From Daucus carota subsp. sativus (taxonomy: Eukaryota > Streptophyta > Magnoliopsida > Apiales > Apiaceae), in the NCBI RefSeq assembly GCF_001625215.2, contig NC_030386.2, forward strand, positions 38,629,296-38,693,295: 64,000 nucleotides of DNA. Reading direction: 5' to 3'. The notes under the pieces were generated by a model, which was not told the origin of the DNA, did not search any database, and worked only from the letters and a program-made list of their open reading frames with translations. Made by a program: the position numbers and the translations under genes. Of the stretch, positions 1-64,000 are shown one piece after another. The stretch's first letter is position 1, and each line of letters begins with the position of its first letter.

Positions 1-32
1 ATCATGAAATTCTAATGCCATATAGAAGTTAC

Positions 33-2461
33 CTGCTGGGTAGACAACATTTCAGCATCATGTCTGTTGAGCCTAGAGTACAGAAGAACAAAATAGACCT
101 TCCAAAAGTAACCCCAACTCATGTGAACAGGGCAAAGCTCAATTCTGAGAGCAGCTAATCTGGGCACTAGACGCTCAACAGCCTCCGCATGTTTGCATTG
201 TGCATCAGACATATCAAAATCTGAAACAGGAAAAAGTTGTATATGTTGAAGAATAAGATATATAAAATGAAGTGCAGAAAGGAATAGTTATAAGAGGCGA
301 CTATTTCATATTTTTTACATATTTCTCTTGGTGATTTGAGTGGTTTCTAAAGCATACATGAAGGGGGAAGTGAGCATTTAAAACCTTCGCCAGCAGGCTA
401 TGCACGAATCCTGAAGGATTGACTATTTCATCACAACACAGTAATATACATGCACACTAATAACAATTACAGACGCCGAACAGATATATACAATGCGGTA
501 CAAGGACAAAATCAAAAAACACAGATATAGATTACCAAAGTAAATACTGATTCAGGAGATTTCAAGGCTTAGGATAAGTTTAAAGAAATAACTTTTAATG
601 ATCATCTTCCAGTTAGAAAAGGTAATTACATCAACAAAAGAACATCCATTTATTTCACCCAGTTCAAGTCTGTTGCTGCTTTACTTGATCCTCTTATATT
701 GTAATCTACAGGAATACCTGTATGACTATACACAGTAAAACAAGATAAATAATAAGTTACGATATTCTTGTTTTTCAATTATATACCACACACCATGTTA
801 ACATATTTACCTAAAACTTTTGTACCATACCTGATAGCAACAATTATGCGACTTGTACAAATTCTTCTCCATATATTGCCTTACTAAAATTATAAATCTC
901 CAATTTCAGAATAACTAATCTGATAGAACATAGAAGATATATAATCCTATTATCATGTAACTAAATTGTGCTAAAAAAATTCTTAATCTCCAATTCGAGA
1001 TGTGTAAAGAAACACATCTCGAAATTTGAATTTTGTATCAAGGCAACGAAAGAAACCATAACGCAAGAAACAATCCAAATCTCAACAAATTTTTAAAAAC
1101 CAGAAAGACATCTGAGCCTAATATAAACTTTTTCTTCTTTATTCTCTTGTCCTACATAACCTTTTACGTTCCGCATCACTCACACAATCAATCACATTGA
1201 TTGGTCAGAAAAACTAGCATGTTCTAGCTTAGTAGAATGCATAAAACCTAAGACACATACAAGCTAGAAAAAACAAATTGCAGTCCCCTACAAAACCTTA
1301 ATCAGTCATAAATTATATCTGCCTTTTGCTTTGAACATGAACTTATGTAACAGTTAGAACACTCCAAAACCTTCACGCAACAACTCTCTAGGCCTTTAAG
1401 GTATATCACATAATATTCATGATTACACAATTCATTCATAGTAAGTTGGTGAAATTTTTTATCAAGTAGGCCCTACTATGATTTCATAGATTATTTTCAT
1501 GAAGTTATTAGCTAGTATTATATATACAGTCTCAGTCTCAGCTGCACATTTTGGCAAGTCAAAGAATGAACAGCTCGTAAACACAGCTAATACCACCTAA
1601 ACAATGTACCAAATTCTAGTCACCAGCTGATCCCACCTAATGTACCCAATTCCACTCACCTTACATGGCACATAAACAAAATTTAAAATTGCAGCTCAAA
1701 TTACAAAAAGCTGATTCCATACTAATTGAACGACATAACAATAAAGGGGTTTCTTATCACATACAACGTATTGAAAAAACCTTCACCACTTAAATCAGAA
1801 CCTACATAATTATACTATGCATCTCATAACAAACTTATAATGTTCAACCCACAATCAATCAAGCACATCAAAAACTAAATTAAACTAATAACACTATCGA
1901 AAAACTAGGCAATTACGAGCAAGTACGTAGGAAATAGGAAATACCATCAATGTCATCTTCTTCGGATAGCGGAAAATCGAGCCACGTCTCGGGATGATGA
2001 GCAATATTACTAGCGAAAGCCAGCGATTCTTCAGTAATCCCGACCGCACCTCCAATCTGATCCTCCAATCTAAACGGCAACATCTGCCCCAAATCCCGAT
2101 ATCCTCCGCTCCTACATTTCGCCGAATCCACTTCAATTTCCTCATCAGAGACCGCCGAATCCCGATCGACGGCGAAAAGATCGGGCCTCTGATGGCGATT
2201 AGGTAGCGGAGGCGGCGGCGGAGGCGCTAGAAACGAGGCGACGCCCCAAATTTGACGAGTTAGGGTTTGCTTCAACTCCGATAAGTCTTCCTTCATTCCT
2301 CCTCCACGCTGCTCGTCCGCGTACTCCTCGTCGTCGTCGCTTCGATCGGAATCGGTTCCTCCGGCGGCGACTTTTTCGGCGAAATTGTCGGAATCAGGTG
2401 GATTGGCGTCGTCGTCGTCGAGGCGGAGAGAGGTGGCGATCGAACGAGCGAGCCATGACAT
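33..2461 (-). CDS. BSD-domain protein, 5' part (partial gene)
   Basis: Two coding exons are visible: 2461-1945 (ATG at 2461) and 220-33. Splicing across the 1.7-kb intron gives an unbroken frame (DDID + DFDMSDA). The donor at 31-32 shows the gene continues left of the window. Residues 1-75 are acidic, low-complexity sequence (Asp runs from a GTC trinucleotide tract), followed by a proline run at about 80-90. From about residue 140 the sequence reads as a plant BSD domain: GITEESLAFASNIAHHPETW, then in exon 2 the hallmark FWKVYF and the helix LSTQQ. BSD domains occur in TFIIH p62, synapse-associated proteins and DOS2-like proteins; in plants most members have no assigned role, so function beyond the family is not claimed. 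The start is the first Met, with the conserved MSWLARSIA opening seen in plant members. Confidence 0.85.
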
Positions 2462-5400
2462 GGCTGTGGATGCGGAGGTGGAGGAGAGAGAAAGAAATGA
2501 ATTGGAATTTTTGATTTTGAAGTTTGCTGTATGTATGTAGTGTTCAAATCAATATGATCATCAGATCAGGTAAAAACAAAAAGTTTGTATCGAAATTATT
2601 AAAGTCTGTCTCCTTTTTAAATAAAAACGATTACTTTTTATTTAAACAAGAAATCGTGATTTTTTGTGCTGTAATTTTGTATGAATCTTTGATTGCATAT
2701 TCGAAACATTGGGTAATTGAGTTTTCAAAATACTTTGCTTATATGAAATTCGGATATTTAATCAGGATTTTGAGTTATATTATAAAATCGGGTGATTTCG
2801 ATGAGAATTTTAAATTATACTTTTAGCATTCGACGATATTCAATTATTTAGAATTTGTTATAATCCAATGATATCCAAATACTGACGAATTTATTTATAT
2901 TTCATAAGATGATGATTTTTGTGATATTATTTAATTTATTTTAAATATTTAAAATCAAAATTCATGAGATATTGAAATATTGTTCTCAAAACCTACACAA
3001 TCTGTCTAACCATGTGATACTTTATCATGTTATTTATAATTACTTGAAATAATAATATGAGAAATTCTTGATCGTACACTCATAGAATTAGCTTTTCTCA
3101 ATGGTACCATCGCATTTTTGACTTCTACTGATGGTACGCTCGTACTTTTAATTTACTCTCTATGGTACTCTCGTGTACTTTTAATTTACTTTCTATTGAT
3201 TTCAAACTGTAAAACAAATTGTATATTTGAAATCCTTGCGAAAAGTTACATGACCCTTAAATCATGTAAAACAGAGTCAAAATGGGTGAGATATTTTCAA
3301 ACTTCATAACCAAAATCTGTCATTAATATCCATGCCCACACAAATTATACCAACCCAAACATATGTATAAATTATTTCACATCCAATAAAACCACATATT
3401 AATCCTATATAATTTTATCTTCATACTAATATTAAATATTAAAATATATAATAAAATAATAAATATTACTAATCTAGTAAATAATACGGAGTAAAATGAC
3501 ACCTGGGCTGCTGGGCACTGGGCCAGGAAACAATAAAGCTTGGGCCTTTGTGTTTGGGGGCATGCTTTTAAGTTTTAACTTTTAAGTCCCAACAACTAGC
3601 AACCTTTTACTTGGTCGAATACAAATTAGTTAAGTGACCTTTCCCAGTAAGCAATCTGAAACGCATGCAGTCATTTTTATCAGCCCATTTGCATAAGGTT
3701 ATTGATGCACTTGAAGCATAAGCAACGTTTCTGCAGGTTCTAAGAAATCGATCCCTTGCTCTGCTATAACTAGTAATTAAATTCCCTGATGCAAATGTGA
3801 GCATTTTCGAAACATGCAATCCCATGGTGCAGTAAGTGCTACGAGATGTCTGATAGAGTATATATATTATGGACGGAATTGATCATAAGTAACCGGCTTA
3901 TTTAAAATTTAATTTAGAACGGTAGAGTAAGGTTCCAGCACAATCTTATATTATTCAACAGTAATCATACATTAAATCTTTACGGGGTAGATTCTTTCGC
4001 GGCCACCAATAATCTGTAATGACACGAGAATTATTTGCGCACTGAAAAGCTGAAACAAATAAGAACTCAGATCTGACTTGTTTGTCTTTGTTTATTTGTT
4101 GCTGCAACTGCTGGAATCGATCCAGTTCGTTTGTTCTCTTCTGATCATGGAGCACTTTAGGGCTTCGGTCACTCTAAGAGACCCATATTTTTCTTTTACA
4201 AAGCGACTTACAATGATACAATATATAACTTAATTTGTGATTAGTTTCTGGTTTCGATTTGCGTAAATTATATGAAAAAATTGATAATAAACTTGTTTGT
4301 CTTGACTTCTGTTCTAAAAATTGGTGACTAATCTAAAAATCGGTAATTAATCGCGATTAGTCACCGGTTAATCCGTAACTCGCCGAATTGATTAAATTTC
4401 CGATTAATCACTGATTAATCCGATTAATCCCCGATCAATTCAATTAATCACCGACTAATCCCTTTTCCGTGACTTCACCGATTAAGTCCGATTTAGTCTG
4501 ATTTCCGTTTTTTACAGCACTTAGTCTTAACTTAAAGTCCGGATCTTTAGTCATTTACGATTTTAAACTTTCAGTCAATTTAGTAGTACTACGATAGTCT
4601 GGATGCTTATGCAGGCGGCCCTGTCGCTCCCGAGGGCCGAGGTTAGGTTCTTAACACCTTCAAAAAAAGACAAATATAATTGTCTAACTGAGCCAGAAAT
4701 TTAGATAGATGTCTGTTAACTTCACGGGCTCCACACACAAATACACAAATTCAACAACATAGCATGTGCAGCATACGTGTAAGGTTCTATCATCACTCTA
4801 TAGCTCCTAATTAATCCTGACAAAATTATCATAAAATAATATAAAATTCTTGCGTGGTTTTAATCTGACATTTTATAATTTAATAAGGATAATTTAATAT
4901 TTAGAGTTAGATTTAGAAATATATATCAAATTTGACTATTGTATATTAAATTTATAATTTATTTATCTGTTGTGTATCTTAAAATTTAGATATATCTATT
5001 ATAAAATATAAATCATATCAATGAATAAAATTGTAACAAGGTAAAAACAACGTGTTGTTCATGTTCTGCATACAATATGATTACATTCTTTTACTCAATT
5101 ATCATGTTCTTCACGAGTCATGACAGCTTAAGGATAATTCATAGAAAAACAATTCTTTTACTTGACTATATATAAACGGAGAAAATTACAGAATAATTAT
5201 TATATGTATATATTATTATTTGCTTACTTTCGTAGCACTTCTTTATTCCAAATTAATTCCGTTAATATATAATATTTGATGATCGTTGATGTGCAATGCA
5301 CCTAGCTCTGCAGATAAATGTAATTTGACTAAAAGTCCAGTATATATGTAGTTGGAGTAAGTTAACAACTAAATATTTTAACGCTTGCCAACTTACATTT

Positions 5401-5619
5401 AAATCTATTCGCTTATTTTATTAATATATTTACTAGTTCGAGTTTTTTTATTTTTCAACTTTGGCCCACTTGTGCGTGTCACCCGAAAGAGCAGTATTAA
5501 AACGTGCATGTTCACTCTTATCACAATTATTGGCACTTAAAAAATACAGAATATTGTCTTTTTTTTCTTACTTGGTGAGCTGTGGAAAAGTCATTTACAC
5601 TCCTTCCCCATACTCCACA
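2462..5619. other. Intergenic, AT-rich, no gene recognised
   Basis: No exon-like sequence could be supported here. Short open frames exist (for example 2524-2826 and the minus frame 3607-3825) but show no family motif and no partner exons. Around 3090-3190 a short phrase containing GGTAC and TACTTTTAATTTACT recurs. A run of degenerate GATTAATC-type repeats lies at 4320-4470 and is listed separately. Confidence 0.6.
4320..4475. repeat. Degenerate short repeats around ATTAATCNCCGA
   Basis: The phrase ATTAATC, often followed by CGATTAATC or ACCGA, recurs many times on both strands within about 150 bases, with variable spacing. It looks like a decayed simple repeat; no terminal repeats or target duplication were found. 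Confidence 0.5.
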
Positions 5620-5628
5620 TATATAAAA
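5620..5628 (+). promoter_or_regulatory. TATA box of the 5776 gene
   Basis: TATATAAAA lies 148 bases upstream of the ATG at 5776, in a C-rich stretch typical of a plant core promoter. Confidence 0.6.
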
Positions 5629-5775
5629 TCCCAATCCTTTCAGCAACTTCTTATACTACAAATAGTACTTGCCCTCCAAACATTTCACACAACCTCTCGG
5701 ATAAATTTTTCCGATTCCGATTTAATAATTTTGCTTCAATCCCGTACCAGCACCCGCACTCACACTTAGCTCGAG

Positions 5776-6360
5776 ATGAGGACCAAAGGCAGCCAAAACA
5801 AGTTGATGAAGATCATAACGACGCCCGTTCGGGTTCTAAAGAAAGGCCGAGATATGTACGTGCAAAGCATGATGAGTTATGCTCAAAAGCCCCGTTACAG
5901 CAGTAGCAACAGCAACAAGGGGGCCGTTAAACCGGTACAAGCCGTGTCCGGTTTGCCAAAAAGTTTTAGCACTAGTGTCACGTCAACCCGATCCACAATT
6001 TACGACGGTAACGATGATTTTGCCGAATTAATTCGCGCAAATTCAACGAGTCACGACAATAGGAACATGAATTTGGACGTCGAAGGGTACGTTAAACAAC
6101 TTATCGAAGAGCAAAAATTGAGCAGGCAGAAACTATACAACGATCATTTAGCGGAAAATAATGTGCACTCGAAAATGCCTAAAGGTGTTCCGCGGAGTTG
6201 TAGTGTTGGGTTGGGGAGAATCGACGAAGGTAAGGCTTGCGAATTCGATGAAGAAGAGGAGGAAGTTGAGGAGGGAGTGAAGAAAGCGCCGGAAGTGATG
6301 TTGAGAAGCAGAAGTCACGCTGTTGGAGCCGGAAATAGAAATAGTTCGCTCGTGTTTTGA
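5776..6360 (+). CDS. Small plant-specific protein of unknown function, 194 aa (intact copy)
   Basis: A single open exon. The N-terminus has a conserved block, MKIITTPVRVLKKGRDMYVQ (residues 12-31), followed by a Ser-rich linker with LPKSFST, a conserved NDDFAELIRANSTS block (about residues 77-90), a helical stretch VKQLIEEQKLSRQ, the motif PRSCSVGLGRIDEGKACEF, an acidic Glu run and a C-terminal RSRSHAV. This block order belongs to a plant-specific uncharacterised family. I believe it is the group around PIRSF UCP031279/PTHR33526, but that name is from memory. There is no signal peptide or membrane segment; the protein is basic at the N-terminus and acidic near the end. A tandem paralogue with an in-frame stop lies at 8445-8930 and shares every block, which supports this frame. 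The TATA box at 5620 fits the start. Confidence 0.8.
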   Translation: MRTKGSQNKLMKIITTPVRVLKKGRDMYVQSMMSYAQKPRYSSSNSNKGAVKPVQAVSGLPKSFSTSVTSTRSTIYDGNDDFAELIRANSTSHDNRNMNLDVEGYVKQLIEEQKLSRQKLYNDHLAENNVHSKMPKGVPRSCSVGLGRIDEGKACEFDEEEEEVEEGVKKAPEVMLRSRSHAVGAGNRNSSLVF

Positions 6361-7072
6361 TTTTCTTGAATCGGGGATATCGATTTAGTGTTTGATTCGT
6401 GCATGCTTTTGCTCGGAACTGGCGAGCTGTTGTGTAACTACAAAATGTTTGATTCGGTGATTAAAATTTCAGTCAAATTTTATCCCCCAGCTTTCTATTA
6501 AAGAGAATTTATCATTATTAGAATCTAGTTGGGTATCTCAAAATTTATAGCTCGTCAATTCGGATTATGATTTGATTTCTGAGACGTTATTAATAAAAAA
6601 TGTTAGATATCTCAAAAATCATTTTCAATTATTTTTCTCAATTTACATTTCATAATGTTAGATTAATATCATTTATATCAATAATAATAATTAAGATCCA
6701 TTTATACATAGAAATTATTCAAATAAACTCATCATTTATTCATCAGGTCAGCTCGAGAAAAAAAATGGAGAAAATTTAGAATATGTAACGCTACTCGTTA
6801 TTAGTTTGATGTTCATGTAAAATTCCTAACATATAATAAAAATATTATCAGGTTAAATTTGATTCTTTTTTTTTTTCAATTTATTTCATCTGTCAATAGA
6901 AAACATATACAAATTTATTTCAAATAAAAATATATGAAATTGTTTCCAACTAAATATATGATCATATATTTTCGAACGACAAAAATACCCGATAGAAAAT
7001 TCAGTCGAAAACTGGCCAACAAAATATGATAATCTGGAATCTTGCATCATCAAAACCAATCAAACAGTATTA
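6361..7072. other. AT-rich spacer
   Basis: The 3' flank of the small-protein gene. I see no gene, RNA or complete mobile element in it. Confidence 0.6.
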
Positions 7073-7081
7073 AAAACAAAA

Positions 7082-7273
7082 CGGTTTGGGTAGTGTGTGC
7101 CCATGGGCACATGCTAAGCGCGGAAATTTTTGTATTTGGGAGATTTTGATTGGTGTGGTTGGTGTATTTGCAGGGGGTCCACCATTATCATGAGATAGGA
7201 GCCAATCAAAATGATCCAAGCACAAAATTTTCCGCGCTTAGCATGTGCCCATGGGCACACCATAGAAAAACCG
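7082..7273. mobile_element. Mutator-type MITE, 192 bp, with 9-bp target duplication
   Basis: The element is almost a perfect hairpin: the left arm (7082-about 7155) is the reverse complement of the right arm (about 7200-7273), sharing GTGTGCCCATGGGCACATG and TAAGCGCGGAAA. It begins CGGTTT and ends AAACCG. The 9-base direct repeat AAAACAAAA flanks it exactly at 7073-7081 and 7274-7282. Long inverted repeats with a 9-bp duplication are characteristic of Mutator-like elements. There is no coding capacity. Confidence 0.85.
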
Positions 7274-7282
7274 AAAACAAAA

Positions 7283-8250
7283 TAATCCTGTCAATGTTTC
7301 CAAAAACAATTGAATTTTGTACTTAATTGGCGCAACACACATTTACAACTTTAGATTGGCGAAATTTAGCGGATAGATATATTCCCATATTTAATTACTT
7401 GCAGGTGTCAGAGTCAGACTCGTGGGAGTGGTTGAATGATGATTAATTAATAAATTAAAACAACCTGGAAGTTTCTTCAACATGATTATTAGTAATTTAA
7501 TTGTTTAATTATTTGTCCCTCTTATAGATCGATTGTCGTAAATGGTTGTGCAGTGAGTCAGCACAATTATATAATTGTTGCACATATTTAAATACAGGTA
7601 TGGTATAACTTGATTGGAACGTTGAACGTTGCATTGGTTGTATCTCTAACTAAATTCAACTGATACGTACATTAAAAAATAAATTCCATGTGCTTTTAAC
7701 AGAAATAAAACTCATCTTTCGAAATAATAAGAAAAACCAGCTGCGAGCACCTTAAGCCTCACTTTAACAATAAATATAATATTTTTATTTTTATTATAAT
7801 ACACAATCATAATTGTATAAATCGGAAATCAGAACTAATTATTTTTTTTGACCTATTCATTCAAAATTTATTAAGATTTTTTTTATTAATCATAAATTTT
7901 TAGTCCAATCAGAATATAATCAGTAAATCAATTATTTTTTAAAAAAGGTAATCAAATTTAACCAAAAATTTTAATAAATGCGAATTTCAGAATACTCTAC
8001 ACATAACTGATATAAATAAAAGACAACTTTTAAAAAATAAAAATAAAATTCGGCCGGCCGGACTTCACTCATGTAACTGTTATAGTGTATGTTGTTCATG
8101 GTTAGACTTTCAAACTAGCCGGCTTGAACAACATTAATCATTTGTAATTAGCTGATCATTAAAAACGTGTGTTACCATGTGATAATCAACACAATTTTAT
8201 CCCTGACTAAATAAAATCAACACAATTTCATCTTTGAACTTAATTAAATA
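7283..8250. other. Spacer between the two small-protein paralogues
   Basis: AT-rich with no supported gene. A TATA-like ATATAAAT at 8251-8258 and another TATAAGAA near 8291 could serve the downstream copy. Confidence 0.5.
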
Positions 8251-8444
8251 ATATAAATCCAAGTTCCATGATCCTTCTTTTCTACATGCTATAAGAATGC
8301 AGCCTTCCTCACTCTTCTTATCCAAAATCAAAAGCTTAATTCCCTTCCTTTCCCTCAATCATTCCTTCAAGATTCCGTCTTGTCTCTAACAAGATTTGAA
8401 CCCTCAATCTCAAATAAGCACGAATATATAAATAATTCAAGAAA

Positions 8445-8930
8445 ATGAAAACAACATGCAACCACAAGAAGTTGATAAAGATCCTCACGATGCCTATTAG
8501 GGTTTTGAACAAAGGCAAAGAAATGTACGTAAACAGCATCATGGAAGTTGCTCAGAAACCTAGATCAGTTTCAAATCGAGGCTTGTCGAAGAGCTCAAGT
8601 ACACGTGTCACTTCAAGATCCTCTAGTCGTTGAAACGAAGATTTAAGAGATTTTATCAGAGCTTATTCTACTAGTAACATGGAATTGTGTATAGACTTGT
8701 ACTTGGAACAACTTATAAAGGAGGAGCAAGTGAAGAAGCTCAAGGAGCTGATGGAACGGAACAATTTTAGTAAATCGAAATCGTTAAGAGGGGTGTCTTC
8801 GAAGAGTTACAGGAGTGCTGCAATGGGGAAAATTGAGGAAGAAGAGGAGGTAGAAGAGATTAGAAGTAGCAATGGTGTGAAGAAGATAGAAGGGTTGTGT
8901 TTAAGAAGTAAGAGCTATGGTTTTAGATGA
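8445..8930 (+). pseudogene. Second copy of the small plant protein, interrupted by an in-frame TGA
   Basis: The frame opens at ATG 8445 and encodes the family's N-terminal block (KLIKILTMPIRVLNKGKEMY, about residues 8-27) and the Ser-rich linker, then stops at TGA 8631-8633. The same frame continues without a shift: NEDLRDFIRAYSTS follows directly and matches NDDFAELIRANSTS of the 5776 copy. It then keeps YLEQLIKEEQ, the AAMGKIEEEEEVEE block and the C-terminal LRSKSYGF, ending at TGA 8928-8930. Apart from one codon the reading frame would be 161 codons. The downstream part remains open and family-like, so the stop is probably recent. Alternatives are translational read-through (context TGA-A, not the strong CTA context) or a sequencing error. 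Confidence 0.75.
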
Positions 8931-9287
8931 ACAAATATTGTTAGTGTGTTTTTAAAGCTTGATCATCTATATATGTTGATTAATTGAATTGTTCTTGGTT
9001 TTTCATTTTGTGCTTCTTTGGCTTGGTTGATCATATAGTTTACTAGCCTACTTGAACAAGTTTTCTTTCAAATGTTTTGGACAAATCATTTTCATCATGG
9101 TTTTGGTCCATTTTTAATACAAAATGTGTATAATACGATCAGTTGCTCTTACCCAAATCGAAAATGTGCCGCAAATCAATATTAGATCAATGCAATATCT
9201 GCAAATTACACATAGTTGATCGGTTGTAAATGTGGTCGATAAACCGGGGACTAAATTCCGCTGCATTTGCTCAAATTTATAGTGTTA

Positions 9288-9682
9288 GAGCATCTCCAAC
9301 CATCTAAAGCCCTTGGCTAAAAGATGAGTTGACATACTTAAAATAAAAAGATTTAGCCAGCAGCTCTAAAAATTCAACTCCAACCATGATGAGCTGTTGT
9401 CTATAAATTTAGCCAACCTCATATGGATGGCTAAATTTGTCGAACCTCTACAGGTCTGTAAGAAAATCTGTAGGAAGATTGTACATCATTTATTACCATA
9501 TTGAACTGATATATTCTATTTTAACAATTTAAAATATTAATAACATACTATTTTTAAATTATAGCCAACCAATATAGCCAGTATCATTGTAGCAAAATGT
9601 CTTACAGGTTCAGCAAATTTTACATAATGTATTACAGGTCCAATTTAGCCAACGATTATAGCCAACGCCGTTGGAGATGCTC
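9288..9682. mobile_element. PIF/Harbinger (Tourist-like) MITE, 395 bp
   Basis: The termini are inverted repeats GAGCATCTCCAAC and GTTGGAGATGCTC, flanked by the trinucleotide TTA at 9285-9287 and 9683-9685. A 3-bp TTA/TAA target duplication with these ends is typical of PIF/Harbinger-derived MITEs. No open frame is present. Confidence 0.85.
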
Positions 9683-9685
9683 TTA

Positions 9686-10505
9686 CAATCACAAATTTAA
9701 TTTCTTGTACTGTCTTTTCCAGTAGTAATTTGAGTTTCAAGAATCTCTTTATATTTATATTAAATATACAACCGCATTTAAATCAACGCCCATCGCAAAA
9801 TACTTTTCATTTTTTAAATTTGGTCACGCTTGATGCGATAGGCACGCCGAGTGTCTGCTGCTTCCTCTACTCCTCATTAAATTTAACTCAGACAGGGAAG
9901 CAGACCGTGCACACAACCTCTGTTGAGGTGATAATACACTGAAAATGGAAATATGCATTGATTGTGGACAGCTAACAGAATACTACAATTATATGTTAAA
10001 ATATAATAATTCTGGTAGAATACCTTTATCTAATATTACGAGATTTTGAAAGAAATTCAAGTTTGATTTCTGTAATCTCCAATATCCTCGTAATTAATAA
10101 ATGGTTGTGAGTATATAAATACCCAGCACAATCAGTCAAACTCTTTTTTAAAAATAAATAAACCATGAAATATTAACTTTGCTGAAAATAACAAATGAGA
10201 TGGCACAAAAATCAGATTAGTCAAAATTTGAATTTTTAAAGGAACATAAGTTAAAAGAAAAAGTTATCTAGCAAAAACAGGTTAAGAGGATAAGTCAAAG
10301 AAGAAATTTTCAATTCACCCTATGTTAAGTAATTGAAAATATTGTCTGTTTTCAGTGACTGTAATAAGATAAGACTGTAATGAGCTAATGCTAGGTTATG
10401 AAAATGATGTTTGTTTTCAGCGACTACAAGTAAGCTCCTGATGAATTGATATAAATGATGAAATTATACAAGTAAACAACATTGGAAACTTGGAACTTGG
10501 TAGAA
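9686..10505. other. Upstream region of SCPL gene 1
   Basis: No gene is seen. TATA-like sequences occur at 10112-10120 (TATATAAAT) and at about 10449-10456 (GATATAAA); the latter is 50-57 bases before the ATG at 10506 and could be the core promoter. Confidence 0.4.
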
Positions 10506-13500
10506 ATGGCCAGTACAGTCTATCTGTTCTGTTTTTTGTTATATGTTACTCATCAGGTAGTAGCAGACTTTCATTCTCCGACGATCAAGTTCGTCCCTGG
10601 ATTCGAAGGACCCCTCCCTTTTCGTCTTCAAACAGGGTCAGCCACTGTGTGATTACGCGTTGCATGTTGCATGTTGATGAAATTATGTGATACTGGGAGC
10701 TTTTCTCATGATATTGATGATTTTCGTTTTTTCAGGTATGTCGGGGTAGATGAATCAGAGGATGTGCAGTTGTTCTATTATTTTGTCGAGTCTGAGAGAA
10801 ATCCTAAGGAGGATCCTGTTATTCTTTGGATGACCGGAGGCCCTGGCTGTTCTTCCTTCTCTGCTCTTGCTAGTGAAGTAGGTACAAAACTGATTTTTCC
10901 TGCCAAGACGCGTAATTAAAAATATACATATTTATTTAGTGTTTGATGCATGGACGGAACCAGGGGAGGCTAACCTGGTTGAGCAAGAAAAAATTGATTT
11001 TTTGTTTTCAGCCATCTTTTGTGCTTAAAAATCAACAGATTTTTTGTTTGAGCCCTAGCTAATTATGTAATTATGTAATACTAAGAACTTTTCTCATGAT
11101 AATGACGATGTTTGTATTTCAGGTATGTCGGGGTAGATGAATCAGAGGATGTGCAGTTGTTCTATTATTTTGTCGAGTCTGAGAGAAATCCTAAGGAGGA
11201 TCCTGTTATTCTTTGGATGACCGGAGGCCCTGGCTGTTCTTCCTTCTCTGCTCTTGCTAGTGAAGTAGGTACAAAACTGATTTTTCCTGCCAAGACGCGT
11301 AATTGAAAATATACATATTTATTTAGAGTTTGATGCAGGACAGAACCAGGGGAGGCTAACCTGGTTGAGCAAGAAAAAATTGATTTTTTGTTTTCAGCTT
11401 TTTTTGTACTTTACAAATCAAGATCCTCTGTTTGAGCCCTAGCTAATTGTTATAATGTGGCAAAGCTTACTTTATACCTACATTATGTTGCGTGAAATAA
11501 CCACTAGCCAGGAGCCTCCCAAATCCTCCTGTGTCGAAGCTTTTATGAAAGCTTTTATGATAATACAATGTGTAGTTAAATTCTGCTTAGGGCATAATAG
11601 CTGATGCTATGCCGCTGAGTTGCTGATCATATTCGTGCACAAGTTCAGGTCCAATATATTTTGAGCTGGTGATGTACGACGGGACTTTGCCTACCCTGGT
11701 CTTAAATCCAAACGCATGGACAAAGGTGGGGTTGCTTGTTCTCACTTATCATAGGACTGCTAAAATATGAGCAGCGCACATAAAGTTTCGCTTAAACAAT
11801 TTCTTCTGATGGCTTTCCTTCACAAGATTTAGTAGTTGAGATTTCACGAATCTCTACAAAATTAAACTATTTAGATTTCTTCTCTGGCCTTTTGATGATT
11901 GTGTTTGGTGTGATAGTCGAGTGCTTACTTGATATCTGCTAGACCACAGGTTCAAATTCGAAATTTGAAAGATAGTCTTGTGCACTAAACTTTAAAAAAG
12001 CCAAGCAAACTTCTAGATTTTAAGATTACATATACAACATTAACATAACTGATATGAGAACGGCATCTCACCTTTTTTGTAGATTGCTAGTATAATATTT
12101 TTGGACTTGCCAGTCGGTACTGGTTTCTCTTATGGCAGAACACCCTTTGCTTCTGGCTCGATTGACAGCCAAGCATGCGCTCAAGCTGTCCAGTTTCTAC
12201 GGAAGGTAAGGTATTTTCCATGGAAAGCTAGATTCTGCTCTTGTGTAAGTTGAAATGTGCATGTCATTTACCATGTATGATCTCTAATAGAAGAATTTCT
12301 CAGTGGTTTGTTAGTCATCCTGAATTCCTTTCAAATCCCTTCTATGTTGCTGGAGACTCTTACGCTGGAATATTTGTTGCAATTGTCACTCAAATGATCT
12401 CGAATGGTAAGCCTGCATCAGACTCTGGCAAAAAAAAACATTTGTAAAAGTTTAAGAATTTTTTATCACAAGTATCTGATCATTATGAATGTAGGAAACG
12501 AGGCAGGTTTTGAACCGTCCATTAATCTCAAGGTTTGTCAATTTTGTGACATATAATGATATTTACTCTGTGTCGAGATCTAGACTAGCAGAACTATCAG
12601 AATTTGTTATTATTCACAGTTGAAGCTGATCCCATTAATAGACTACATATTGAAAAAGTATTTCAGAAACTCAAGACAGTAAATTCCTCAAACATGGCAG
12701 GTTCCCATAGAATTAGAAGTTCTTTAATGTCTTAAAAACCAAACTGCAGAAAAATGGCCAAAAAATTGTAATTTGAGTGGGAACCATCCACAAAGTTCCT
12801 AACACTTGCTTCTGACGTGCGATTTCAGGGTTACTTAGCTGGCAATCCTATAACATATGCTGCTGAATCAAACTTTTCAATCCCCTTTTCTCATGGAATG
12901 GGACTTATATCAGATGAACTTTACGAGGTTGGCACAACTCCAGTTTTTAGCAATTATAAATGACAATAGCTTAATTATAACTTTGCCGATTACTAATATC
13001 AGTCACTGAGAAGGAGTTGTGGGTTCGATCATCTGAAATCAGACTCTGACAGTGCAGAATGTTCTCGTGGTTTAGAGGCTTTTGAGCAGGTTAGCTACTC
13101 ATACACATGTTCGGTGAATCTTGCCATCGTTGATGTTTATTATTATTTTTTTAAATATATATTCTTTGCAGTGTACCAATGGAATTAACAAGTACCACAT
13201 TTTGGAGAAAAATTGTCCCAGAGATGCACCTCAGCTGCGGAGATCATTGTCTAATGGAAAAAGAACTTTTACAGACAGATTTGAAGAGACATCACTTTCT
13301 GCAGTATCGGTATCTGATTGTAGTGTATGACCTCCTCCTTGGCTTGTATTTTCCTCTCACTCATTATCTAATTTAGTTTTTGCTCACTGTTTAGCACAAA
13401 AAGAAGACATCAGGATTTTGAGCAAACAATTGTTTTGCAGGTCGACGCGCGTTGGCTTTTTGGTCACTGGCTTAATGATGAACTAGTTCAAAATGCCCTG

Positions 13501-14236
13501 CATATCAGAAAGGTAAGATCCCCTGATATATTATTTAATACCAAAGAAAAATAGCATAAACAGAAACTTTCGTACAGGGGACCATAGGGACATGGGTGCG
13601 ATGCAACAGAGATAGCTTGGATTTTCAAATGATAATCACGGATGTTAGGGCATATCATGCTAATCTCAGCGCAAAGGGTTATAAATCTCTCATATACAGG
13701 TCGGTTCATTCGTTGTATATTACATTCTAACAAAGGCCATGAGCACACAGACAAACCTTTCTCGCAAATACACTTATTTTTTTTTACTGGTAATCCACAG
13801 TGGTGACCATGATTTTCTTGTGCCATTTCAATCTACTCAAGCTTGGATAAGAGATCTAAACTATTCTGTTATTGATGACTGGCGACCCTGGATTGTCGAA
13901 GGCCAATATGCTGGGTGGGTTTTGCGTTAAATGCTGCATCTATATATGATCAATGAGAACTTAGTAGATGTAAGTCAAGAAAGATTAATTTTGGTTCCGT
14001 GGCTTTGCAGTTACACGAGGGCTTACTCTAACAAAATGACATTTGCTACTGTGAAGGTAACAAATTTATCCGCTTTAGTCAACACATCAGCATTTCTTCG
14101 TTAATAATTTGTTTCATATAATTGATCCATGCATACTCTCTTTTTTCTTCAGGGGGGAGGTCATACAGCTCCAGAATACCGCCCTCCAGAATGTTATGCT
14201 ATGTTCGAAAGATGGATTTCAAATAAACCTCTATAA
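10506..14236 (+). CDS. Serine carboxypeptidase-like acyltransferase 1 (14 exons, 464 aa, duplicated exon 2)
   Basis: Exons: 10506-10636, 10736-10881 (or its copy 11123-11268), 11649-11725, 12083-12205, 12304-12406, 12495-12532, 12829-12927, 13003-13089, 13172-13324, 13441-13512, 13578-13699, 13801-13914, 14011-14056, 14153-14236. Using one copy of exon 2, the frame is open for 464 residues, the usual family size. A signal peptide covers about residues 1-20. Peptidase family S10 motifs are the oxyanion hole [10 protein letters not shown] (75-84), the nucleophile in GDSYAG (Ser178), the acid in GDHD (385-388, probably Asp388) and the base in GGGH (His441). N-glycosylation sites NFS and NYS are kept. 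Thr77 replaces the Asn of peptidases, so acyl transfer from a 1-O-glucose ester in the vacuole is inferred; the substrate is unknown. First gene of the five-gene array. Confidence 0.9.
10678..11451 (+). repeat. Tandem duplication (387-bp unit) containing exon 2 of SCPL gene 1
   Basis: Two head-to-tail units, about 10678-11064 and 11065-11451, offset by 387 bases. Each holds a complete exon 2 (10736-10881 and 11123-11268) with its own acceptor and GTACAAAA donor. The 146-base exons are identical, while the flanking intron sequence already carries substitutions and small indels, increasingly so away from the exon. Confidence 0.9.
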
Positions 14237-15050
14237 AACTCTCTGTTTACTGAGCAAACCGGAGTTCTACAGTTGATATGAAATGTAGTTTTATTTCCAA
14301 TAATATGCGAAAAGCAACAGCTGCAACTTCATTTTACTATAGCATCTTAAAAGTACAACTTCTGAATATAAGGCTAAGTTCAATTGACAAACACATACGG
14401 AATGAATAAGATGTTAACAGATCTTGCTTCTACTCGAGCGAGTGCACTTAGGCCTGGATCAGTACTTCTGAAATTATTCCTAAGAGCTCGTTACTGAATT
14501 GATCAATTCTGTTTTTCAAATAAAAATATCTAAAAACTAGTTTCTGGTTCCATTTATCGTTACGTGTTCAAACTATCCATTAATGGACAAAGACCGATGA
14601 GATGAAAAAGACATGGAAATCTGGATCCCAATACTTCCAACTACCATTCAACGTTTGCTCAGAACTGATGTAAACAAACTTCCATCTACCCTTTTGTACA
14701 TGAAGAATGCATCAAGATTTGGTTTGAACAATGATATTAATTGCAGGTCGCTGCATATCGAAAACGTGGATTAAAAGGAAGGTTGCTGCATACCATAAAG
14801 GTGAGTAAATATTTTCCGGCCAGTGGACCATATATATCTGAATTCTGAGCAAATATTTCAAAAATAATCAATTAATGAAAGTACGGTACAAAACAAGGCG
14901 TTAGTCGTTAGTTATCGATCACATTCTAATTAAATAGGCTGCGGTGGTGAAAAAATGACAAACCAGGGAACTGCACAAATGGATTCAGATAATAGTATAT
15001 ATTGAAGTAATAGCAGAAGCATTGAACAGGAAAATAAAAAACATTTAAAT
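14237..15050. other. Spacer between SCPL genes 1 and 2, with a possible exon-10 relic
   Basis: The segment from about 14640 to 15050 resembles 20010-20444 upstream of gene 3, so it was duplicated with the genes. At 14747-14800 a short open block with an acceptor TTGCAG before it and a GTGAGT donor after it ends in LLHTIK-like codons, reminiscent of exon 10 (ALHIRK). It could be a relic or chance. Confidence 0.4.
14926..15003 (+). promoter_or_regulatory. Proximal promoter of SCPL gene 2
   Basis: The phrase CTAATTAAATAGGC (14926-14939), 125 bases before the ATG, recurs upstream of genes 3 (20339-20352) and, less well, 4 (29563-29576). It is followed by an AACCAGG phrase and a TATA box TATATATT at 14996-15003. 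Confidence 0.5.
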
Positions 15051-18000
15051 ATGGCACGTATCAGCAGTACAGCATATCAGTTGTGTTATTTGCTTGTTGT
15101 TACTGGAATCCTACAATGTATGTTCTCCCAGGTGGTTGCTGAAGACACTCATTCACCTGTGATCAAATTCCTCCCTGGTTTCCGAGGACCTCTCCCTTTT
15201 CGGTTTCAAACAGGGTCAGCAACTAGCCTATTGTGTGCGTGTGTTTTCATCCATTGCATGCTGATGTATTTTACTGTGAACTAGTCTGAGAAAGATGATG
15301 TTTGCACTGCCAGGTATGTGGGAGTAGGTGAATCAGAGGATGTGCAGCTGTTCTATTATTTTGTCGAGTCACAACGAAATCCTAGAGAGGATCCTCTTCT
15401 TCTTTGGATGACAGGAGGCCCTGGCTGTTCTTCCTTCACTGCATTAGCTTATCAGATAGGTATCTAGATGATTTTCTTCATATCTCAAATTCTCTTCTTA
15501 AAAAACGTACTGACTCTTCGCTTCATATCTAGAGTAATCAATTATTTAATTTGGCAATGTTAATTTATTTTGTAGGTCCTTTGAATTTTGAGCAAGAAAA
15601 ATACGATGGGACTTTTCCTACTCTTATTTTAAATCCGTACTCCTGGACAAAGGTGTGATTCGCGCATTAGATTTCTACCCATGTTTGTAGTAATTTAAAC
15701 TCCAAAAATTTCTTTAACAATCAAGTTATTTGATAATAGTTCTTTTCTGGCTAATTGATCTTTTGAAGAAATGCTTAATGTGATGCTTAAGTTTATAAAA
15801 ACTATCCATGAGTTAAAACCTTATGAAAGCATTTAAGTACAGTGGTTCTAATTTCTAATTACATCCGGTTGACAGAAGGTTAATCAGCCTCTCTTTTTTA
15901 AGTTCACATTTAATGATACTGTGCTTAAATTAACGAATAATTTACAGACCCCTGAACTCTTATGCTGTATATGTGAACTTTTACTGATGAGAATGGCAAT
16001 GCACGTTGTTTTTCAGAGAGCGAGTATTATATTTTTGGACTTTCCAGTTGGTACTGGCTTTTCCTATGGCAGAACAGCCACTGCTTCTCGCTCTACTGAC
16101 ACCCAAGCATATGCTCAAGTTTTTGAATTTTTAAGAAAGGTAAGGAGTCTGTTCTTGAAAACCTTGATTCTCCATCAAATACTAATTTAATAGAATTGTT
16201 TTGCAGTGGTTAGTTGGTCACAGTGAATTCCTTCTAAATCCATTCTATGTCGCGGGAGACTCTTTTGCTGGAGTATATGTTGCAGTTATCTCTCAAATGA
16301 TCTCAGATGGTAAGCTTGAATTTACTCTCATAAAGAAAACAGAAGAATCGTATCACTGTTTTTTTATACAATTTTTATCTTGATGTAGGAAATGAAGCAG
16401 GCCTTGAACCGTCTATTAATTTTAAGGTTTGTCAGTTTTGTGATACATAATTCTGTTTCAAGACGTAATACGTGCTTCTGATATGAAATTTCAGGGTTAC
16501 CTAGCAGGAAATCCAGTTACATTTCGCGCTGAGACAAACTTTTCAATTCCCTTTTCGCATGGAATGGGACTTATATCAGATGAACTTTATGAGGTCTTCT
16601 ACTCATCACAGCTCCAGATTATTGGATGAATGTATAAAAAATGTCAATAACATAATAAAACTTTACTGATTGCTTTATTAGTCACTGAGGAGAAGTTGTG
16701 GGTTGGATGATCAGAAAGCTGATCCTGACAGTGCAGAATGTTCACGCAGTTTAGAGACTTTCAATCAGGTTAGCTTATAATGCTTAAGTTTGGTAATACA
16801 TTGCAACTAATGTTAACAATTTCATATGTGCTTATGATTTCAGCTCACCGATGGTCTTAATCAGCAACAAATATTGGAAAAAGCCTGTGGCGAAGATTCA
16901 GTGCATGAGCCGCGTAGATCATTGTCTGATTGGAAAAGGGCAATTATAGATGGATCTGGAAAAACATTACTTGCAGAGACTGAGTGTCATGTATGCTTCC
17001 TCCTTGACTTGTACATTCTCACTTATAATAAAAATTAATGTATCCGAGGGTGAGGGTTTCAAGCCACGGCTGTCACCCCAAATCCCAGAACTATTATAAA
17101 ATTAGTAAAATTACATAGTAATAAAACTTCGCCTCCTCAAAATTAATATATGAAAATGCAGGTCGAAGCACGTCTGCTTTCTGTTTACTGGATAAATGAT
17201 GAGAGTGTTCAGAAAGCATTGCATATTAGAAAGGTACACCACCAGAGAAATATTTAACTTGATTAATTAGGAAATTAGAGTAAAGAGCAACTTTCATCCA
17301 GGGTACTGTAGGAACATGGGCAAGATGCAACCAGGATACTCTGGCTTTTGAAATTTCGGTTCTGGATGTTAGAGCATATCATGCAAATCTAAGCACAAAG
17401 GGTTATAGATCTCTTATATTCAGGTTGGTTCATACACTATACATGATATTTAACAAAAATGTCGGTCTTAACTAATTCGGGGAACTCCTGAAAACCAACT
17501 GTTCTGATATACTGAATACTTATCAGAGTATATGTACAGGCCTGGACTGAAAGTCTATATAATTAGTGCTGATATTTTACAAAATTACACCAAAAAGCTC
17601 TTGAAAGAAGTTAAATGTAAATCTCTCCATTCAAAAGAACTGATCGCGCACACCTAATTGATGTGTTTAATTATCAACAGTGGTGACCATGATTTTGTTG
17701 TACCATTTCTATCAACTCAAGCTTGGATAAGAGCGCTAAACTACTCTATTATCGACGAATGGAGGCAATGGATTGTTGAAGATCAAGTTGCAGGGTGGGT
17801 ATTCTGCCACTGCCTGTTAATTCTATATATGAGTATTCAATACCAAGTAGACCTACAATCAAGAATATTTGATTACGGTTATCTATGTTTTTGCAGTTAC
17901 ACAAGGACTTACTCGAACAAAATGACATTTGCTACTGTCAAGGCAAGATATCTCTCTGCTGTAGTCCATTCAATCAATACATCATTTTTCTCTCATTTGA

Positions 18001-18130
18001 ATATATTCAGCATTAATTTTTTTTGGTAATCATGATTTTACTTCAGGGAGGAGGTCATGCAGCTTCAGAAAACAAACCTGCAGAATGTTTTGTCATGGCG
18101 GAAAGATGGTTATTCGACGAACCTCTATAA
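15051..18130 (+). CDS. Serine carboxypeptidase-like acyltransferase 2 (14 exons, 473 aa)
   Basis: Exons: 15051-15214, 15314-15459, 15576-15652, 16017-16139, 16207-16309, 16389-16426, 16495-16593, 16682-16768, 16844-16990, 17162-17233, 17302-17423, 17681-17794, 17897-17942, 18047-18130. All phases match gene 1 and the frame is open. A signal peptide covers about residues 1-31. Motifs are [16 protein letters not shown] (Ser189; Phe replaces the Tyr of the other four), GDHD (Asp397) and GGGH (His450). Exon 9 begins [12 protein letters not shown], as in gene 4 and unlike genes 1, 3 and 5. The last intron starts with GC (AAG|GCAAGA), a non-canonical donor. The start is the first Met, with a TATA box 48-55 bases upstream. 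Acyltransferase function is inferred from Thr in WMTGG. Confidence 0.9.
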
Positions 18131-18437
18131 AAAAATGCCGTCTTTTTGGGCACACAGGGTACTTATACAATATTTGCTCAGAGAAGTTTGTGATATGCTG
18201 AAAATTAACAGCTCAAGGTTCAGTTTTTGTACTGTTTCAGCAAGTACCCATTTAAAATTTCTAAATGGACCAATAAAAATCTACTGATTCAGTTATTGAA
18301 TTAAATTTATGATTTTGTCCAATTAGAATGAAATAGCTAGTTGGTGATTTGTCCCAAAAAATGTTGAGGTCTTCTTGACCAAACAATGTGTGAGATTTTG
18401 TACAATGTCAACAATGCCATTGTTAGAAAGAATGTTA
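18131..18437. other. 3' flank of SCPL gene 2
   Basis: No gene is seen. Beyond it the 2.3-kb spacer to gene 3 is filled by MITEs and snRNA-like sequence listed separately. Confidence 0.5.
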
Positions 18438-18654
18438 CTCGCTCCGTCCCATGAGGTTGTTGTTAATTTGCACGTATTTTAAGGCTTCGATAACGTATAG
18501 TTCTATAATATATTTTTTTCATTTATTTTTCTTTGAATAAAAATTTAAACATCAAACTTTTATTCAGAAAAAAAATATCGTGGAACTATAATTTAAAGAG
18601 GTCTTAAAAAACGTGTCAAAAAGTAACGTTAACAATCCAACGAGACGGAAGGAG
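18438..18654. mobile_element. Stowaway-like MITE, 217 bp
   Basis: The ends CTCGCTCCGTCCC and its imperfect inverse (GAGACGGAAGGAG) are flanked by TA dinucleotides at 18436-18437 and 18655-18656, the Stowaway target duplication. Internal inverted similarity includes the CGTATTTTAAG and CTTAAAAAACGTG arms. Confidence 0.75.
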
Positions 18655-18909
18655 TACGAAACAAGAGATGGATTACCTTGTGCCCTCTTGTTTTAAAACT
18701 GAGAACCCAAGAGAAACCGCTTGTATTACAGAACTTTTTGTTTTACACCCACCCTGCAACTTTTTGTTAGTCCGGAAGGAACTGTTACAGAATCAGGTGG
18801 TTTAATGTCTATAATGACCTGCTGCCGTATCATTTTCCTGCCTTGAACTTAGAAGCTAATCATGCTTCGACGTCAGGAGCAATTCCTTCCAGGCTGGGTG
18901 TGATCAATG

Positions 18910-19087
18910 ATTTCCGGATCAAGTGTAGTATCTGTTCTTATCCGTTTAACATCGGATATGTGGGCCATCGGTTCACACGATATTAAATTTATTTTTTATG
19001 GGGAAGTTCCGTCACAGCAGCTTGCTGCTGGGTTCTTTGAGTGTCGCCTGAGCGTTGCACTAAAGCTTTGGCCTGGCACACCCCACC
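18910..19087 (+). ncRNA. U2 snRNA-like sequence, probably a pseudogene
   Basis: From 18917 the sequence follows plant U2 snRNA: ATCAAGTGTAGTATCTGTTC with the branch-site-pairing GTAGTA, then the stem-loop II region (GATATGTGGGCCATCG and CACACGATATTAAATTTA), an Sm-site-like TTTATTTTTTATGGGG, and 3' stem-loops with CAGCAGCTTGCTGCTGGG and GCCTGAGCGTTGCAC ending near GGCCTGGCACACCCC. The normal 5' end of U2, preceding GATCAAG, is degenerate, and I see no upstream RTCCCACATCG element at the expected distance. It is therefore probably a retro-derived or decayed copy rather than an expressed gene. Confidence 0.75.
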
Positions 19088-19204
19088 AAATCTAGTTACT
19101 AATTTTTGGTCTGAAGCTGGTTCTAAAAAACAATACCCTGTATCTTGAAGACATTGTTTGTCTCTTTAAACCTCAAAATTTAAAACATTGCAAAGCTGTT
19201 TTAA

Positions 19205-19390
19205 ACAGAGGCAACGATTTATTGGAACGAAACGACCATAGCCATAGCATGGCCTTCATATTAAAAGCAAGCTACTGGGTTATTTGAGAGTTGCCTAAAG
19301 AGAAAGTCCAAGAAATGCCTTATATATGATGGATTAATCTTGCCTTAAGGACACCCCCACCAAATCAACTTCTCAAAAAAAAAAACTGGA
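19205..19390 (+). pseudogene. Degenerate U6-like block followed by U2 3'-end-like block
   Basis: TTGGAACGA near 19219 and TAGCATGGCC near 19246 match the U6 central region with nearly the normal spacing. They are followed at 19268-19300 by GCAAGCTACTGGGTTATTTGAG and at about 19357-19376 by a CACCCCCACCAAATC phrase, both resembling the 3' part of the U2-like sequence at 19019-19090. It may be a U6/U2 chimeric retrosequence or a decayed duplicate. Confidence 0.4.
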
Positions 19391-19493
19391 CACCTATATA
19401 GAAGTCCTCTGGACAGATGCAATTTCTTATGTTCTTATGCATTCAAATGGTAATTAATGGACTGCTGTGGGCGCCTTCGCAAGTTTAGTTGTA

Positions 19494-19726
19494 CTCCCTC
19501 CATCCCAAAATAGATGAGCTTGTTGACTTCGGGCACGCACTTTAAAGTTTATTGACCGCATAGCTACATTACGTGTTTTAAAATATTATTTTTGCAAATA
19601 AAAATTTAAATATGAAATTTTCGCTTACAAATAAAAAAAATTTAAAATTTTAATTTCGAAACTAGACGGTCAATGCAAGTTACGTACCCAAAGTCAACTA
19701 GCTCATCTAATTTGGGATGGAGGGAG
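19494..19726. mobile_element. Stowaway MITE, 233 bp
   Basis: Perfect CTCCCTCCATCCCAAA ends in inverted orientation, with TA at 19492-19493 and 19727-19728. It shares internal sequence (AGATGAGCT, GTTGACTT, GGGCAC) with the copy at 54009-54245. Confidence 0.9.
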
Positions 19727-19811
19727 TATTAGACTGGCATGTAATGTTTGAGAATCACCAACAGTTGTTCTGAACAGCCAGATGACGAGGTTCCCACATT
19801 GACAAAAATCA

Positions 19812-19872
19812 TACAGACATCCCAAAAAATTGAAATGATAAGATTAGCATGGCCCTTGAATTCCTGATGGTT
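19812..19872 (+). pseudogene. U6 snRNA-like fragment
   Basis: ACATCCC and AAAATTGAAATGATA, followed by AGATTAGCATGGCCC (15 bases), align in order with the middle of U6 snRNA, with a short gap where U6 has CAGAGA. The 5' stem-loop and the 3' end are missing. A TTCCCACATTG sequence just upstream resembles a plant snRNA upstream element but is too close to work as one. Called a truncated pseudogene. Confidence 0.6.
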
Positions 19873-20338
19873 ATAATTTAGAGATGAACCAGGAAAGCCT
19901 AATTCCTCCGTAAATTTAAAGCATTTGAAACAAACGATGCCTAAATGTAATTAGCATGATAATATATTTCTCTCTCAATAGAATGAGATGACGCAAAAGG
20001 CTTGTAAATTTTGATCTACCTATAACATACTTCCATCTACCATTCAAGGTTTGCTCAAAGATGATGAAGGCATGTTTCCATCTACACTTCAGGTCGCTGC
20101 GTAGATGTGAGTAATTAATATTACAGAATACCGGGGACCATATAAATCTAAGATCTGAGCAAATATACCAAAATTTGTTAAATGACCAAATAGCAGTTTC
20201 AGGTACTCCAAGTCTCTTGGGCAAGACTTTAATATATATCACGTTTATGGTCTACAAAACAACATACTATAAGAAAAACAGGTATTTCTGATCGCGAATA
20301 TGTTCAATTATCTCAGAGAGGTAGATATCTGTTACATC

Positions 20339-20397
20339 CTAATTAAATAGGCAGGGCTGGGGAGATGAAGAGGAACCAGGCTGCTGATGGTATATAT
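20339..20397 (+). promoter_or_regulatory. Proximal promoter of SCPL gene 3
   Basis: CTAATTAAATAGGC (20339-20352), an AACCAGG phrase and TATATAT (20391-20397) lie in the same order and spacing as upstream of gene 2. Confidence 0.5.
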
Positions 20398-20444
20398 GGA
20401 ATAACAGCTGCAGCATCCAACACAAAAATTAAAAATATTTCGAT

Positions 20445-23400
20445 ATGACACATGCTAGTGTACATCAGTTTTATTATTTGCTTCTTGTTACTGGGATCAT
20501 ACTGAATGTGTCCAGCCAGGTCAAGGTGGTTGTTGCAGACACTCATTCACCCGCGATCAAGTTCCTCCCTGGTTTCCCCGGACCTCTCCCTTTTCGACTT
20601 GAAACAGGGTCAGCTCCTGTTTTTACGCGTTGCATTGTTGATGTATTTACGTAGTACTGGTTACTTCTCGTATGGAAAATGATGTGTTTTATTATCAGGT
20701 ACGTAGGGGTTGATAAGTCGGAAGATGTGCAGTTGTTCTATTATTTTGTGGAGTCCCAGAGAAAACCAAAGGAGGATCCGGTTATTCTTTGGATGACCGG
20801 AGGCCCTGGATGTTCTTCCTTCTCAGGTCTTGCTATGGGAATAGGTACGTGTGTATTCTTATTAGTCTGAGATCGAGAAGTCACTAAATGAAATCTTGCA
20901 CCCCTCATTTCTGTTTATCATTTTAAATCGACCCTCTAATATGCATTATTTCTCTTTACTTTCACCCATTCCGTTTCATTCACACCAACCAAACACGAAA
21001 ATGGTATTTCTGGCGATGCCAGTACTGAACATGTATAATGTAGGTAAGATTGGTACTAATTCCATTCCCTTTGCAGAGTTTCTTGTAGATATATGTTTTC
21101 TTTATAAGTAAAGTTCTAGTCCACATATTTACTGTAGTACTGTAGACCACATATGTTCTGCAACTATAGAACGACATAAAAACATTGCAAAATGTGTTCT
21201 TTTGCAAATCATGTTCCATAAACATCATTATTTTGTTAAAAATTTTGACAATCTTAAACATTCTACAAGTTAAATAGTGAAAAACACATTATTCTGCAAA
21301 ACATGTTAAGTTTGCAGAACATATTTACATATTACAGAACATATGTGTTATACTTGTCGAACATAAATGTTTTTCAATATAATTTTAATGAAATAGTGAT
21401 ATTTATAGAATATATTTTTCCATTTACATTAATCATATATCAACAAATTACATGATTCCTGATTCATTCTATCTCTTGACAATGGGAATACCATTGGGAT
21501 TCAAGTCCACACACTATATTATTTATTATGCACTAAGCCGGGGGTCTTCACGGAAACAGCCTCTCTGCCCTTTAAGGGCAGGGGCAAGGCTGCGTACATC
21601 TTACCCTCCTCAGACCCTGCTCTAAGCGGGATATACTGAGTATGTTTGGTTTGGTTTGGTTATAGAATGTATTTCACAAAATAACACGTTTCATACATTT
21701 TGCAATGTTTTTTATGTCATTCTATAGTTGCAGAACATACGTGGTCTACGGTACTACAGTAAATATGTGGATTATATGGAATTTAACTCTATAATTGTAT
21801 GTTCTGTTTAATGTTACACTTTCAGTTGGACCTTGGAATGGACAAAATTCGATATAAATGTTCTATTTTTACCCTATTGCGAGAGTTATTACTAATTTTT
21901 ATGTTTGGCTAATTTCAAAAAGAAAAAGAAAAAGAATGTTTGGCTATGACGCTGATCACACACAATTGCAGGTCCAATATATTTTAAAGAGGTTCCGTAC
22001 GATGGGACTTTGCCTACCCTGTTATTGAATCCTGATGCATGGACAAAGGTGTTTTTCTTGTGACCTTTAAGATATTTACTTGCAATATATCAGTAAATGA
22101 GTCTGATCTCTTCGCAAGCAAATCGAATAATAAATTTTATTTATAAAAAAGTCAGAGTATTATTAGTGCTCGACTCGAGGTTGAACACCCTAGATTCATT
22201 AAAATATAATTTATATAAACTTTTAAGTTTTAGTGGGAAAAATAGGGATAATGAAATATAATTTTTATGTTAATTTTGATATTATCATATCATCATTAAA
22301 ATAAGTAAATTCTAACATTCTTACTGTTATATTGTCAAGAATTATTTTGAAAAAAAATGTAATGTCAATGGCATACTTGTTTAAACTAGTAGTAAATTTA
22401 GTACTTTACTAAAATTTCACATCAAATATACGTTTTATTTTTTTTCCGATATTTTTATAACATAATTAAAAAAGTATTTTTTAGTATTCTTATGGTTGGA
22501 TCATCAAAAAAATATTTTGAAAAAAATACTAAACTTATTTGAAGTGATATTAGTTTTGGTAGTTGAGACTTCACATCTTATATATATTTATATTTTGATA
22601 TTTTTGTAATATTATTTAAATTAAAAGATCCTAACATGCGTGTGGTTGAATAATTGGAGCATTAAAATGTATTTTAAAATGATAAAACATTAATTCGGGA
22701 CTAAACTTTTAGAAATACTAGTAATTTTAGTTGATTATTAAAATTTCATATCATATTAATTTTATTTCCAATTTTTGTTATATTATTTAAATAAGAGATT
22801 TAACATACTTACGGTTGAATCATCAAAAAATATTTTTTTTAAAAAAATAAAATATCAATTAGGGACCATATATGTTTTAAGCTACAGTAGTTTCACTAGT
22901 TGACTGTTAAAATTTTATATTAAATTTATTTTTTATATTTCGATATTTTACTTTTAAAAATATTAGTAATTTCCCTAATTGATTATTAAAATTTAAATTT
23001 TGACATTTTTCCCAATTTTCGGGTTCAAATAGAGATTGAAACAGATTTCGGTTTTTGTATAGGTTAGGTATATTTCAGATCGAAATCAAGCTCCAAACTC
23101 TTTCCGGAAAAAAATTTAACAGTTTGTTTGTCTCGATTAAAGTTGTTTCCAACTTTAATCTAAAAAATATTTGTTTTTGTAATATGTAAGAATCCGACTT
23201 AATTGGTCTAAATTAGTTTGAGGTATTTTTTTTAATTGAATTAACTTTTTTAAACTTCTTTTTTTATAAAAATTATTCATAAGACATATTTTATCTGTTT
23301 ATAAGTATATTTTTAATTATTCATAAATCATTATTAAATCAAAATTATCCAAACAAATATTTTAAACTCACAAAACTCATGTTAAATCATAAGGCCATCT

Positions 23401-26343
23401 CCAATCATAATCTTCATCTTCGTTTTTCACTTTTTTTATTTTATAATTTTACTCCATCTTCAACCATTCCTTTATTTTATAAATAATGCAATTTTTGTTT
23501 CATCTTCATATATAGAGTAGGATAGTAAATGCTTTATATATAAAATTAAAGAAATATGAAGTTTGAAGTTGTGATCGGAGATGCCCGAGTTCCGTGAAGC
23601 AACTCAGCCAAACAATCTGGTCCAACATTTGAAAATCGGGTTTGCCAAATTCAAAACGGATTGGAATGGGTCGGATATCTTTGGGGTGGGATAAAATTGT
23701 CTATCACTAATCTGTCGATCGCATTTTACTGAGGTACTGATATGAGAACGGCAAATCACATTGTTTGTAGACAGCTAGCATGATATTTTTGGACTATCCG
23801 GTCGGTACTGGTTTCTCTTACGGCAGAACATCCATTGCTTCGAGGACTGATGACAACCAAGCAGCTGCTCAAGCTGTCCAGTTTGTGAGGAAGGTATGGA
23901 ATTTGTTCTCGCAAAAATTGATTCTGATCTTGTTGAAAATGAATATGTTTGTCATGATTTCTAAGAGAAGTATTTCACAGTGGTTAGTAAGTCATCCTGA
24001 ATTCCTTTCGAATCCCTTCTATGTTGGCGGAGACTCGTATGCTGGAATATTTGTTCCAATTATCACTCAAATGATGTCAAATGGTAAGCCTGCATTGTAC
24101 TATGGCGATAAAACTTATGTAAAAACCTAAGAATTTTTTTAACTCTGTTATTTAATTTGTGTCTTAATGTAGGAAATGAAGCAGGCCTTAAACCGTCAAT
24201 TAATCTTAAGGTTTGTCAATTTTGTGAAATATAAATAATATCAGTCTCTTTGAAAATCTAGATTAGAAGAACCAGCAGGATTAATGATCAATTATATAGT
24301 GAGGATCACAATATCAACTCTGGTCGATAGCTGAAATTTCTACGGTTAAGGCTGATTTGGCCTATTGGTTGAAATTTCTGAGAACTTTAGTCAGTAAATT
24401 CCTCAAAACTGGTAGATTTTAGATATAGAAGTGTTGAGACCAATCCATCTAAAATCTTAGGGTGTTAAAGAAAGACCCAAATGGATATTTTTTGGGTTGA
24501 AGAGTAGACCACCAGCGACCATCTTTGGTGTAAATTAATGCCTTTGCGTCCATATTATATTGTGAGAATATTGGGGTGAATGAGAGTCAAACTTGACACT
24601 TCTGTCAAACCTGAACTCAGATATCATATTGAGAACCAGAATATATTTAAAACCTTAAGGTGTTAAAGGAAAGACCCAAATGGATTTTATGCTAGATTCT
24701 ATAAGAAGTTCTCTAATGGGTGTTAAAAAAGAAATTGCTGAAAATTTAGCTTGAAATTTGTAAATTGATTTGGAAACCATACACGAAGTTCCTAACATTT
24801 GTGGCATGCAATTTCAGGGTTACATAGCTGGAAATCCTAAAACATTTCCCGCAGAGAACAACTTTTCAATCCCTTTCTCTCATGGAAAGGGACTTATATC
24901 GGATGAACTTTATGAGGTATTCATATAGGATGTTATCGTCAAGACTTTAAAATTTTTGATAAAAATAATTGTCAGTAGCTTAATAATAACTTCACTGATT
25001 ACTGATATCAGTCATTGATAAGAAGCTGTGGGTTCGATCTAAAACCAGATCCTGACAGTACAGAATGTACAGAGGCTTTCGAGGCTTATAATCAGGTTAG
25101 CTACTCTTGCTTACTGTTGGTGGATGAATATTGCCACGGTTGATCTCTGTTACACGGTTCAAATTTAATATCTATTTTTTGCAGTGTATTGATGGAATTA
25201 ATAGCTTCGACATTTTGGATATAAATTGTCCTATAGACCTTCCGCTGCGCAGATTATTGTCTAACGAAAATAGAGTGTTCTCCGATAGATTTGGGGAGAC
25301 ATCACTCTCTGCACAATCCATATCTGATTGCCTTGTACGGCCTCCTCCTTGACTTGAATTTCCTCTCACTTATCATCTGAATTTTAATGTGTGAACAAGG
25401 ACAACTCAACTTCTTTAAGATCAAGATTATTGTGATTCTAATGTATCTGTATTACATATTTTATCTGTTAGAGACCATTTTTAAGCATAGAAAGAGGACA
25501 TCAAAATTTTGCTTAAACAATTAAATTGCAGGCCGATGCACATGAGCTTTTTGATTACTGGTTTAATGATGAGAAAGTTCGAAATGCCCTGCATACCAGA
25601 AAGGTACGTCGTCGCCTGATATTTAGTTCAATATAAAAGAAAATCAGCACAAACAGAAATTTTCATGCAGAAGACCATAGAGACATGGACGCGATGTGGC
25701 GACGTGGAATATGATGGTCAAATCAAGGATGTGAGGCCATATCATGCAAACCTCAGCACGAAGGGTTATAGATCTCTCATATACAGGTGAGGTGATTTAG
25801 CCATAATGCACCCGCGGCCACGAGCACACAGGCAAGTCCTTTCTCTCAAATACAATGATTTTTTTTCCTGGTTATCTACAGTGGTGACAATGATTGGCTT
25901 GTGCCATTTCAATCTACTCAAGCGTGGATAAGAGGTCTAAACTACTCGATTTTCGATGATTGGCGACGTTGGATTGTCGAAGATCAAATTGCTGGGTACG
26001 TAGGTTTCACATTAGTCATTGCCTATCCATGATATCTACGAGTTTTGTGTAGACATGTAATCAGGAAAGACTAACTCAGGTTATCTATAATTTTGCAGTT
26101 ACACAAGAACTTACTCAAACAAAATGACATTTGCTACTGTCAAGGCGAGAATTATATCTGCTTTTGTCCATTTAATCAATACATCATCATATATATTATA
26201 TATTTCTTAGTTGATAATTTGTAGCATATAAATATCATGTACTCCCTCTAATTTTCCAGGGAGGAAGTCATACAGCTCCTGATAATCGGCCTGCAGAATG
26301 TTATGCTATGTTCGAAAGATGGGTATCGGAAAAACCATTATAA
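20445..26343 (+). CDS. Serine carboxypeptidase-like acyltransferase 3 (14 exons, 471 aa)
   Basis: Exons: 20445-20608, 20699-20844, 21972-22048, 23771-23893, 23981-24083, 24173-24210, 24818-24916, 25012-25095, 25185-25334, 25532-25603, 25671-25786, 25882-25995, 26099-26144, 26260-26343. The frame is open. The gene spans 5.9 kb because introns 2 and 3 carry insertions. A signal peptide covers about residues 1-31. Motifs are [16 protein letters not shown] (Ser189), GDND instead of GDHD (acid probably Asp395) and GGSH instead of GGGH (His448). Catalytic residues are kept but their neighbours differ from genes 1, 2 and 4. Exon 11 is 6 bases shorter than in gene 1, in frame, and begins KTIETW. The last intron has a GC donor (AAG|GCGAGA). 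Exon 9 begins CIDGIN, as in the gene 1/5 subgroup. Confidence 0.9.
21110..21790. mobile_element. Fold-back element in intron 2 of SCPL gene 3
   Basis: The left arm 21120-21198 (CCACATATTTACTGTAGTAC, then GTTCTGCAACTATAGAA and ATTGCAAAATG) is the inverse of the right arm 21695-21772. The exact outer ends and a target duplication could not be fixed. An Au-type SINE sits between the arms. Confidence 0.65.
21470..21661 (+). mobile_element. Au-type SINE
   Basis: GGTCTTCACGGAAACAGCCT, CTGCGTACATCTTACCCTCC, CAGACCCTGCT and GCGGGATATACTGAGTATG follow the 3' part of the plant Au SINE in order, ending in a (TTTGG)n-like tail at 21642-21661 in place of the usual TTG repeats. A Pol III B-box-like GGGATTCAAGTCC lies at 21497-21509. 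The A box and exact 5' end are unclear. Confidence 0.8.
22330..23000. repeat. Degenerate tandem repeats in intron 3 of SCPL gene 3
   Basis: A unit of very roughly 150-180 bases recurs about four times, marked by AAATATTTT after GAATCATCAAAAA, then ATTAGGGAC or AATTCGGGAC, a TAGTT phrase, and ATTAAAATTTCATATCA. Related phrases occur inside the hAT element at 49390-49640, so the unit is dispersed. Confidence 0.5.
23393..23586. mobile_element. Small MITE-like element in intron 3 of SCPL gene 3
   Basis: The ends GGCCATCTCCAATCA and TGATCGGAGATGCCC are imperfect inverted repeats of the Tourist-like GCATCTCCAA type. A clean 3-bp duplication is not visible, so the boundaries are approximate. Confidence 0.55.
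24430..24690. repeat. Direct repeat pair in intron 6 of SCPL gene 3
   Basis: A block ending in GTGTTAAAGAAAGACCCAAA (near 24462-24483) recurs about 200 bases later as GTGTTAAAGGAAAGACCCAA (near 24661-24681), each preceded by a GTTGAGA/ATTGAGA phrase. The pair resembles terminal direct repeats of a small LTR-type remnant, but no primer-binding site was confirmed. Confidence 0.4.
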
Positions 26344-26522
26344 ACACTCTGTGGTCACAGAAACAGGGCGGGTTATATAGTATAAGATCGATTTAGAAAT
26401 AAATATTAAAAAGATGTTTCGTTGTTATTTTGTGAAAATAAATCCTTATTTCCCGAGGCAAAAGACCTCGTTTATCAACTTCACAATTATCCAGAATTCC
26501 AATACGAGGAGCATTATGTAAC
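26344..26522. other. 3' flank of SCPL gene 3
   Basis: No further coding sequence. The rest of the 3.4-kb spacer to gene 4 contains a Stowaway MITE, a possible 1-kb element and AT-rich sequence without genes. Confidence 0.5.
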
Positions 26523-26524
26523 TA

Positions 26525-26820
26525 CTCCTTCCGTCTCAATTTATAAATCCGGTTTGGAAAAAAAATTTGTCCCAAAATACTTGTCCCTCTCTTTTTTCAA
26601 TACAAATTTATCTACTTGTGATTTTTTTGAAACTCAACATTATTCTCATTTCTCAATGCACTAAATCCCTATATTTATTGTGATTTTTTTGAAACCCAAC
26701 AATATTCTCACTTATCAATACACTAATTAATGATACATGAGATAAGATTCTATCTTACCAACTTTTTTCTTAATATGTGTGTTTATTCCAAAATGGACCT
26801 ATAAATTGAGATGGAGGGAG
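26525..26820. mobile_element. Stowaway-like MITE, 296 bp
   Basis: The ends CTCCTTCCGTCTCAATTTAT and its inverse (ATAAATTGAGATGGAGGGAG) are flanked by TA at 26523-26524 and 26821-26822. An internal duplicated phrase TGATTTTTTTGAAAC(T/C)CAACA occurs twice. Confidence 0.85.
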
Positions 26821-26822
26821 TA

Positions 26823-28386
26823 CTATATTTCAATGTTTATTATATTTGACACATGTTACTGTACATCGACAGCACAATAAATATCAAAATTGTATGGTTA
26901 AGATTCAGATAATAATTGAAGAAGTGTTAATGGTTCTGTCGGGTTACCTCACCTGACTTGTTAGGTGGGTTTTTCGTTTCGTTAGGTGGGAAGTTTGTGT
27001 TTCCACTTACATTTTTTGTGTTTGGAGTTTGGACTGTTTAAAAATAGAATTATTTTATTAAAAAAAGTTTCACATAACATATTTTGTAATAATCTGGAAA
27101 ATATATAATAAAAAGTTAATAAACATAAATTATCAAGCATGATATAAACAACATAAGCTACCATAACATATAATGAAAATACAAAAATATTAAGAGTTAA
27201 TTCATATCTACCTATTTATATGTTTCTTTCAACAAAGTCATTTTATAGTTATAGAATTATTTAATCCTATTTTAATACATCACAAACTTGTAAGTAATAT
27301 GATAGATTAAAAATCGAACTGCAAAAACAATCTAACAAAACCGATTATTAAAATAAATAAATAATATTTATAATTAATATAAAATTTGAAATTTTTAAAC
27401 ATATGTATTAAATCTACGTCTTGTAAAATTTTGAATTTGGAATATTTTCTAAAATTTTTTGATTTTAAGCTATAATATAGATATAGCACAAGATATAGCT
27501 CACCATTGGACTTGCTCTTAGGCTTGATCAAACAAAAATCACAATCAGCTGGCAGAAGGCACATTAAAGAGATTAGACTCTTACCTATCTTGAAACCTGT
27601 GAACCACTAAAAGGGGTAAGGAAATTTGAAAACCTTGGTTGATTTCAACCATTTCATTCCTTAGACAATTCATCTTATCTAAATTAAAGATAAGCATAGT
27701 TTGCTTCGATAGATTAGTGTATGTTTGAGTTTTGTTTATCCTAAGAATTGCTGATCAGAAAAACTCAATTATTTATAATTTTATCAAATAAAGTTTTATC
27801 TTAAAATATTGTTGTTCCTGTCTAGAATAAAATGCCAAATGGAGTACTATCTTGTAAGTATTCGCAAAGAAAGATATATGTTTTAAGGTTTTTCTATTTT
27901 TTAATCGATAGTGAAACATTTTTTCTAAATTTACTCAAAAGACCCCTAAATATTGAGGGTAAATACGGGCAAAGGGCAAAGGAGACGCGGTAAGTAAGTG
28001 GCCTAAAAATAAAAAAAAAAAATTATTCGCTCTACATTTTTCATTTCACTCTTGATTTCACTCTTGATTAGAAAATGGAAATTGCTTCGTGAATTGATTA
28101 AAGTGTATTTTAATAATTAATAATTTTATATATATATTCAATAGTTTGATAAGCAAAAGAATAAGACCACTATGAACTCTGAAGTATATATTTAAAGAAA
28201 TGAAGACGGCGGCGAAAAAATGTATTATATCATTATTATTTTACAGGTACTGGTCTTGGACCTCACTTTGATCATCGATGATTGAGGCAGCGACTTTTAA
28301 TCATATTTGTATTTGTACCACCATGTTCAGAGCAAAATCAAGGAAATTCAAAAATTCAATGTTGGGACACATGATCTTAAATTCTC
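26823..28386. other. AT-rich spacer
   Basis: No gene recognised. A lone MITE-type end, CATTGGACTTGCTCTTA, occurs near 27506-27522 without a clear partner. Confidence 0.5.
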
Positions 28387-28394
28387 CATGAATG

Positions 28395-29396
28395 GATCAG
28401 TGAACATCGCTAATTCAAAATTGATCCAAATTTGACTTATTATATTATATAATAATTATTTATTGTTTTTTATATCTTTTATTATCATACTTAAAATTAA
28501 TTTATGATTATTAATATTTAATTAATATTAGTCTGTAATTAAAAAGAATATTATTTGTAATGATTCTGAATTCAGAATTTGAGATATAAAATTTCTTAGC
28601 GACTAATATTCTTTTTTAGAATCGAATACTTTCTTCAGTCGGAATCATCTCAAATTTTTGATTCAAAAATTTAAATTTGGATCAGCGGATCCAGATTCTG
28701 ATATAAAATAATAATTTTGTTATCTTTATGTATTTTGTTTGTCGAAATCAAAAATGATTTTTTATTATTAATATTTAATTAGTAATAATCTGTAATTGAT
28801 AATTAATAGAATTAATTTGTTGAATAAAATTTACAATAATAGAAAAATTAAAATTAAAAAGACTTGTATTCGAATTGCCGAATTCAGAATTTGAGATGAT
28901 TTCAACCGAAGAAAGTATTCAATTCCAATAATTTCTTCGCCGACATAGAAGAAAAAAAATGAAGAGGCTCATAGTATGCTCAAAGACGTATTAATTGAGC
29001 ATCAAAACATTTGTGGAAGAATATGCTAATTCTGAAAATTAGTATGTGTCAATGTCTTTTATATGGTTATTAATTCAAAAAATTATATTATTTCTCCTTT
29101 TTATCAAATCAACAAGAACGTTATTTTATTTTATAATATTAACAATTAAGTATATAATTTAAATAATTTTACATGTATTCAAATAATATTTTTAATTTAA
29201 CTAATTCATTAAATATTGAATTTAAAATTAATAATGATTTAATATTAAATTTTAAATTTAACATAAAAATTATGTAATAAATTATACAAAAAATAATTCA
29301 GATATGATAGAGTACGTGATCCAAATTTAATATTTTTGAGTCACAGTGTCGGAGATGGCTGGATAGTTCTGATCCAAAATCAGGAGGGTTCACTGA
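28395..29396. mobile_element. Possible non-autonomous DNA transposon, about 1 kb
   Basis: The 8-base repeat CATGAATG flanks it at 28387-28394 and 29397-29404. The ends carry TCAGTGAAC and GTTCACTGA as inverted repeats, offset by 2 bases on the left. Internal arms around 28570-28640 and 28870-28930 are also inverted (CAGAATTTGAGAT, GAAGAAAGTATT). An hAT-like origin is possible. No coding frame. Confidence 0.5.
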
Positions 29397-29713
29397 CATG
29401 AATGAATCATTTAATAAGCGGCTACAGCTACTGTGATAAGTACACATAAACGAGGACAAAGGCCACAACAGGCAAGTATGTTAAGCGGAAAGTCAACAAA
29501 GATAATCTAATTTAGATATGTCGTGTAATAAATATTTTCTTCTGATCCACGATCACATAGCTCTTATTTAATAGGTTACTGAGCATGAAGCCGTAAAAAA
29601 CCAGACTACCATCGTCTCCGAAGTTAATTGAAGGAGTCAAGGCGGCAGAATAGAAAATAGCAGCAGCAGCAGCAGCCATTTAAATACTGAAACGCAACAG
29701 CAAGTCTTAAAAA

Positions 29714-32700
29714 ATGGGGAGTGTCTATCAAATCATTTTTGCAGTTTTTGTTACCGGAATCCTACTGAACCGGGTCTTTGCTGCAGACTCTTATTCACAA
29801 GTCAAGTTCCTCCCTGGTTTCAGAGGACCCCTCCCTTTTCGACTCGAGACTGGGTGAGCTTAAGGCTTAAGCTGCTGTGTGTTTTTATTTTATGCTTTGC
29901 ATGCTGATGTTTATGTTTTCTAAAGATGGTATTTGATTGTTTGTATTGTAAGATATGTGGGGGTTGATGAATCAGAGGATGTGCAGCTGTTCTATTATTT
30001 TGTCGAGTCGGAGAGAAATCCGAGAAAGGATCCTGTTATTCTTTGGATGACCGGAGGCCCTGGTTGTTCTTCCTTTACGGGCCTTGCTTATGAAATAGGT
30101 GCGTATCCGATCTATGTTCATTCATGTATGTTTGCATGAGAATTCATTCGGAGCAATATGTTTAAGTCACAATCGATGAAATTACATTTTTCTAATTCAT
30201 TGCAACTGATACGATAGACATCCTGTTTGACTTAGCTTAATTTTATAAATGAGAGATAACTTTTAATTTATGTGTTTAGATAAATATTTTGGTTTTTACA
30301 AATTATTGGATATAAAAATTAATAATATAACTATAAATTATTACAAATTATCTTTTAAAACGGTTTTGTAAAATCAAATTTCAAAAATAAAAATAAGTCA
30401 CTAAAAGAATGTAGGTTTTCAACTTCTTAGTTTCTCACGTAAAAACTATTTACACAAAGGATATGTATAAGATGATTCTGAACTTATAAGCCCATGAGTC
30501 AGGAAAAGAAACTAAAATAAACACCCTTAGTTTTTACCTCTTAACCTTTGATGTGAAACTTTTTCGAAATTTCCTGTTTGGGCAAATATCTTGATTCTTC
30601 ACATCCAATTGAGAGTTACACATTATTATATGTTGGCACAAAGCATATTGTAACAACCATTCATTTTGCAGGACCGGTAAATTTCGAGCAAGTGGAATAC
30701 AATGGGACTTTGCCTACTCTGGTCTATAATCCAAACACATGGACAAAGGTGTGTGCGCTTATATAATAATTGTAACTTCTCACTTGTCATAATATTGTTA
30801 TGGTATATGCAGAGATTTTCCGCAATGTTTTTAGTATTTTATATTCCAAAAATTTCTTTAGTAATATGTTATTTGGCAGTAGTTCTTCTATGGCTAGTTG
30901 ATCCTTTGAGTGTAATGTTTAGTGCAATGGTCAACTGCATACTAGCAATATTATGCACCGGTTGTCTGGGTTTTCTTTTCCTAATCTACATTTGGACAGT
31001 CTTCTGCGCCCATTTCTTTATCTTATTACTGGATTTCAAGTATTATGGTCGGAAATGGTAGATTAAAACTTCACAAAAACATTTGAATACAGAGGTTATA
31101 AGTTCGAATTACATCCAGTGGATATAGGACTACTGACCAAACTTGTAGGTTGGAAGGTCGATCAACCTTCCTCTTAACGCCGCGTTTGATGTTGATTGAA
31201 TGCACAAATTATATACTTGTATAGCTAATACTATGATATGCATGTTTTACTAATGAGAACGACAATGCACATTGTTTGCAGACATCGAGTATTATATTTT
31301 TAGACTTGCCAGTTGGTACTGGCTTTTCTTACAGCAGGACATCTGTTGCTTCTAGCTCTACTGACAGCCAAGCCTGTGATCAAGCTGTCCAGTTCTTAAG
31401 GAAGGTAATTAGTTTGTTTATGAAATGCTTGATTCCTCTCTTGTTAAAGATGCAATACACTGTGAACTTCATACATCGTATATAGTATTTATACTAAATT
31501 TTTTCACAGTGGTTAGTTGGTCATAGTGAATTCGTTTCAAATCCGTTATATGTTGGTGGTGACTCTTATGCTGGAATACTTGTTGCAATAATCACTCAAA
31601 TGATCTCAGATGGTAAGCTTGAATTATACTCTCATAAAGAACACATAAGAATTTGAGAGTTTTTTTCTTTATAACCTAATTGTTATCTTAATGTAGGAAT
31701 CGAAGCAGGCATTGAACCGTCTATTAATCTTAAGGTTTGTCAAAAAAAATTATATTTCTCTGTTTTAAGACCTAACCTGTGCTTCTGACATACAATTTCA
31801 GGGTTACCTAGCTGGAAATCCCTTTACATTCCCTGCGCAATCAAACTTTTCGATTTCTTTCGCTCACGGAATGGGACTTATATCGGATGAACTTTATGAG
31901 GTCTTATTCATCATAAATCATATTCAGAGTTTAGGATGACTGTGTGACAGTTATCAATAACATAATAAAAACTTTACTGATTACTGTACCAGTCATTGAG
32001 GAGAAGTTGTGGGTTGGATGAGCAGAAAGCAGATCCTGACACCGCAGAATGCTCACACGGTTTAGAGAATTTTAAGCAGGTAAGCTACTGATAATTAAGT
32101 TTGTAAATCTTTTGATGGTCTATGTTTATAACTAGATTGAAATCTACCACGTATATACCTTTGCAGCTTACCGATGGTCTTAATCAGCAACAAATTTTGG
32201 AGAATAATTGTGGTGAAGATTCACCACAGCTGCGTAGATCATTGTCTGGTGGAAAAAGGGCTGTTATGGCTGGATTTGGAGAGACATCACTTTCCGTGTT
32301 CAAGTGTCGTGTATGGCTTCCTCCTTGACTTAATTACTCCCACTTATTATAAGAAATTTAATGTACCAGAGGGAGTGGATGGCACACCAGGCCATTGCCC
32401 CAAAGTCCAATACTTTTTCAAGATTAGTATGGAAATATTTCCATCAAAATAACAACCAATGTGCAGACACTGCGAATTTATATCTATATACAATATAGTT
32501 TTTTTTTTTAATTTTCATAGAGCTATCTAAACTATTTTACTATCAATATGTGTAAAGTACGCTTCCATTTTGCAAAATGAACACATCAAGATTCTGAATA
32601 AGCAATGACAGTGCAGGTTGACGGACGTTGGCTTTCTGCTTATTGGTTCAACGATGCCAGTGTTCAGAGAGCATTACATATCAGAAAGGTACTCCCCCCG

Positions 32701-33751
32701 CCCCTAGTAATTTGAAGTGAGAGAAAATTAGCGTAACCAGGAACTTCAATACAGGGTACCATAGGGACATGGGTAAGATGCAACAGGGATCATCTGGCTT
32801 TTGAAATGCTGATTATGGATGTCAGACCACATCATGCGAATCTCAGCAGAAAGGGTTACCGATCTCTTGTATACAGGTTAGTTCATATGGTACATATCAT
32901 ACAAAACCAAAATGCCAGGCTTAACTGATCTTGAAGGGATTTATATAGTGTCGCTATTGCAGAGCTCTAAAGCAAGAGAGCAGATATGTAAAAGAAACTT
33001 TTCTTTCTTGATGATCTGAAGGCCAGTATTCTGAATAGAAATCTAATCCTCAACTAGTTTGAAATGTACTTAATAGAATTTTCACGCAGACTTGGACTGA
33101 GATACTTCAAGTAAACACATTTCTGGACAAATAGAGATTAACTGAGTTTTGATAATTATGAAAACAAATCACTAAACTCTTGAAAGTTAAAAATTAACCT
33201 CTTCAGTCAAAGGAACTGATTTAACAATGCTCACACACTCAAATCCTTTCTCACACATCTACGTGATGCTTTTTAATGATCAACAGTGGTGACCATGATT
33301 TTCTTATACCATTTCAATCCACTCAAGCTTGGATAAGAGGTTTAAACTACTCTATTGTCGATGAGTGGCGACCCTGGACACTTGAAGGCCAAATTGCCGG
33401 GTGAGTTTCAGACTAGTCTTGTGTTTATACTCTCTCGTAGTACAAAGTAATTCTTTGGTTATAATAATTTGTGTGGCTCTACTACAGTTACACAAGGGCT
33501 TACTCCAACAAAATGACATTTGCTACTGTAAAGGTGATAATTTTATCTGCTTCTGTTCATTTATTCGAAACAGTACTACGTACCATAACAGTTGAGAAGT
33601 TATTACTGTAATTGTTTTGGTCATTAACTCATTATAATCTACATATACTTCCTATTCTTATATTCAGGGAGGAGGTCATACAGCTCCAGAATACAGGCCT
33701 GCGGAATGTTATGCTATGTTTGAGAGATGGATGTCACACAAACCACTATAA
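29714..33751 (+). CDS. Serine carboxypeptidase-like acyltransferase 4 (14 exons, 464 aa)
   Basis: Exons: 29714-29853, 29953-30098, 30672-30748, 31282-31404, 31510-31612, 31697-31734, 31802-31900, 31993-32079, 32167-32310, 32617-32688, 32755-32876, 33287-33400, 33488-33533, 33668-33751. The frame is open and phases are identical to the other four genes. A signal peptide covers about residues 1-24. Motifs are [16 protein letters not shown] (Ser181), GDHD (Asp388) and GGGH (His441). Exon 9 begins [12 protein letters not shown] and exon 10 reads [16 protein letters not shown], closest to gene 2. The last intron has a normal GT donor, unlike gene 2. Acyltransferase role inferred from Thr in WMTGG. 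A CTTATTTAATAGG phrase at 29563 is a weaker version of the promoter block of genes 2 and 3. Confidence 0.9.
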
Positions 33752-34862
33752 ACACGGTCTTTTATTGAGCTTACAGGAGCTTCTCCAGCCGGGTACCAAC
33801 AAAAGCCCAGAGGTGTCCGACATTGCAAAGTCATTACAAGTAATAATATTTTTTCTTTTCAATCTTCAATTGAATTATTAGCACCTTTATCACGAAATTT
33901 ACTCCAATAATTAGCACCCAAAAGTAGCTAATACGATTAGACGAGTGTAATTGTAATGAATATGAAGATATATGTCTTTATTTAATGTGGATGCACATAT
34001 CTCCATTTTCCAAAGCTTGTTCGAGATAGGAGTATAGGACCTGCGTAGAAAGACAATACATGTCATGTGATAAGGCGATAGTAGAGTCGAAGTATACCGG
34101 TATACTGGTGGCGTAAATTATCATCATATATGCTCTCGTCCCTTGTATTTCTCCAAAGTAGTTATAGATCAGAAGAGTGCTGCTATGATCTATAACAACT
34201 TTAGACACAAAAAGTTTGTATCAAGCAAAACAAACAGAAGAAATAAGTATGTGGTAAAGATATTGATTACTGTAACAGAAGTCCCACATCGATATAGTAG
34301 ATGAACATGCATTTCTGCCAGACTATTAAGATGGAGATGCTGCATAGTTATAATTTTTATATGTACTACCTTCGTCCCAGTTTATGTATGTCAAGAGGTT
34401 TGATTTAATAGTTCATTTAATACCATATTCAGAATAATACAATATTGTCTTATTCTAAATCCCAAACACATGGACAACTATACTTGAGTGGAATCAAGTG
34501 AACCATTTTTACATCCCACTTATTTGTCCTAAATTTTGTTTCAAGTTCATGGATCAATATTTTATTCTTCTAACTATCTTTATATTATTATTTTAATCTT
34601 TTAATAATAATATAAGATTTTATATTAATAATAAACTCAATAAATTTATTAAATTAGAAAAACATTACATGTAAACAAACAAAATAAAAGAAAATTTAAT
34701 ATTTTACATAATTAATTAAAATTATATTACAAAGATTCAATACTACTCTGAATTAGTATATTGTTCCCACAAATGTTCAATTAATAATATAATTATTATA
34801 TTAATATATAATTTAAACTAAATATACAAAAAGATAAAAAGTTAATATTATATTAATTGTTA
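33752..34862. other. Spacer after SCPL gene 4
   Basis: No gene is seen. A block at 34057-34125 (CATGTGATAAG, CGATAGTAG) resembles 43112-43165 in intron 9 of gene 5. A perfect plant snRNA upstream-element match, AGTCCCACATCG, occurs at 34280-34291, with no recognisable snRNA after it. Confidence 0.5.
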
Positions 34863-36122
34863 AAAAAATTTGGGAATTTATCAAATATACTACTTTTTAG
34901 GATCTTATTTGAAAAAATACCATATTCCTAAATTAATTGCATATTTACTAAACTAAGTTTCTAAATTGCAAAAATACTAACCCCTCCCCCCTGCAACTAA
35001 ATGCAACCTCATATGGAACTTGAAATCAGGCATTTAGTTGCATTCAGTTGCATTTGGTTGCATTCAGTTGATTCCATTTTGATCTAATGGCCCCGCCAGG
35101 GGCACCCATACATCAGTTGTAATTTATAGTTTTCAGTTGCATTTAGTTGCTTATGAGATAGCATATTCAGTTGAATATTGCCCCTGCGGGGCCTGCAACC
35201 CAAATCCACCACAATATCACCCCACACTAAAAAAATTCAGTTGCTTATGAGGTTGCATTCAGTTGATTCTATTTTGATCTAATGGCCCCGCCAGGGGCAC
35301 CCATACATCAATGGTAACTTACAGTTTTCAGTTGCATATGAGATTGCATTCAACCATATGCAATGAATGCAACCTCATATGCAACTGCAACTCCTGATTT
35401 CAAGTTCGAGGTCTCAAATAGGGATGGGCGCGGGGCACTTCGGGGTCGGGGAGTGCTATCCCCGCCCCCGATCCCCGAATTCCAACCCCACCCCGACCCC
35501 GCCCCGAACCCCGAACGGGGATTCTTTTCCTCCCCGATGCCCGCCCCGAACGGGGAACGGGGATCCCCGCGGGAATTCGAGAAATTTAATTTTTTAATAA
35601 AAAAATAATGGCTTTATGTTATATAATATACTTTTTAATAAAAAACAAAATACTAACTCCTAATATACTAATAAAATAATATTATCTCATATTTTCAACA
35701 TCAAATCATATTAAAATTGATTTATAATATAAATAAAAGATAATTTTAAAATTATAAAATATATTATATTACAAATATAATTATAATCGACCAATAAAAA
35801 TAAAGATTATTTTTTAATTTTAATAATACTATATAAACTATCTATTTTTAATTATTTATTTAGTATAATATATATATAAACATATTATTGGTTTTACATA
35901 TACACAATCGGGGTCGGTGATCGGGGCGGGGAGACACGAATCCCCGACCCCGCCCCGATCCCCGAATTTTTAATAAAACTTTACCCGATCCCCGCCCCGC
36001 CCCCGAAAAATTCCCCGAAACCCCGACCCGAACGGGGCGGGGATCGGATCGGGGTCGAGCGGGGCGGGGTGAATGCCTATCCCTAGTCTCAAATGTCATT
36101 TTCGACCTCATCCTTTGAATCC

Positions 36123-36153
<31 letters not shown>

Positions 36154-36360
36154 GTCGAAAATGACATTTAGGAGCTGGAACTTGAAATCAGGCATTCAGT
36201 TGCATGTGGTTGCATTCAGTTGCAGAAGGGAGGGGTAGTATTTTTGCAATTTAGAAACTTAGTGTAGTAAAACTGCAAATAGCTATTCTTGAGAAAAGTA
36301 AATTTGCAAAAATTTACTTTTTTCTATACATTTATGAAAAAACCCCCAAAAAATTTAGGC
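34863..36360. mobile_element. Large fold-back element, interrupted by an hAT insertion
   Basis: The outer arms are inverted copies: left sequence about 34915-35033 plus 35380-35418 and 36094-36115 (CTAAGTTTCTAAATTGCAAAAATACTA, CCTGATTTCAAGTTC, GTCATTTTCGACCTCAT) against right sequence 36150-36290. The arms meet at an (AT)14 tract at 36123-36150. The left arm contains tandemly arranged TTGCATTCAG phrases and a duplicated block with GGCCCCGCCAGGGGCACCCA at 35087-35115 and 35283-35310. The exact termini are uncertain. Confidence 0.65.
35419..36085. mobile_element. hAT-type element, 667 bp, nested in the fold-back element
   Basis: The inverted ends TAGGGATGGGC and GCCTATCCCTA are flanked by a perfect 8-bp duplication, GTCTCAAA, at 35411-35418 and 36086-36093; both features mark the hAT superfamily. 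Both subterminal regions are GC-rich CGGGGCGGGGATC-type repeats around an AT-rich core. It has no transposase frame, so it is non-autonomous. Confidence 0.9.
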
Positions 36361-36627
36361 CTCAATAGTGCCGGTTTAGGCCGCGAGTATATACAGGCCT
36401 AAACGTGTACCAAGATTTAATGTTGACGGGGAAGATTGAGATCACTATTGAAATTTGCTCAAAAACCGTCTGCCCAGGAAGAATCCAACATGTATAACGT
36501 TTGTTATTTAATCTGTGAATTCCTCCAACAAGGAAGGTGTTATTGTAAAACAAATTGGAAAAATTATTGTACGAGCACTTGTGAACAGTGAATATGCGCG
36601 CTCATGCCCTTTCCCGAGTCAATTTTA
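36361..36627. other. Short spacer
   Basis: Nothing recognised between the fold-back element and the next MITE. Confidence 0.5.
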
Positions 36628-36629
36628 TA

Positions 36630-36864
36630 CTCCCTCCGTCCCATTTTAATTGTTTTTGATTTTTTTACACGTATTTTAAGGTGTTAAAAAAATCACATCT
36701 AAATATAATTATTCTTTATAAAATTTATATCAAATAAAAGTTTAGAATCTAAACTTTTATTTGATATAAGAATTGAATTTTTTTATTAAGCGTAGACATT
36801 GTCTTTTTACACCTCAATATACGTGTTAAAAAGTCAAACATCAGTTAAAATGGGACAGAGGGAG
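36630..36864. mobile_element. Stowaway MITE, 235 bp
   Basis: The ends CTCCCTCCGTCCCATTTTAA and its inverse are flanked by TA at 36628-36629 and 36865-36866. Two inverted AAACTTTTATTTGATAT arms lie near the centre. Confidence 0.9.
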
Positions 36865-36895
36865 TAGTAGTATTACTCGGAGTCTCGGATACTAA

Positions 36896-37266
36896 GAGCA
36901 AGTCCAATAGGTGTGCTAAATCAAATCTTAAATCCAAAAATAGGGAATATGGGATAAAATTGCACTCCAACACTATGCTAGTGATGTGCTAAATCACTAG
37001 CACAAGCTTCCCCTCCCTATTTTTAGAATATGCTAGCCACTCCTAAACTATTTTTATCATTAAAATATTCATTTCTCTCTCTTCTCCACATCATTTCCCT
37101 CTCTCCTCCACACCAAAGTTGTTTAAATTTAATATTATTATAATAATAGGGAATGAATATAGGGAGTACTATTGGAGCTCATGTGCTAAATCTTGTGCTA
37201 AATCACTAAGACATATTATTTTATAATATTTTTAGGGAACCCCTTAGCATAGTGTTGGACTTGCTC
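36896..37266. mobile_element. PIF/Harbinger-type MITE, 371 bp
   Basis: The ends GAGCAAGTCCAA and TTGGACTTGCTC are flanked by TAA at 36893-36895 and 37267-37269. Subterminal repeats GTGCTAAATC occur near both ends. Confidence 0.9.
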
Positions 37267-37269
37267 TAA

Positions 37270-38580
37270 CCCAATTTTGAAGTCAAAAATTTTAAATTAA
37301 TATTTTTTTTTCAAAATTATAATATTTTTAAATTCTAATATAATATTTTTTTTTCAAAATTATCTAAATTATAATTTTTTTTACAAAATACGGTACAAAT
37401 ATAACTGTAGAAACTGTTTCTACCTGCATTGTAACTTGTAAGCTCACGTGTACTTGGAATTTTTCTTTGAAAATACTCTTACGATAAAATATCTGTGAAG
37501 AACTCTAACACTTACTCTATAAAAATGGTCTCACGAGACGGACAGGGTTCAAAATTTAAACAACCTCAACCCCTGAAACATGTCTGTGCAGCTGTCAATG
37601 GTCAGTGCTCTCTTGCTGTCCGATTATTGTACGCGGTTTTGGCATCTTCGTCTTCAAACCTAACAAGGGACAATATTGCCTGATCATCCTAGTTCAATAA
37701 ATCTCCTATCAAGATTTTGTTTTTTTTTATACATGTGTTTTTAATTTTTAGGATCACACGTTTATGAGTCTTTAACTGTATATTAAAAATATTATTTCTA
37801 AACAATTTAAATAAATATAAAAGGTATAATAAATATAAAATTGTTAGAATATTATGTATTAAACCGTATGCTTAGAAAATGAGTATAAAAAAAAAGCTTG
37901 GGAATTATGCAAAGGGAGTACAACTCAATAACTGATTCTATAATTAAAGAATGTTCTTTTCACTTTAAAATTGTAAAATTTAAAAAGTAAAAGATATTTT
38001 TTGATACTGTAATCAAATTAAAAACAGTTTGAAAAAAAGTAAAAAACCGAGAACAAGAGGCCGTAGAACAAAGCCTAACCTAATTTCAATGCAAAAAAGA
38101 AAAAAGAAAAAAAAATTGTCAACTTATGATTGATTTACGTCTATATTTATTTGATTATATAAAAAACAATTTCACTGAAATTTGCAAAAATTAAGTGATG
38201 AAAAATCACAATGATATAAGGATCGTACCACGGCTCTTTTTAGTTATCTACTTCTAATTTTCACTAGTAAAATTAACAATTTTTCAATCTGTGAGTAATC
38301 TTTTTTTTCAATGAAGCTTATATTTTAAAATAAATTATATATACTTTTTACTGATATAATTTTTTAATATTATTCCAATTATATAATATATATATAAAAT
38401 TTAGTCAAATTTTTGTTAATTTGAATATTGAAAATCAAAACTGACCAATTAAAAAAAAGATAGAGAGTATTATATATAAAAAAATTATATAAGGACGAAC
38501 GCAAACACACTCCGCTTATGTTTTCACAATAACCATTTTAATATTTTAAGAGCGATGTGACAAAAAAAAAAAAAATATTT
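37270..38580. other. AT-rich spacer
   Basis: No gene recognised. Just before the next MITE the phrase ATATTTTAAGAGCGA is repeated (38541-38555 and 38575-38589), separated by a poly-A tract. Confidence 0.5.
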
Positions 38581-38583
38581 TAA

Positions 38584-38860
38584 GAGCGAGTCCAAGAAAT
38601 ACCCTATCTCATGTCCTCAATTATAATTTAGGACAATTGATGAAAAAACTTATCTATTGATGTTTTATATTACTAGGACAATCTATCAAGCTCTATTTTT
38701 GAGCACATCTCTCTTTCTTTGCTCTATTCTATATATTATTATAAATTCTTATCAACATTCATTGTTGGAGTTCAAATTACTAAAATATATCCTAAATTAC
38801 TAAGACATGATATTTTATATTATATTTAGAACTTGAACTATAAAACTCTTGAACTTGCTC
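38584..38860. mobile_element. PIF/Harbinger-type MITE, 277 bp
   Basis: The ends GAGCGAGTCCAAGA and CTCTTGAACTTGCTC are imperfect inverted repeats flanked by TAA at 38581-38583 and 38861-38863; same type as 36896-37266. Confidence 0.75.
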
Positions 38861-39079
38861 TAAAAAGCTTAAAAAATGCACCTTACATTTGCATTTGAGA
38901 TAAAGAGGTTGGAGGCGTCAAAAGTACTTTCAGTACCAGTCTCTCATAAACGAATTGTGTGCCTCAAATTTTGAAAATTTTATCGAATGGGTATCAAATG
39001 ATAAAAGATTCGAAGATGGATGGGACAAAAAAAAATTATGTTTTTTTGTCTAAATGTGAATCCTGCATAATATTTATAT

Positions 39080-39539
39080 AGGGATAGGATCAAATAAAAA
39101 CTTTTTTAAGTTACAAACTTACAAACTTTTTTTTATTCTTCCATCGTGTTAATCCTTAGTTATATAAAGTATCCATGTTGAAAATTCTTCAAAAAACATC
39201 ATAATTTTTAAAAATAACGCATAAATAAATCGCGTTTTCAACACATTTATAACTGGGGTTCAACATCGGGTGTTGAACACTAATTATCATTGTGTTGAAT
39301 ATATCTAAAAAGATGTTTAAACTATACCTCTGGGGTTTGGGTAGGGTCTAGAAACATAAATATTAGTTATATAACATGTTTACCTTAGTTCTTACATTTA
39401 AATATTGGTTTATGTACTTCTCCACCACTATTTTAATAGATGTTCAACAAAATATGTTAAAAAAATGTTGAACTCAAATTATATATGTGTTGAACAAAAA
39501 AACTTTGTAAGTTTGTAAGTTTGTACCAGAACCTCCCCT
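39080..39539. mobile_element. MITE of 460 bp in the SCPL gene 5 promoter
   Basis: The ends AGGGATAGGATC and its near-inverse (GAACCTCCCCT) and subterminal AAACTTACAAACTT inverted repeats are flanked by ATTTATAT at 39072-39079 and 39540-39547; the match can be extended by one or two bases. The 8-bp duplication suggests hAT or a related type. Confidence 0.75.
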
Positions 39540-39548
39540 ATTTATATA
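39540..39548 (+). promoter_or_regulatory. TATA-like sequence upstream of SCPL gene 5
   Basis: ATTTATATA lies about 225 bases upstream of the ATG. It is itself the right-hand target duplication of the MITE at 39080-39539. Confidence 0.35.
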
Positions 39549-39769
39549 AGAATTCCATATCTCAACCAATTGTTCTTCTAAAAAATACAACTTACCTTTT
39601 TAGAATTCCATATGGGTATTCTTATCACTTTGTTAACAAAAGTGGTATTGTTTTAGTGGTAGAAATCTTAGTGCTCCACTTTTCCAATGAAAAAGATTTT
39701 GAAACACATGTAGAAGTATCAGTAGCAGCACTTAAAACAAGGTTTTAAAGCAACAGAAAATCTTTGGAC

Positions 39770-42700
39770 ATGGCAAGTGCAGTGTACCAAATATATGTTC
39801 TAATTCTTGTTACTGTAATAATTCAATACAAGTGGCCCCAGGTGATTGCTTCAGACACTCACTCGCCACTGATCAAGTTCCTCCCTGGTTTTCCAGGACC
39901 CCTGCCTTTCCAATTTCAGACAGGGTCAGCTACTGTGTGTGTGTGTGTGTTTTTTTTTTCGCGTTGCATGCTGATGGTTTTTGTATTTTAAGGTATGTGG
40001 GGGTAGATGAATCTGAGGATGTCCAGCTGTTCTATTATTTTGTGGAGTCCGAGAGAAATCCTAGAGAGGATCCTCTGCTTCTTTGGTTGACTGGAGGCCC
40101 TGGTTGTTCTTCATTTTGTGGCTTTGCTCTTGGAATTGGTAAGTCGCTTTTATGTAGACATGACAGTTTGGTACACGACACAAAATTACGGGTATGAATT
40201 TGGAAAAATAGCCATAAATAAATTACCCTTGTGATTTTGTAATGGATGCAAAATAGAAACATCTTTGATATCAAGTTAATAGACTATAAGACTTGATCAT
40301 GGCAGTTTGTGGTGGTTTATAGAGTCTTCCCCCATCAATTGGACCTAAAATTAGATTTATTGAATTTCGCTATGTTCTAATACTAATGTGGCTCTACTGC
40401 TTAGTACTTTTAAAATTTGGCTATGCTGCTGGGCACTCATACATAATTGCAGGTCCACTATATTTTGAAGAGGTTGTGTACAATGGGACTTTGCCTACCC
40501 TGTTCATGAATCCCAACAGATGGACAAAGGTGTGTATGCTTATGAGTTAAATATATCTCCCTACTTGCTAAAATACCTTCATAATGGTATTCACATGAAC
40601 ATTAAGGTTCGTATATGATGTCCCTAGATCTCAAGATTTTGTAATTTTACCGTCATGATGCAATTCAAATTGTTTGTAGGTAGCTAGTGTAATATTTTTG
40701 GACTTTCCAGTCGGTACTGGTTTTTCTTACGGCAGGACACCCTTTGCTTCTGGTTCTACTGATGACCAAGCATGTTCTCAAGCTGCCCAGTTCCTGAGGA
40801 AGGTACAGAATTTGTTCATAGAAGCACGATTTTCTTCTTGTGAAGGTGAAATATATATACTTAAAATATGGAGTAAACTTCAGAGTTTTGACCAAAATTT
40901 ATATCGATTTTCGAAAAATTGATCAGATTTCCAAATTCTCACAAACGTAACCAAAACATTGTCTCCGCTTTTTAAAAAACTCCCGTTAAATATAACTAAC
41001 AGCAGAGGGGTAAAAACCAAAATGTATATTTGGGCGGAACACCCCCACCCACCACCACACCCAACACACCCATGGGTCTTCTTTCCCCCTGTTCTATTAA
41101 TACCGCCGTGGAGCCGCCCAACCACGACTACAACTCCAACCACCACTACAACTCCGGCCACCCCTCTGGACCTGTAAATTGGCTCCTTTAAGGACTTGGA
41201 TTCGGCAATTAAACAATTGCGTGCGACATTATCGGAAGAATTGACACTTGGCTTTATAATTCTTGGTGAGCATATGGGGTGACACTTGGCTTTATAATTC
41301 TTGGTGAGCATATGGGGTGTTTGTATTTTAAAGAAAAGGGTTTGTGTTTTCTTGAATCTTGATTTCTGGGGTTTGTTTGTATATGTTTGTTCATACATAT
41401 TGAGGGGATTGAAGATGAAGGGGGAGTTAACAGTGGCGTGAGGGAGCCTTGGTTGGAGATGGGTAGTTAGCTGGGGGCGGCGGGTTAGAGAGAGGGAGGG
41501 TGAGAGAAGGGAGAGAAATAAGGGTAGTTCTGTAACTTCATAGATATTAGACTTAAATATTTTTTAACAAATCGCAATTATATCATTTAATTTTAGGATT
41601 TTAATGGCACGTCAAGGGGAGTCACTTTTTTAAAATGCGGAGACAAAATTTAGCAACCTTTCTAAAAATTTGGAAACCCAACTTTGGCCACAACTTTTAT
41701 GTTTACTCTAAAATATGTGTTACTAGGGTTGTTTACATAGATTTTCAGGATCTAAATATAGATACATGTTTTTTTTTGCATCGTTGTGTGTGTTAAAAAA
41801 TAATTTCAAAAAATAATACATAAATTAAGACTTTTTTTTCATGTGCAATTCTGCTGAAGAACCCTAATTAATACGGGAAATAAGCTAATTGTTCTAAGGT
41901 TTTTATGGCTCATGGTTCTATGTGGACCTTATATCACCAATCTAAGTACTTTACTAACTATGATTTCTAATAGAAGTATTTGACAGTGGTTTGTCAGTCA
42001 TCCTGAATTCCTCTCAAATCCCTTTTATGTTGCCGGAGACTCTTATGCTGGAATGTTTATTCCAGTTATCACTCAAATAATTTCAAATGGTAAGAGTGCA
42101 TTCTATTCGACTAAAAGCACCTAAGTTCATTTATACAATGGTCTAACTGTCATATTAATGTAGGAAACCAAGCAGGCCTTAAACCCGCTATCAATCTTAA
42201 GGTTTGTCAATACTAATCCCATTCATTGACTTCATCAATACTGTAAGTTATATTGGAAACTTTAGTGATGTAGCACGAACTGAATCAGAGATTGAACAAG
42301 ATGAATGATTAATGAACACTTGGTGATTGAATCACAATCTATTTACTATCCCAAGGAAATGAGCTTCCTAACTTGTGCTTCTGCCACGCAATTTCAGGGT
42401 TACATAGCTGGAAATCCAGCGACATTCCCTGCTCAGTTGAACTTTACAATCCCTTTTTCTCATGGAATGGGACTAATATCTGATGAACTTTTTGAGGTAA
42501 GTACAAACTTATCAGAACTCCAGATTCTTAGATGAACATAAATGTCAATAGCTTATTAATAACTTTACCAAGTACTATTTTAGTCATTGAGGAGAAGTTG
42601 TGGGTTCGACGATCAGAAACCAGATCCTGACAGTGCAGAATGTTCACTTAGTTTAGAAGCTTTCGAGCAGGTTAGCTCCATCTGCTTAGGTTCGCTAAAT

Positions 42701-45033
42701 ATGTTTAAGGTTGATGATTATTATTTTGTTTAATGCAACATAAGTTCATCTTTTGCAGTGTACTGCTGGACTTAATGAGCATCATATTTTGTGGAAAAAC
42801 TGTGATGATGGTGATGCACAACGTCATCTTCACAGATCATTATCTGGTGAGAAAAGAGCTGTTACAGATATAATTGGAGAAACATCACTTCTTGAACCTG
42901 GGTGTCCTGTATGTCCTCCTCTTTAAGTTGTATAATTATCTCACTCACTATTAAATTTATTTTGTAAATTATTACTGCTCGACTGAGTCAGATTCAAACA
43001 CAAGTCATGATTATGGTCAGTTACAAACCCTGCACGGCCGCACGCCCTTATAACTTGTCCTCTGCATGTTTGAGATGGCACTTGGGAAGAAAGAAAATAT
43101 GTTTAAGCATGTGATAAGTCGATAGTAGGATTGAAGCCAGTATAGCGGTGACAAATATTATGAAAGGTGTAAACTTCATTTTATTTGCCCTTTGTTCCTT
43201 TAATCTTTCCATTGAAATATAATGACCAATGAGATGATACTATGATCATCTTAAGATTTTAGGAGAACCGGTCACTTGACATGGTATCGATTCGGGCATA
43301 AGTCTTGATTTCAACTAAGTGATCCAGATCCACTCTTCGACCCAAAAAGTGGATTTTCCAGTGTTAGAATATTATATAAGGTGCTGATAAAATGGGCTGT
43401 GTTTAAGTATTATATACGATCCTAGTAAGTCCTTGATGACAACTCACTTACTCTGTCCACCATTAATGATGATAAATATTGCATAAACAATAATAATGCA
43501 GGTTGATGCAATTGCACTTACGCTTTTCAAGTACTGGTTCAACGATATGAAAGTTCAGGAAGCGCTGCATATCAGAAAGGTAAATGTACATCCCCTGGTA
43601 TTTTCATTTTGTAAAATAAGATTGTTGTAAACAGTGACTTGCTTGCATACAGGGGACCGTAGGGACATGGGAAAGGTGCAGTACTGATTTGTCTTTTGAA
43701 ATTCTAATCTCGGATGTTAGACCATATCATGCAAATCTCAGCACAAGGGGCTACAGATCCCTCATATACAGGTCAGTTCATATACTATACATCAAATATA
43801 ACAAAGGCAAGCATAAGTAAAGGGTGAGTACCTGGGGAGAAGCTATCTGAAACCTACGAATTGGTCTGTTCTGAATATATTTATAATTGATTTGGAGATA
43901 TAATTTTTTAGGTATAAATAAGTAATTCTAAACTAGCATATTTCTGTTTTTTTAGCTTTTGTGAATATTCCTGATCTTAAAGTCCAGTACTTCGACTATT
44001 AGTATCTTCAGTGCAGAAATGAATTGCACCAGAAAATCTATCTTGACATTTTCAACTATACTAATATGTACTTGCTAGAATCTCTGCAGACTAGTATTAA
44101 ATTTCTCAAGAAACACATTTCTGGAGAAAAGTAAAAAAAATTAGATTGTGTTAATGTATTATAGCATAGCCTGGTGAAAATGATTTAAAGTTATTTGAAT
44201 TTTTTGAATTGTTTCCAAATCAACTTAAACTGCTTCTTAGTTGTTAGTAGGATATAAGTAAAATTTGCCAACACCTCTTGGTCTGATGATATCTCCCTCG
44301 CTTTCTTTATAGGATACTGAGGGTGTTTAATAATTTTTATAAAAAAAAAGGATAAGTGAATTAGTTCAGAAGGTTATAATATAGAAGTTAGAAGGTAATA
44401 AAATCAATCTGGCATATTCATTTCTTCTTCTTTTTTCTGGCGAAAAACCATCATAGCCAACAAAATATCTGAATGTGAACAATCTATTTAACTAAAAGCA
44501 ATTGATGAATCAAAGACGCATAAATGAAAGTCCTTTCTAGCACATCCATTACTGAATTTTTGGTGATTAATAGCGGTGATCATGATCCCCAAGTGCCATT
44601 TCTATCCACGCAAGCTTGGATAAGGGATCTAAACTACTCTATTATCGATGACTGGCGTCCGTGGATTCTTGAAGGCCAATATTCTGGGTCAGTTCCAAGC
44701 TAATCGTCACCTGTTTATACTATCTGCTACCAAGTAGACCATGAATCAAGAAAATATTAATTTTCATCATCTATTGTTGTGCCTTTGCAGTTATACAAGG
44801 ACTTACTCCAACAAAATGACTTTTGCTACTCTCAAGGTAAAAAAATCTATTTGCTTTACTCCACTCAATTAAACCCTCATTTTATTATCGTGTTTCTACT
44901 GTTTTTAGTCATTATAATTTGTATATCCTTGCTATTATTTTTTTCCCAGGGGGGAAGCCATACTCCTACATCAAACAGGCCTGCAGAATGTTATGCTATG
45001 TTCGAAAGATGGATATCAGAAAAACCTCTGTAA
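39770..45033 (+). CDS. Serine carboxypeptidase-like acyltransferase 5 (14 exons, 472 aa)
   Basis: Exons: 39770-39924, 39993-40138, 40453-40529, 40680-40802, 41987-42089, 42164-42201, 42398-42496, 42584-42670, 42759-42908, 43502-43579, 43653-43771, 44574-44687, 44791-44836, 44950-45033. The frame is open. A signal peptide covers about residues 1-29. Motifs are [10 protein letters not shown] (Leu in place of the Met of the other four), GDSYAG (Ser186), GDHDPQVPF (acid probably Asp396; Pro-Gln replaces the usual Phe-Leu/Val) and GGSH (His449, followed by TPT instead of TAP or AAS). Exon 10 is 6 bases longer and exon 11 is 3 bases shorter than in gene 1, both in frame. Intron 4 holds a Mutator-type element. 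ATG 39770 is chosen over an in-frame TTG two codons upstream. The most divergent member of the array. Confidence 0.9.
40871..41708. mobile_element. Non-autonomous Mutator-type element, 838 bp, in intron 4 of SCPL gene 5
   Basis: It starts GAGTAAAC and ends GTTTACTC, with inverted similarity extending about 100 bases into each side (TTTCCAAATT, TTTTGTCTCCGC). The perfect 9-base repeat TAAAATATG flanks it at 40862-40870 and 41709-41717. The interior has C/A-rich, proline/threonine-like low-complexity sequence near 41040-41170 and a perfect 38-bp tandem duplication at 41243-41318. No transposase was found. Confidence 0.9.
41243..41318. repeat. Perfect 38-bp tandem duplication
   Basis: Two adjacent identical copies, 41243-41280 and 41281-41318, each starting GACACTTGGC and ending CATATGGGGT, inside the Mutator-type element. 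Confidence 0.95.
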
Positions 45034-47482
45034 ACACTACCTACTCTCCGAGACCGAGCATACAGGCTGCTCACAAGTCACAACCTATGCTGTATACAAG
45101 TTTGTTCCAGTATTTAATAGAATATATTCTTCTAGCTGTTTACATATAATGGTGGATATACTTGACTGGATAAACCAAGCCCAGGATATTTCCCATTTAG
45201 AAGCAGGATTAAGGCCCTGTGAGGTTCTTGTATCAGTATACTCATAGTCTAAATAAAGAGGACAGCAGACTATACATGTTTCATTGTAAGTGGCCGAACT
45301 TTATCCCTTTTTCATTCTGATGACAGAACTTTTAAATTTACAGTGTACTGACCAGATTTCATTTTAATTCATAAAAAATGGTCAATGACACTTTTTTCAG
45401 GAAAAAAAAAAAAGTTTTTTCATCAAAATTGTGACCCTCTCTCATATCTTTCAAAAATAAGAAGAATACCCAACCACTCTCCTGTAAATTTAAAATTCTG
45501 GCCATTAAAATATGAAAATACCATAATGGATAAAGTTAACCCATCACCTTGTATTTTACTCTAATAATAAATTAATTTTCAAATATTAAATAATAATCAA
45601 TAAGTATTAAGGTTATATAACTTATAAAGTACACATCAGAGTTGAGAAACGAATGAAAGATTGAAAGATCTTTATCAGGAAATGCTCAAATAAAAATCTC
45701 GGTAACTGACTGACCCAAATGCAGCTGAGGAGTGTGACAGAGGGCCTACACCACTATTGCAAGGTCAAGTGGGATTACGAGACAACCTTGATGATAGCTA
45801 CTGAGATATCTGGAGTTACAACTTTGAATCTAACATGTTCAATTCCTTAGCTCCGTCTGAGGAAACGTCCTTATGCAATAAAGCCTTAGTAGTGATCATC
45901 ACTTCTCGCTCCGCTCACCAGAGGTTGATGCTTCGATTCTTATCAAATAAGATGGTTGTCTGAGTGTGTCTAATTATCAAAAAGAAGATCCAAAAAAAAA
46001 TAAAAATTCACTTACTATCATCGACTTAATATTTTTAATTATCCGATCAATAGGGTTTCAATAATTGGATATTTGTGAAACTGTAATAAATCAATCAGTT
46101 CTTGGTCTGCAGCTGCCAAGCTGGTAGTGGGACACTTAATTTGGATACATTCTAGAAAAACGGATACTCTGGTATCCACTCTTCTTTATAAAATTTGTCT
46201 TGTTGAGTTTTAGGCTTTTAGCTGCTTTTGCTTTCATAATACAATCATTTGCAGAATGATAGGTGGTGAGGGCCAGGATTTTATATAAGAAGCTAAAATG
46301 GAGAATGATTAGCTGTTAAGTTTAATGTTCATCTGCTAGTGAAAGGCAAAAGTTTACGAGTAATATCTGATTCGAGCCACACAGCTTTGTTTTTGTCATC
46401 TTTCAAAAAGCCTCTACCATTCGAGTTGTTCTGATTGTTTATTTTCAGAAATGTTGTCAAATGCCAACGGAAAACATATTTACTTTTCACATCTCACCTT
46501 AATCTTATCAAATTTCTGTTGGGTTTACCGAAACCGTCGGCATAGACTCCCACAGGGTTCAATCATGCGAGAATCAAACTATCCTGTAATTTCGTAACGG
46601 TGTTAGGCATCCTTGCTTTTCAACAGAACTCAAGAATGACAAGTCTACTCCATCGTTTCCACAGATATTGGTTTGGTGTAATGTCTAAATGATGTTGTTT
46701 GTATCTGCTGCATATCAATGACAGACCCATCACAACATTGTAATGGTGCACCAAAATGTCCTGTTAATTCATATTTGTGTTAGACAGCCTTGTCTTTAAC
46801 AGATTTTAACACAACTAAACAAAGACAAGTCCATTTCATCCTCACACACATGTTTGTTTGGTTATGTTAAGTCTCTAGTGATGTTGTTTGCATCTGCATA
46901 TCAATGACAATCCCATTACAACCTGTACATAAGGGATTGAGTATGAACCATATTAACAGCCGCGGAACCATAATTTTGAAAAATCCGAGGCTAGAACAAT
47001 ATATCGCTAAATTTGGAGGCCTGTCGGTGGTCAGAATCAATTTAATCCTTATTTTCAACTAAAAAGCGATATTAGTTGATTGTTAAAGTTCTATCCACCT
47101 AGTTTAGTTTCTTCATTCCGCCTATACATACTACGGGTCTGATAGTGAAACCTATAACTGCTCTCAAAGAAAAGCTGAAATGCAATTTTTTAAAAACCTG
47201 ACAGGACGTGCTTTTTCTAAAAACACTTTTGAACTAAAAACTGTGAAAAGCTGCTTTCAGATTTACTAAATAAATTTTTACCTCTTTTTTAACAAAAATC
47301 TATTATTGCCGTCTTTAACAGCAATGTAATAGTACCTGCATTGTATTGGAGAAATGTGGAGGCAAGATTCCCTTGCAGTGGATCCCCAAACGCGCCTTAA
47401 AATACGGTAACAAAGGCACCTACTTGTTTAGTTTAGAATTACAAAGAGCACAAGAGCAGTTTAAGGGTTTGATCCTTATCTC
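45034..47482. other. Intergenic region after the SCPL array
   Basis: No coding gene is recognised. A duplicated block at 46580-46923 is listed separately. Confidence 0.5.
46580..46923. repeat. Diverged tandem duplication, unit about 170 bp
   Basis: Block 46583-46737 (TCCTGTAATTTCG, GTGTTAGGCATCCTTG, GACAAGTC, GATGTTGTTTG, ATATCAATGACAGACCCAT) is followed by 46759-46922 with the same order of phrases (TCCTGTTAATTC, GTGTTAGACAGCCTTG, GACAAGTCCAT, GATGTTGTTTG, ATATCAATGACAATCCCAT). Origin unknown. Confidence 0.7.
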
Positions 47483-47485
47483 TAA

Positions 47486-47822
47486 GGCTGTGTTCACTTC
47501 ATAGAAAGGAATGAGGGGAGAAATGAGAATGGAATGAAAAATTATATAGAAGTTTTAAGGAGAAAAAAAGAAAGTATGAAATAATAGGGACAAAATATGG
47601 ATGTAGTTAAACTTCTTGTGAGAAAGTAGGTAAAGAAACATGATGTAGAGATGGAATGAGCATTCCTTCCAAAACATGTGGGTTAGAATTATAGTTAAAA
47701 TAGTATGATTGGAATGATTGAAGGAATGAAAAATATATACATTTTCTTTAAGCAACACCATTTTAGAGTACAAAATTCATTCCATTCTCCCTCCATTCCA
47801 TTCATGCCAAGTGAACACAACC
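47486..47822. mobile_element. PIF/Harbinger-type MITE, 337 bp
   Basis: The ends GGCTGTGTTCACTT and AAGTGAACACAACC are inverted repeats flanked by TAA at 47483-47485 and 47823-47825. Confidence 0.85.
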
Positions 47823-48738
47823 TAAATGTTTAGTGCACATGTTCTGTTTATGCTAATTATAGTATTAAACTCTTGATATGTAAGAACATGTTTGTTTGTA
47901 TCCATGTGTGTACATATTCTTGCAGTAATCACAGCATGACTTGTTGATCTGATTATGCACGCGTGCACAAGAAGTAATTAAAAGTTAAAACAGTGTCTAA
48001 TACTTTAGGGGTGTGGACAAACTTTCATGTGTTGGGATCAGACAACAGATTTGACTTGTAAACATGAATAATGTTAATCTGCACTAGTAATCTGCATACA
48101 GCATATTAGTTTATCCTTTTCTGGTCTTAGAAATCAATAAACATGGTTCTTGCTTAAATACACACATGTACTGCTGCACATCTCTGCAGAAAGTGATTTT
48201 CGTTTTCATATTAACTTTTTGACTCTGGGGCTGCGGAGGATATTTGTCTGGAATTAAAAGGTTTTAAGCTATTTTCAATTTTAAATTAAAAATATTTGTT
48301 AATATAATAAGTCAGAAATCGGTTTAAAATTAGAAATAAACCAGAAACTGAGTTAAAGTCACAGGTTATTACGGTAATTTTTTTGCGAATTAATTTTTAT
48401 AACTTTTATTGATAGAAATTACCCTTTATTATAATTCAAACTCATAAATCACTTTTATTTTTATTATTATATTTTTAATAATTCATAAGTCATCAATAAA
48501 TCAAAATTACCTAAACAGATATTTTAAGGTTTTATCATATAAAGTCACCAAAAAAAATTAGAATTTTCAACTTCTTATATTCTAACTTATAAATCAGAAA
48601 ATGACTACAAATTCTTTACATAAACCGTTTGTGACTTATAAGACCATAAACCCGACTTAAAAACTCAGCCAAATTGGCGTGCCGTTGCTAAGGGTGGCAT
48701 ACATTTACGGCTCAAAAAATAATGTGGTAGTACAGTAG

Positions 48739-48977
48739 TGGGTGTTTGTTTAACACTTGTAAATCCAGCTATAAGTTAGGAGCACTTATTCATACCGTTT
48801 GTGTAATAAGTCAAGAAGCACTTATAAAAAGCTAAGAATGCTAACTTTTGTTTGAGAGCTTCTACTTATTTCCCAAACATTTTAATCACTTATAAGTTTT
48901 ATCTTGTTTCTAACTTCTATTTCACTTATTTATTTTAAGCAGGAAGCATTTATTTTCAGCTAACTCAAACGGTCCCT
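48739..48977. mobile_element. MITE copy 1 of the CTTATAAGT-rich family
   Basis: It starts GGGTGTTTG and ends CAAACGGTCCC, with many CTTATAAGT, AGAAGCACTTAT and TAACTTCT phrases in inverted arrangement. Related copies are at 52737-52980, 53030-53225 and 62384-62670. Superfamily not assigned. Confidence 0.65.
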
Positions 48978-49154
48978 ACAGTTTGTAAGGACATGAAAAT
49001 AGCTGGAGGGGTTGTGAAAATCCAAAAAAGAGTGGCCTCCCCCAAGAAAAAAGCTCCTATGCTCCAAGTCTAAGGATGGATTGAAGATTTGAAGAGACAG
49101 CCATGAAAACAAAATTCAATTATTGAATCAGTTGGTGTTGTTATTACATGGATC

Positions 49155-49932
49155 TAGGGCTGTTCACGAACCGAGCCGAGCCGAGTTTTGACCGAACCGA
49201 GCCGAGCTTTAATTTTTTTTCTGACGAGCCGAGCCGAGCCGAGCTTTTTTATCGAACAAAAATTGTGTTCAAGCTCGGCTCGTTAACTAACGAGCCGAAC
49301 ACGAGCTTGTTCGCGAACAAATACAAGCCGAGCCGAGTCGAGTCGAGTCGAGCCGAGCCAGAAAAAAAATAAAGACAAACCGCTAGTTGACTCTTAAAAT
49401 AGCTAACCAAATAATTTTAATTTTTTTGAAACTTTGTTTATATCACTAAAATGTATATATGTTAACATCCATGAGGTTGGATCGGTAAGAAATATTTTTT
49501 AAAAAATTGAAACACTAATTTAGGATTAAACACTAGTTAGCGGTACTAGTTAACCTTCTACTTGACTGTCAAAATAGCAAACCATATAAAATTATTATTT
49601 TCCGAAATTTTGGTTACATCACTAAAATATATATATATAAATTATATGTTGAATTCTGAGTTCAATAACATATATAAATTATAAAAAAAACCCCAAAAAT
49701 ATTACATTTTTTCGAGCTTTAACGAGCCGAGCTCGAGCCGAGCGAGCTCGAGTCGAGCTCGAGCCGAGCTCGAGCCGAACATACTAAAAGCTCGGCTCGA
49801 GCTCGTTTACTTAACGAACAATTTTTTGTGTTCGAGCTCGAGCTCGTTAACTTAACGAGCCGAGCCGAACGAGCTCTTAACGAGCCGAGCTCGAGCTTGT
49901 TCGCGAACAGCTCGGTTCGTTAAACAGCCCTA
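49155..49932. mobile_element. hAT-type element, 778 bp, with CGAGC-repeat ends
   Basis: The inverted ends TAGGGCTGTTCACGAAC and GTTCGTTAAACAGCCCTA are flanked by a perfect 8-bp duplication, CATGGATC, at 49147-49154 and 49933-49940. Both subterminal regions are dense CCGAG/GAGCTCGAG repeats and the core is AT-rich. No transposase frame: non-autonomous. Confidence 0.95.
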
Positions 49933-49940
49933 CATGGATC

Positions 49941-51076
49941 ATATATTTTGTGTAGCTGTCATAAGGTGGTGGGGATGGTGCTTTCGGTCCCTTTTCAAGA
50001 AAAGGAGACCAATTTCATCAAAGTTCCATCATAAATATTGTCTTTTTTAAGTTTTAAATGAAATATATTTTACCATTTGTAACCACTTATTCAGCTTCTA
50101 GTTAAGCTGGCATTTCTCCAACTAGTAGAAGGATGTGCCACTTATTATTGGCCTCTCCTTCCCATCTTCTTATAATGATATGCTATCCTCTCTTTCTTTT
50201 TTCTTTCTTTTTTTCTTTTATCTATTTGTGCCCACACCACTACATTACTTATATCTCTCTTATTTTATTAGAGGACCACTTTTTTATTTTATTGTTCAGT
50301 TAGTTGCTGTTTTTGTCTTTCATTTTTTAAACACCACCAATTATTGCCTCAACTTTCAAATTAAATATACTTACAGTGAAACATGGTATGAACCAACAAG
50401 TTATTAAAAATGCTTGGATGCCATGACCTATAAATTATTTAGTGTTTGAAATACAGGAGGAAGTGAAAAAACCTAAGTTTCGCGACTTTTTTTTTGGACT
50501 TCTCACATCTCATAATAAATACTTCTAATATTTTGTCAAACAGTACTAAATAAGCAAAAACCTAATTTTATTGTAAGAAAGCCGCGAAACCGTGTTCCCA
50601 AACACGCATACATTATCGTTATGTCTATTGATAAATGTAAGGTTGTGTACATCGAGACCTTGTTGTGCATTGTGCACTCAAGAGTCAAGACTTTATGGGA
50701 AAGGATGAATGAGATTATGGTGTGTGCATGCCAGTTGAAGTTTCATAGTAAGAGGAAAAGAGAACAGAAAGGAGGATATAAATTTTTTTCTTTTTTCTTT
50801 GTTTTTAATATTTATGTGCTCAGGTTGTTTCCCTTTGCATAGACAAGAACAATAACAAACAGGAACAAATAAATAAAGATAGTTAAAAAAAACAAGATCT
50901 TCAAAATCTACTGCATTTTTTCTCTCTCTTGAGTAGCTGCAGCAGAGACAGAAGATACACCATCAATGCAATTCCTTATTGCCATTTCCTCCCCTGCAAA
51001 CCACCTGTAAAAACCCATGTAAATTCAAATTCAGGCCTCATTTAAATACACACATTTATGTAGTATCTTGATGCAG
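49941..51076. other. 3' flank of the SOFL gene
   Basis: No separate gene is supported. On the minus strand a possible extra 3' exon of the SOFL gene begins at about 51007. Confidence 0.5.
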
Positions 51077-51795
51077 CTACCCACCTGACTTCTGTGAAGC
51101 TGCTTTCCCTGAAACTGAAGATTTCAGAAATCCAAAACCCTTCTTCAGTGCAGATTTCCCCTGGAAAAAATAATATTTAACTCGAATTAAATAAATAGGT
51201 AAACCCGTCGAGCTGTAGCCTAGCGGATATCCCTCTTCTGTTCGTTCACGACATTTTAAGGGAGTACTTCTAATATGACAATTACATACCTTATGCTGAG
51301 TTGCAGAGTTATCCTGATTTGTTTCTTGGTTGATGGAATGACTCGAATTGTTCTGCAAAACATACATGCATCAATTCACTATCGAATAAAATCTATGAGA
51401 ATTCGGATTTATAAAAAAAGCAGAAAAAATACCTTAAAAACATGGGAGCTAGCAGTATCATCAAGAAAAGCATCTTCATTCTTCATTACCATACCCTTCA
51501 TTTTATTTTTCGGCTTCTTAGTCCCCTGCTGCTGCTTGAAAACAAAACCCGAACCCGAAGCCGAAAAATAAGCAGAAGACTGATCTTCATCATACAAGTA
51601 CCTAGGCCCAGATGATGCATCAGAAACCATAGACAAATCCTCAGTTTCTTGATCCACATTAAATCCCAAGCTCCTCCAATGTGTCTTATCATATTGATAA
51701 GCAGAAACAGAGGAATGATCCAAGTAAGTAGTCCATCCAGATTCACATCCACTACTACATTCAGAAGTTGACATATTATTATTATTATTATTCAT
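51077..51795 (-). CDS. SOB FIVE-LIKE (SOFL) protein, 169 aa
   Basis: Three exons on the minus strand: 51795-51433, 51352-51290 and 51160-51077, all phase 0, with GT-AG introns. The N-terminus has an Asn run, then the two SOFL signature blocks: CESGWTTYL (about residues 18-26) and the acidic block with LSMVSDASSGPRY (about 54-66). SOFL proteins act in cytokinin-dependent growth control in Arabidopsis (SOB5); how is not settled. The C-terminal exon is basic (KSALKKGFGFLKSSVSGKAA). The frame stops at TAG 51077-51079. Just before that stop the sequence TCAG|GTGGG is itself a possible donor; a TTTTTACAG acceptor near 51008 would then give a short alternative end (GLQGRKWQ). The start is the first Met of the run. 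Confidence 0.85.
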
Positions 51796-52736
51796 GTTAT
51801 TATCCGTATAGCTCTCTATTTCTTTGTTGAATCACAAGGGAGAGATGAATAAATAAATAAAAGAAGATGAGAAGAGAAGAAAGAAAACAAAAGAATGAGA
51901 GATGAAATCCTAGACTTGGTTTGTCACCATGCTATGAGCTTTGGCCTTATTAAATTATGTCGATTTGTGAATGAATCAGAAATGCCAGTTGGGTATTTTT
52001 TGTTTTTTCAAAGGGTTTTTGGGTCACGGAAAGAGAAATAAATTGAATAATTGTGAAATGATGATAACGGGAAAGGGTAACAAAGGAGATTACGGGAAAT
52101 TTTACAAGTACATCCCACATTTGTGTAAGAGCCAGCTCAATGCCACCCGTTATGCCTCTACCCCCTACCCCCTTTCTTTTCTGTACCAGGGTTTCTTTCT
52201 CCTCCTCCCATTCTCCTCGCTCTATGTTCCCTTATCCGTCTCCATTCGGGTTTTACTCCTCGCTCAAACGTTCCGTAATCCGTTTCTTTTAAAAAAAATT
52301 CGGGTTCTTAAAATATAAAATAATTTTGTAATAAGTAAAATTTTATTTATCAGTTATATGATTTTGATATAAGTTAATTTACGAATTTATGATATATGTT
52401 AACGAGTTTGGATTCGAACACGAAATATTTGGATTGGTTGATGGCTTGATGTTGAGAGGGTACAGGAACTTGACTTTGTACGTTGTGCCAAGAAAATGGT
52501 CCAGTCTTAAGGGTCTGGTTTGGACCAGGTTGACAGCTTGGTTGCGATACAGAGAGATGAAAAAAGTTTGACTGGGATAGAGGCCGCTCTTATCGTCATT
52601 GGGCATTCAACATTGGAAGTATGCAATTGACTTGAAATTTTAAATAAGAGATCTTGTTTAATGTTTATGCAGCCCCTTTTTCTCCTCTCCACACACTTTT
52701 CTTTGGTCTAATTGGTTGAGTGTGTTTACATAGGTG
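51796..52736. other. Upstream region of the SOFL gene
   Basis: A purine-rich tract (51835-51905) lies just upstream of the SOFL start, typical of a plant leader. No other gene is recognised. Confidence 0.5.
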
Positions 52737-53225
52737 GTGTTTGGCCACCCTTTTAAGCCGACTTCTGAACTTATAAGTTAGAAGCACTTATTTCGTACTG
52801 TTTGTGTAATAAGTCAAGAAGCACTTATAAAAAGCTGAGAATGCTAGCTTTTGTTTCATGACTTCTGCTTATTTCTCAAACACTTTAATCACTTATAAGT
52901 CTCAACTTGCTTCTAACTTCTATTTCACTTATTTACTTTAAGCAAAAAGCACTTATTTTAAGCTCAGCCAAACGGCCCCATAATTTGACACACACTTCAC
53001 TCCAGATTTTTAAGCACAAATAACTGAAGTGCGGCTTTTAAGCCCAACTTCTGATTTATAAGTTACAAGCACTCATTTGTATTGCTTGATTAAAAAGTCA
53101 GGAAGCACTTATAAAAAGTTAGAAATTCTAACTTTTGTTTCAGAATTTCTACTTATTTACCAAACATTTTAATCACTTATAAGTCTTAACTTGCTTCTAA
53201 TTTCTACTCAGTCAAACGGTTCCTG
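52737..53225. mobile_element. Two adjacent MITE copies of the CTTATAAGT-rich family
   Basis: The copy at 52737-52980 begins GGTGTTTGGCC and ends GGCCAAACG-like (inverse) sequence. A shorter, more diverged copy in the same orientation covers 53030-53225 and ends GTCAAACGGTTCC. Both share TAAGTCAAGAAGCACTTATA-type phrases with 48739-48977. Confidence 0.65.
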
Positions 53226-54006
53226 AATATTAGCCGAGCTATCAATTTTTTACATCATAAAATATAAATGTTTCGAACATATATAGGTTTATAAAATATG
53301 CAAACATTTCTCGGAATATATTTTTGTGTATCACTAAATTTTTCATTATTAGTTCTGGATTCATATATAGATACGATTTCTAAACTTGTGGGCTAGTTTC
53401 TTCATTATTGAAGTTGGACTCATATTCAGATACGATTGGGGACCTTAATGAAATGTGAATGGAATATAAAAATGTACGAAAATTAAAACGATTATTAATT
53501 TGCAAACGAAAAAATTACATCAAAAGACTAAGACTCTGGGTGTCTTTTGTTATTAACCTTTAGAAGAATGGGTGAGAAGAGAGTCTAGATTACGATATGG
53601 AAATTGAGAGGTGAAGACTGAAGACGAACATGGGGGAGGGCCTACTTGCTTCGTGATCACTTGTATATGTATCAATGTGATTAAGGACAAGTCGAGATGC
53701 ACACGTGTGCTTGCCTTAACTGCCACGTGCTTCTCAGATGGTCCTAACCGGTATTTTCTTGTCCCCATCATATTTATGTTACTGTTGCATACACTTAAGT
53801 GTTCATCACAAATTTACATACGGATATAATCCCTCTGTTTTTTTATTTTTAATCAATTTTTTTGTGAATTAAAATTTTGATTATATATTTTTATTCAAAA
53901 ATAAAAAATCTTAAAAATAATTAATTATCCGATCAAAGCACTTAAAATTGTGTGTCAAAAAATCGAACGTGATCTGGTATTTGTTATGGACATGGAGGAA
54001 GAGTAT
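53226..54006. other. AT-rich spacer
   Basis: No gene recognised. A decayed Stowaway-like sequence may cover about 53831-54000 (ATCCCTCTGT on the left, ACATGGAGGAAG on the right). Confidence 0.4.
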
Positions 54007-54008
54007 TA

Positions 54009-54245
54009 CTCCCTCCATCTCAAATTAGATGAGCTAGTTGACTTTGGGCACGTAACTTGAGGTGCATTGACCGTCTGATTCCGAAATCTTTTTTTGTAAT
54101 TTTTCTTTTGTAAACGAAAATTTCATATTTAAATTTTTATTTATAAAAATAAAATTTTAAAAATAACTAGTGTAGGTGATGCGGTCAATGGATTTTAAAG
54201 TGTGTGTCCGAAGTCAACGAGCTGATATAATTTGGGACGGAGGGG
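54009..54245. mobile_element. Stowaway MITE, 237 bp
   Basis: The ends CTCCCTCCATCTCAAATTA and inverse TAATTTGGGACGGAGGGG are flanked by TA at 54007-54008 and 54246-54247. It is the same family as 19494-19726 and lies about 380 bases before the F-box start codon. Confidence 0.85.
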
Positions 54246-54626
54246 TAGTAATTTAGTATGCCACCATGGGGATAAGAAAGCCCAGTCCGGCCAGGGCCTC
54301 TAACAGTCCAGTATGTTTGTGTAGGGCCTGGCAGGTCCGGTATTGGTCTGAGTAAAAGCCCAACGGGAGTTGCTCGATTGGGTTTAACAGGAAAGAGTCA
54401 AAAGACCAAGTGGATAATAAGTATAATTAGAAACCACAATTTTGTGAACCCAAACTTCAATACAGAAGGCCCAAGCCAGGCCCATCGGAATATCCACCAG
54501 CACCTTCTAACCAGCAAAAACATTCAAACTCAAAAAACATATACATACACACAACATTTCACAAATGTATCTATCACCCGCTTGATCAATCTCAAATCAC
54601 ACCATTCCCATATCAAATCCCCCACC

Positions 54627-56911
54627 ATGACCACCCAAAACGACGCCGTTCCCATCGCCTTCCCCGATTTCCCCGAAGACGTGCAACTCACCATCCTCTC
54701 CTTCCTCAACCAATCAGAAATCTCCACGTTTTCCTGCACCTCCAAGCGCTTCTACTCCCTCTGCAACAACGATTCCAAGCTCTGGTTCTCTCTGTGCGAC
54801 CGCAAGTTCGGGTCGAAGACCCGGATCAAGAAATGGGTCACGGGTCAAATCACTTACAAGCGATTGTACAAAACTTTGTGTGAGTTAGAGGGGCTGATTG
54901 GGTTCTGGAGGAGGAGTGGGCAGAGCAAGAATTGTGGGTCCCCTGGGAATGTGGGTGATCAGACGCCGGCCCTTGTGTATTTTCAGTGGGGGGATTGTTT
55001 TATCTCGGGGTGTCGAGTTTCGGGTTCGAGGGAGGGAGGTTATGATGTTGTCAAGAGGCCTTGTTTCTGGATTTGTTTGAATTCGGAAGGGGAATGTGTG
55101 AGTTTCCTTGATCCCAATTGTCGGGTTGAGGGGTTCGAAGAGTTGGTGGCCAAATGCGATGATTTGGGGTTTGTGGAGAATGAATTGATCCCGGTGAATG
55201 TGAATTTTATGGGGGGTGGGCATGTGGTTGTGGAGGAGAATGTGAATTATGTGAGTTCGAGCGGTTCGGGGGAGATTAGGAAGAGTGGTGTTGTGAAAGT
55301 GGGGAGTCCGAGAGGAGAGGAGGGTGATGAGGGGGTGGAGAATGTGATTGGGTCTCCGGTTATGTCAGATATGTATCAGTATTTTGCGAATAGGACGAGT
55401 CCGGGGGCGGGAGGGGAGAGGTGGTCTAGGAGGCAGAGGAGGAGGGAGAAGGTCAAGAAGTGTTGGAAGAAGTGGGAGCCTGAGCATTATGTCAAGATTG
55501 TTAATTGTTCGCCTACGCCTGCAAGGCCTTTGCAGGGTCTTTGGAAGGTGATCTTCTTAAACTTTTGCAACCGTGTAGTGTAACTGTTTTATGATTGTTG
55601 ATTTTACATTGGATAGTGGTTAAAGCATGAATCTTTGCAATTACTAAAACAAACTAAATATCTCATTGACCTTGGGTTGTACTTGTAGTTTCTAATAGGA
55701 TATAAGATTTCACCTATTCCTAAATACTCATTATTTATTCGACAGAGGACTTACATTTGACGTAGGAATATAGGCTTTTAAAGCTATTAAAATTATGGTG
55801 GAGCTAGTTTGAGGTTTAGGTTTAGTTATGCAATTGCTGGCAATATTACCTTGTCTCGCTGATTACCTCTCCTTGTTCCGTCCAATATTTTATTAGGGAG
55901 ATAAAGATGCTAGACTTCATTGCTTTCTTTATCAATAGGGAAAGAAAAGGAAAATGACTCAAATATGAAGGCTCACCTGTTTATTTGGGTTAGTCTGTCC
56001 ATGTAGTAACCAGTTAGACAGGTTTTTATGTTGTATTAAGTATATGTGAGTTCTGCACGGTTGCATATTTCTAGGTGATAGAACTTTGTTACAAGTCTAC
56101 TGTTTAATTTTTATACAAATGGCTATGTTATGTTAATGTATTATTAGTTCATGAATTCACAAGGTTGTGGCCTTGAGATTAGTATCTTCACAATGGTATG
56201 TGTTTTCAAGTTTCAGCCCTTTATCTTGAAAAGAGTATATGTGTACAATACAACTATTTGCTAAAGCTATGTCAGAACGCATATAGCGGAGCTTGTTTAC
56301 AAAACATTTGTTAGGTCAAACTATGCAAGTATACCGTGATTGCTCTGGCACTTGCCCCCTTACTCTGCAACTTTAAATAGTATCTTAAAATATGATAATG
56401 GGAAACAGTGGTGGCTGATAGATAAATCAGTGTTTGCAGCCTATTTGATCGGTTCTACTTGTGGGTGCAGGGAATTTGTGATGACATGAAACTTGATTTT
56501 TATTTGGTGGCTTATGACGACATTGGTGGTATTGCTTGTCGGAGGGTTGAGGATTCGTCTAAACCTTTCTCTGGCTATGCACCAGTGTTTTGGACATCAA
56601 ACACCACATTCATCGAGTCTCCTTTTTCGCCAGAAGAAAATTACATATATGACAGTCGCACACATCTTAGGCCACCTGATGCGTCAGACTGTATACATGG
56701 AGATGAAGCAGTGGCACGCATTCTGTACATCAACTCAAGCTATGATCTGGTCATCCCGGATTTAGCAGAGACTTCTGTGAATCCTCGGCAGGTGGAGGGA
56801 AGAATTTGGCAGTATGGCAATGGAACATTTGGTTTTGGGTTTCTTCGTGATAATCACATCGTAGACCTTAAGCTTATTACTAGGAATGATCATCTCTTAG
56901 ATACCAGTTAA
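54627..56911 (+). CDS. F-box protein, 453 aa, two exons
   Basis: Exons 54627-55547 (307 codons) and 56471-56911 (146 codons plus stop), phase 0, with a GT-AG intron of 923 bases. The F-box lies at about residues 12-55 (FPEDVQLTILSFLNQSEIST, then CTSKRFYSLC and W of KLWFSLC). F-box proteins are substrate receptors of SCF ubiquitin ligases. Downstream, LIGFWRRSG, YFQWGDCFISG, MSDMYQYFANRTSPG and a basic RRQRRREK stretch lead into a conserved C-terminal domain, VKIVNCSPTPARPLQGLWKG, followed by FYLVAYDDIGGIACRR and PVFWTSNTTFIESPF. This matches my memory of Arabidopsis At3g12350, a single-copy-type plant F-box protein of unknown target. The ATG at 54627 (CACCATGA) is preferred over the longer upstream frame, which reads leader-like sequence. 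Exon 1 is markedly GC-rich. Confidence 0.88.
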
Positions 56912-57967
56912 TGTTGTAAAGATTATTAGTTTGTTTCTTTCTGTTGGACATTGTTGTTGTACAAAAAGGTTGTGGCACTTGCCACATCCGTGCACAGATC
57001 TCTTCTGCATGTTCAAAAATAATAAATGTTTCCTTTTCTTTTGTATCTCTACTATTTGGACGACTTTTATGTTAATTCAGTCACTCATTAAGATGTTCTG
57101 TTGCGGAAACTGACCAGGATATTGTACACCTGGAAAAGTTTTATCGATGTACGAACAGGGGATATAAGGTCTTCATGTTGCTATATGGTCAATGAGTCTA
57201 AAGGTCTATTTTGATATTCCAGGTAGTTACCAGTGCGATGTTGATTCGTGAGAAAGAAATCAGAACCACATTCTCCGGATTCTGTTGCGAGTCCGACATA
57301 ACTCTGGACAACACTATATTGAGTATTGATGCTAAAGCAGCTCCAGTGGTTAGGAGTTGCTATTAAGCTAACTTGGAGAATCATATTGAAAGAAGTGTTA
57401 TTCTTTTAGTTTTTCCATAGAAAATTTCTCTGGAGAATTGAAGGACTAATTAAGGTCTTTTAGTTTTTCCATAGAAGATTTCTCTGGAGAATTGAAGGAC
57501 TACTTCAGGTTTTCATCCTACGTCTAATATGTTACGTTCTAAGTACATTTTTCTGAATCTACTCTGTTCTCTGAATCTACTTTCTGAATCTAAAGAAACT
57601 GGAAAAAAAAATGAATCGGCCAAAAACGACGACACGCTGTTCAGAGGGACAAGAAATACTACTAATATTCAAATATCTTTCTGTTATTGTATATAGGCAC
57701 GGCAGCAAATAAACAATGAAACTGGTTCATGAGTCACCATATTAATAATCAAGCATCCAACTCCAGAGTACATCTCAAGTTCACTAAATCAAACGAAGAA
57801 TAACAGGAGAAGCTCCACACAATTCAGAGCATTTTATCTTCAAGCGGAAAACCAACCAATTTTAGTGCAGAAAGGTCTAGATAAGTAAAACGGACTGAAT
57901 TGCTATTACAAAGGATCAAGATGATAAAACTGTGCCAAAATGAGAACCAAACAATGTCGCGGGTGAA
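56912..57967. other. Convergent 3' flanks of the F-box and WLIM1 genes
   Basis: No gene is seen. A 54-bp tandem duplication at 57402-57509 is listed separately. Confidence 0.6.
57402..57509. repeat. 54-bp tandem duplication
   Basis: Two adjacent units, 57402-57455 and 57456-57509, each starting TCTTTTAGTTTTTCCATAGA and containing CTCTGGAGAATTGAAGGACTA, differ at only a few positions. Confidence 0.9.
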
Positions 57968-59391
57968 TTATGACTCTGCAACAACTCGGTCGCCCTCCAG
58001 CTGGCTTAAGTTGCCTTTCTCTTTGATAAGTTGAGTATGGTGGTGTCTGCAGTAAAGGCGCCCTTCGTGTGCAATGTAGTTGGATGGACTTATGGTACAC
58101 CCTCCATGAGTACACTTGAAGCAGCTTCTGTGGTATGCAGTTCCATTCACGGAGACCTTTAACAATTATGGATGTTTGTTAATATATTACTCGTTACCTT
58201 TTTATGTATAATCATAGTCCTTGTCAATAAAAACACATCGACGATAATGATAACATTCAATCAATGTATTTTGTTTATGCAGTGAATCGAACATCTTTGA
58301 ATTTCAGAGAATATCAAGTAGAAACATATTACCTTCTCAGTTGGATAGACAGTTTTGGTACATGCCAGACATTTATCTTTCGTCCCCACAAACATGCTTG
58401 AAACTTTTGCTTTCTGCTCAAACAATTAAATTCAGATCATTAGTATCTGAATTCTGCAGCAACTGCATTTCGATGTACTATCTAAATTAACAACCAGGTT
58501 CTCAGATATTTACCTCATTGTCGATAGGTTTGTCTGGTTTAACAATCTTCGGTGTTCCTGAAAGAAAATCATAGCAGATACATTAGCCCATGTTCATTGA
58601 CATACAGATTCTAATCTCTTGCATTTTATATACCTTCAAAACTCTTGTCGAGACTGCCAGTTCTTTTGAAGAGCTGATCGAAGTGTGGCCTGCAATACAA
58701 AACACCCTCGAAGGAATTGTAGTTGCCAAGCTGCAAACAAAACTCATCAGAACTGTCTGCCCTCAATTGATTTCGTGTTTCAATAAGAAACAAAACAAAC
58801 TGGTTCTAATTTATAAATTCAAGTCCTTTAGATCTACCACCCCAATAGATTTTTCTTAAAAAATGGAAACTGATACATGGCACAAAAATTTGATATGGTA
58901 ATCCCCAGTCCACAAACAAAACTGAAACTAACAGATACCAGTACACAAAAGTACTCCTAGGATCAGAACAGATCTGAACAGTACGGTAATAAAGTAAACT
59001 TATGTTACCACAGCCTGAATATCTCAACTCACTCGAAAACTCATTTTTATTCCCGAAACTTCCAACATCATTAACAAATCATATAAAAAATTAATGATTA
59101 GTAAACAACCAACCCTATCAACTTACAGACAATTACAAGCACAAACCTCCAAATTTTAAAAATTAAACCACGCCAACTAGCAGCAATTTCAGATCAAATA
59201 TTCATACAAAAACCAAATTTCGATATCGATTAAAATTTTAAAAAAAAAGTTTGAACCTTGAGAGTGCCCTTGCAGTGGTGACATCTGAAGCAAGCTTTGT
59301 GGTAGATACGGTTATCAGCAGTAAGCTTGTCAACAAGATACACAGTTTTTTCACAGGCCATGCATTTCTGAGTTGTTCCTGCGAATGCCAT
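57968..59391 (-). CDS. WLIM1: LIM-domain actin-bundling protein WLIM1, 181 aa
   Basis: Five exons on the minus strand: 59391-59257, 58730-58634, 58557-58514, 58413-58333 and 58156-57968, with an open frame across all junctions. LIM domain 1 covers about residues 10-60, with zinc ligands in CMACEKTVY, HKACFRCHHC and LYCRPHFDQ. A linker (GTPKIVKPDKP) precedes LIM domain 2 (about 107-157: CLACTKTVYPTEK, HRSCFKCTHGGC, LYCRHHHTQL). The protein ends in LSQLEGDRVVAES. Two LIM domains with a short tail and the opening MAFAGTTQKCMACEKTVYLV identify the plant WLIM1 subfamily, which binds and bundles actin filaments and can also enter the nucleus. Length and domain spacing are normal for the family. Confidence 0.93.
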
Positions 59392-61040
59392 CTCTCTCGG
59401 AAAAAACAAATCAAGAAAATGAGTTGTGGGAGAGATTGAAATTGAGGGGGTGGACAGAGAGAGATATGAAGGTATAGATTTTTATGCAGGGATTGCTTGC
59501 AGAGTCATATGGGGTGGGCCCGGTGACAATCATGTTGTCTTTAATGTAAAATTGAAGCATTTTTATCGTTATTTTTAACTACCACCCCCAGCTAGTGAAG
59601 TTTGTTACACATCAGTACAATTTTTTATATGGACATAGTAACCGACAAATTGGGTTGTTCACATACTTCGAGGCGGTCGGGATGGGGGTTATTTTTGAAA
59701 TATATTGATTTAACTATTAATTATTGGATTAATTATTATTATTATTATTATTTATTTAATTTTATAATCCGATCAATGGATATATATTTATATATCTATT
59801 TAATATATATATTACAGATATAATAAATCATACTCCGTGACTCCTCGACACTTTATATGGAAGATACAGGACTTCTTACATATATTTAAAGACTCTTAAA
59901 AGTTGTGGTTCAATAAATTTTTTTAATTCTCTTCATTATAAATTTATTTAAAAATAAATTATAAAACTATACTTTATATACGTCTTAAAATATGGGATAA
60001 AAAAACTGTAAAAAAAAAAATTAAGAGATGAATATTATTATTATTTCCATTTATCTGATTAATATTTAAATTAATTTTTGAGTAGCCTCCATTCTTGATT
60101 AATAATCGGTTCTGGTTATCAATTTTTACAATACTGTATAATTCTAATTCAATACTTTCTTCTGTGACAAAAAAAAAATAAAATAAAAAATTCAATACTT
60201 TCTTCTGATTCTAGTATTGTAAATGGTTGATGCAAAATTCAAGTTAAATACTCGGATTTACGAATACACCATATCATAATTGATTTCTGAATTTTTTTTA
60301 ACTTTAACTAATACATAAGTACAAATTTTAAGAAAGTGGATTGGAGTATCTCTAACAACTTAATTTACAGATAACTTGTGACAGATCTGAATAATGTTCC
60401 TCCATCTACCATCTCAAAGTGGCAAAGTTACCTCAAACGAGGACATTTGTTTGGTCTTTGTCAAGTAAAGTAAAGAATCTTGAGCAAATGAGCCTTTTCT
60501 CTCTTTTTTTCCCTTTGGTAAGCCTAAAGAAAAAGAAAAGTTTGAGGAGCCTGGGGCATCTGGTGCCAGCCATTCTTCATCAAGCATATTGCATATGCTA
60601 GCTGGCATTCGTGTATGCTATCATTCATTTCCAGCTCTTCTTGCATAATTGCATTGTCATTTTTGGTAAATGTGGTAAAGTGGTTAGAGAATATTTTTAG
60701 CAAGTGAAAATACTGAATTAATATTTTTTATCGGTTTTTAGTGGTTACCCACTTAATACCCACTTTTGGAATTAATCGCAATATCCAGAATCGAGCTCCA
60801 TCTAATGGTAAAAAAAATTCTCACTTTAGCATGTGAAAAGTACTATTTGGATACTTTGTGTAGAGTTCGATTTTTATCAAATTTTGTCTTTATTTGAATT
60901 ATAAATATTTTTCGAGAAAGATTAACATTTTGTGTTTGAAAACAATGTTTTGAAGGACTTTCCAACTACAGGCCCATTAGCTTGTGTTTGTGATTTGTTT
61001 GGGCGAGGTTGGTTTTTATTAACAAGATTGACAATCATAA
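59392..61040. other. Upstream region of WLIM1 and spacer
   Basis: On the minus strand a TATA-like CATAAAAAT lies near 59477-59485. The remainder is AT-rich, with (ATT)n near 59731-59752 and A-rich runs, and has no supported gene. Confidence 0.5.
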
Positions 61041-61046
61041 CAACAA

Positions 61047-61118
61047 GGGCGTTTGGTCTAGTGGTATGATTCTTGTTTTGGGTGCAAGAGGTCCCGAGTT
61101 CGATTCTCGGAACGCCCC
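61047..61118 (+). tRNA. tRNA-Pro (UGG)
   Basis: The 72-base cloverleaf is complete. The acceptor GGGCGTT pairs with AACGCCC, and the D-arm is GTCTAGTGGTATGAT. The anticodon stem CTTGT/GCAAG has loop TTTGGGT (anticodon TGG at 61079-61081). The T-arm is CCGAGTTCGATTCTCGG, with the B box GGTTCGANTCC-like. There is no intron. CAACAA directly upstream resembles the plant tRNA start-site CAA motif and a T-run follows, so it looks functional. Confidence 0.96.
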
Positions 61119-61120
61119 CC

Positions 61121-61132
61121 TTTTTTTTTTTT
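61121..61132 (+). terminator. Pol III terminator of tRNA-Pro
   Basis: A run of 12 T directly follows the tRNA 3' end. Confidence 0.85.
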
Positions 61133-62383
61133 ACTTTTTCCCATAAATGTTTAAAGTTTAAACTGCTAAAACCCATGTGAGTTCTTGTTTAAACACAAAA
61201 ACTAATATGGAATCTTCGTTACGTGAGCAGTGAAATAGAAATCTGCATTATTTTATAAGTTTATTATTGTAATAACTCAAAGTTTGTTTATTCAGTTCCC
61301 ATTGAAACAAGCCATTACTTCGTCGTTCTTCGTTAGTAGGTATGATGACACTGAATATTATTAATATAAAATAAATATTTATATTCTGATGCATCGTCAC
61401 GTAGAAAAAAGACATTATTGTATGTTAATAAACGATTTTAAAAAATGTGACATGTTCATCATTCATGGTGAGATAAAATATGTGTTAGCAATATTGACAC
61501 GTTCCTTGTATTCTCAATATAATTGTCAGTGTGTTTATCCAAAGAATCTCAAGGATGAGAGCAAATTTTATCTTTTCTCGAAAAATACTCCAATTTATAC
61601 ATAAACAATTAAACATGGCATTTTATGGGTCAAAAATTGACAAATGCATTCGGATAGGAGGAAAAGATGACAATTTATGTGTTTGTCAGGTATATGCATT
61701 TTACATTTTAAACTGACAAATTTGAATCATGGACTTGAATTGATTTTTTTTTTATTATAATATAATCTAAAAGATCTAATTTTATCAAAAAAATAATGAG
61801 AAATAAATAATAAAACAAATTTAGATACTATTATCTTAATCTTTTTATTTAAAATTTACAATTTATGACATACTATTAGGTAAAATTATTATTTTTATAA
61901 ATAATTATTTGTAATAAAAAATTAATTCATGAACATATTAGTTAAAATTAATGATTTTTATGACAGATTTAAAATTTTGGTATATGTTAAAGTAATAGTA
62001 AATGAAAGGAAGCTATGTGAAGAGACTCAATTGAATTTTTTAGAAAAGATCGAATGGGAAGTGACAAAATTGACCCGACATTAGGATTAAATTAGTGTGA
62101 TACATGTTCAAAAATCAAAAACTTGTCCATCTTATTCATTACATGCAACTGGTTCCGGCAAAGATATATTGAGAAAATTTTGGAAAACAACATTAGAGTC
62201 TTGAATATTATTTTAACACAAATATGAGAACAAGTAGCTGTACATACATAAATAAATGTGTGTATATATGGAGAAATGATTGAGCAACCATGTAAAGATG
62301 TGGAGAAATAATTGAGCCAGAGATGGTGATTTAGTGGATGAGAACAATGTGCTTTTATTTTAAGCTGTATAAAAGTAGGGATT
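61133..62383. other. AT-rich spacer
   Basis: No gene recognised; the short open frames here lack family motifs and partner exons. Confidence 0.5.
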
Positions 62384-62670
62384 GTTTGGGTGAGCTTAAA
62401 ATAAGTGCTTCTTACTTAAAATAAATAAGTGGAGTAGAAGTTAGAAGCAAGATAAGACTTATAAGTGATTAAAGTATGGAGTAGAAGTTAGAAGCAAAAT
62501 AAGACTTATAAGTGATTAAAATGTTTGGGAAATAAGTAGAAGCCTTAAAACAAAAGCTAGCATTCCTAACTTTTTATAAGTGCTTCTTGACTTATTACAC
62601 AAACAGTACGAATAAGTGCTCATAATTTATAATTCAGAAGATGGATTTATAAATCCTAAACAAATACCCA
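62384..62670. mobile_element. MITE copy 4 of the CTTATAAGT-rich family (inverse orientation)
   Basis: It starts AGGGATTGTTTGGG and ends with AAACAAATACCC. It contains an internal duplication of GTAGAAGTTAGAAGCAA, ATAAGACTTATAAGTGATTAAA, and GTGCTTCTTGACTTATTACA shared with the other copies. Confidence 0.65.
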
Positions 62671-62740
62671 CCTAATATTAGAATAGAAGGTGCGTGTATC
62701 ATGTGATCACGAGCGACGCCTACACAATCTATTTTTTATA

Positions 62741-62998
62741 CTCCCTCCGTCCTATTTTAGTTGTCACATTTGGTTTTGTGCCGGTCAAATTGACCAAACT
62801 TTGACCGCAATTTATTAATATTTTATCAATTGGAAAAATAAAAAAAAATATATCATCAGAAATAACTTTTAATCTACTTTAAAATGTAATTTTCAGTTTT
62901 TTAAAATAATGAAGAAGTGACTTGTAATCTTTGGTCAAAAGTTAGTCAATTTGACCAACAAAAAAGGAAATGTGACAACTAAAATGGGACGGAGGGAG
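62741..62998. mobile_element. Stowaway MITE, 258 bp
   Basis: The ends CTCCCTCCGTCCTATTTTAG and inverse are flanked by TA at 62739-62740 and 62999-63000. Internal GTTGTCACATTTGG and TTGGTCAAA(A/T)NTTAGTCAATTTGA mark the family shared with 63498-63741. Confidence 0.9.
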
Positions 62999-63000
62999 TA

Positions 63001-63495
63001 GTACGTTTCTTAAGACGACGGCTAACTAACGGCTGCTGCTCGCCTAATTAAATCTATACCGTTTTCAGTTAGTCTTAAACTCTTGATCATTTAATTGAGT
63101 TTGAAAATGTTGGGAGCGAAACTCCAAAAAAATTCTAAGAAGTGCTTAAGAAAGTTCTGGTTTCATGTCGCTAGTGTGTTCGACTGAATTCATATTCGAC
63201 CCAAGTGGTGTTAAATAATAATTTTGATTTTGTGATTGAATTTTCCGATTAAATTTATCGTAAAAAAAACTTACAATAATTTATCTTTGACTTGATGAAA
63301 TGTGCTTTGTCATATAAATTTCACATAAGTTTTTTATAACATCAATGAAATGTGTTTTGTATATATTTTATATAATAATCGTTTAAGATCTCAGATTAGA
63401 TTCAATAAATTTCGTCATCTAGTTAAAATTAAAAAAGAATTATTATATTATATATTTGTGACGAACGTTAAAAAAATCCGTTAGGTAATATACAC
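63001..63495. other. Spacer between two Stowaway copies
   Basis: AT-rich with no gene recognised. Confidence 0.5.
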
Positions 63496-63497
63496 TA

Positions 63498-63741
63498 CTC
63501 TCTCCGCCTCTTTTTAGTTGTCACATTTGGTATTGTTCCGATCAAACTGACCAGAATTTTATTAAAATTTATTGATATTTTATCAATTGAAAAAAAAAAT
63601 GTCACTGGAAATAACTTTTAATCTATTTTAAGATGTAAATTTCAGTTTTTTAAAATAATGAAAAAATAATTTATAATCTTTGGTCAAATATTAGTCAATT
63701 TGATAAAAAAAAATGTGACAATTAAAAAAGGATAAAGGGAG
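63498..63741. mobile_element. Stowaway-like MITE, 244 bp, more diverged
   Basis: The ends CTCTCTCCGCCTC and GATAAAGGGAG are decayed Stowaway termini with TA at 63496-63497 and 63742-63743. The interior matches 62741-62998 in the same orientation. Confidence 0.8.
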
Positions 63742-64000
63742 TAATGTTTTACAACAATATTTAATAGATCTTTTAATGCACTGGCATACTGAGCTACCGC
63801 ACTAGAAGAAATAAATAAAATATGGCGGAGTAGCGAGCACATATAAATTCTGTGTCAACGAAAACGAGTTGGCATCATATATTCATATCAAACTTAATGA
63901 AACCAAGCATGTGAGCTGATTGCATTTCTGTCAAAAAAAAAAACATGTGAGCTGATTTGATCCATAACAACACTTTTGACCAATTCGTTGCTTCATGAGT

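Follow-up and report, generated by a model that had tools for sequence, protein, structure and literature searches.

A documented case of mutually exclusive exons in plants that is close to ours is FLM/MAF1 (AT1G77080), where adjacent alternative exons are used one per mRNA, according to the passages of the source cited here (PMC3266260). The FLM exons encode different segments of the I-domain (19 AA in the 5' exon, 15 AA in the 3' exon) and thereby switch interaction motifs, whereas 2A and 2B, the two copies of exon 2 in the carrot SCPL gene described here, encode the same peptide. Tandem exon duplication with use of one copy also characterizes the animal tandem duplicated exon substitution events, which give distinct homologous peptides and are mostly ancient, as portrayed in the cited parts of two reports (PMC9741552, PMC9013439); the carrot pair, in contrast, is identical and known from sequence alone. 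Exon pairs of the FGFR2 IIIb/IIIc type illustrate a known principle, set out in the relevant section of the source, by which double inclusion breaks the frame and the resulting mRNA is removed by decay (PMC6071210). The carrot exons share the broken frame, but their copies offer no choice between different products, and this case too has been read off the genome only. A further likeness is to the annotated recursive-splicing (RS) exons of human cells, whose first bases restore a good 5' splice site upon joining, again following the portion of the source cited (PMC6224609). Unlike the human RS-exons that are repressed by the exon junction complex (EJC), the carrot exon is tandemly duplicated, resides in a plant, and its recursive use is putative. 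In the same species, DcSCPL1 functions in anthocyanin acylation, and the cited part of its description reports an insertion that causes exon 3 skipping and affects pigment acylation (PMC7005140). Our gene resembles DcSCPL1 in its 14 exons, its 77-bp exon 3 and its protein domain, but DcSCPL1 lies on chromosome 3, and its splice defect, as given in that part, is the skipping of exon 3 and not an exon duplication. In the openly licensed PMC literature, 'exon duplication' and 'SCPL' were combined in 0 papers, and among the matches listed from openly licensed literature none joined recursive splicing with plant exon duplication. The carrot exon 2 pair appears to be an unusual case of a known phenomenon, in that its copies are identical and no protein diversity would be gained. 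Identical duplicate exons that break the frame provide a clean natural experiment in exon choice: because either copy yields the same protein, any bias between them should reflect pure splicing mechanics, namely position, acceptor strength and order of removal.

The window, that is, the whole 64,000-nucleotide stretch of carrot DNA analyzed here, belongs to contig C6 of the searched genome (441 Mb, 11 contigs) and harbors five clustered SCPL genes whose 14-exon models are complete. Gene 1 (10506-14236; the gene and all features given for it are on the + strand) has a 464-codon ORF when one exon 2 copy is used, and all 13 introns of this model are GT-AG. Exon 1 (10506..10636) contains the start codon, encodes an N-terminus that is hydrophobic as judged by eye, and ends in the donor AGG/GTCAGC, which ranks at the 67th percentile among 116 family donors. 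It is followed by exon 2A (10736..10881, 146 bp), encoding ...GGPGCSS...SEV, by exon 2B (11123..11268, 146 bp), by exon 3 (11649..11725, 77 bp) and by exons 4-14 (12083..14236), which are open in frame to a TAA and encode GDSYAG, GDHDF and GGGHTAP. The predicted product is an SCPL protein, matching the Peptidase_S10 profile (PF00450) with an E of 9.7e-125 over positions 1-420 of 420 and carrying GGPGCSS at 78, GDSYAG at 176, GDHDF at 385 and GGGHTAP at 438, motifs that we take to represent the oxyanion hole and the catalytic Ser, Asp and His. By analogy to DcSCPL1, gene 1 is a candidate clade IA acyltransferase, the likeness in this respect consisting only of the 14-exon structure. Comparison with six paralogues gave dN/dS values of 0.235-0.318, which reflect long-term constraint on gene 1, mostly from the time before the duplication. 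Genes 2-5 follow in tandem (15051-45033; model starts at 15051, 20445, 29714 and 39770), each having an open frame and just one exon 2 of 146 bp. Three other SCPL loci, L040-L042, lie in a row on contig C3 at 11.67-11.70 Mb and, judging from their number and place, probably correspond to the DcSCPL1-3 cluster described for chromosome 3 of carrot.

The anatomy of the duplication is directly visible in gene 1. The first copy of the duplicated unit (10677..11064) comprises the end of intron 1, exon 2A and the start of the next intron, the second copy (11065..11448) holds exon 2B, and the middle intron between the two exons measures 241 nt (10882..11122). As a preliminary description of this DNA had stated, exon 2 occurs twice with its own AG and GT at each copy, and the copies are identical at 146/146 bases, while the flanking introns have diverged: the intron parts of the two units differ by 20 substitutions in 237 aligned bases (8.4%) and by 5 indel events, which makes 25 difference events in total. 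The identity spills over the exon borders, taking in 6 nt of the upstream intron and 36 nt of the downstream one and giving an identical tract of 188 nt (10730..10917 = 11117..11304), 42 nt of it intronic. When the differing columns were placed at random over the whole alignment, a 188-nt identical run was reached in 0 of 100000 placements; for synonymous exon and intron sites alone (269.7 sites), 25 events leave a gap of such width with a P of 0.007, in a test chosen after the data had been seen. The same description had left constraint and gene conversion side by side as causes of the identity. Conversion fits better, and we regard the 188 nt as a putative conversion tract arising from later exchange, whereas protein selection alone fails because the synonymous sites and the 42 nt of intron are identical as well. 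The fairly low synonymous divergence of exon 2 between paralogues (pooled 0.34, with a range over exons of 0.25-0.62) needs no exon-wide peculiarity, since that of exon 5 is lower still (0.25). Paralogue introns did not polarize copy A against copy B, the flanks of the 12 other loci being too diverged and matches to A and B mixed. A genome-wide search with the middle intron returned 3 matches, two of them the copies themselves, and it is not a widely dispersed repeat. At a mutation rate of 7e-9 per site per year, the intron divergence corresponds to about 6 My (3.8-10 My), on the premise that it began at duplication, which suggests that the event is some millions of years old. The duplication had been called very recent; introns differing by 8.4% do not support this, unless the copies derive from already diverged haplotypes. 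Unequal crossing-over between two such haplotypes could make the event recent, and the intact frame would then be little informative.

The frame logic follows directly from the codons. With exon 1 and both copies included, the message reads ...SEVGMSG-stop and ends after 96 aa, and the codon string GGT ATG TCG GGG TAG proposed for this junction is exact. Joining exon 1 to exon 3 with neither copy likewise breaks the frame and leads to an early stop. We enumerated splice paths across 10.6-11.65 kb, admitting GT/AG sites scoring at least 2.0, at most two internal exons and introns of at least 60 nt, and 4 of 200 paths stay open. These are 1-2A-3 and 1-2B-3, the only ones with a complete exon 2, and two paths that rely on sites with scores near 2.0 and lack the beginning of exon 2. 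None of the 200 enumerated paths retains both copies via alternative sites and yet stays open. Within the limits of the enumeration, the assertion that one copy must be skipped is thus borne out. Both intron copies also contain a decoy acceptor, TTTTTTGTTTTCAG (10997-11011 and 11383-11397), inside a 55-nt identical run. It scores 8.3 at 11012 and 8.6 at 11398, versus 6.1 for the exon 3 acceptor, and could further reduce the output of gene 1. No decoy acceptor appears in the open paths, a result that bears mainly on the one at 11012, since the one at 11398 has no above-threshold donor before exon 3.

Exons 2A and 2B share several features of a mutually exclusive pair, being adjacent homologous exons with their own splice sites and equal phase, whose double inclusion breaks the frame. 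The label 'mutually exclusive splicing' is overstated: the frame logic defines the productive mRNAs and says nothing of regulation, the peptide is the same from either copy, and the sequence showed no enforcing device, although a recursive-splicing route is possible. No steric block of the kind imposed by very short middle introns applies here: this intron has 241 nt and exceeds 10 of the 13 other introns of the gene, those 10 spanning 65-116 nt. Comparison with the U12 consensus argues against U2/U12 incompatibility, both copies having the same GT-AG type of sites. A 21-nt arm at 11413-11433 is 76% complementary to, and can pair with, either exon copy. This is the geometry of competing selectors, but the pairing is weak and its partner lies inside the exon, making the arm a weak candidate for a competing RNA structure. 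The region folds somewhat more stably than its shuffles (z -2.29, 1 of 20 shuffles being as stable). Selector/docking complementarity consists of three weak inverted repeats, one of them a palindrome and one supplying the arm after exon 2B; these are too weak to carry the case, although a role for competing structure is possible.

Splice-site strengths point to a simpler mode of exon choice. Acceptor 2A scores 11.6 (89th percentile of 112 family acceptors) and acceptor 2B, with a poorer pyrimidine tract, 9.2 (62nd percentile). The exon 2 donor, TAG/GTACAA in both copies, scores 4.34 and ranks at the 5th percentile of 116 family donors, a weakness that should favor skipping. Given good acceptors and a donor that is weak and identical, the default should therefore be a competition that skips a copy in part of the transcripts and wastes those that carry both. 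In the account that we favor, with moderate confidence, the SCPL gene was functional when a tandem duplication copied a segment of about 388 bp containing its exon 2, the central parts of the copies were later homogenized, most likely by gene conversion, and both exon copies kept usable splice sites. Splicing would then be a largely unregulated competition, with some transcripts joined as 1-2A-3 or 1-2B-3, and these single-copy transcripts alone would encode the complete 464-aa enzyme. Double-copy transcripts, having a stop after 96 codons and twelve exon junctions downstream, would be expected to enter nonsense-mediated decay. As a result, the gene would make a single protein in lower amounts, which might be tunable. 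A gene that lost its function at the duplication should by now have collected about 2.9 stops and 2.3 losses of splice dinucleotides, an expectation that presumes the age given above and excludes indels, for which the intron indel rate is a poor guide; 0 were observed (P about 0.005, spanning 0.0002-0.045 when the intron count is moved over its 95% limits). The remaining frame and the splice dinucleotides have stayed intact, an argument that the gene does produce single-copy mRNAs.

Exon 2 has a second property that bears on how one copy might be lost. Its first bases, GTATGT, directly follow the acceptor AG, which creates an acceptor-fused donor-like site, CAG/GTATGT, at exon 2A (10733..10741, a putative recursive-splicing site) and at exon 2B (11120..11128). 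With a score of 11.0 at both copies, it is the joint strongest donor-like site of the scanned interval. Upon joining, the exon 1-2 junction regenerates AGG/GTATGT (10.19) and the 2A-2B junction TAG/GTATGT (9.58), compared to 4.34 for the exon's own donor. As in RS-exons, the regenerated 5' splice site exceeds the 10th percentile of real donors (10.2 versus 5.21), where threshold and scoring matrix derive from the 116 donors of the SCPL family and are not genome-wide. Above-threshold regenerated donors occur at 11 of 123 exon-exon junctions of the family, comprising 10 of the 11 exon 1-2 junctions as opposed to 1 of the 112 others (Fisher P 8e-13, with counts that are not independent because the genes are related). 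The regenerated site outscores the exon's own donor in 9 of the 10 genes, among them gene 1. The exception among the 11 exon 1-2 junctions is gene 4, in which exon 2 starts with ATATGT; this start (29953-29958) is the sole one among 13 loci without GT and regenerates no donor. Exon 2 of the examined carrot SCPL loci can thus be considered a putative recursive-splicing exon, and the sole exon that is regularly so. The only duplicated exon among the 136 tested is also of this RS type. New here, beyond the preliminary description, is that exon 2, alone among the exons of the loci examined, regularly regenerates a strong 5' splice site on joining its predecessor, a feature that opens a testable way of losing one copy.

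According to this alternative, recursive splicing would collapse the pair stepwise to a single exon 2, either by reuse of the exon 1-2A junction AGG/GTATGT, splicing 2A out onto 2B, or by reuse of the 2A-2B junction TAG/GTATGT, removing 2B. Its appeal lies in the regenerated donors (10.19 and 9.58) that beat exon 2's own, in the top rank of CAG/GTATGT, and in the confinement of the property, as a rule, to exon 2. Donor competition governs RS-exon inclusion in Drosophila Bx (PMC8605326), and in human cells the exon junction complex represses recursion on annotated RS-exons (PMC6224609), both in the sections cited. We nevertheless consider recursion unlikely. The same regenerated donor is present in the single-exon-2 paralogues, where it beats the own donor in 8 of 9 and must be mostly repressed, suggesting that it is largely silent there. 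GTATGT is, in addition, dictated largely by Gly-Tyr-Val coding, and selection need not be invoked for it. Independent loss of each copy, with chance p, would leave 2p(1-p) of the mRNA productive, at most 50%. For plants, the cited literature describes recursive splicing only as a proposed model for micro-exons (PMC4674806). The stronger proposition, that recursion at AGG/GTATGT or TAG/GTATGT in a tandemly duplicated RS-exon excludes one copy without regulators, selectors or steric limits, is more doubtful still; if true, the six bases that open the exon would by themselves supply mutual exclusion.

It is equally unlikely, in our view, that one copy is virtually never used, for example because 2B is skipped, and that the gene behaves as one with a single exon 2. 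The difference between acceptors 2A and 2B (11.6 versus 9.2) and the intact frame of gene 1 would agree with such behavior, but both acceptors lie well inside the family range, the donors are identical, the 2B acceptor beats that of exon 3 (6.1), and neither copy bears a sequence mark of death. Improbable, to a slightly greater degree, is a recent crippling of the gene, in which nearly all mRNA would contain both copies and the locus, in a family with many further members, would be a functional null whose frame has had too little time to decay. Double inclusion is the expected splicing default, and two good exons 241 nt apart would be included together, leaving the gene mostly unproductive, a point that also weighs against the account favored above. 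The four other complete 14-exon models in the cluster and the 188-nt identical tract are compatible with such a loss. An intron divergence of 8.4% with zero disabling changes speaks against it, if the introns date the event. An assembly artefact or collapsed haplotypes are very unlikely: although assemblers can duplicate sequence of the type represented by the identical exon copies, 25 difference events separate the units, which in any case argues against an echo produced by the assembler. The searched genome matches the carrot DH1 v3 assembly (440.7 Mb in nine chromosomes), which was built from a doubled haploid with PacBio and Nanopore reads, as stated in the cited part of its report (PMC10581907), and a segment of the carrot pectinesterase 1gq8 (PDB) matches at 98% over residues 2-217 of 217. 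If the present assembly is DH1 v3, a juxtaposition of two haplotypes is excluded because the source was a doubled haploid.

Competition between two retained copies, our preferred reading, concerns an exon pair that stands alone in the surveyed family. No further duplicated exon besides exon 2 was detected among 136 exons of 13 loci (blastn E 1e-3, plus strand), a survey that may have overlooked very short exons and in which gene models are incomplete at 6 of the 13 loci. Likewise, among the matches listed (at least 157, with 100 of 336 candidates scored) no other exon-2-type pair lay closer than about 4.2 kb. The exon 2 duplication was absent from the output of Tandem Repeats Finder. Elsewhere in the window we noted a perfect 38-bp tandem repeat of 2.1 copies (41242-41319), near-perfect repeat pairs at 57402-57510 (54 bp) and 62430-62520 (47 bp), and, at 54468-55580, an ORF with an F-box domain (PF12937, PF00646).
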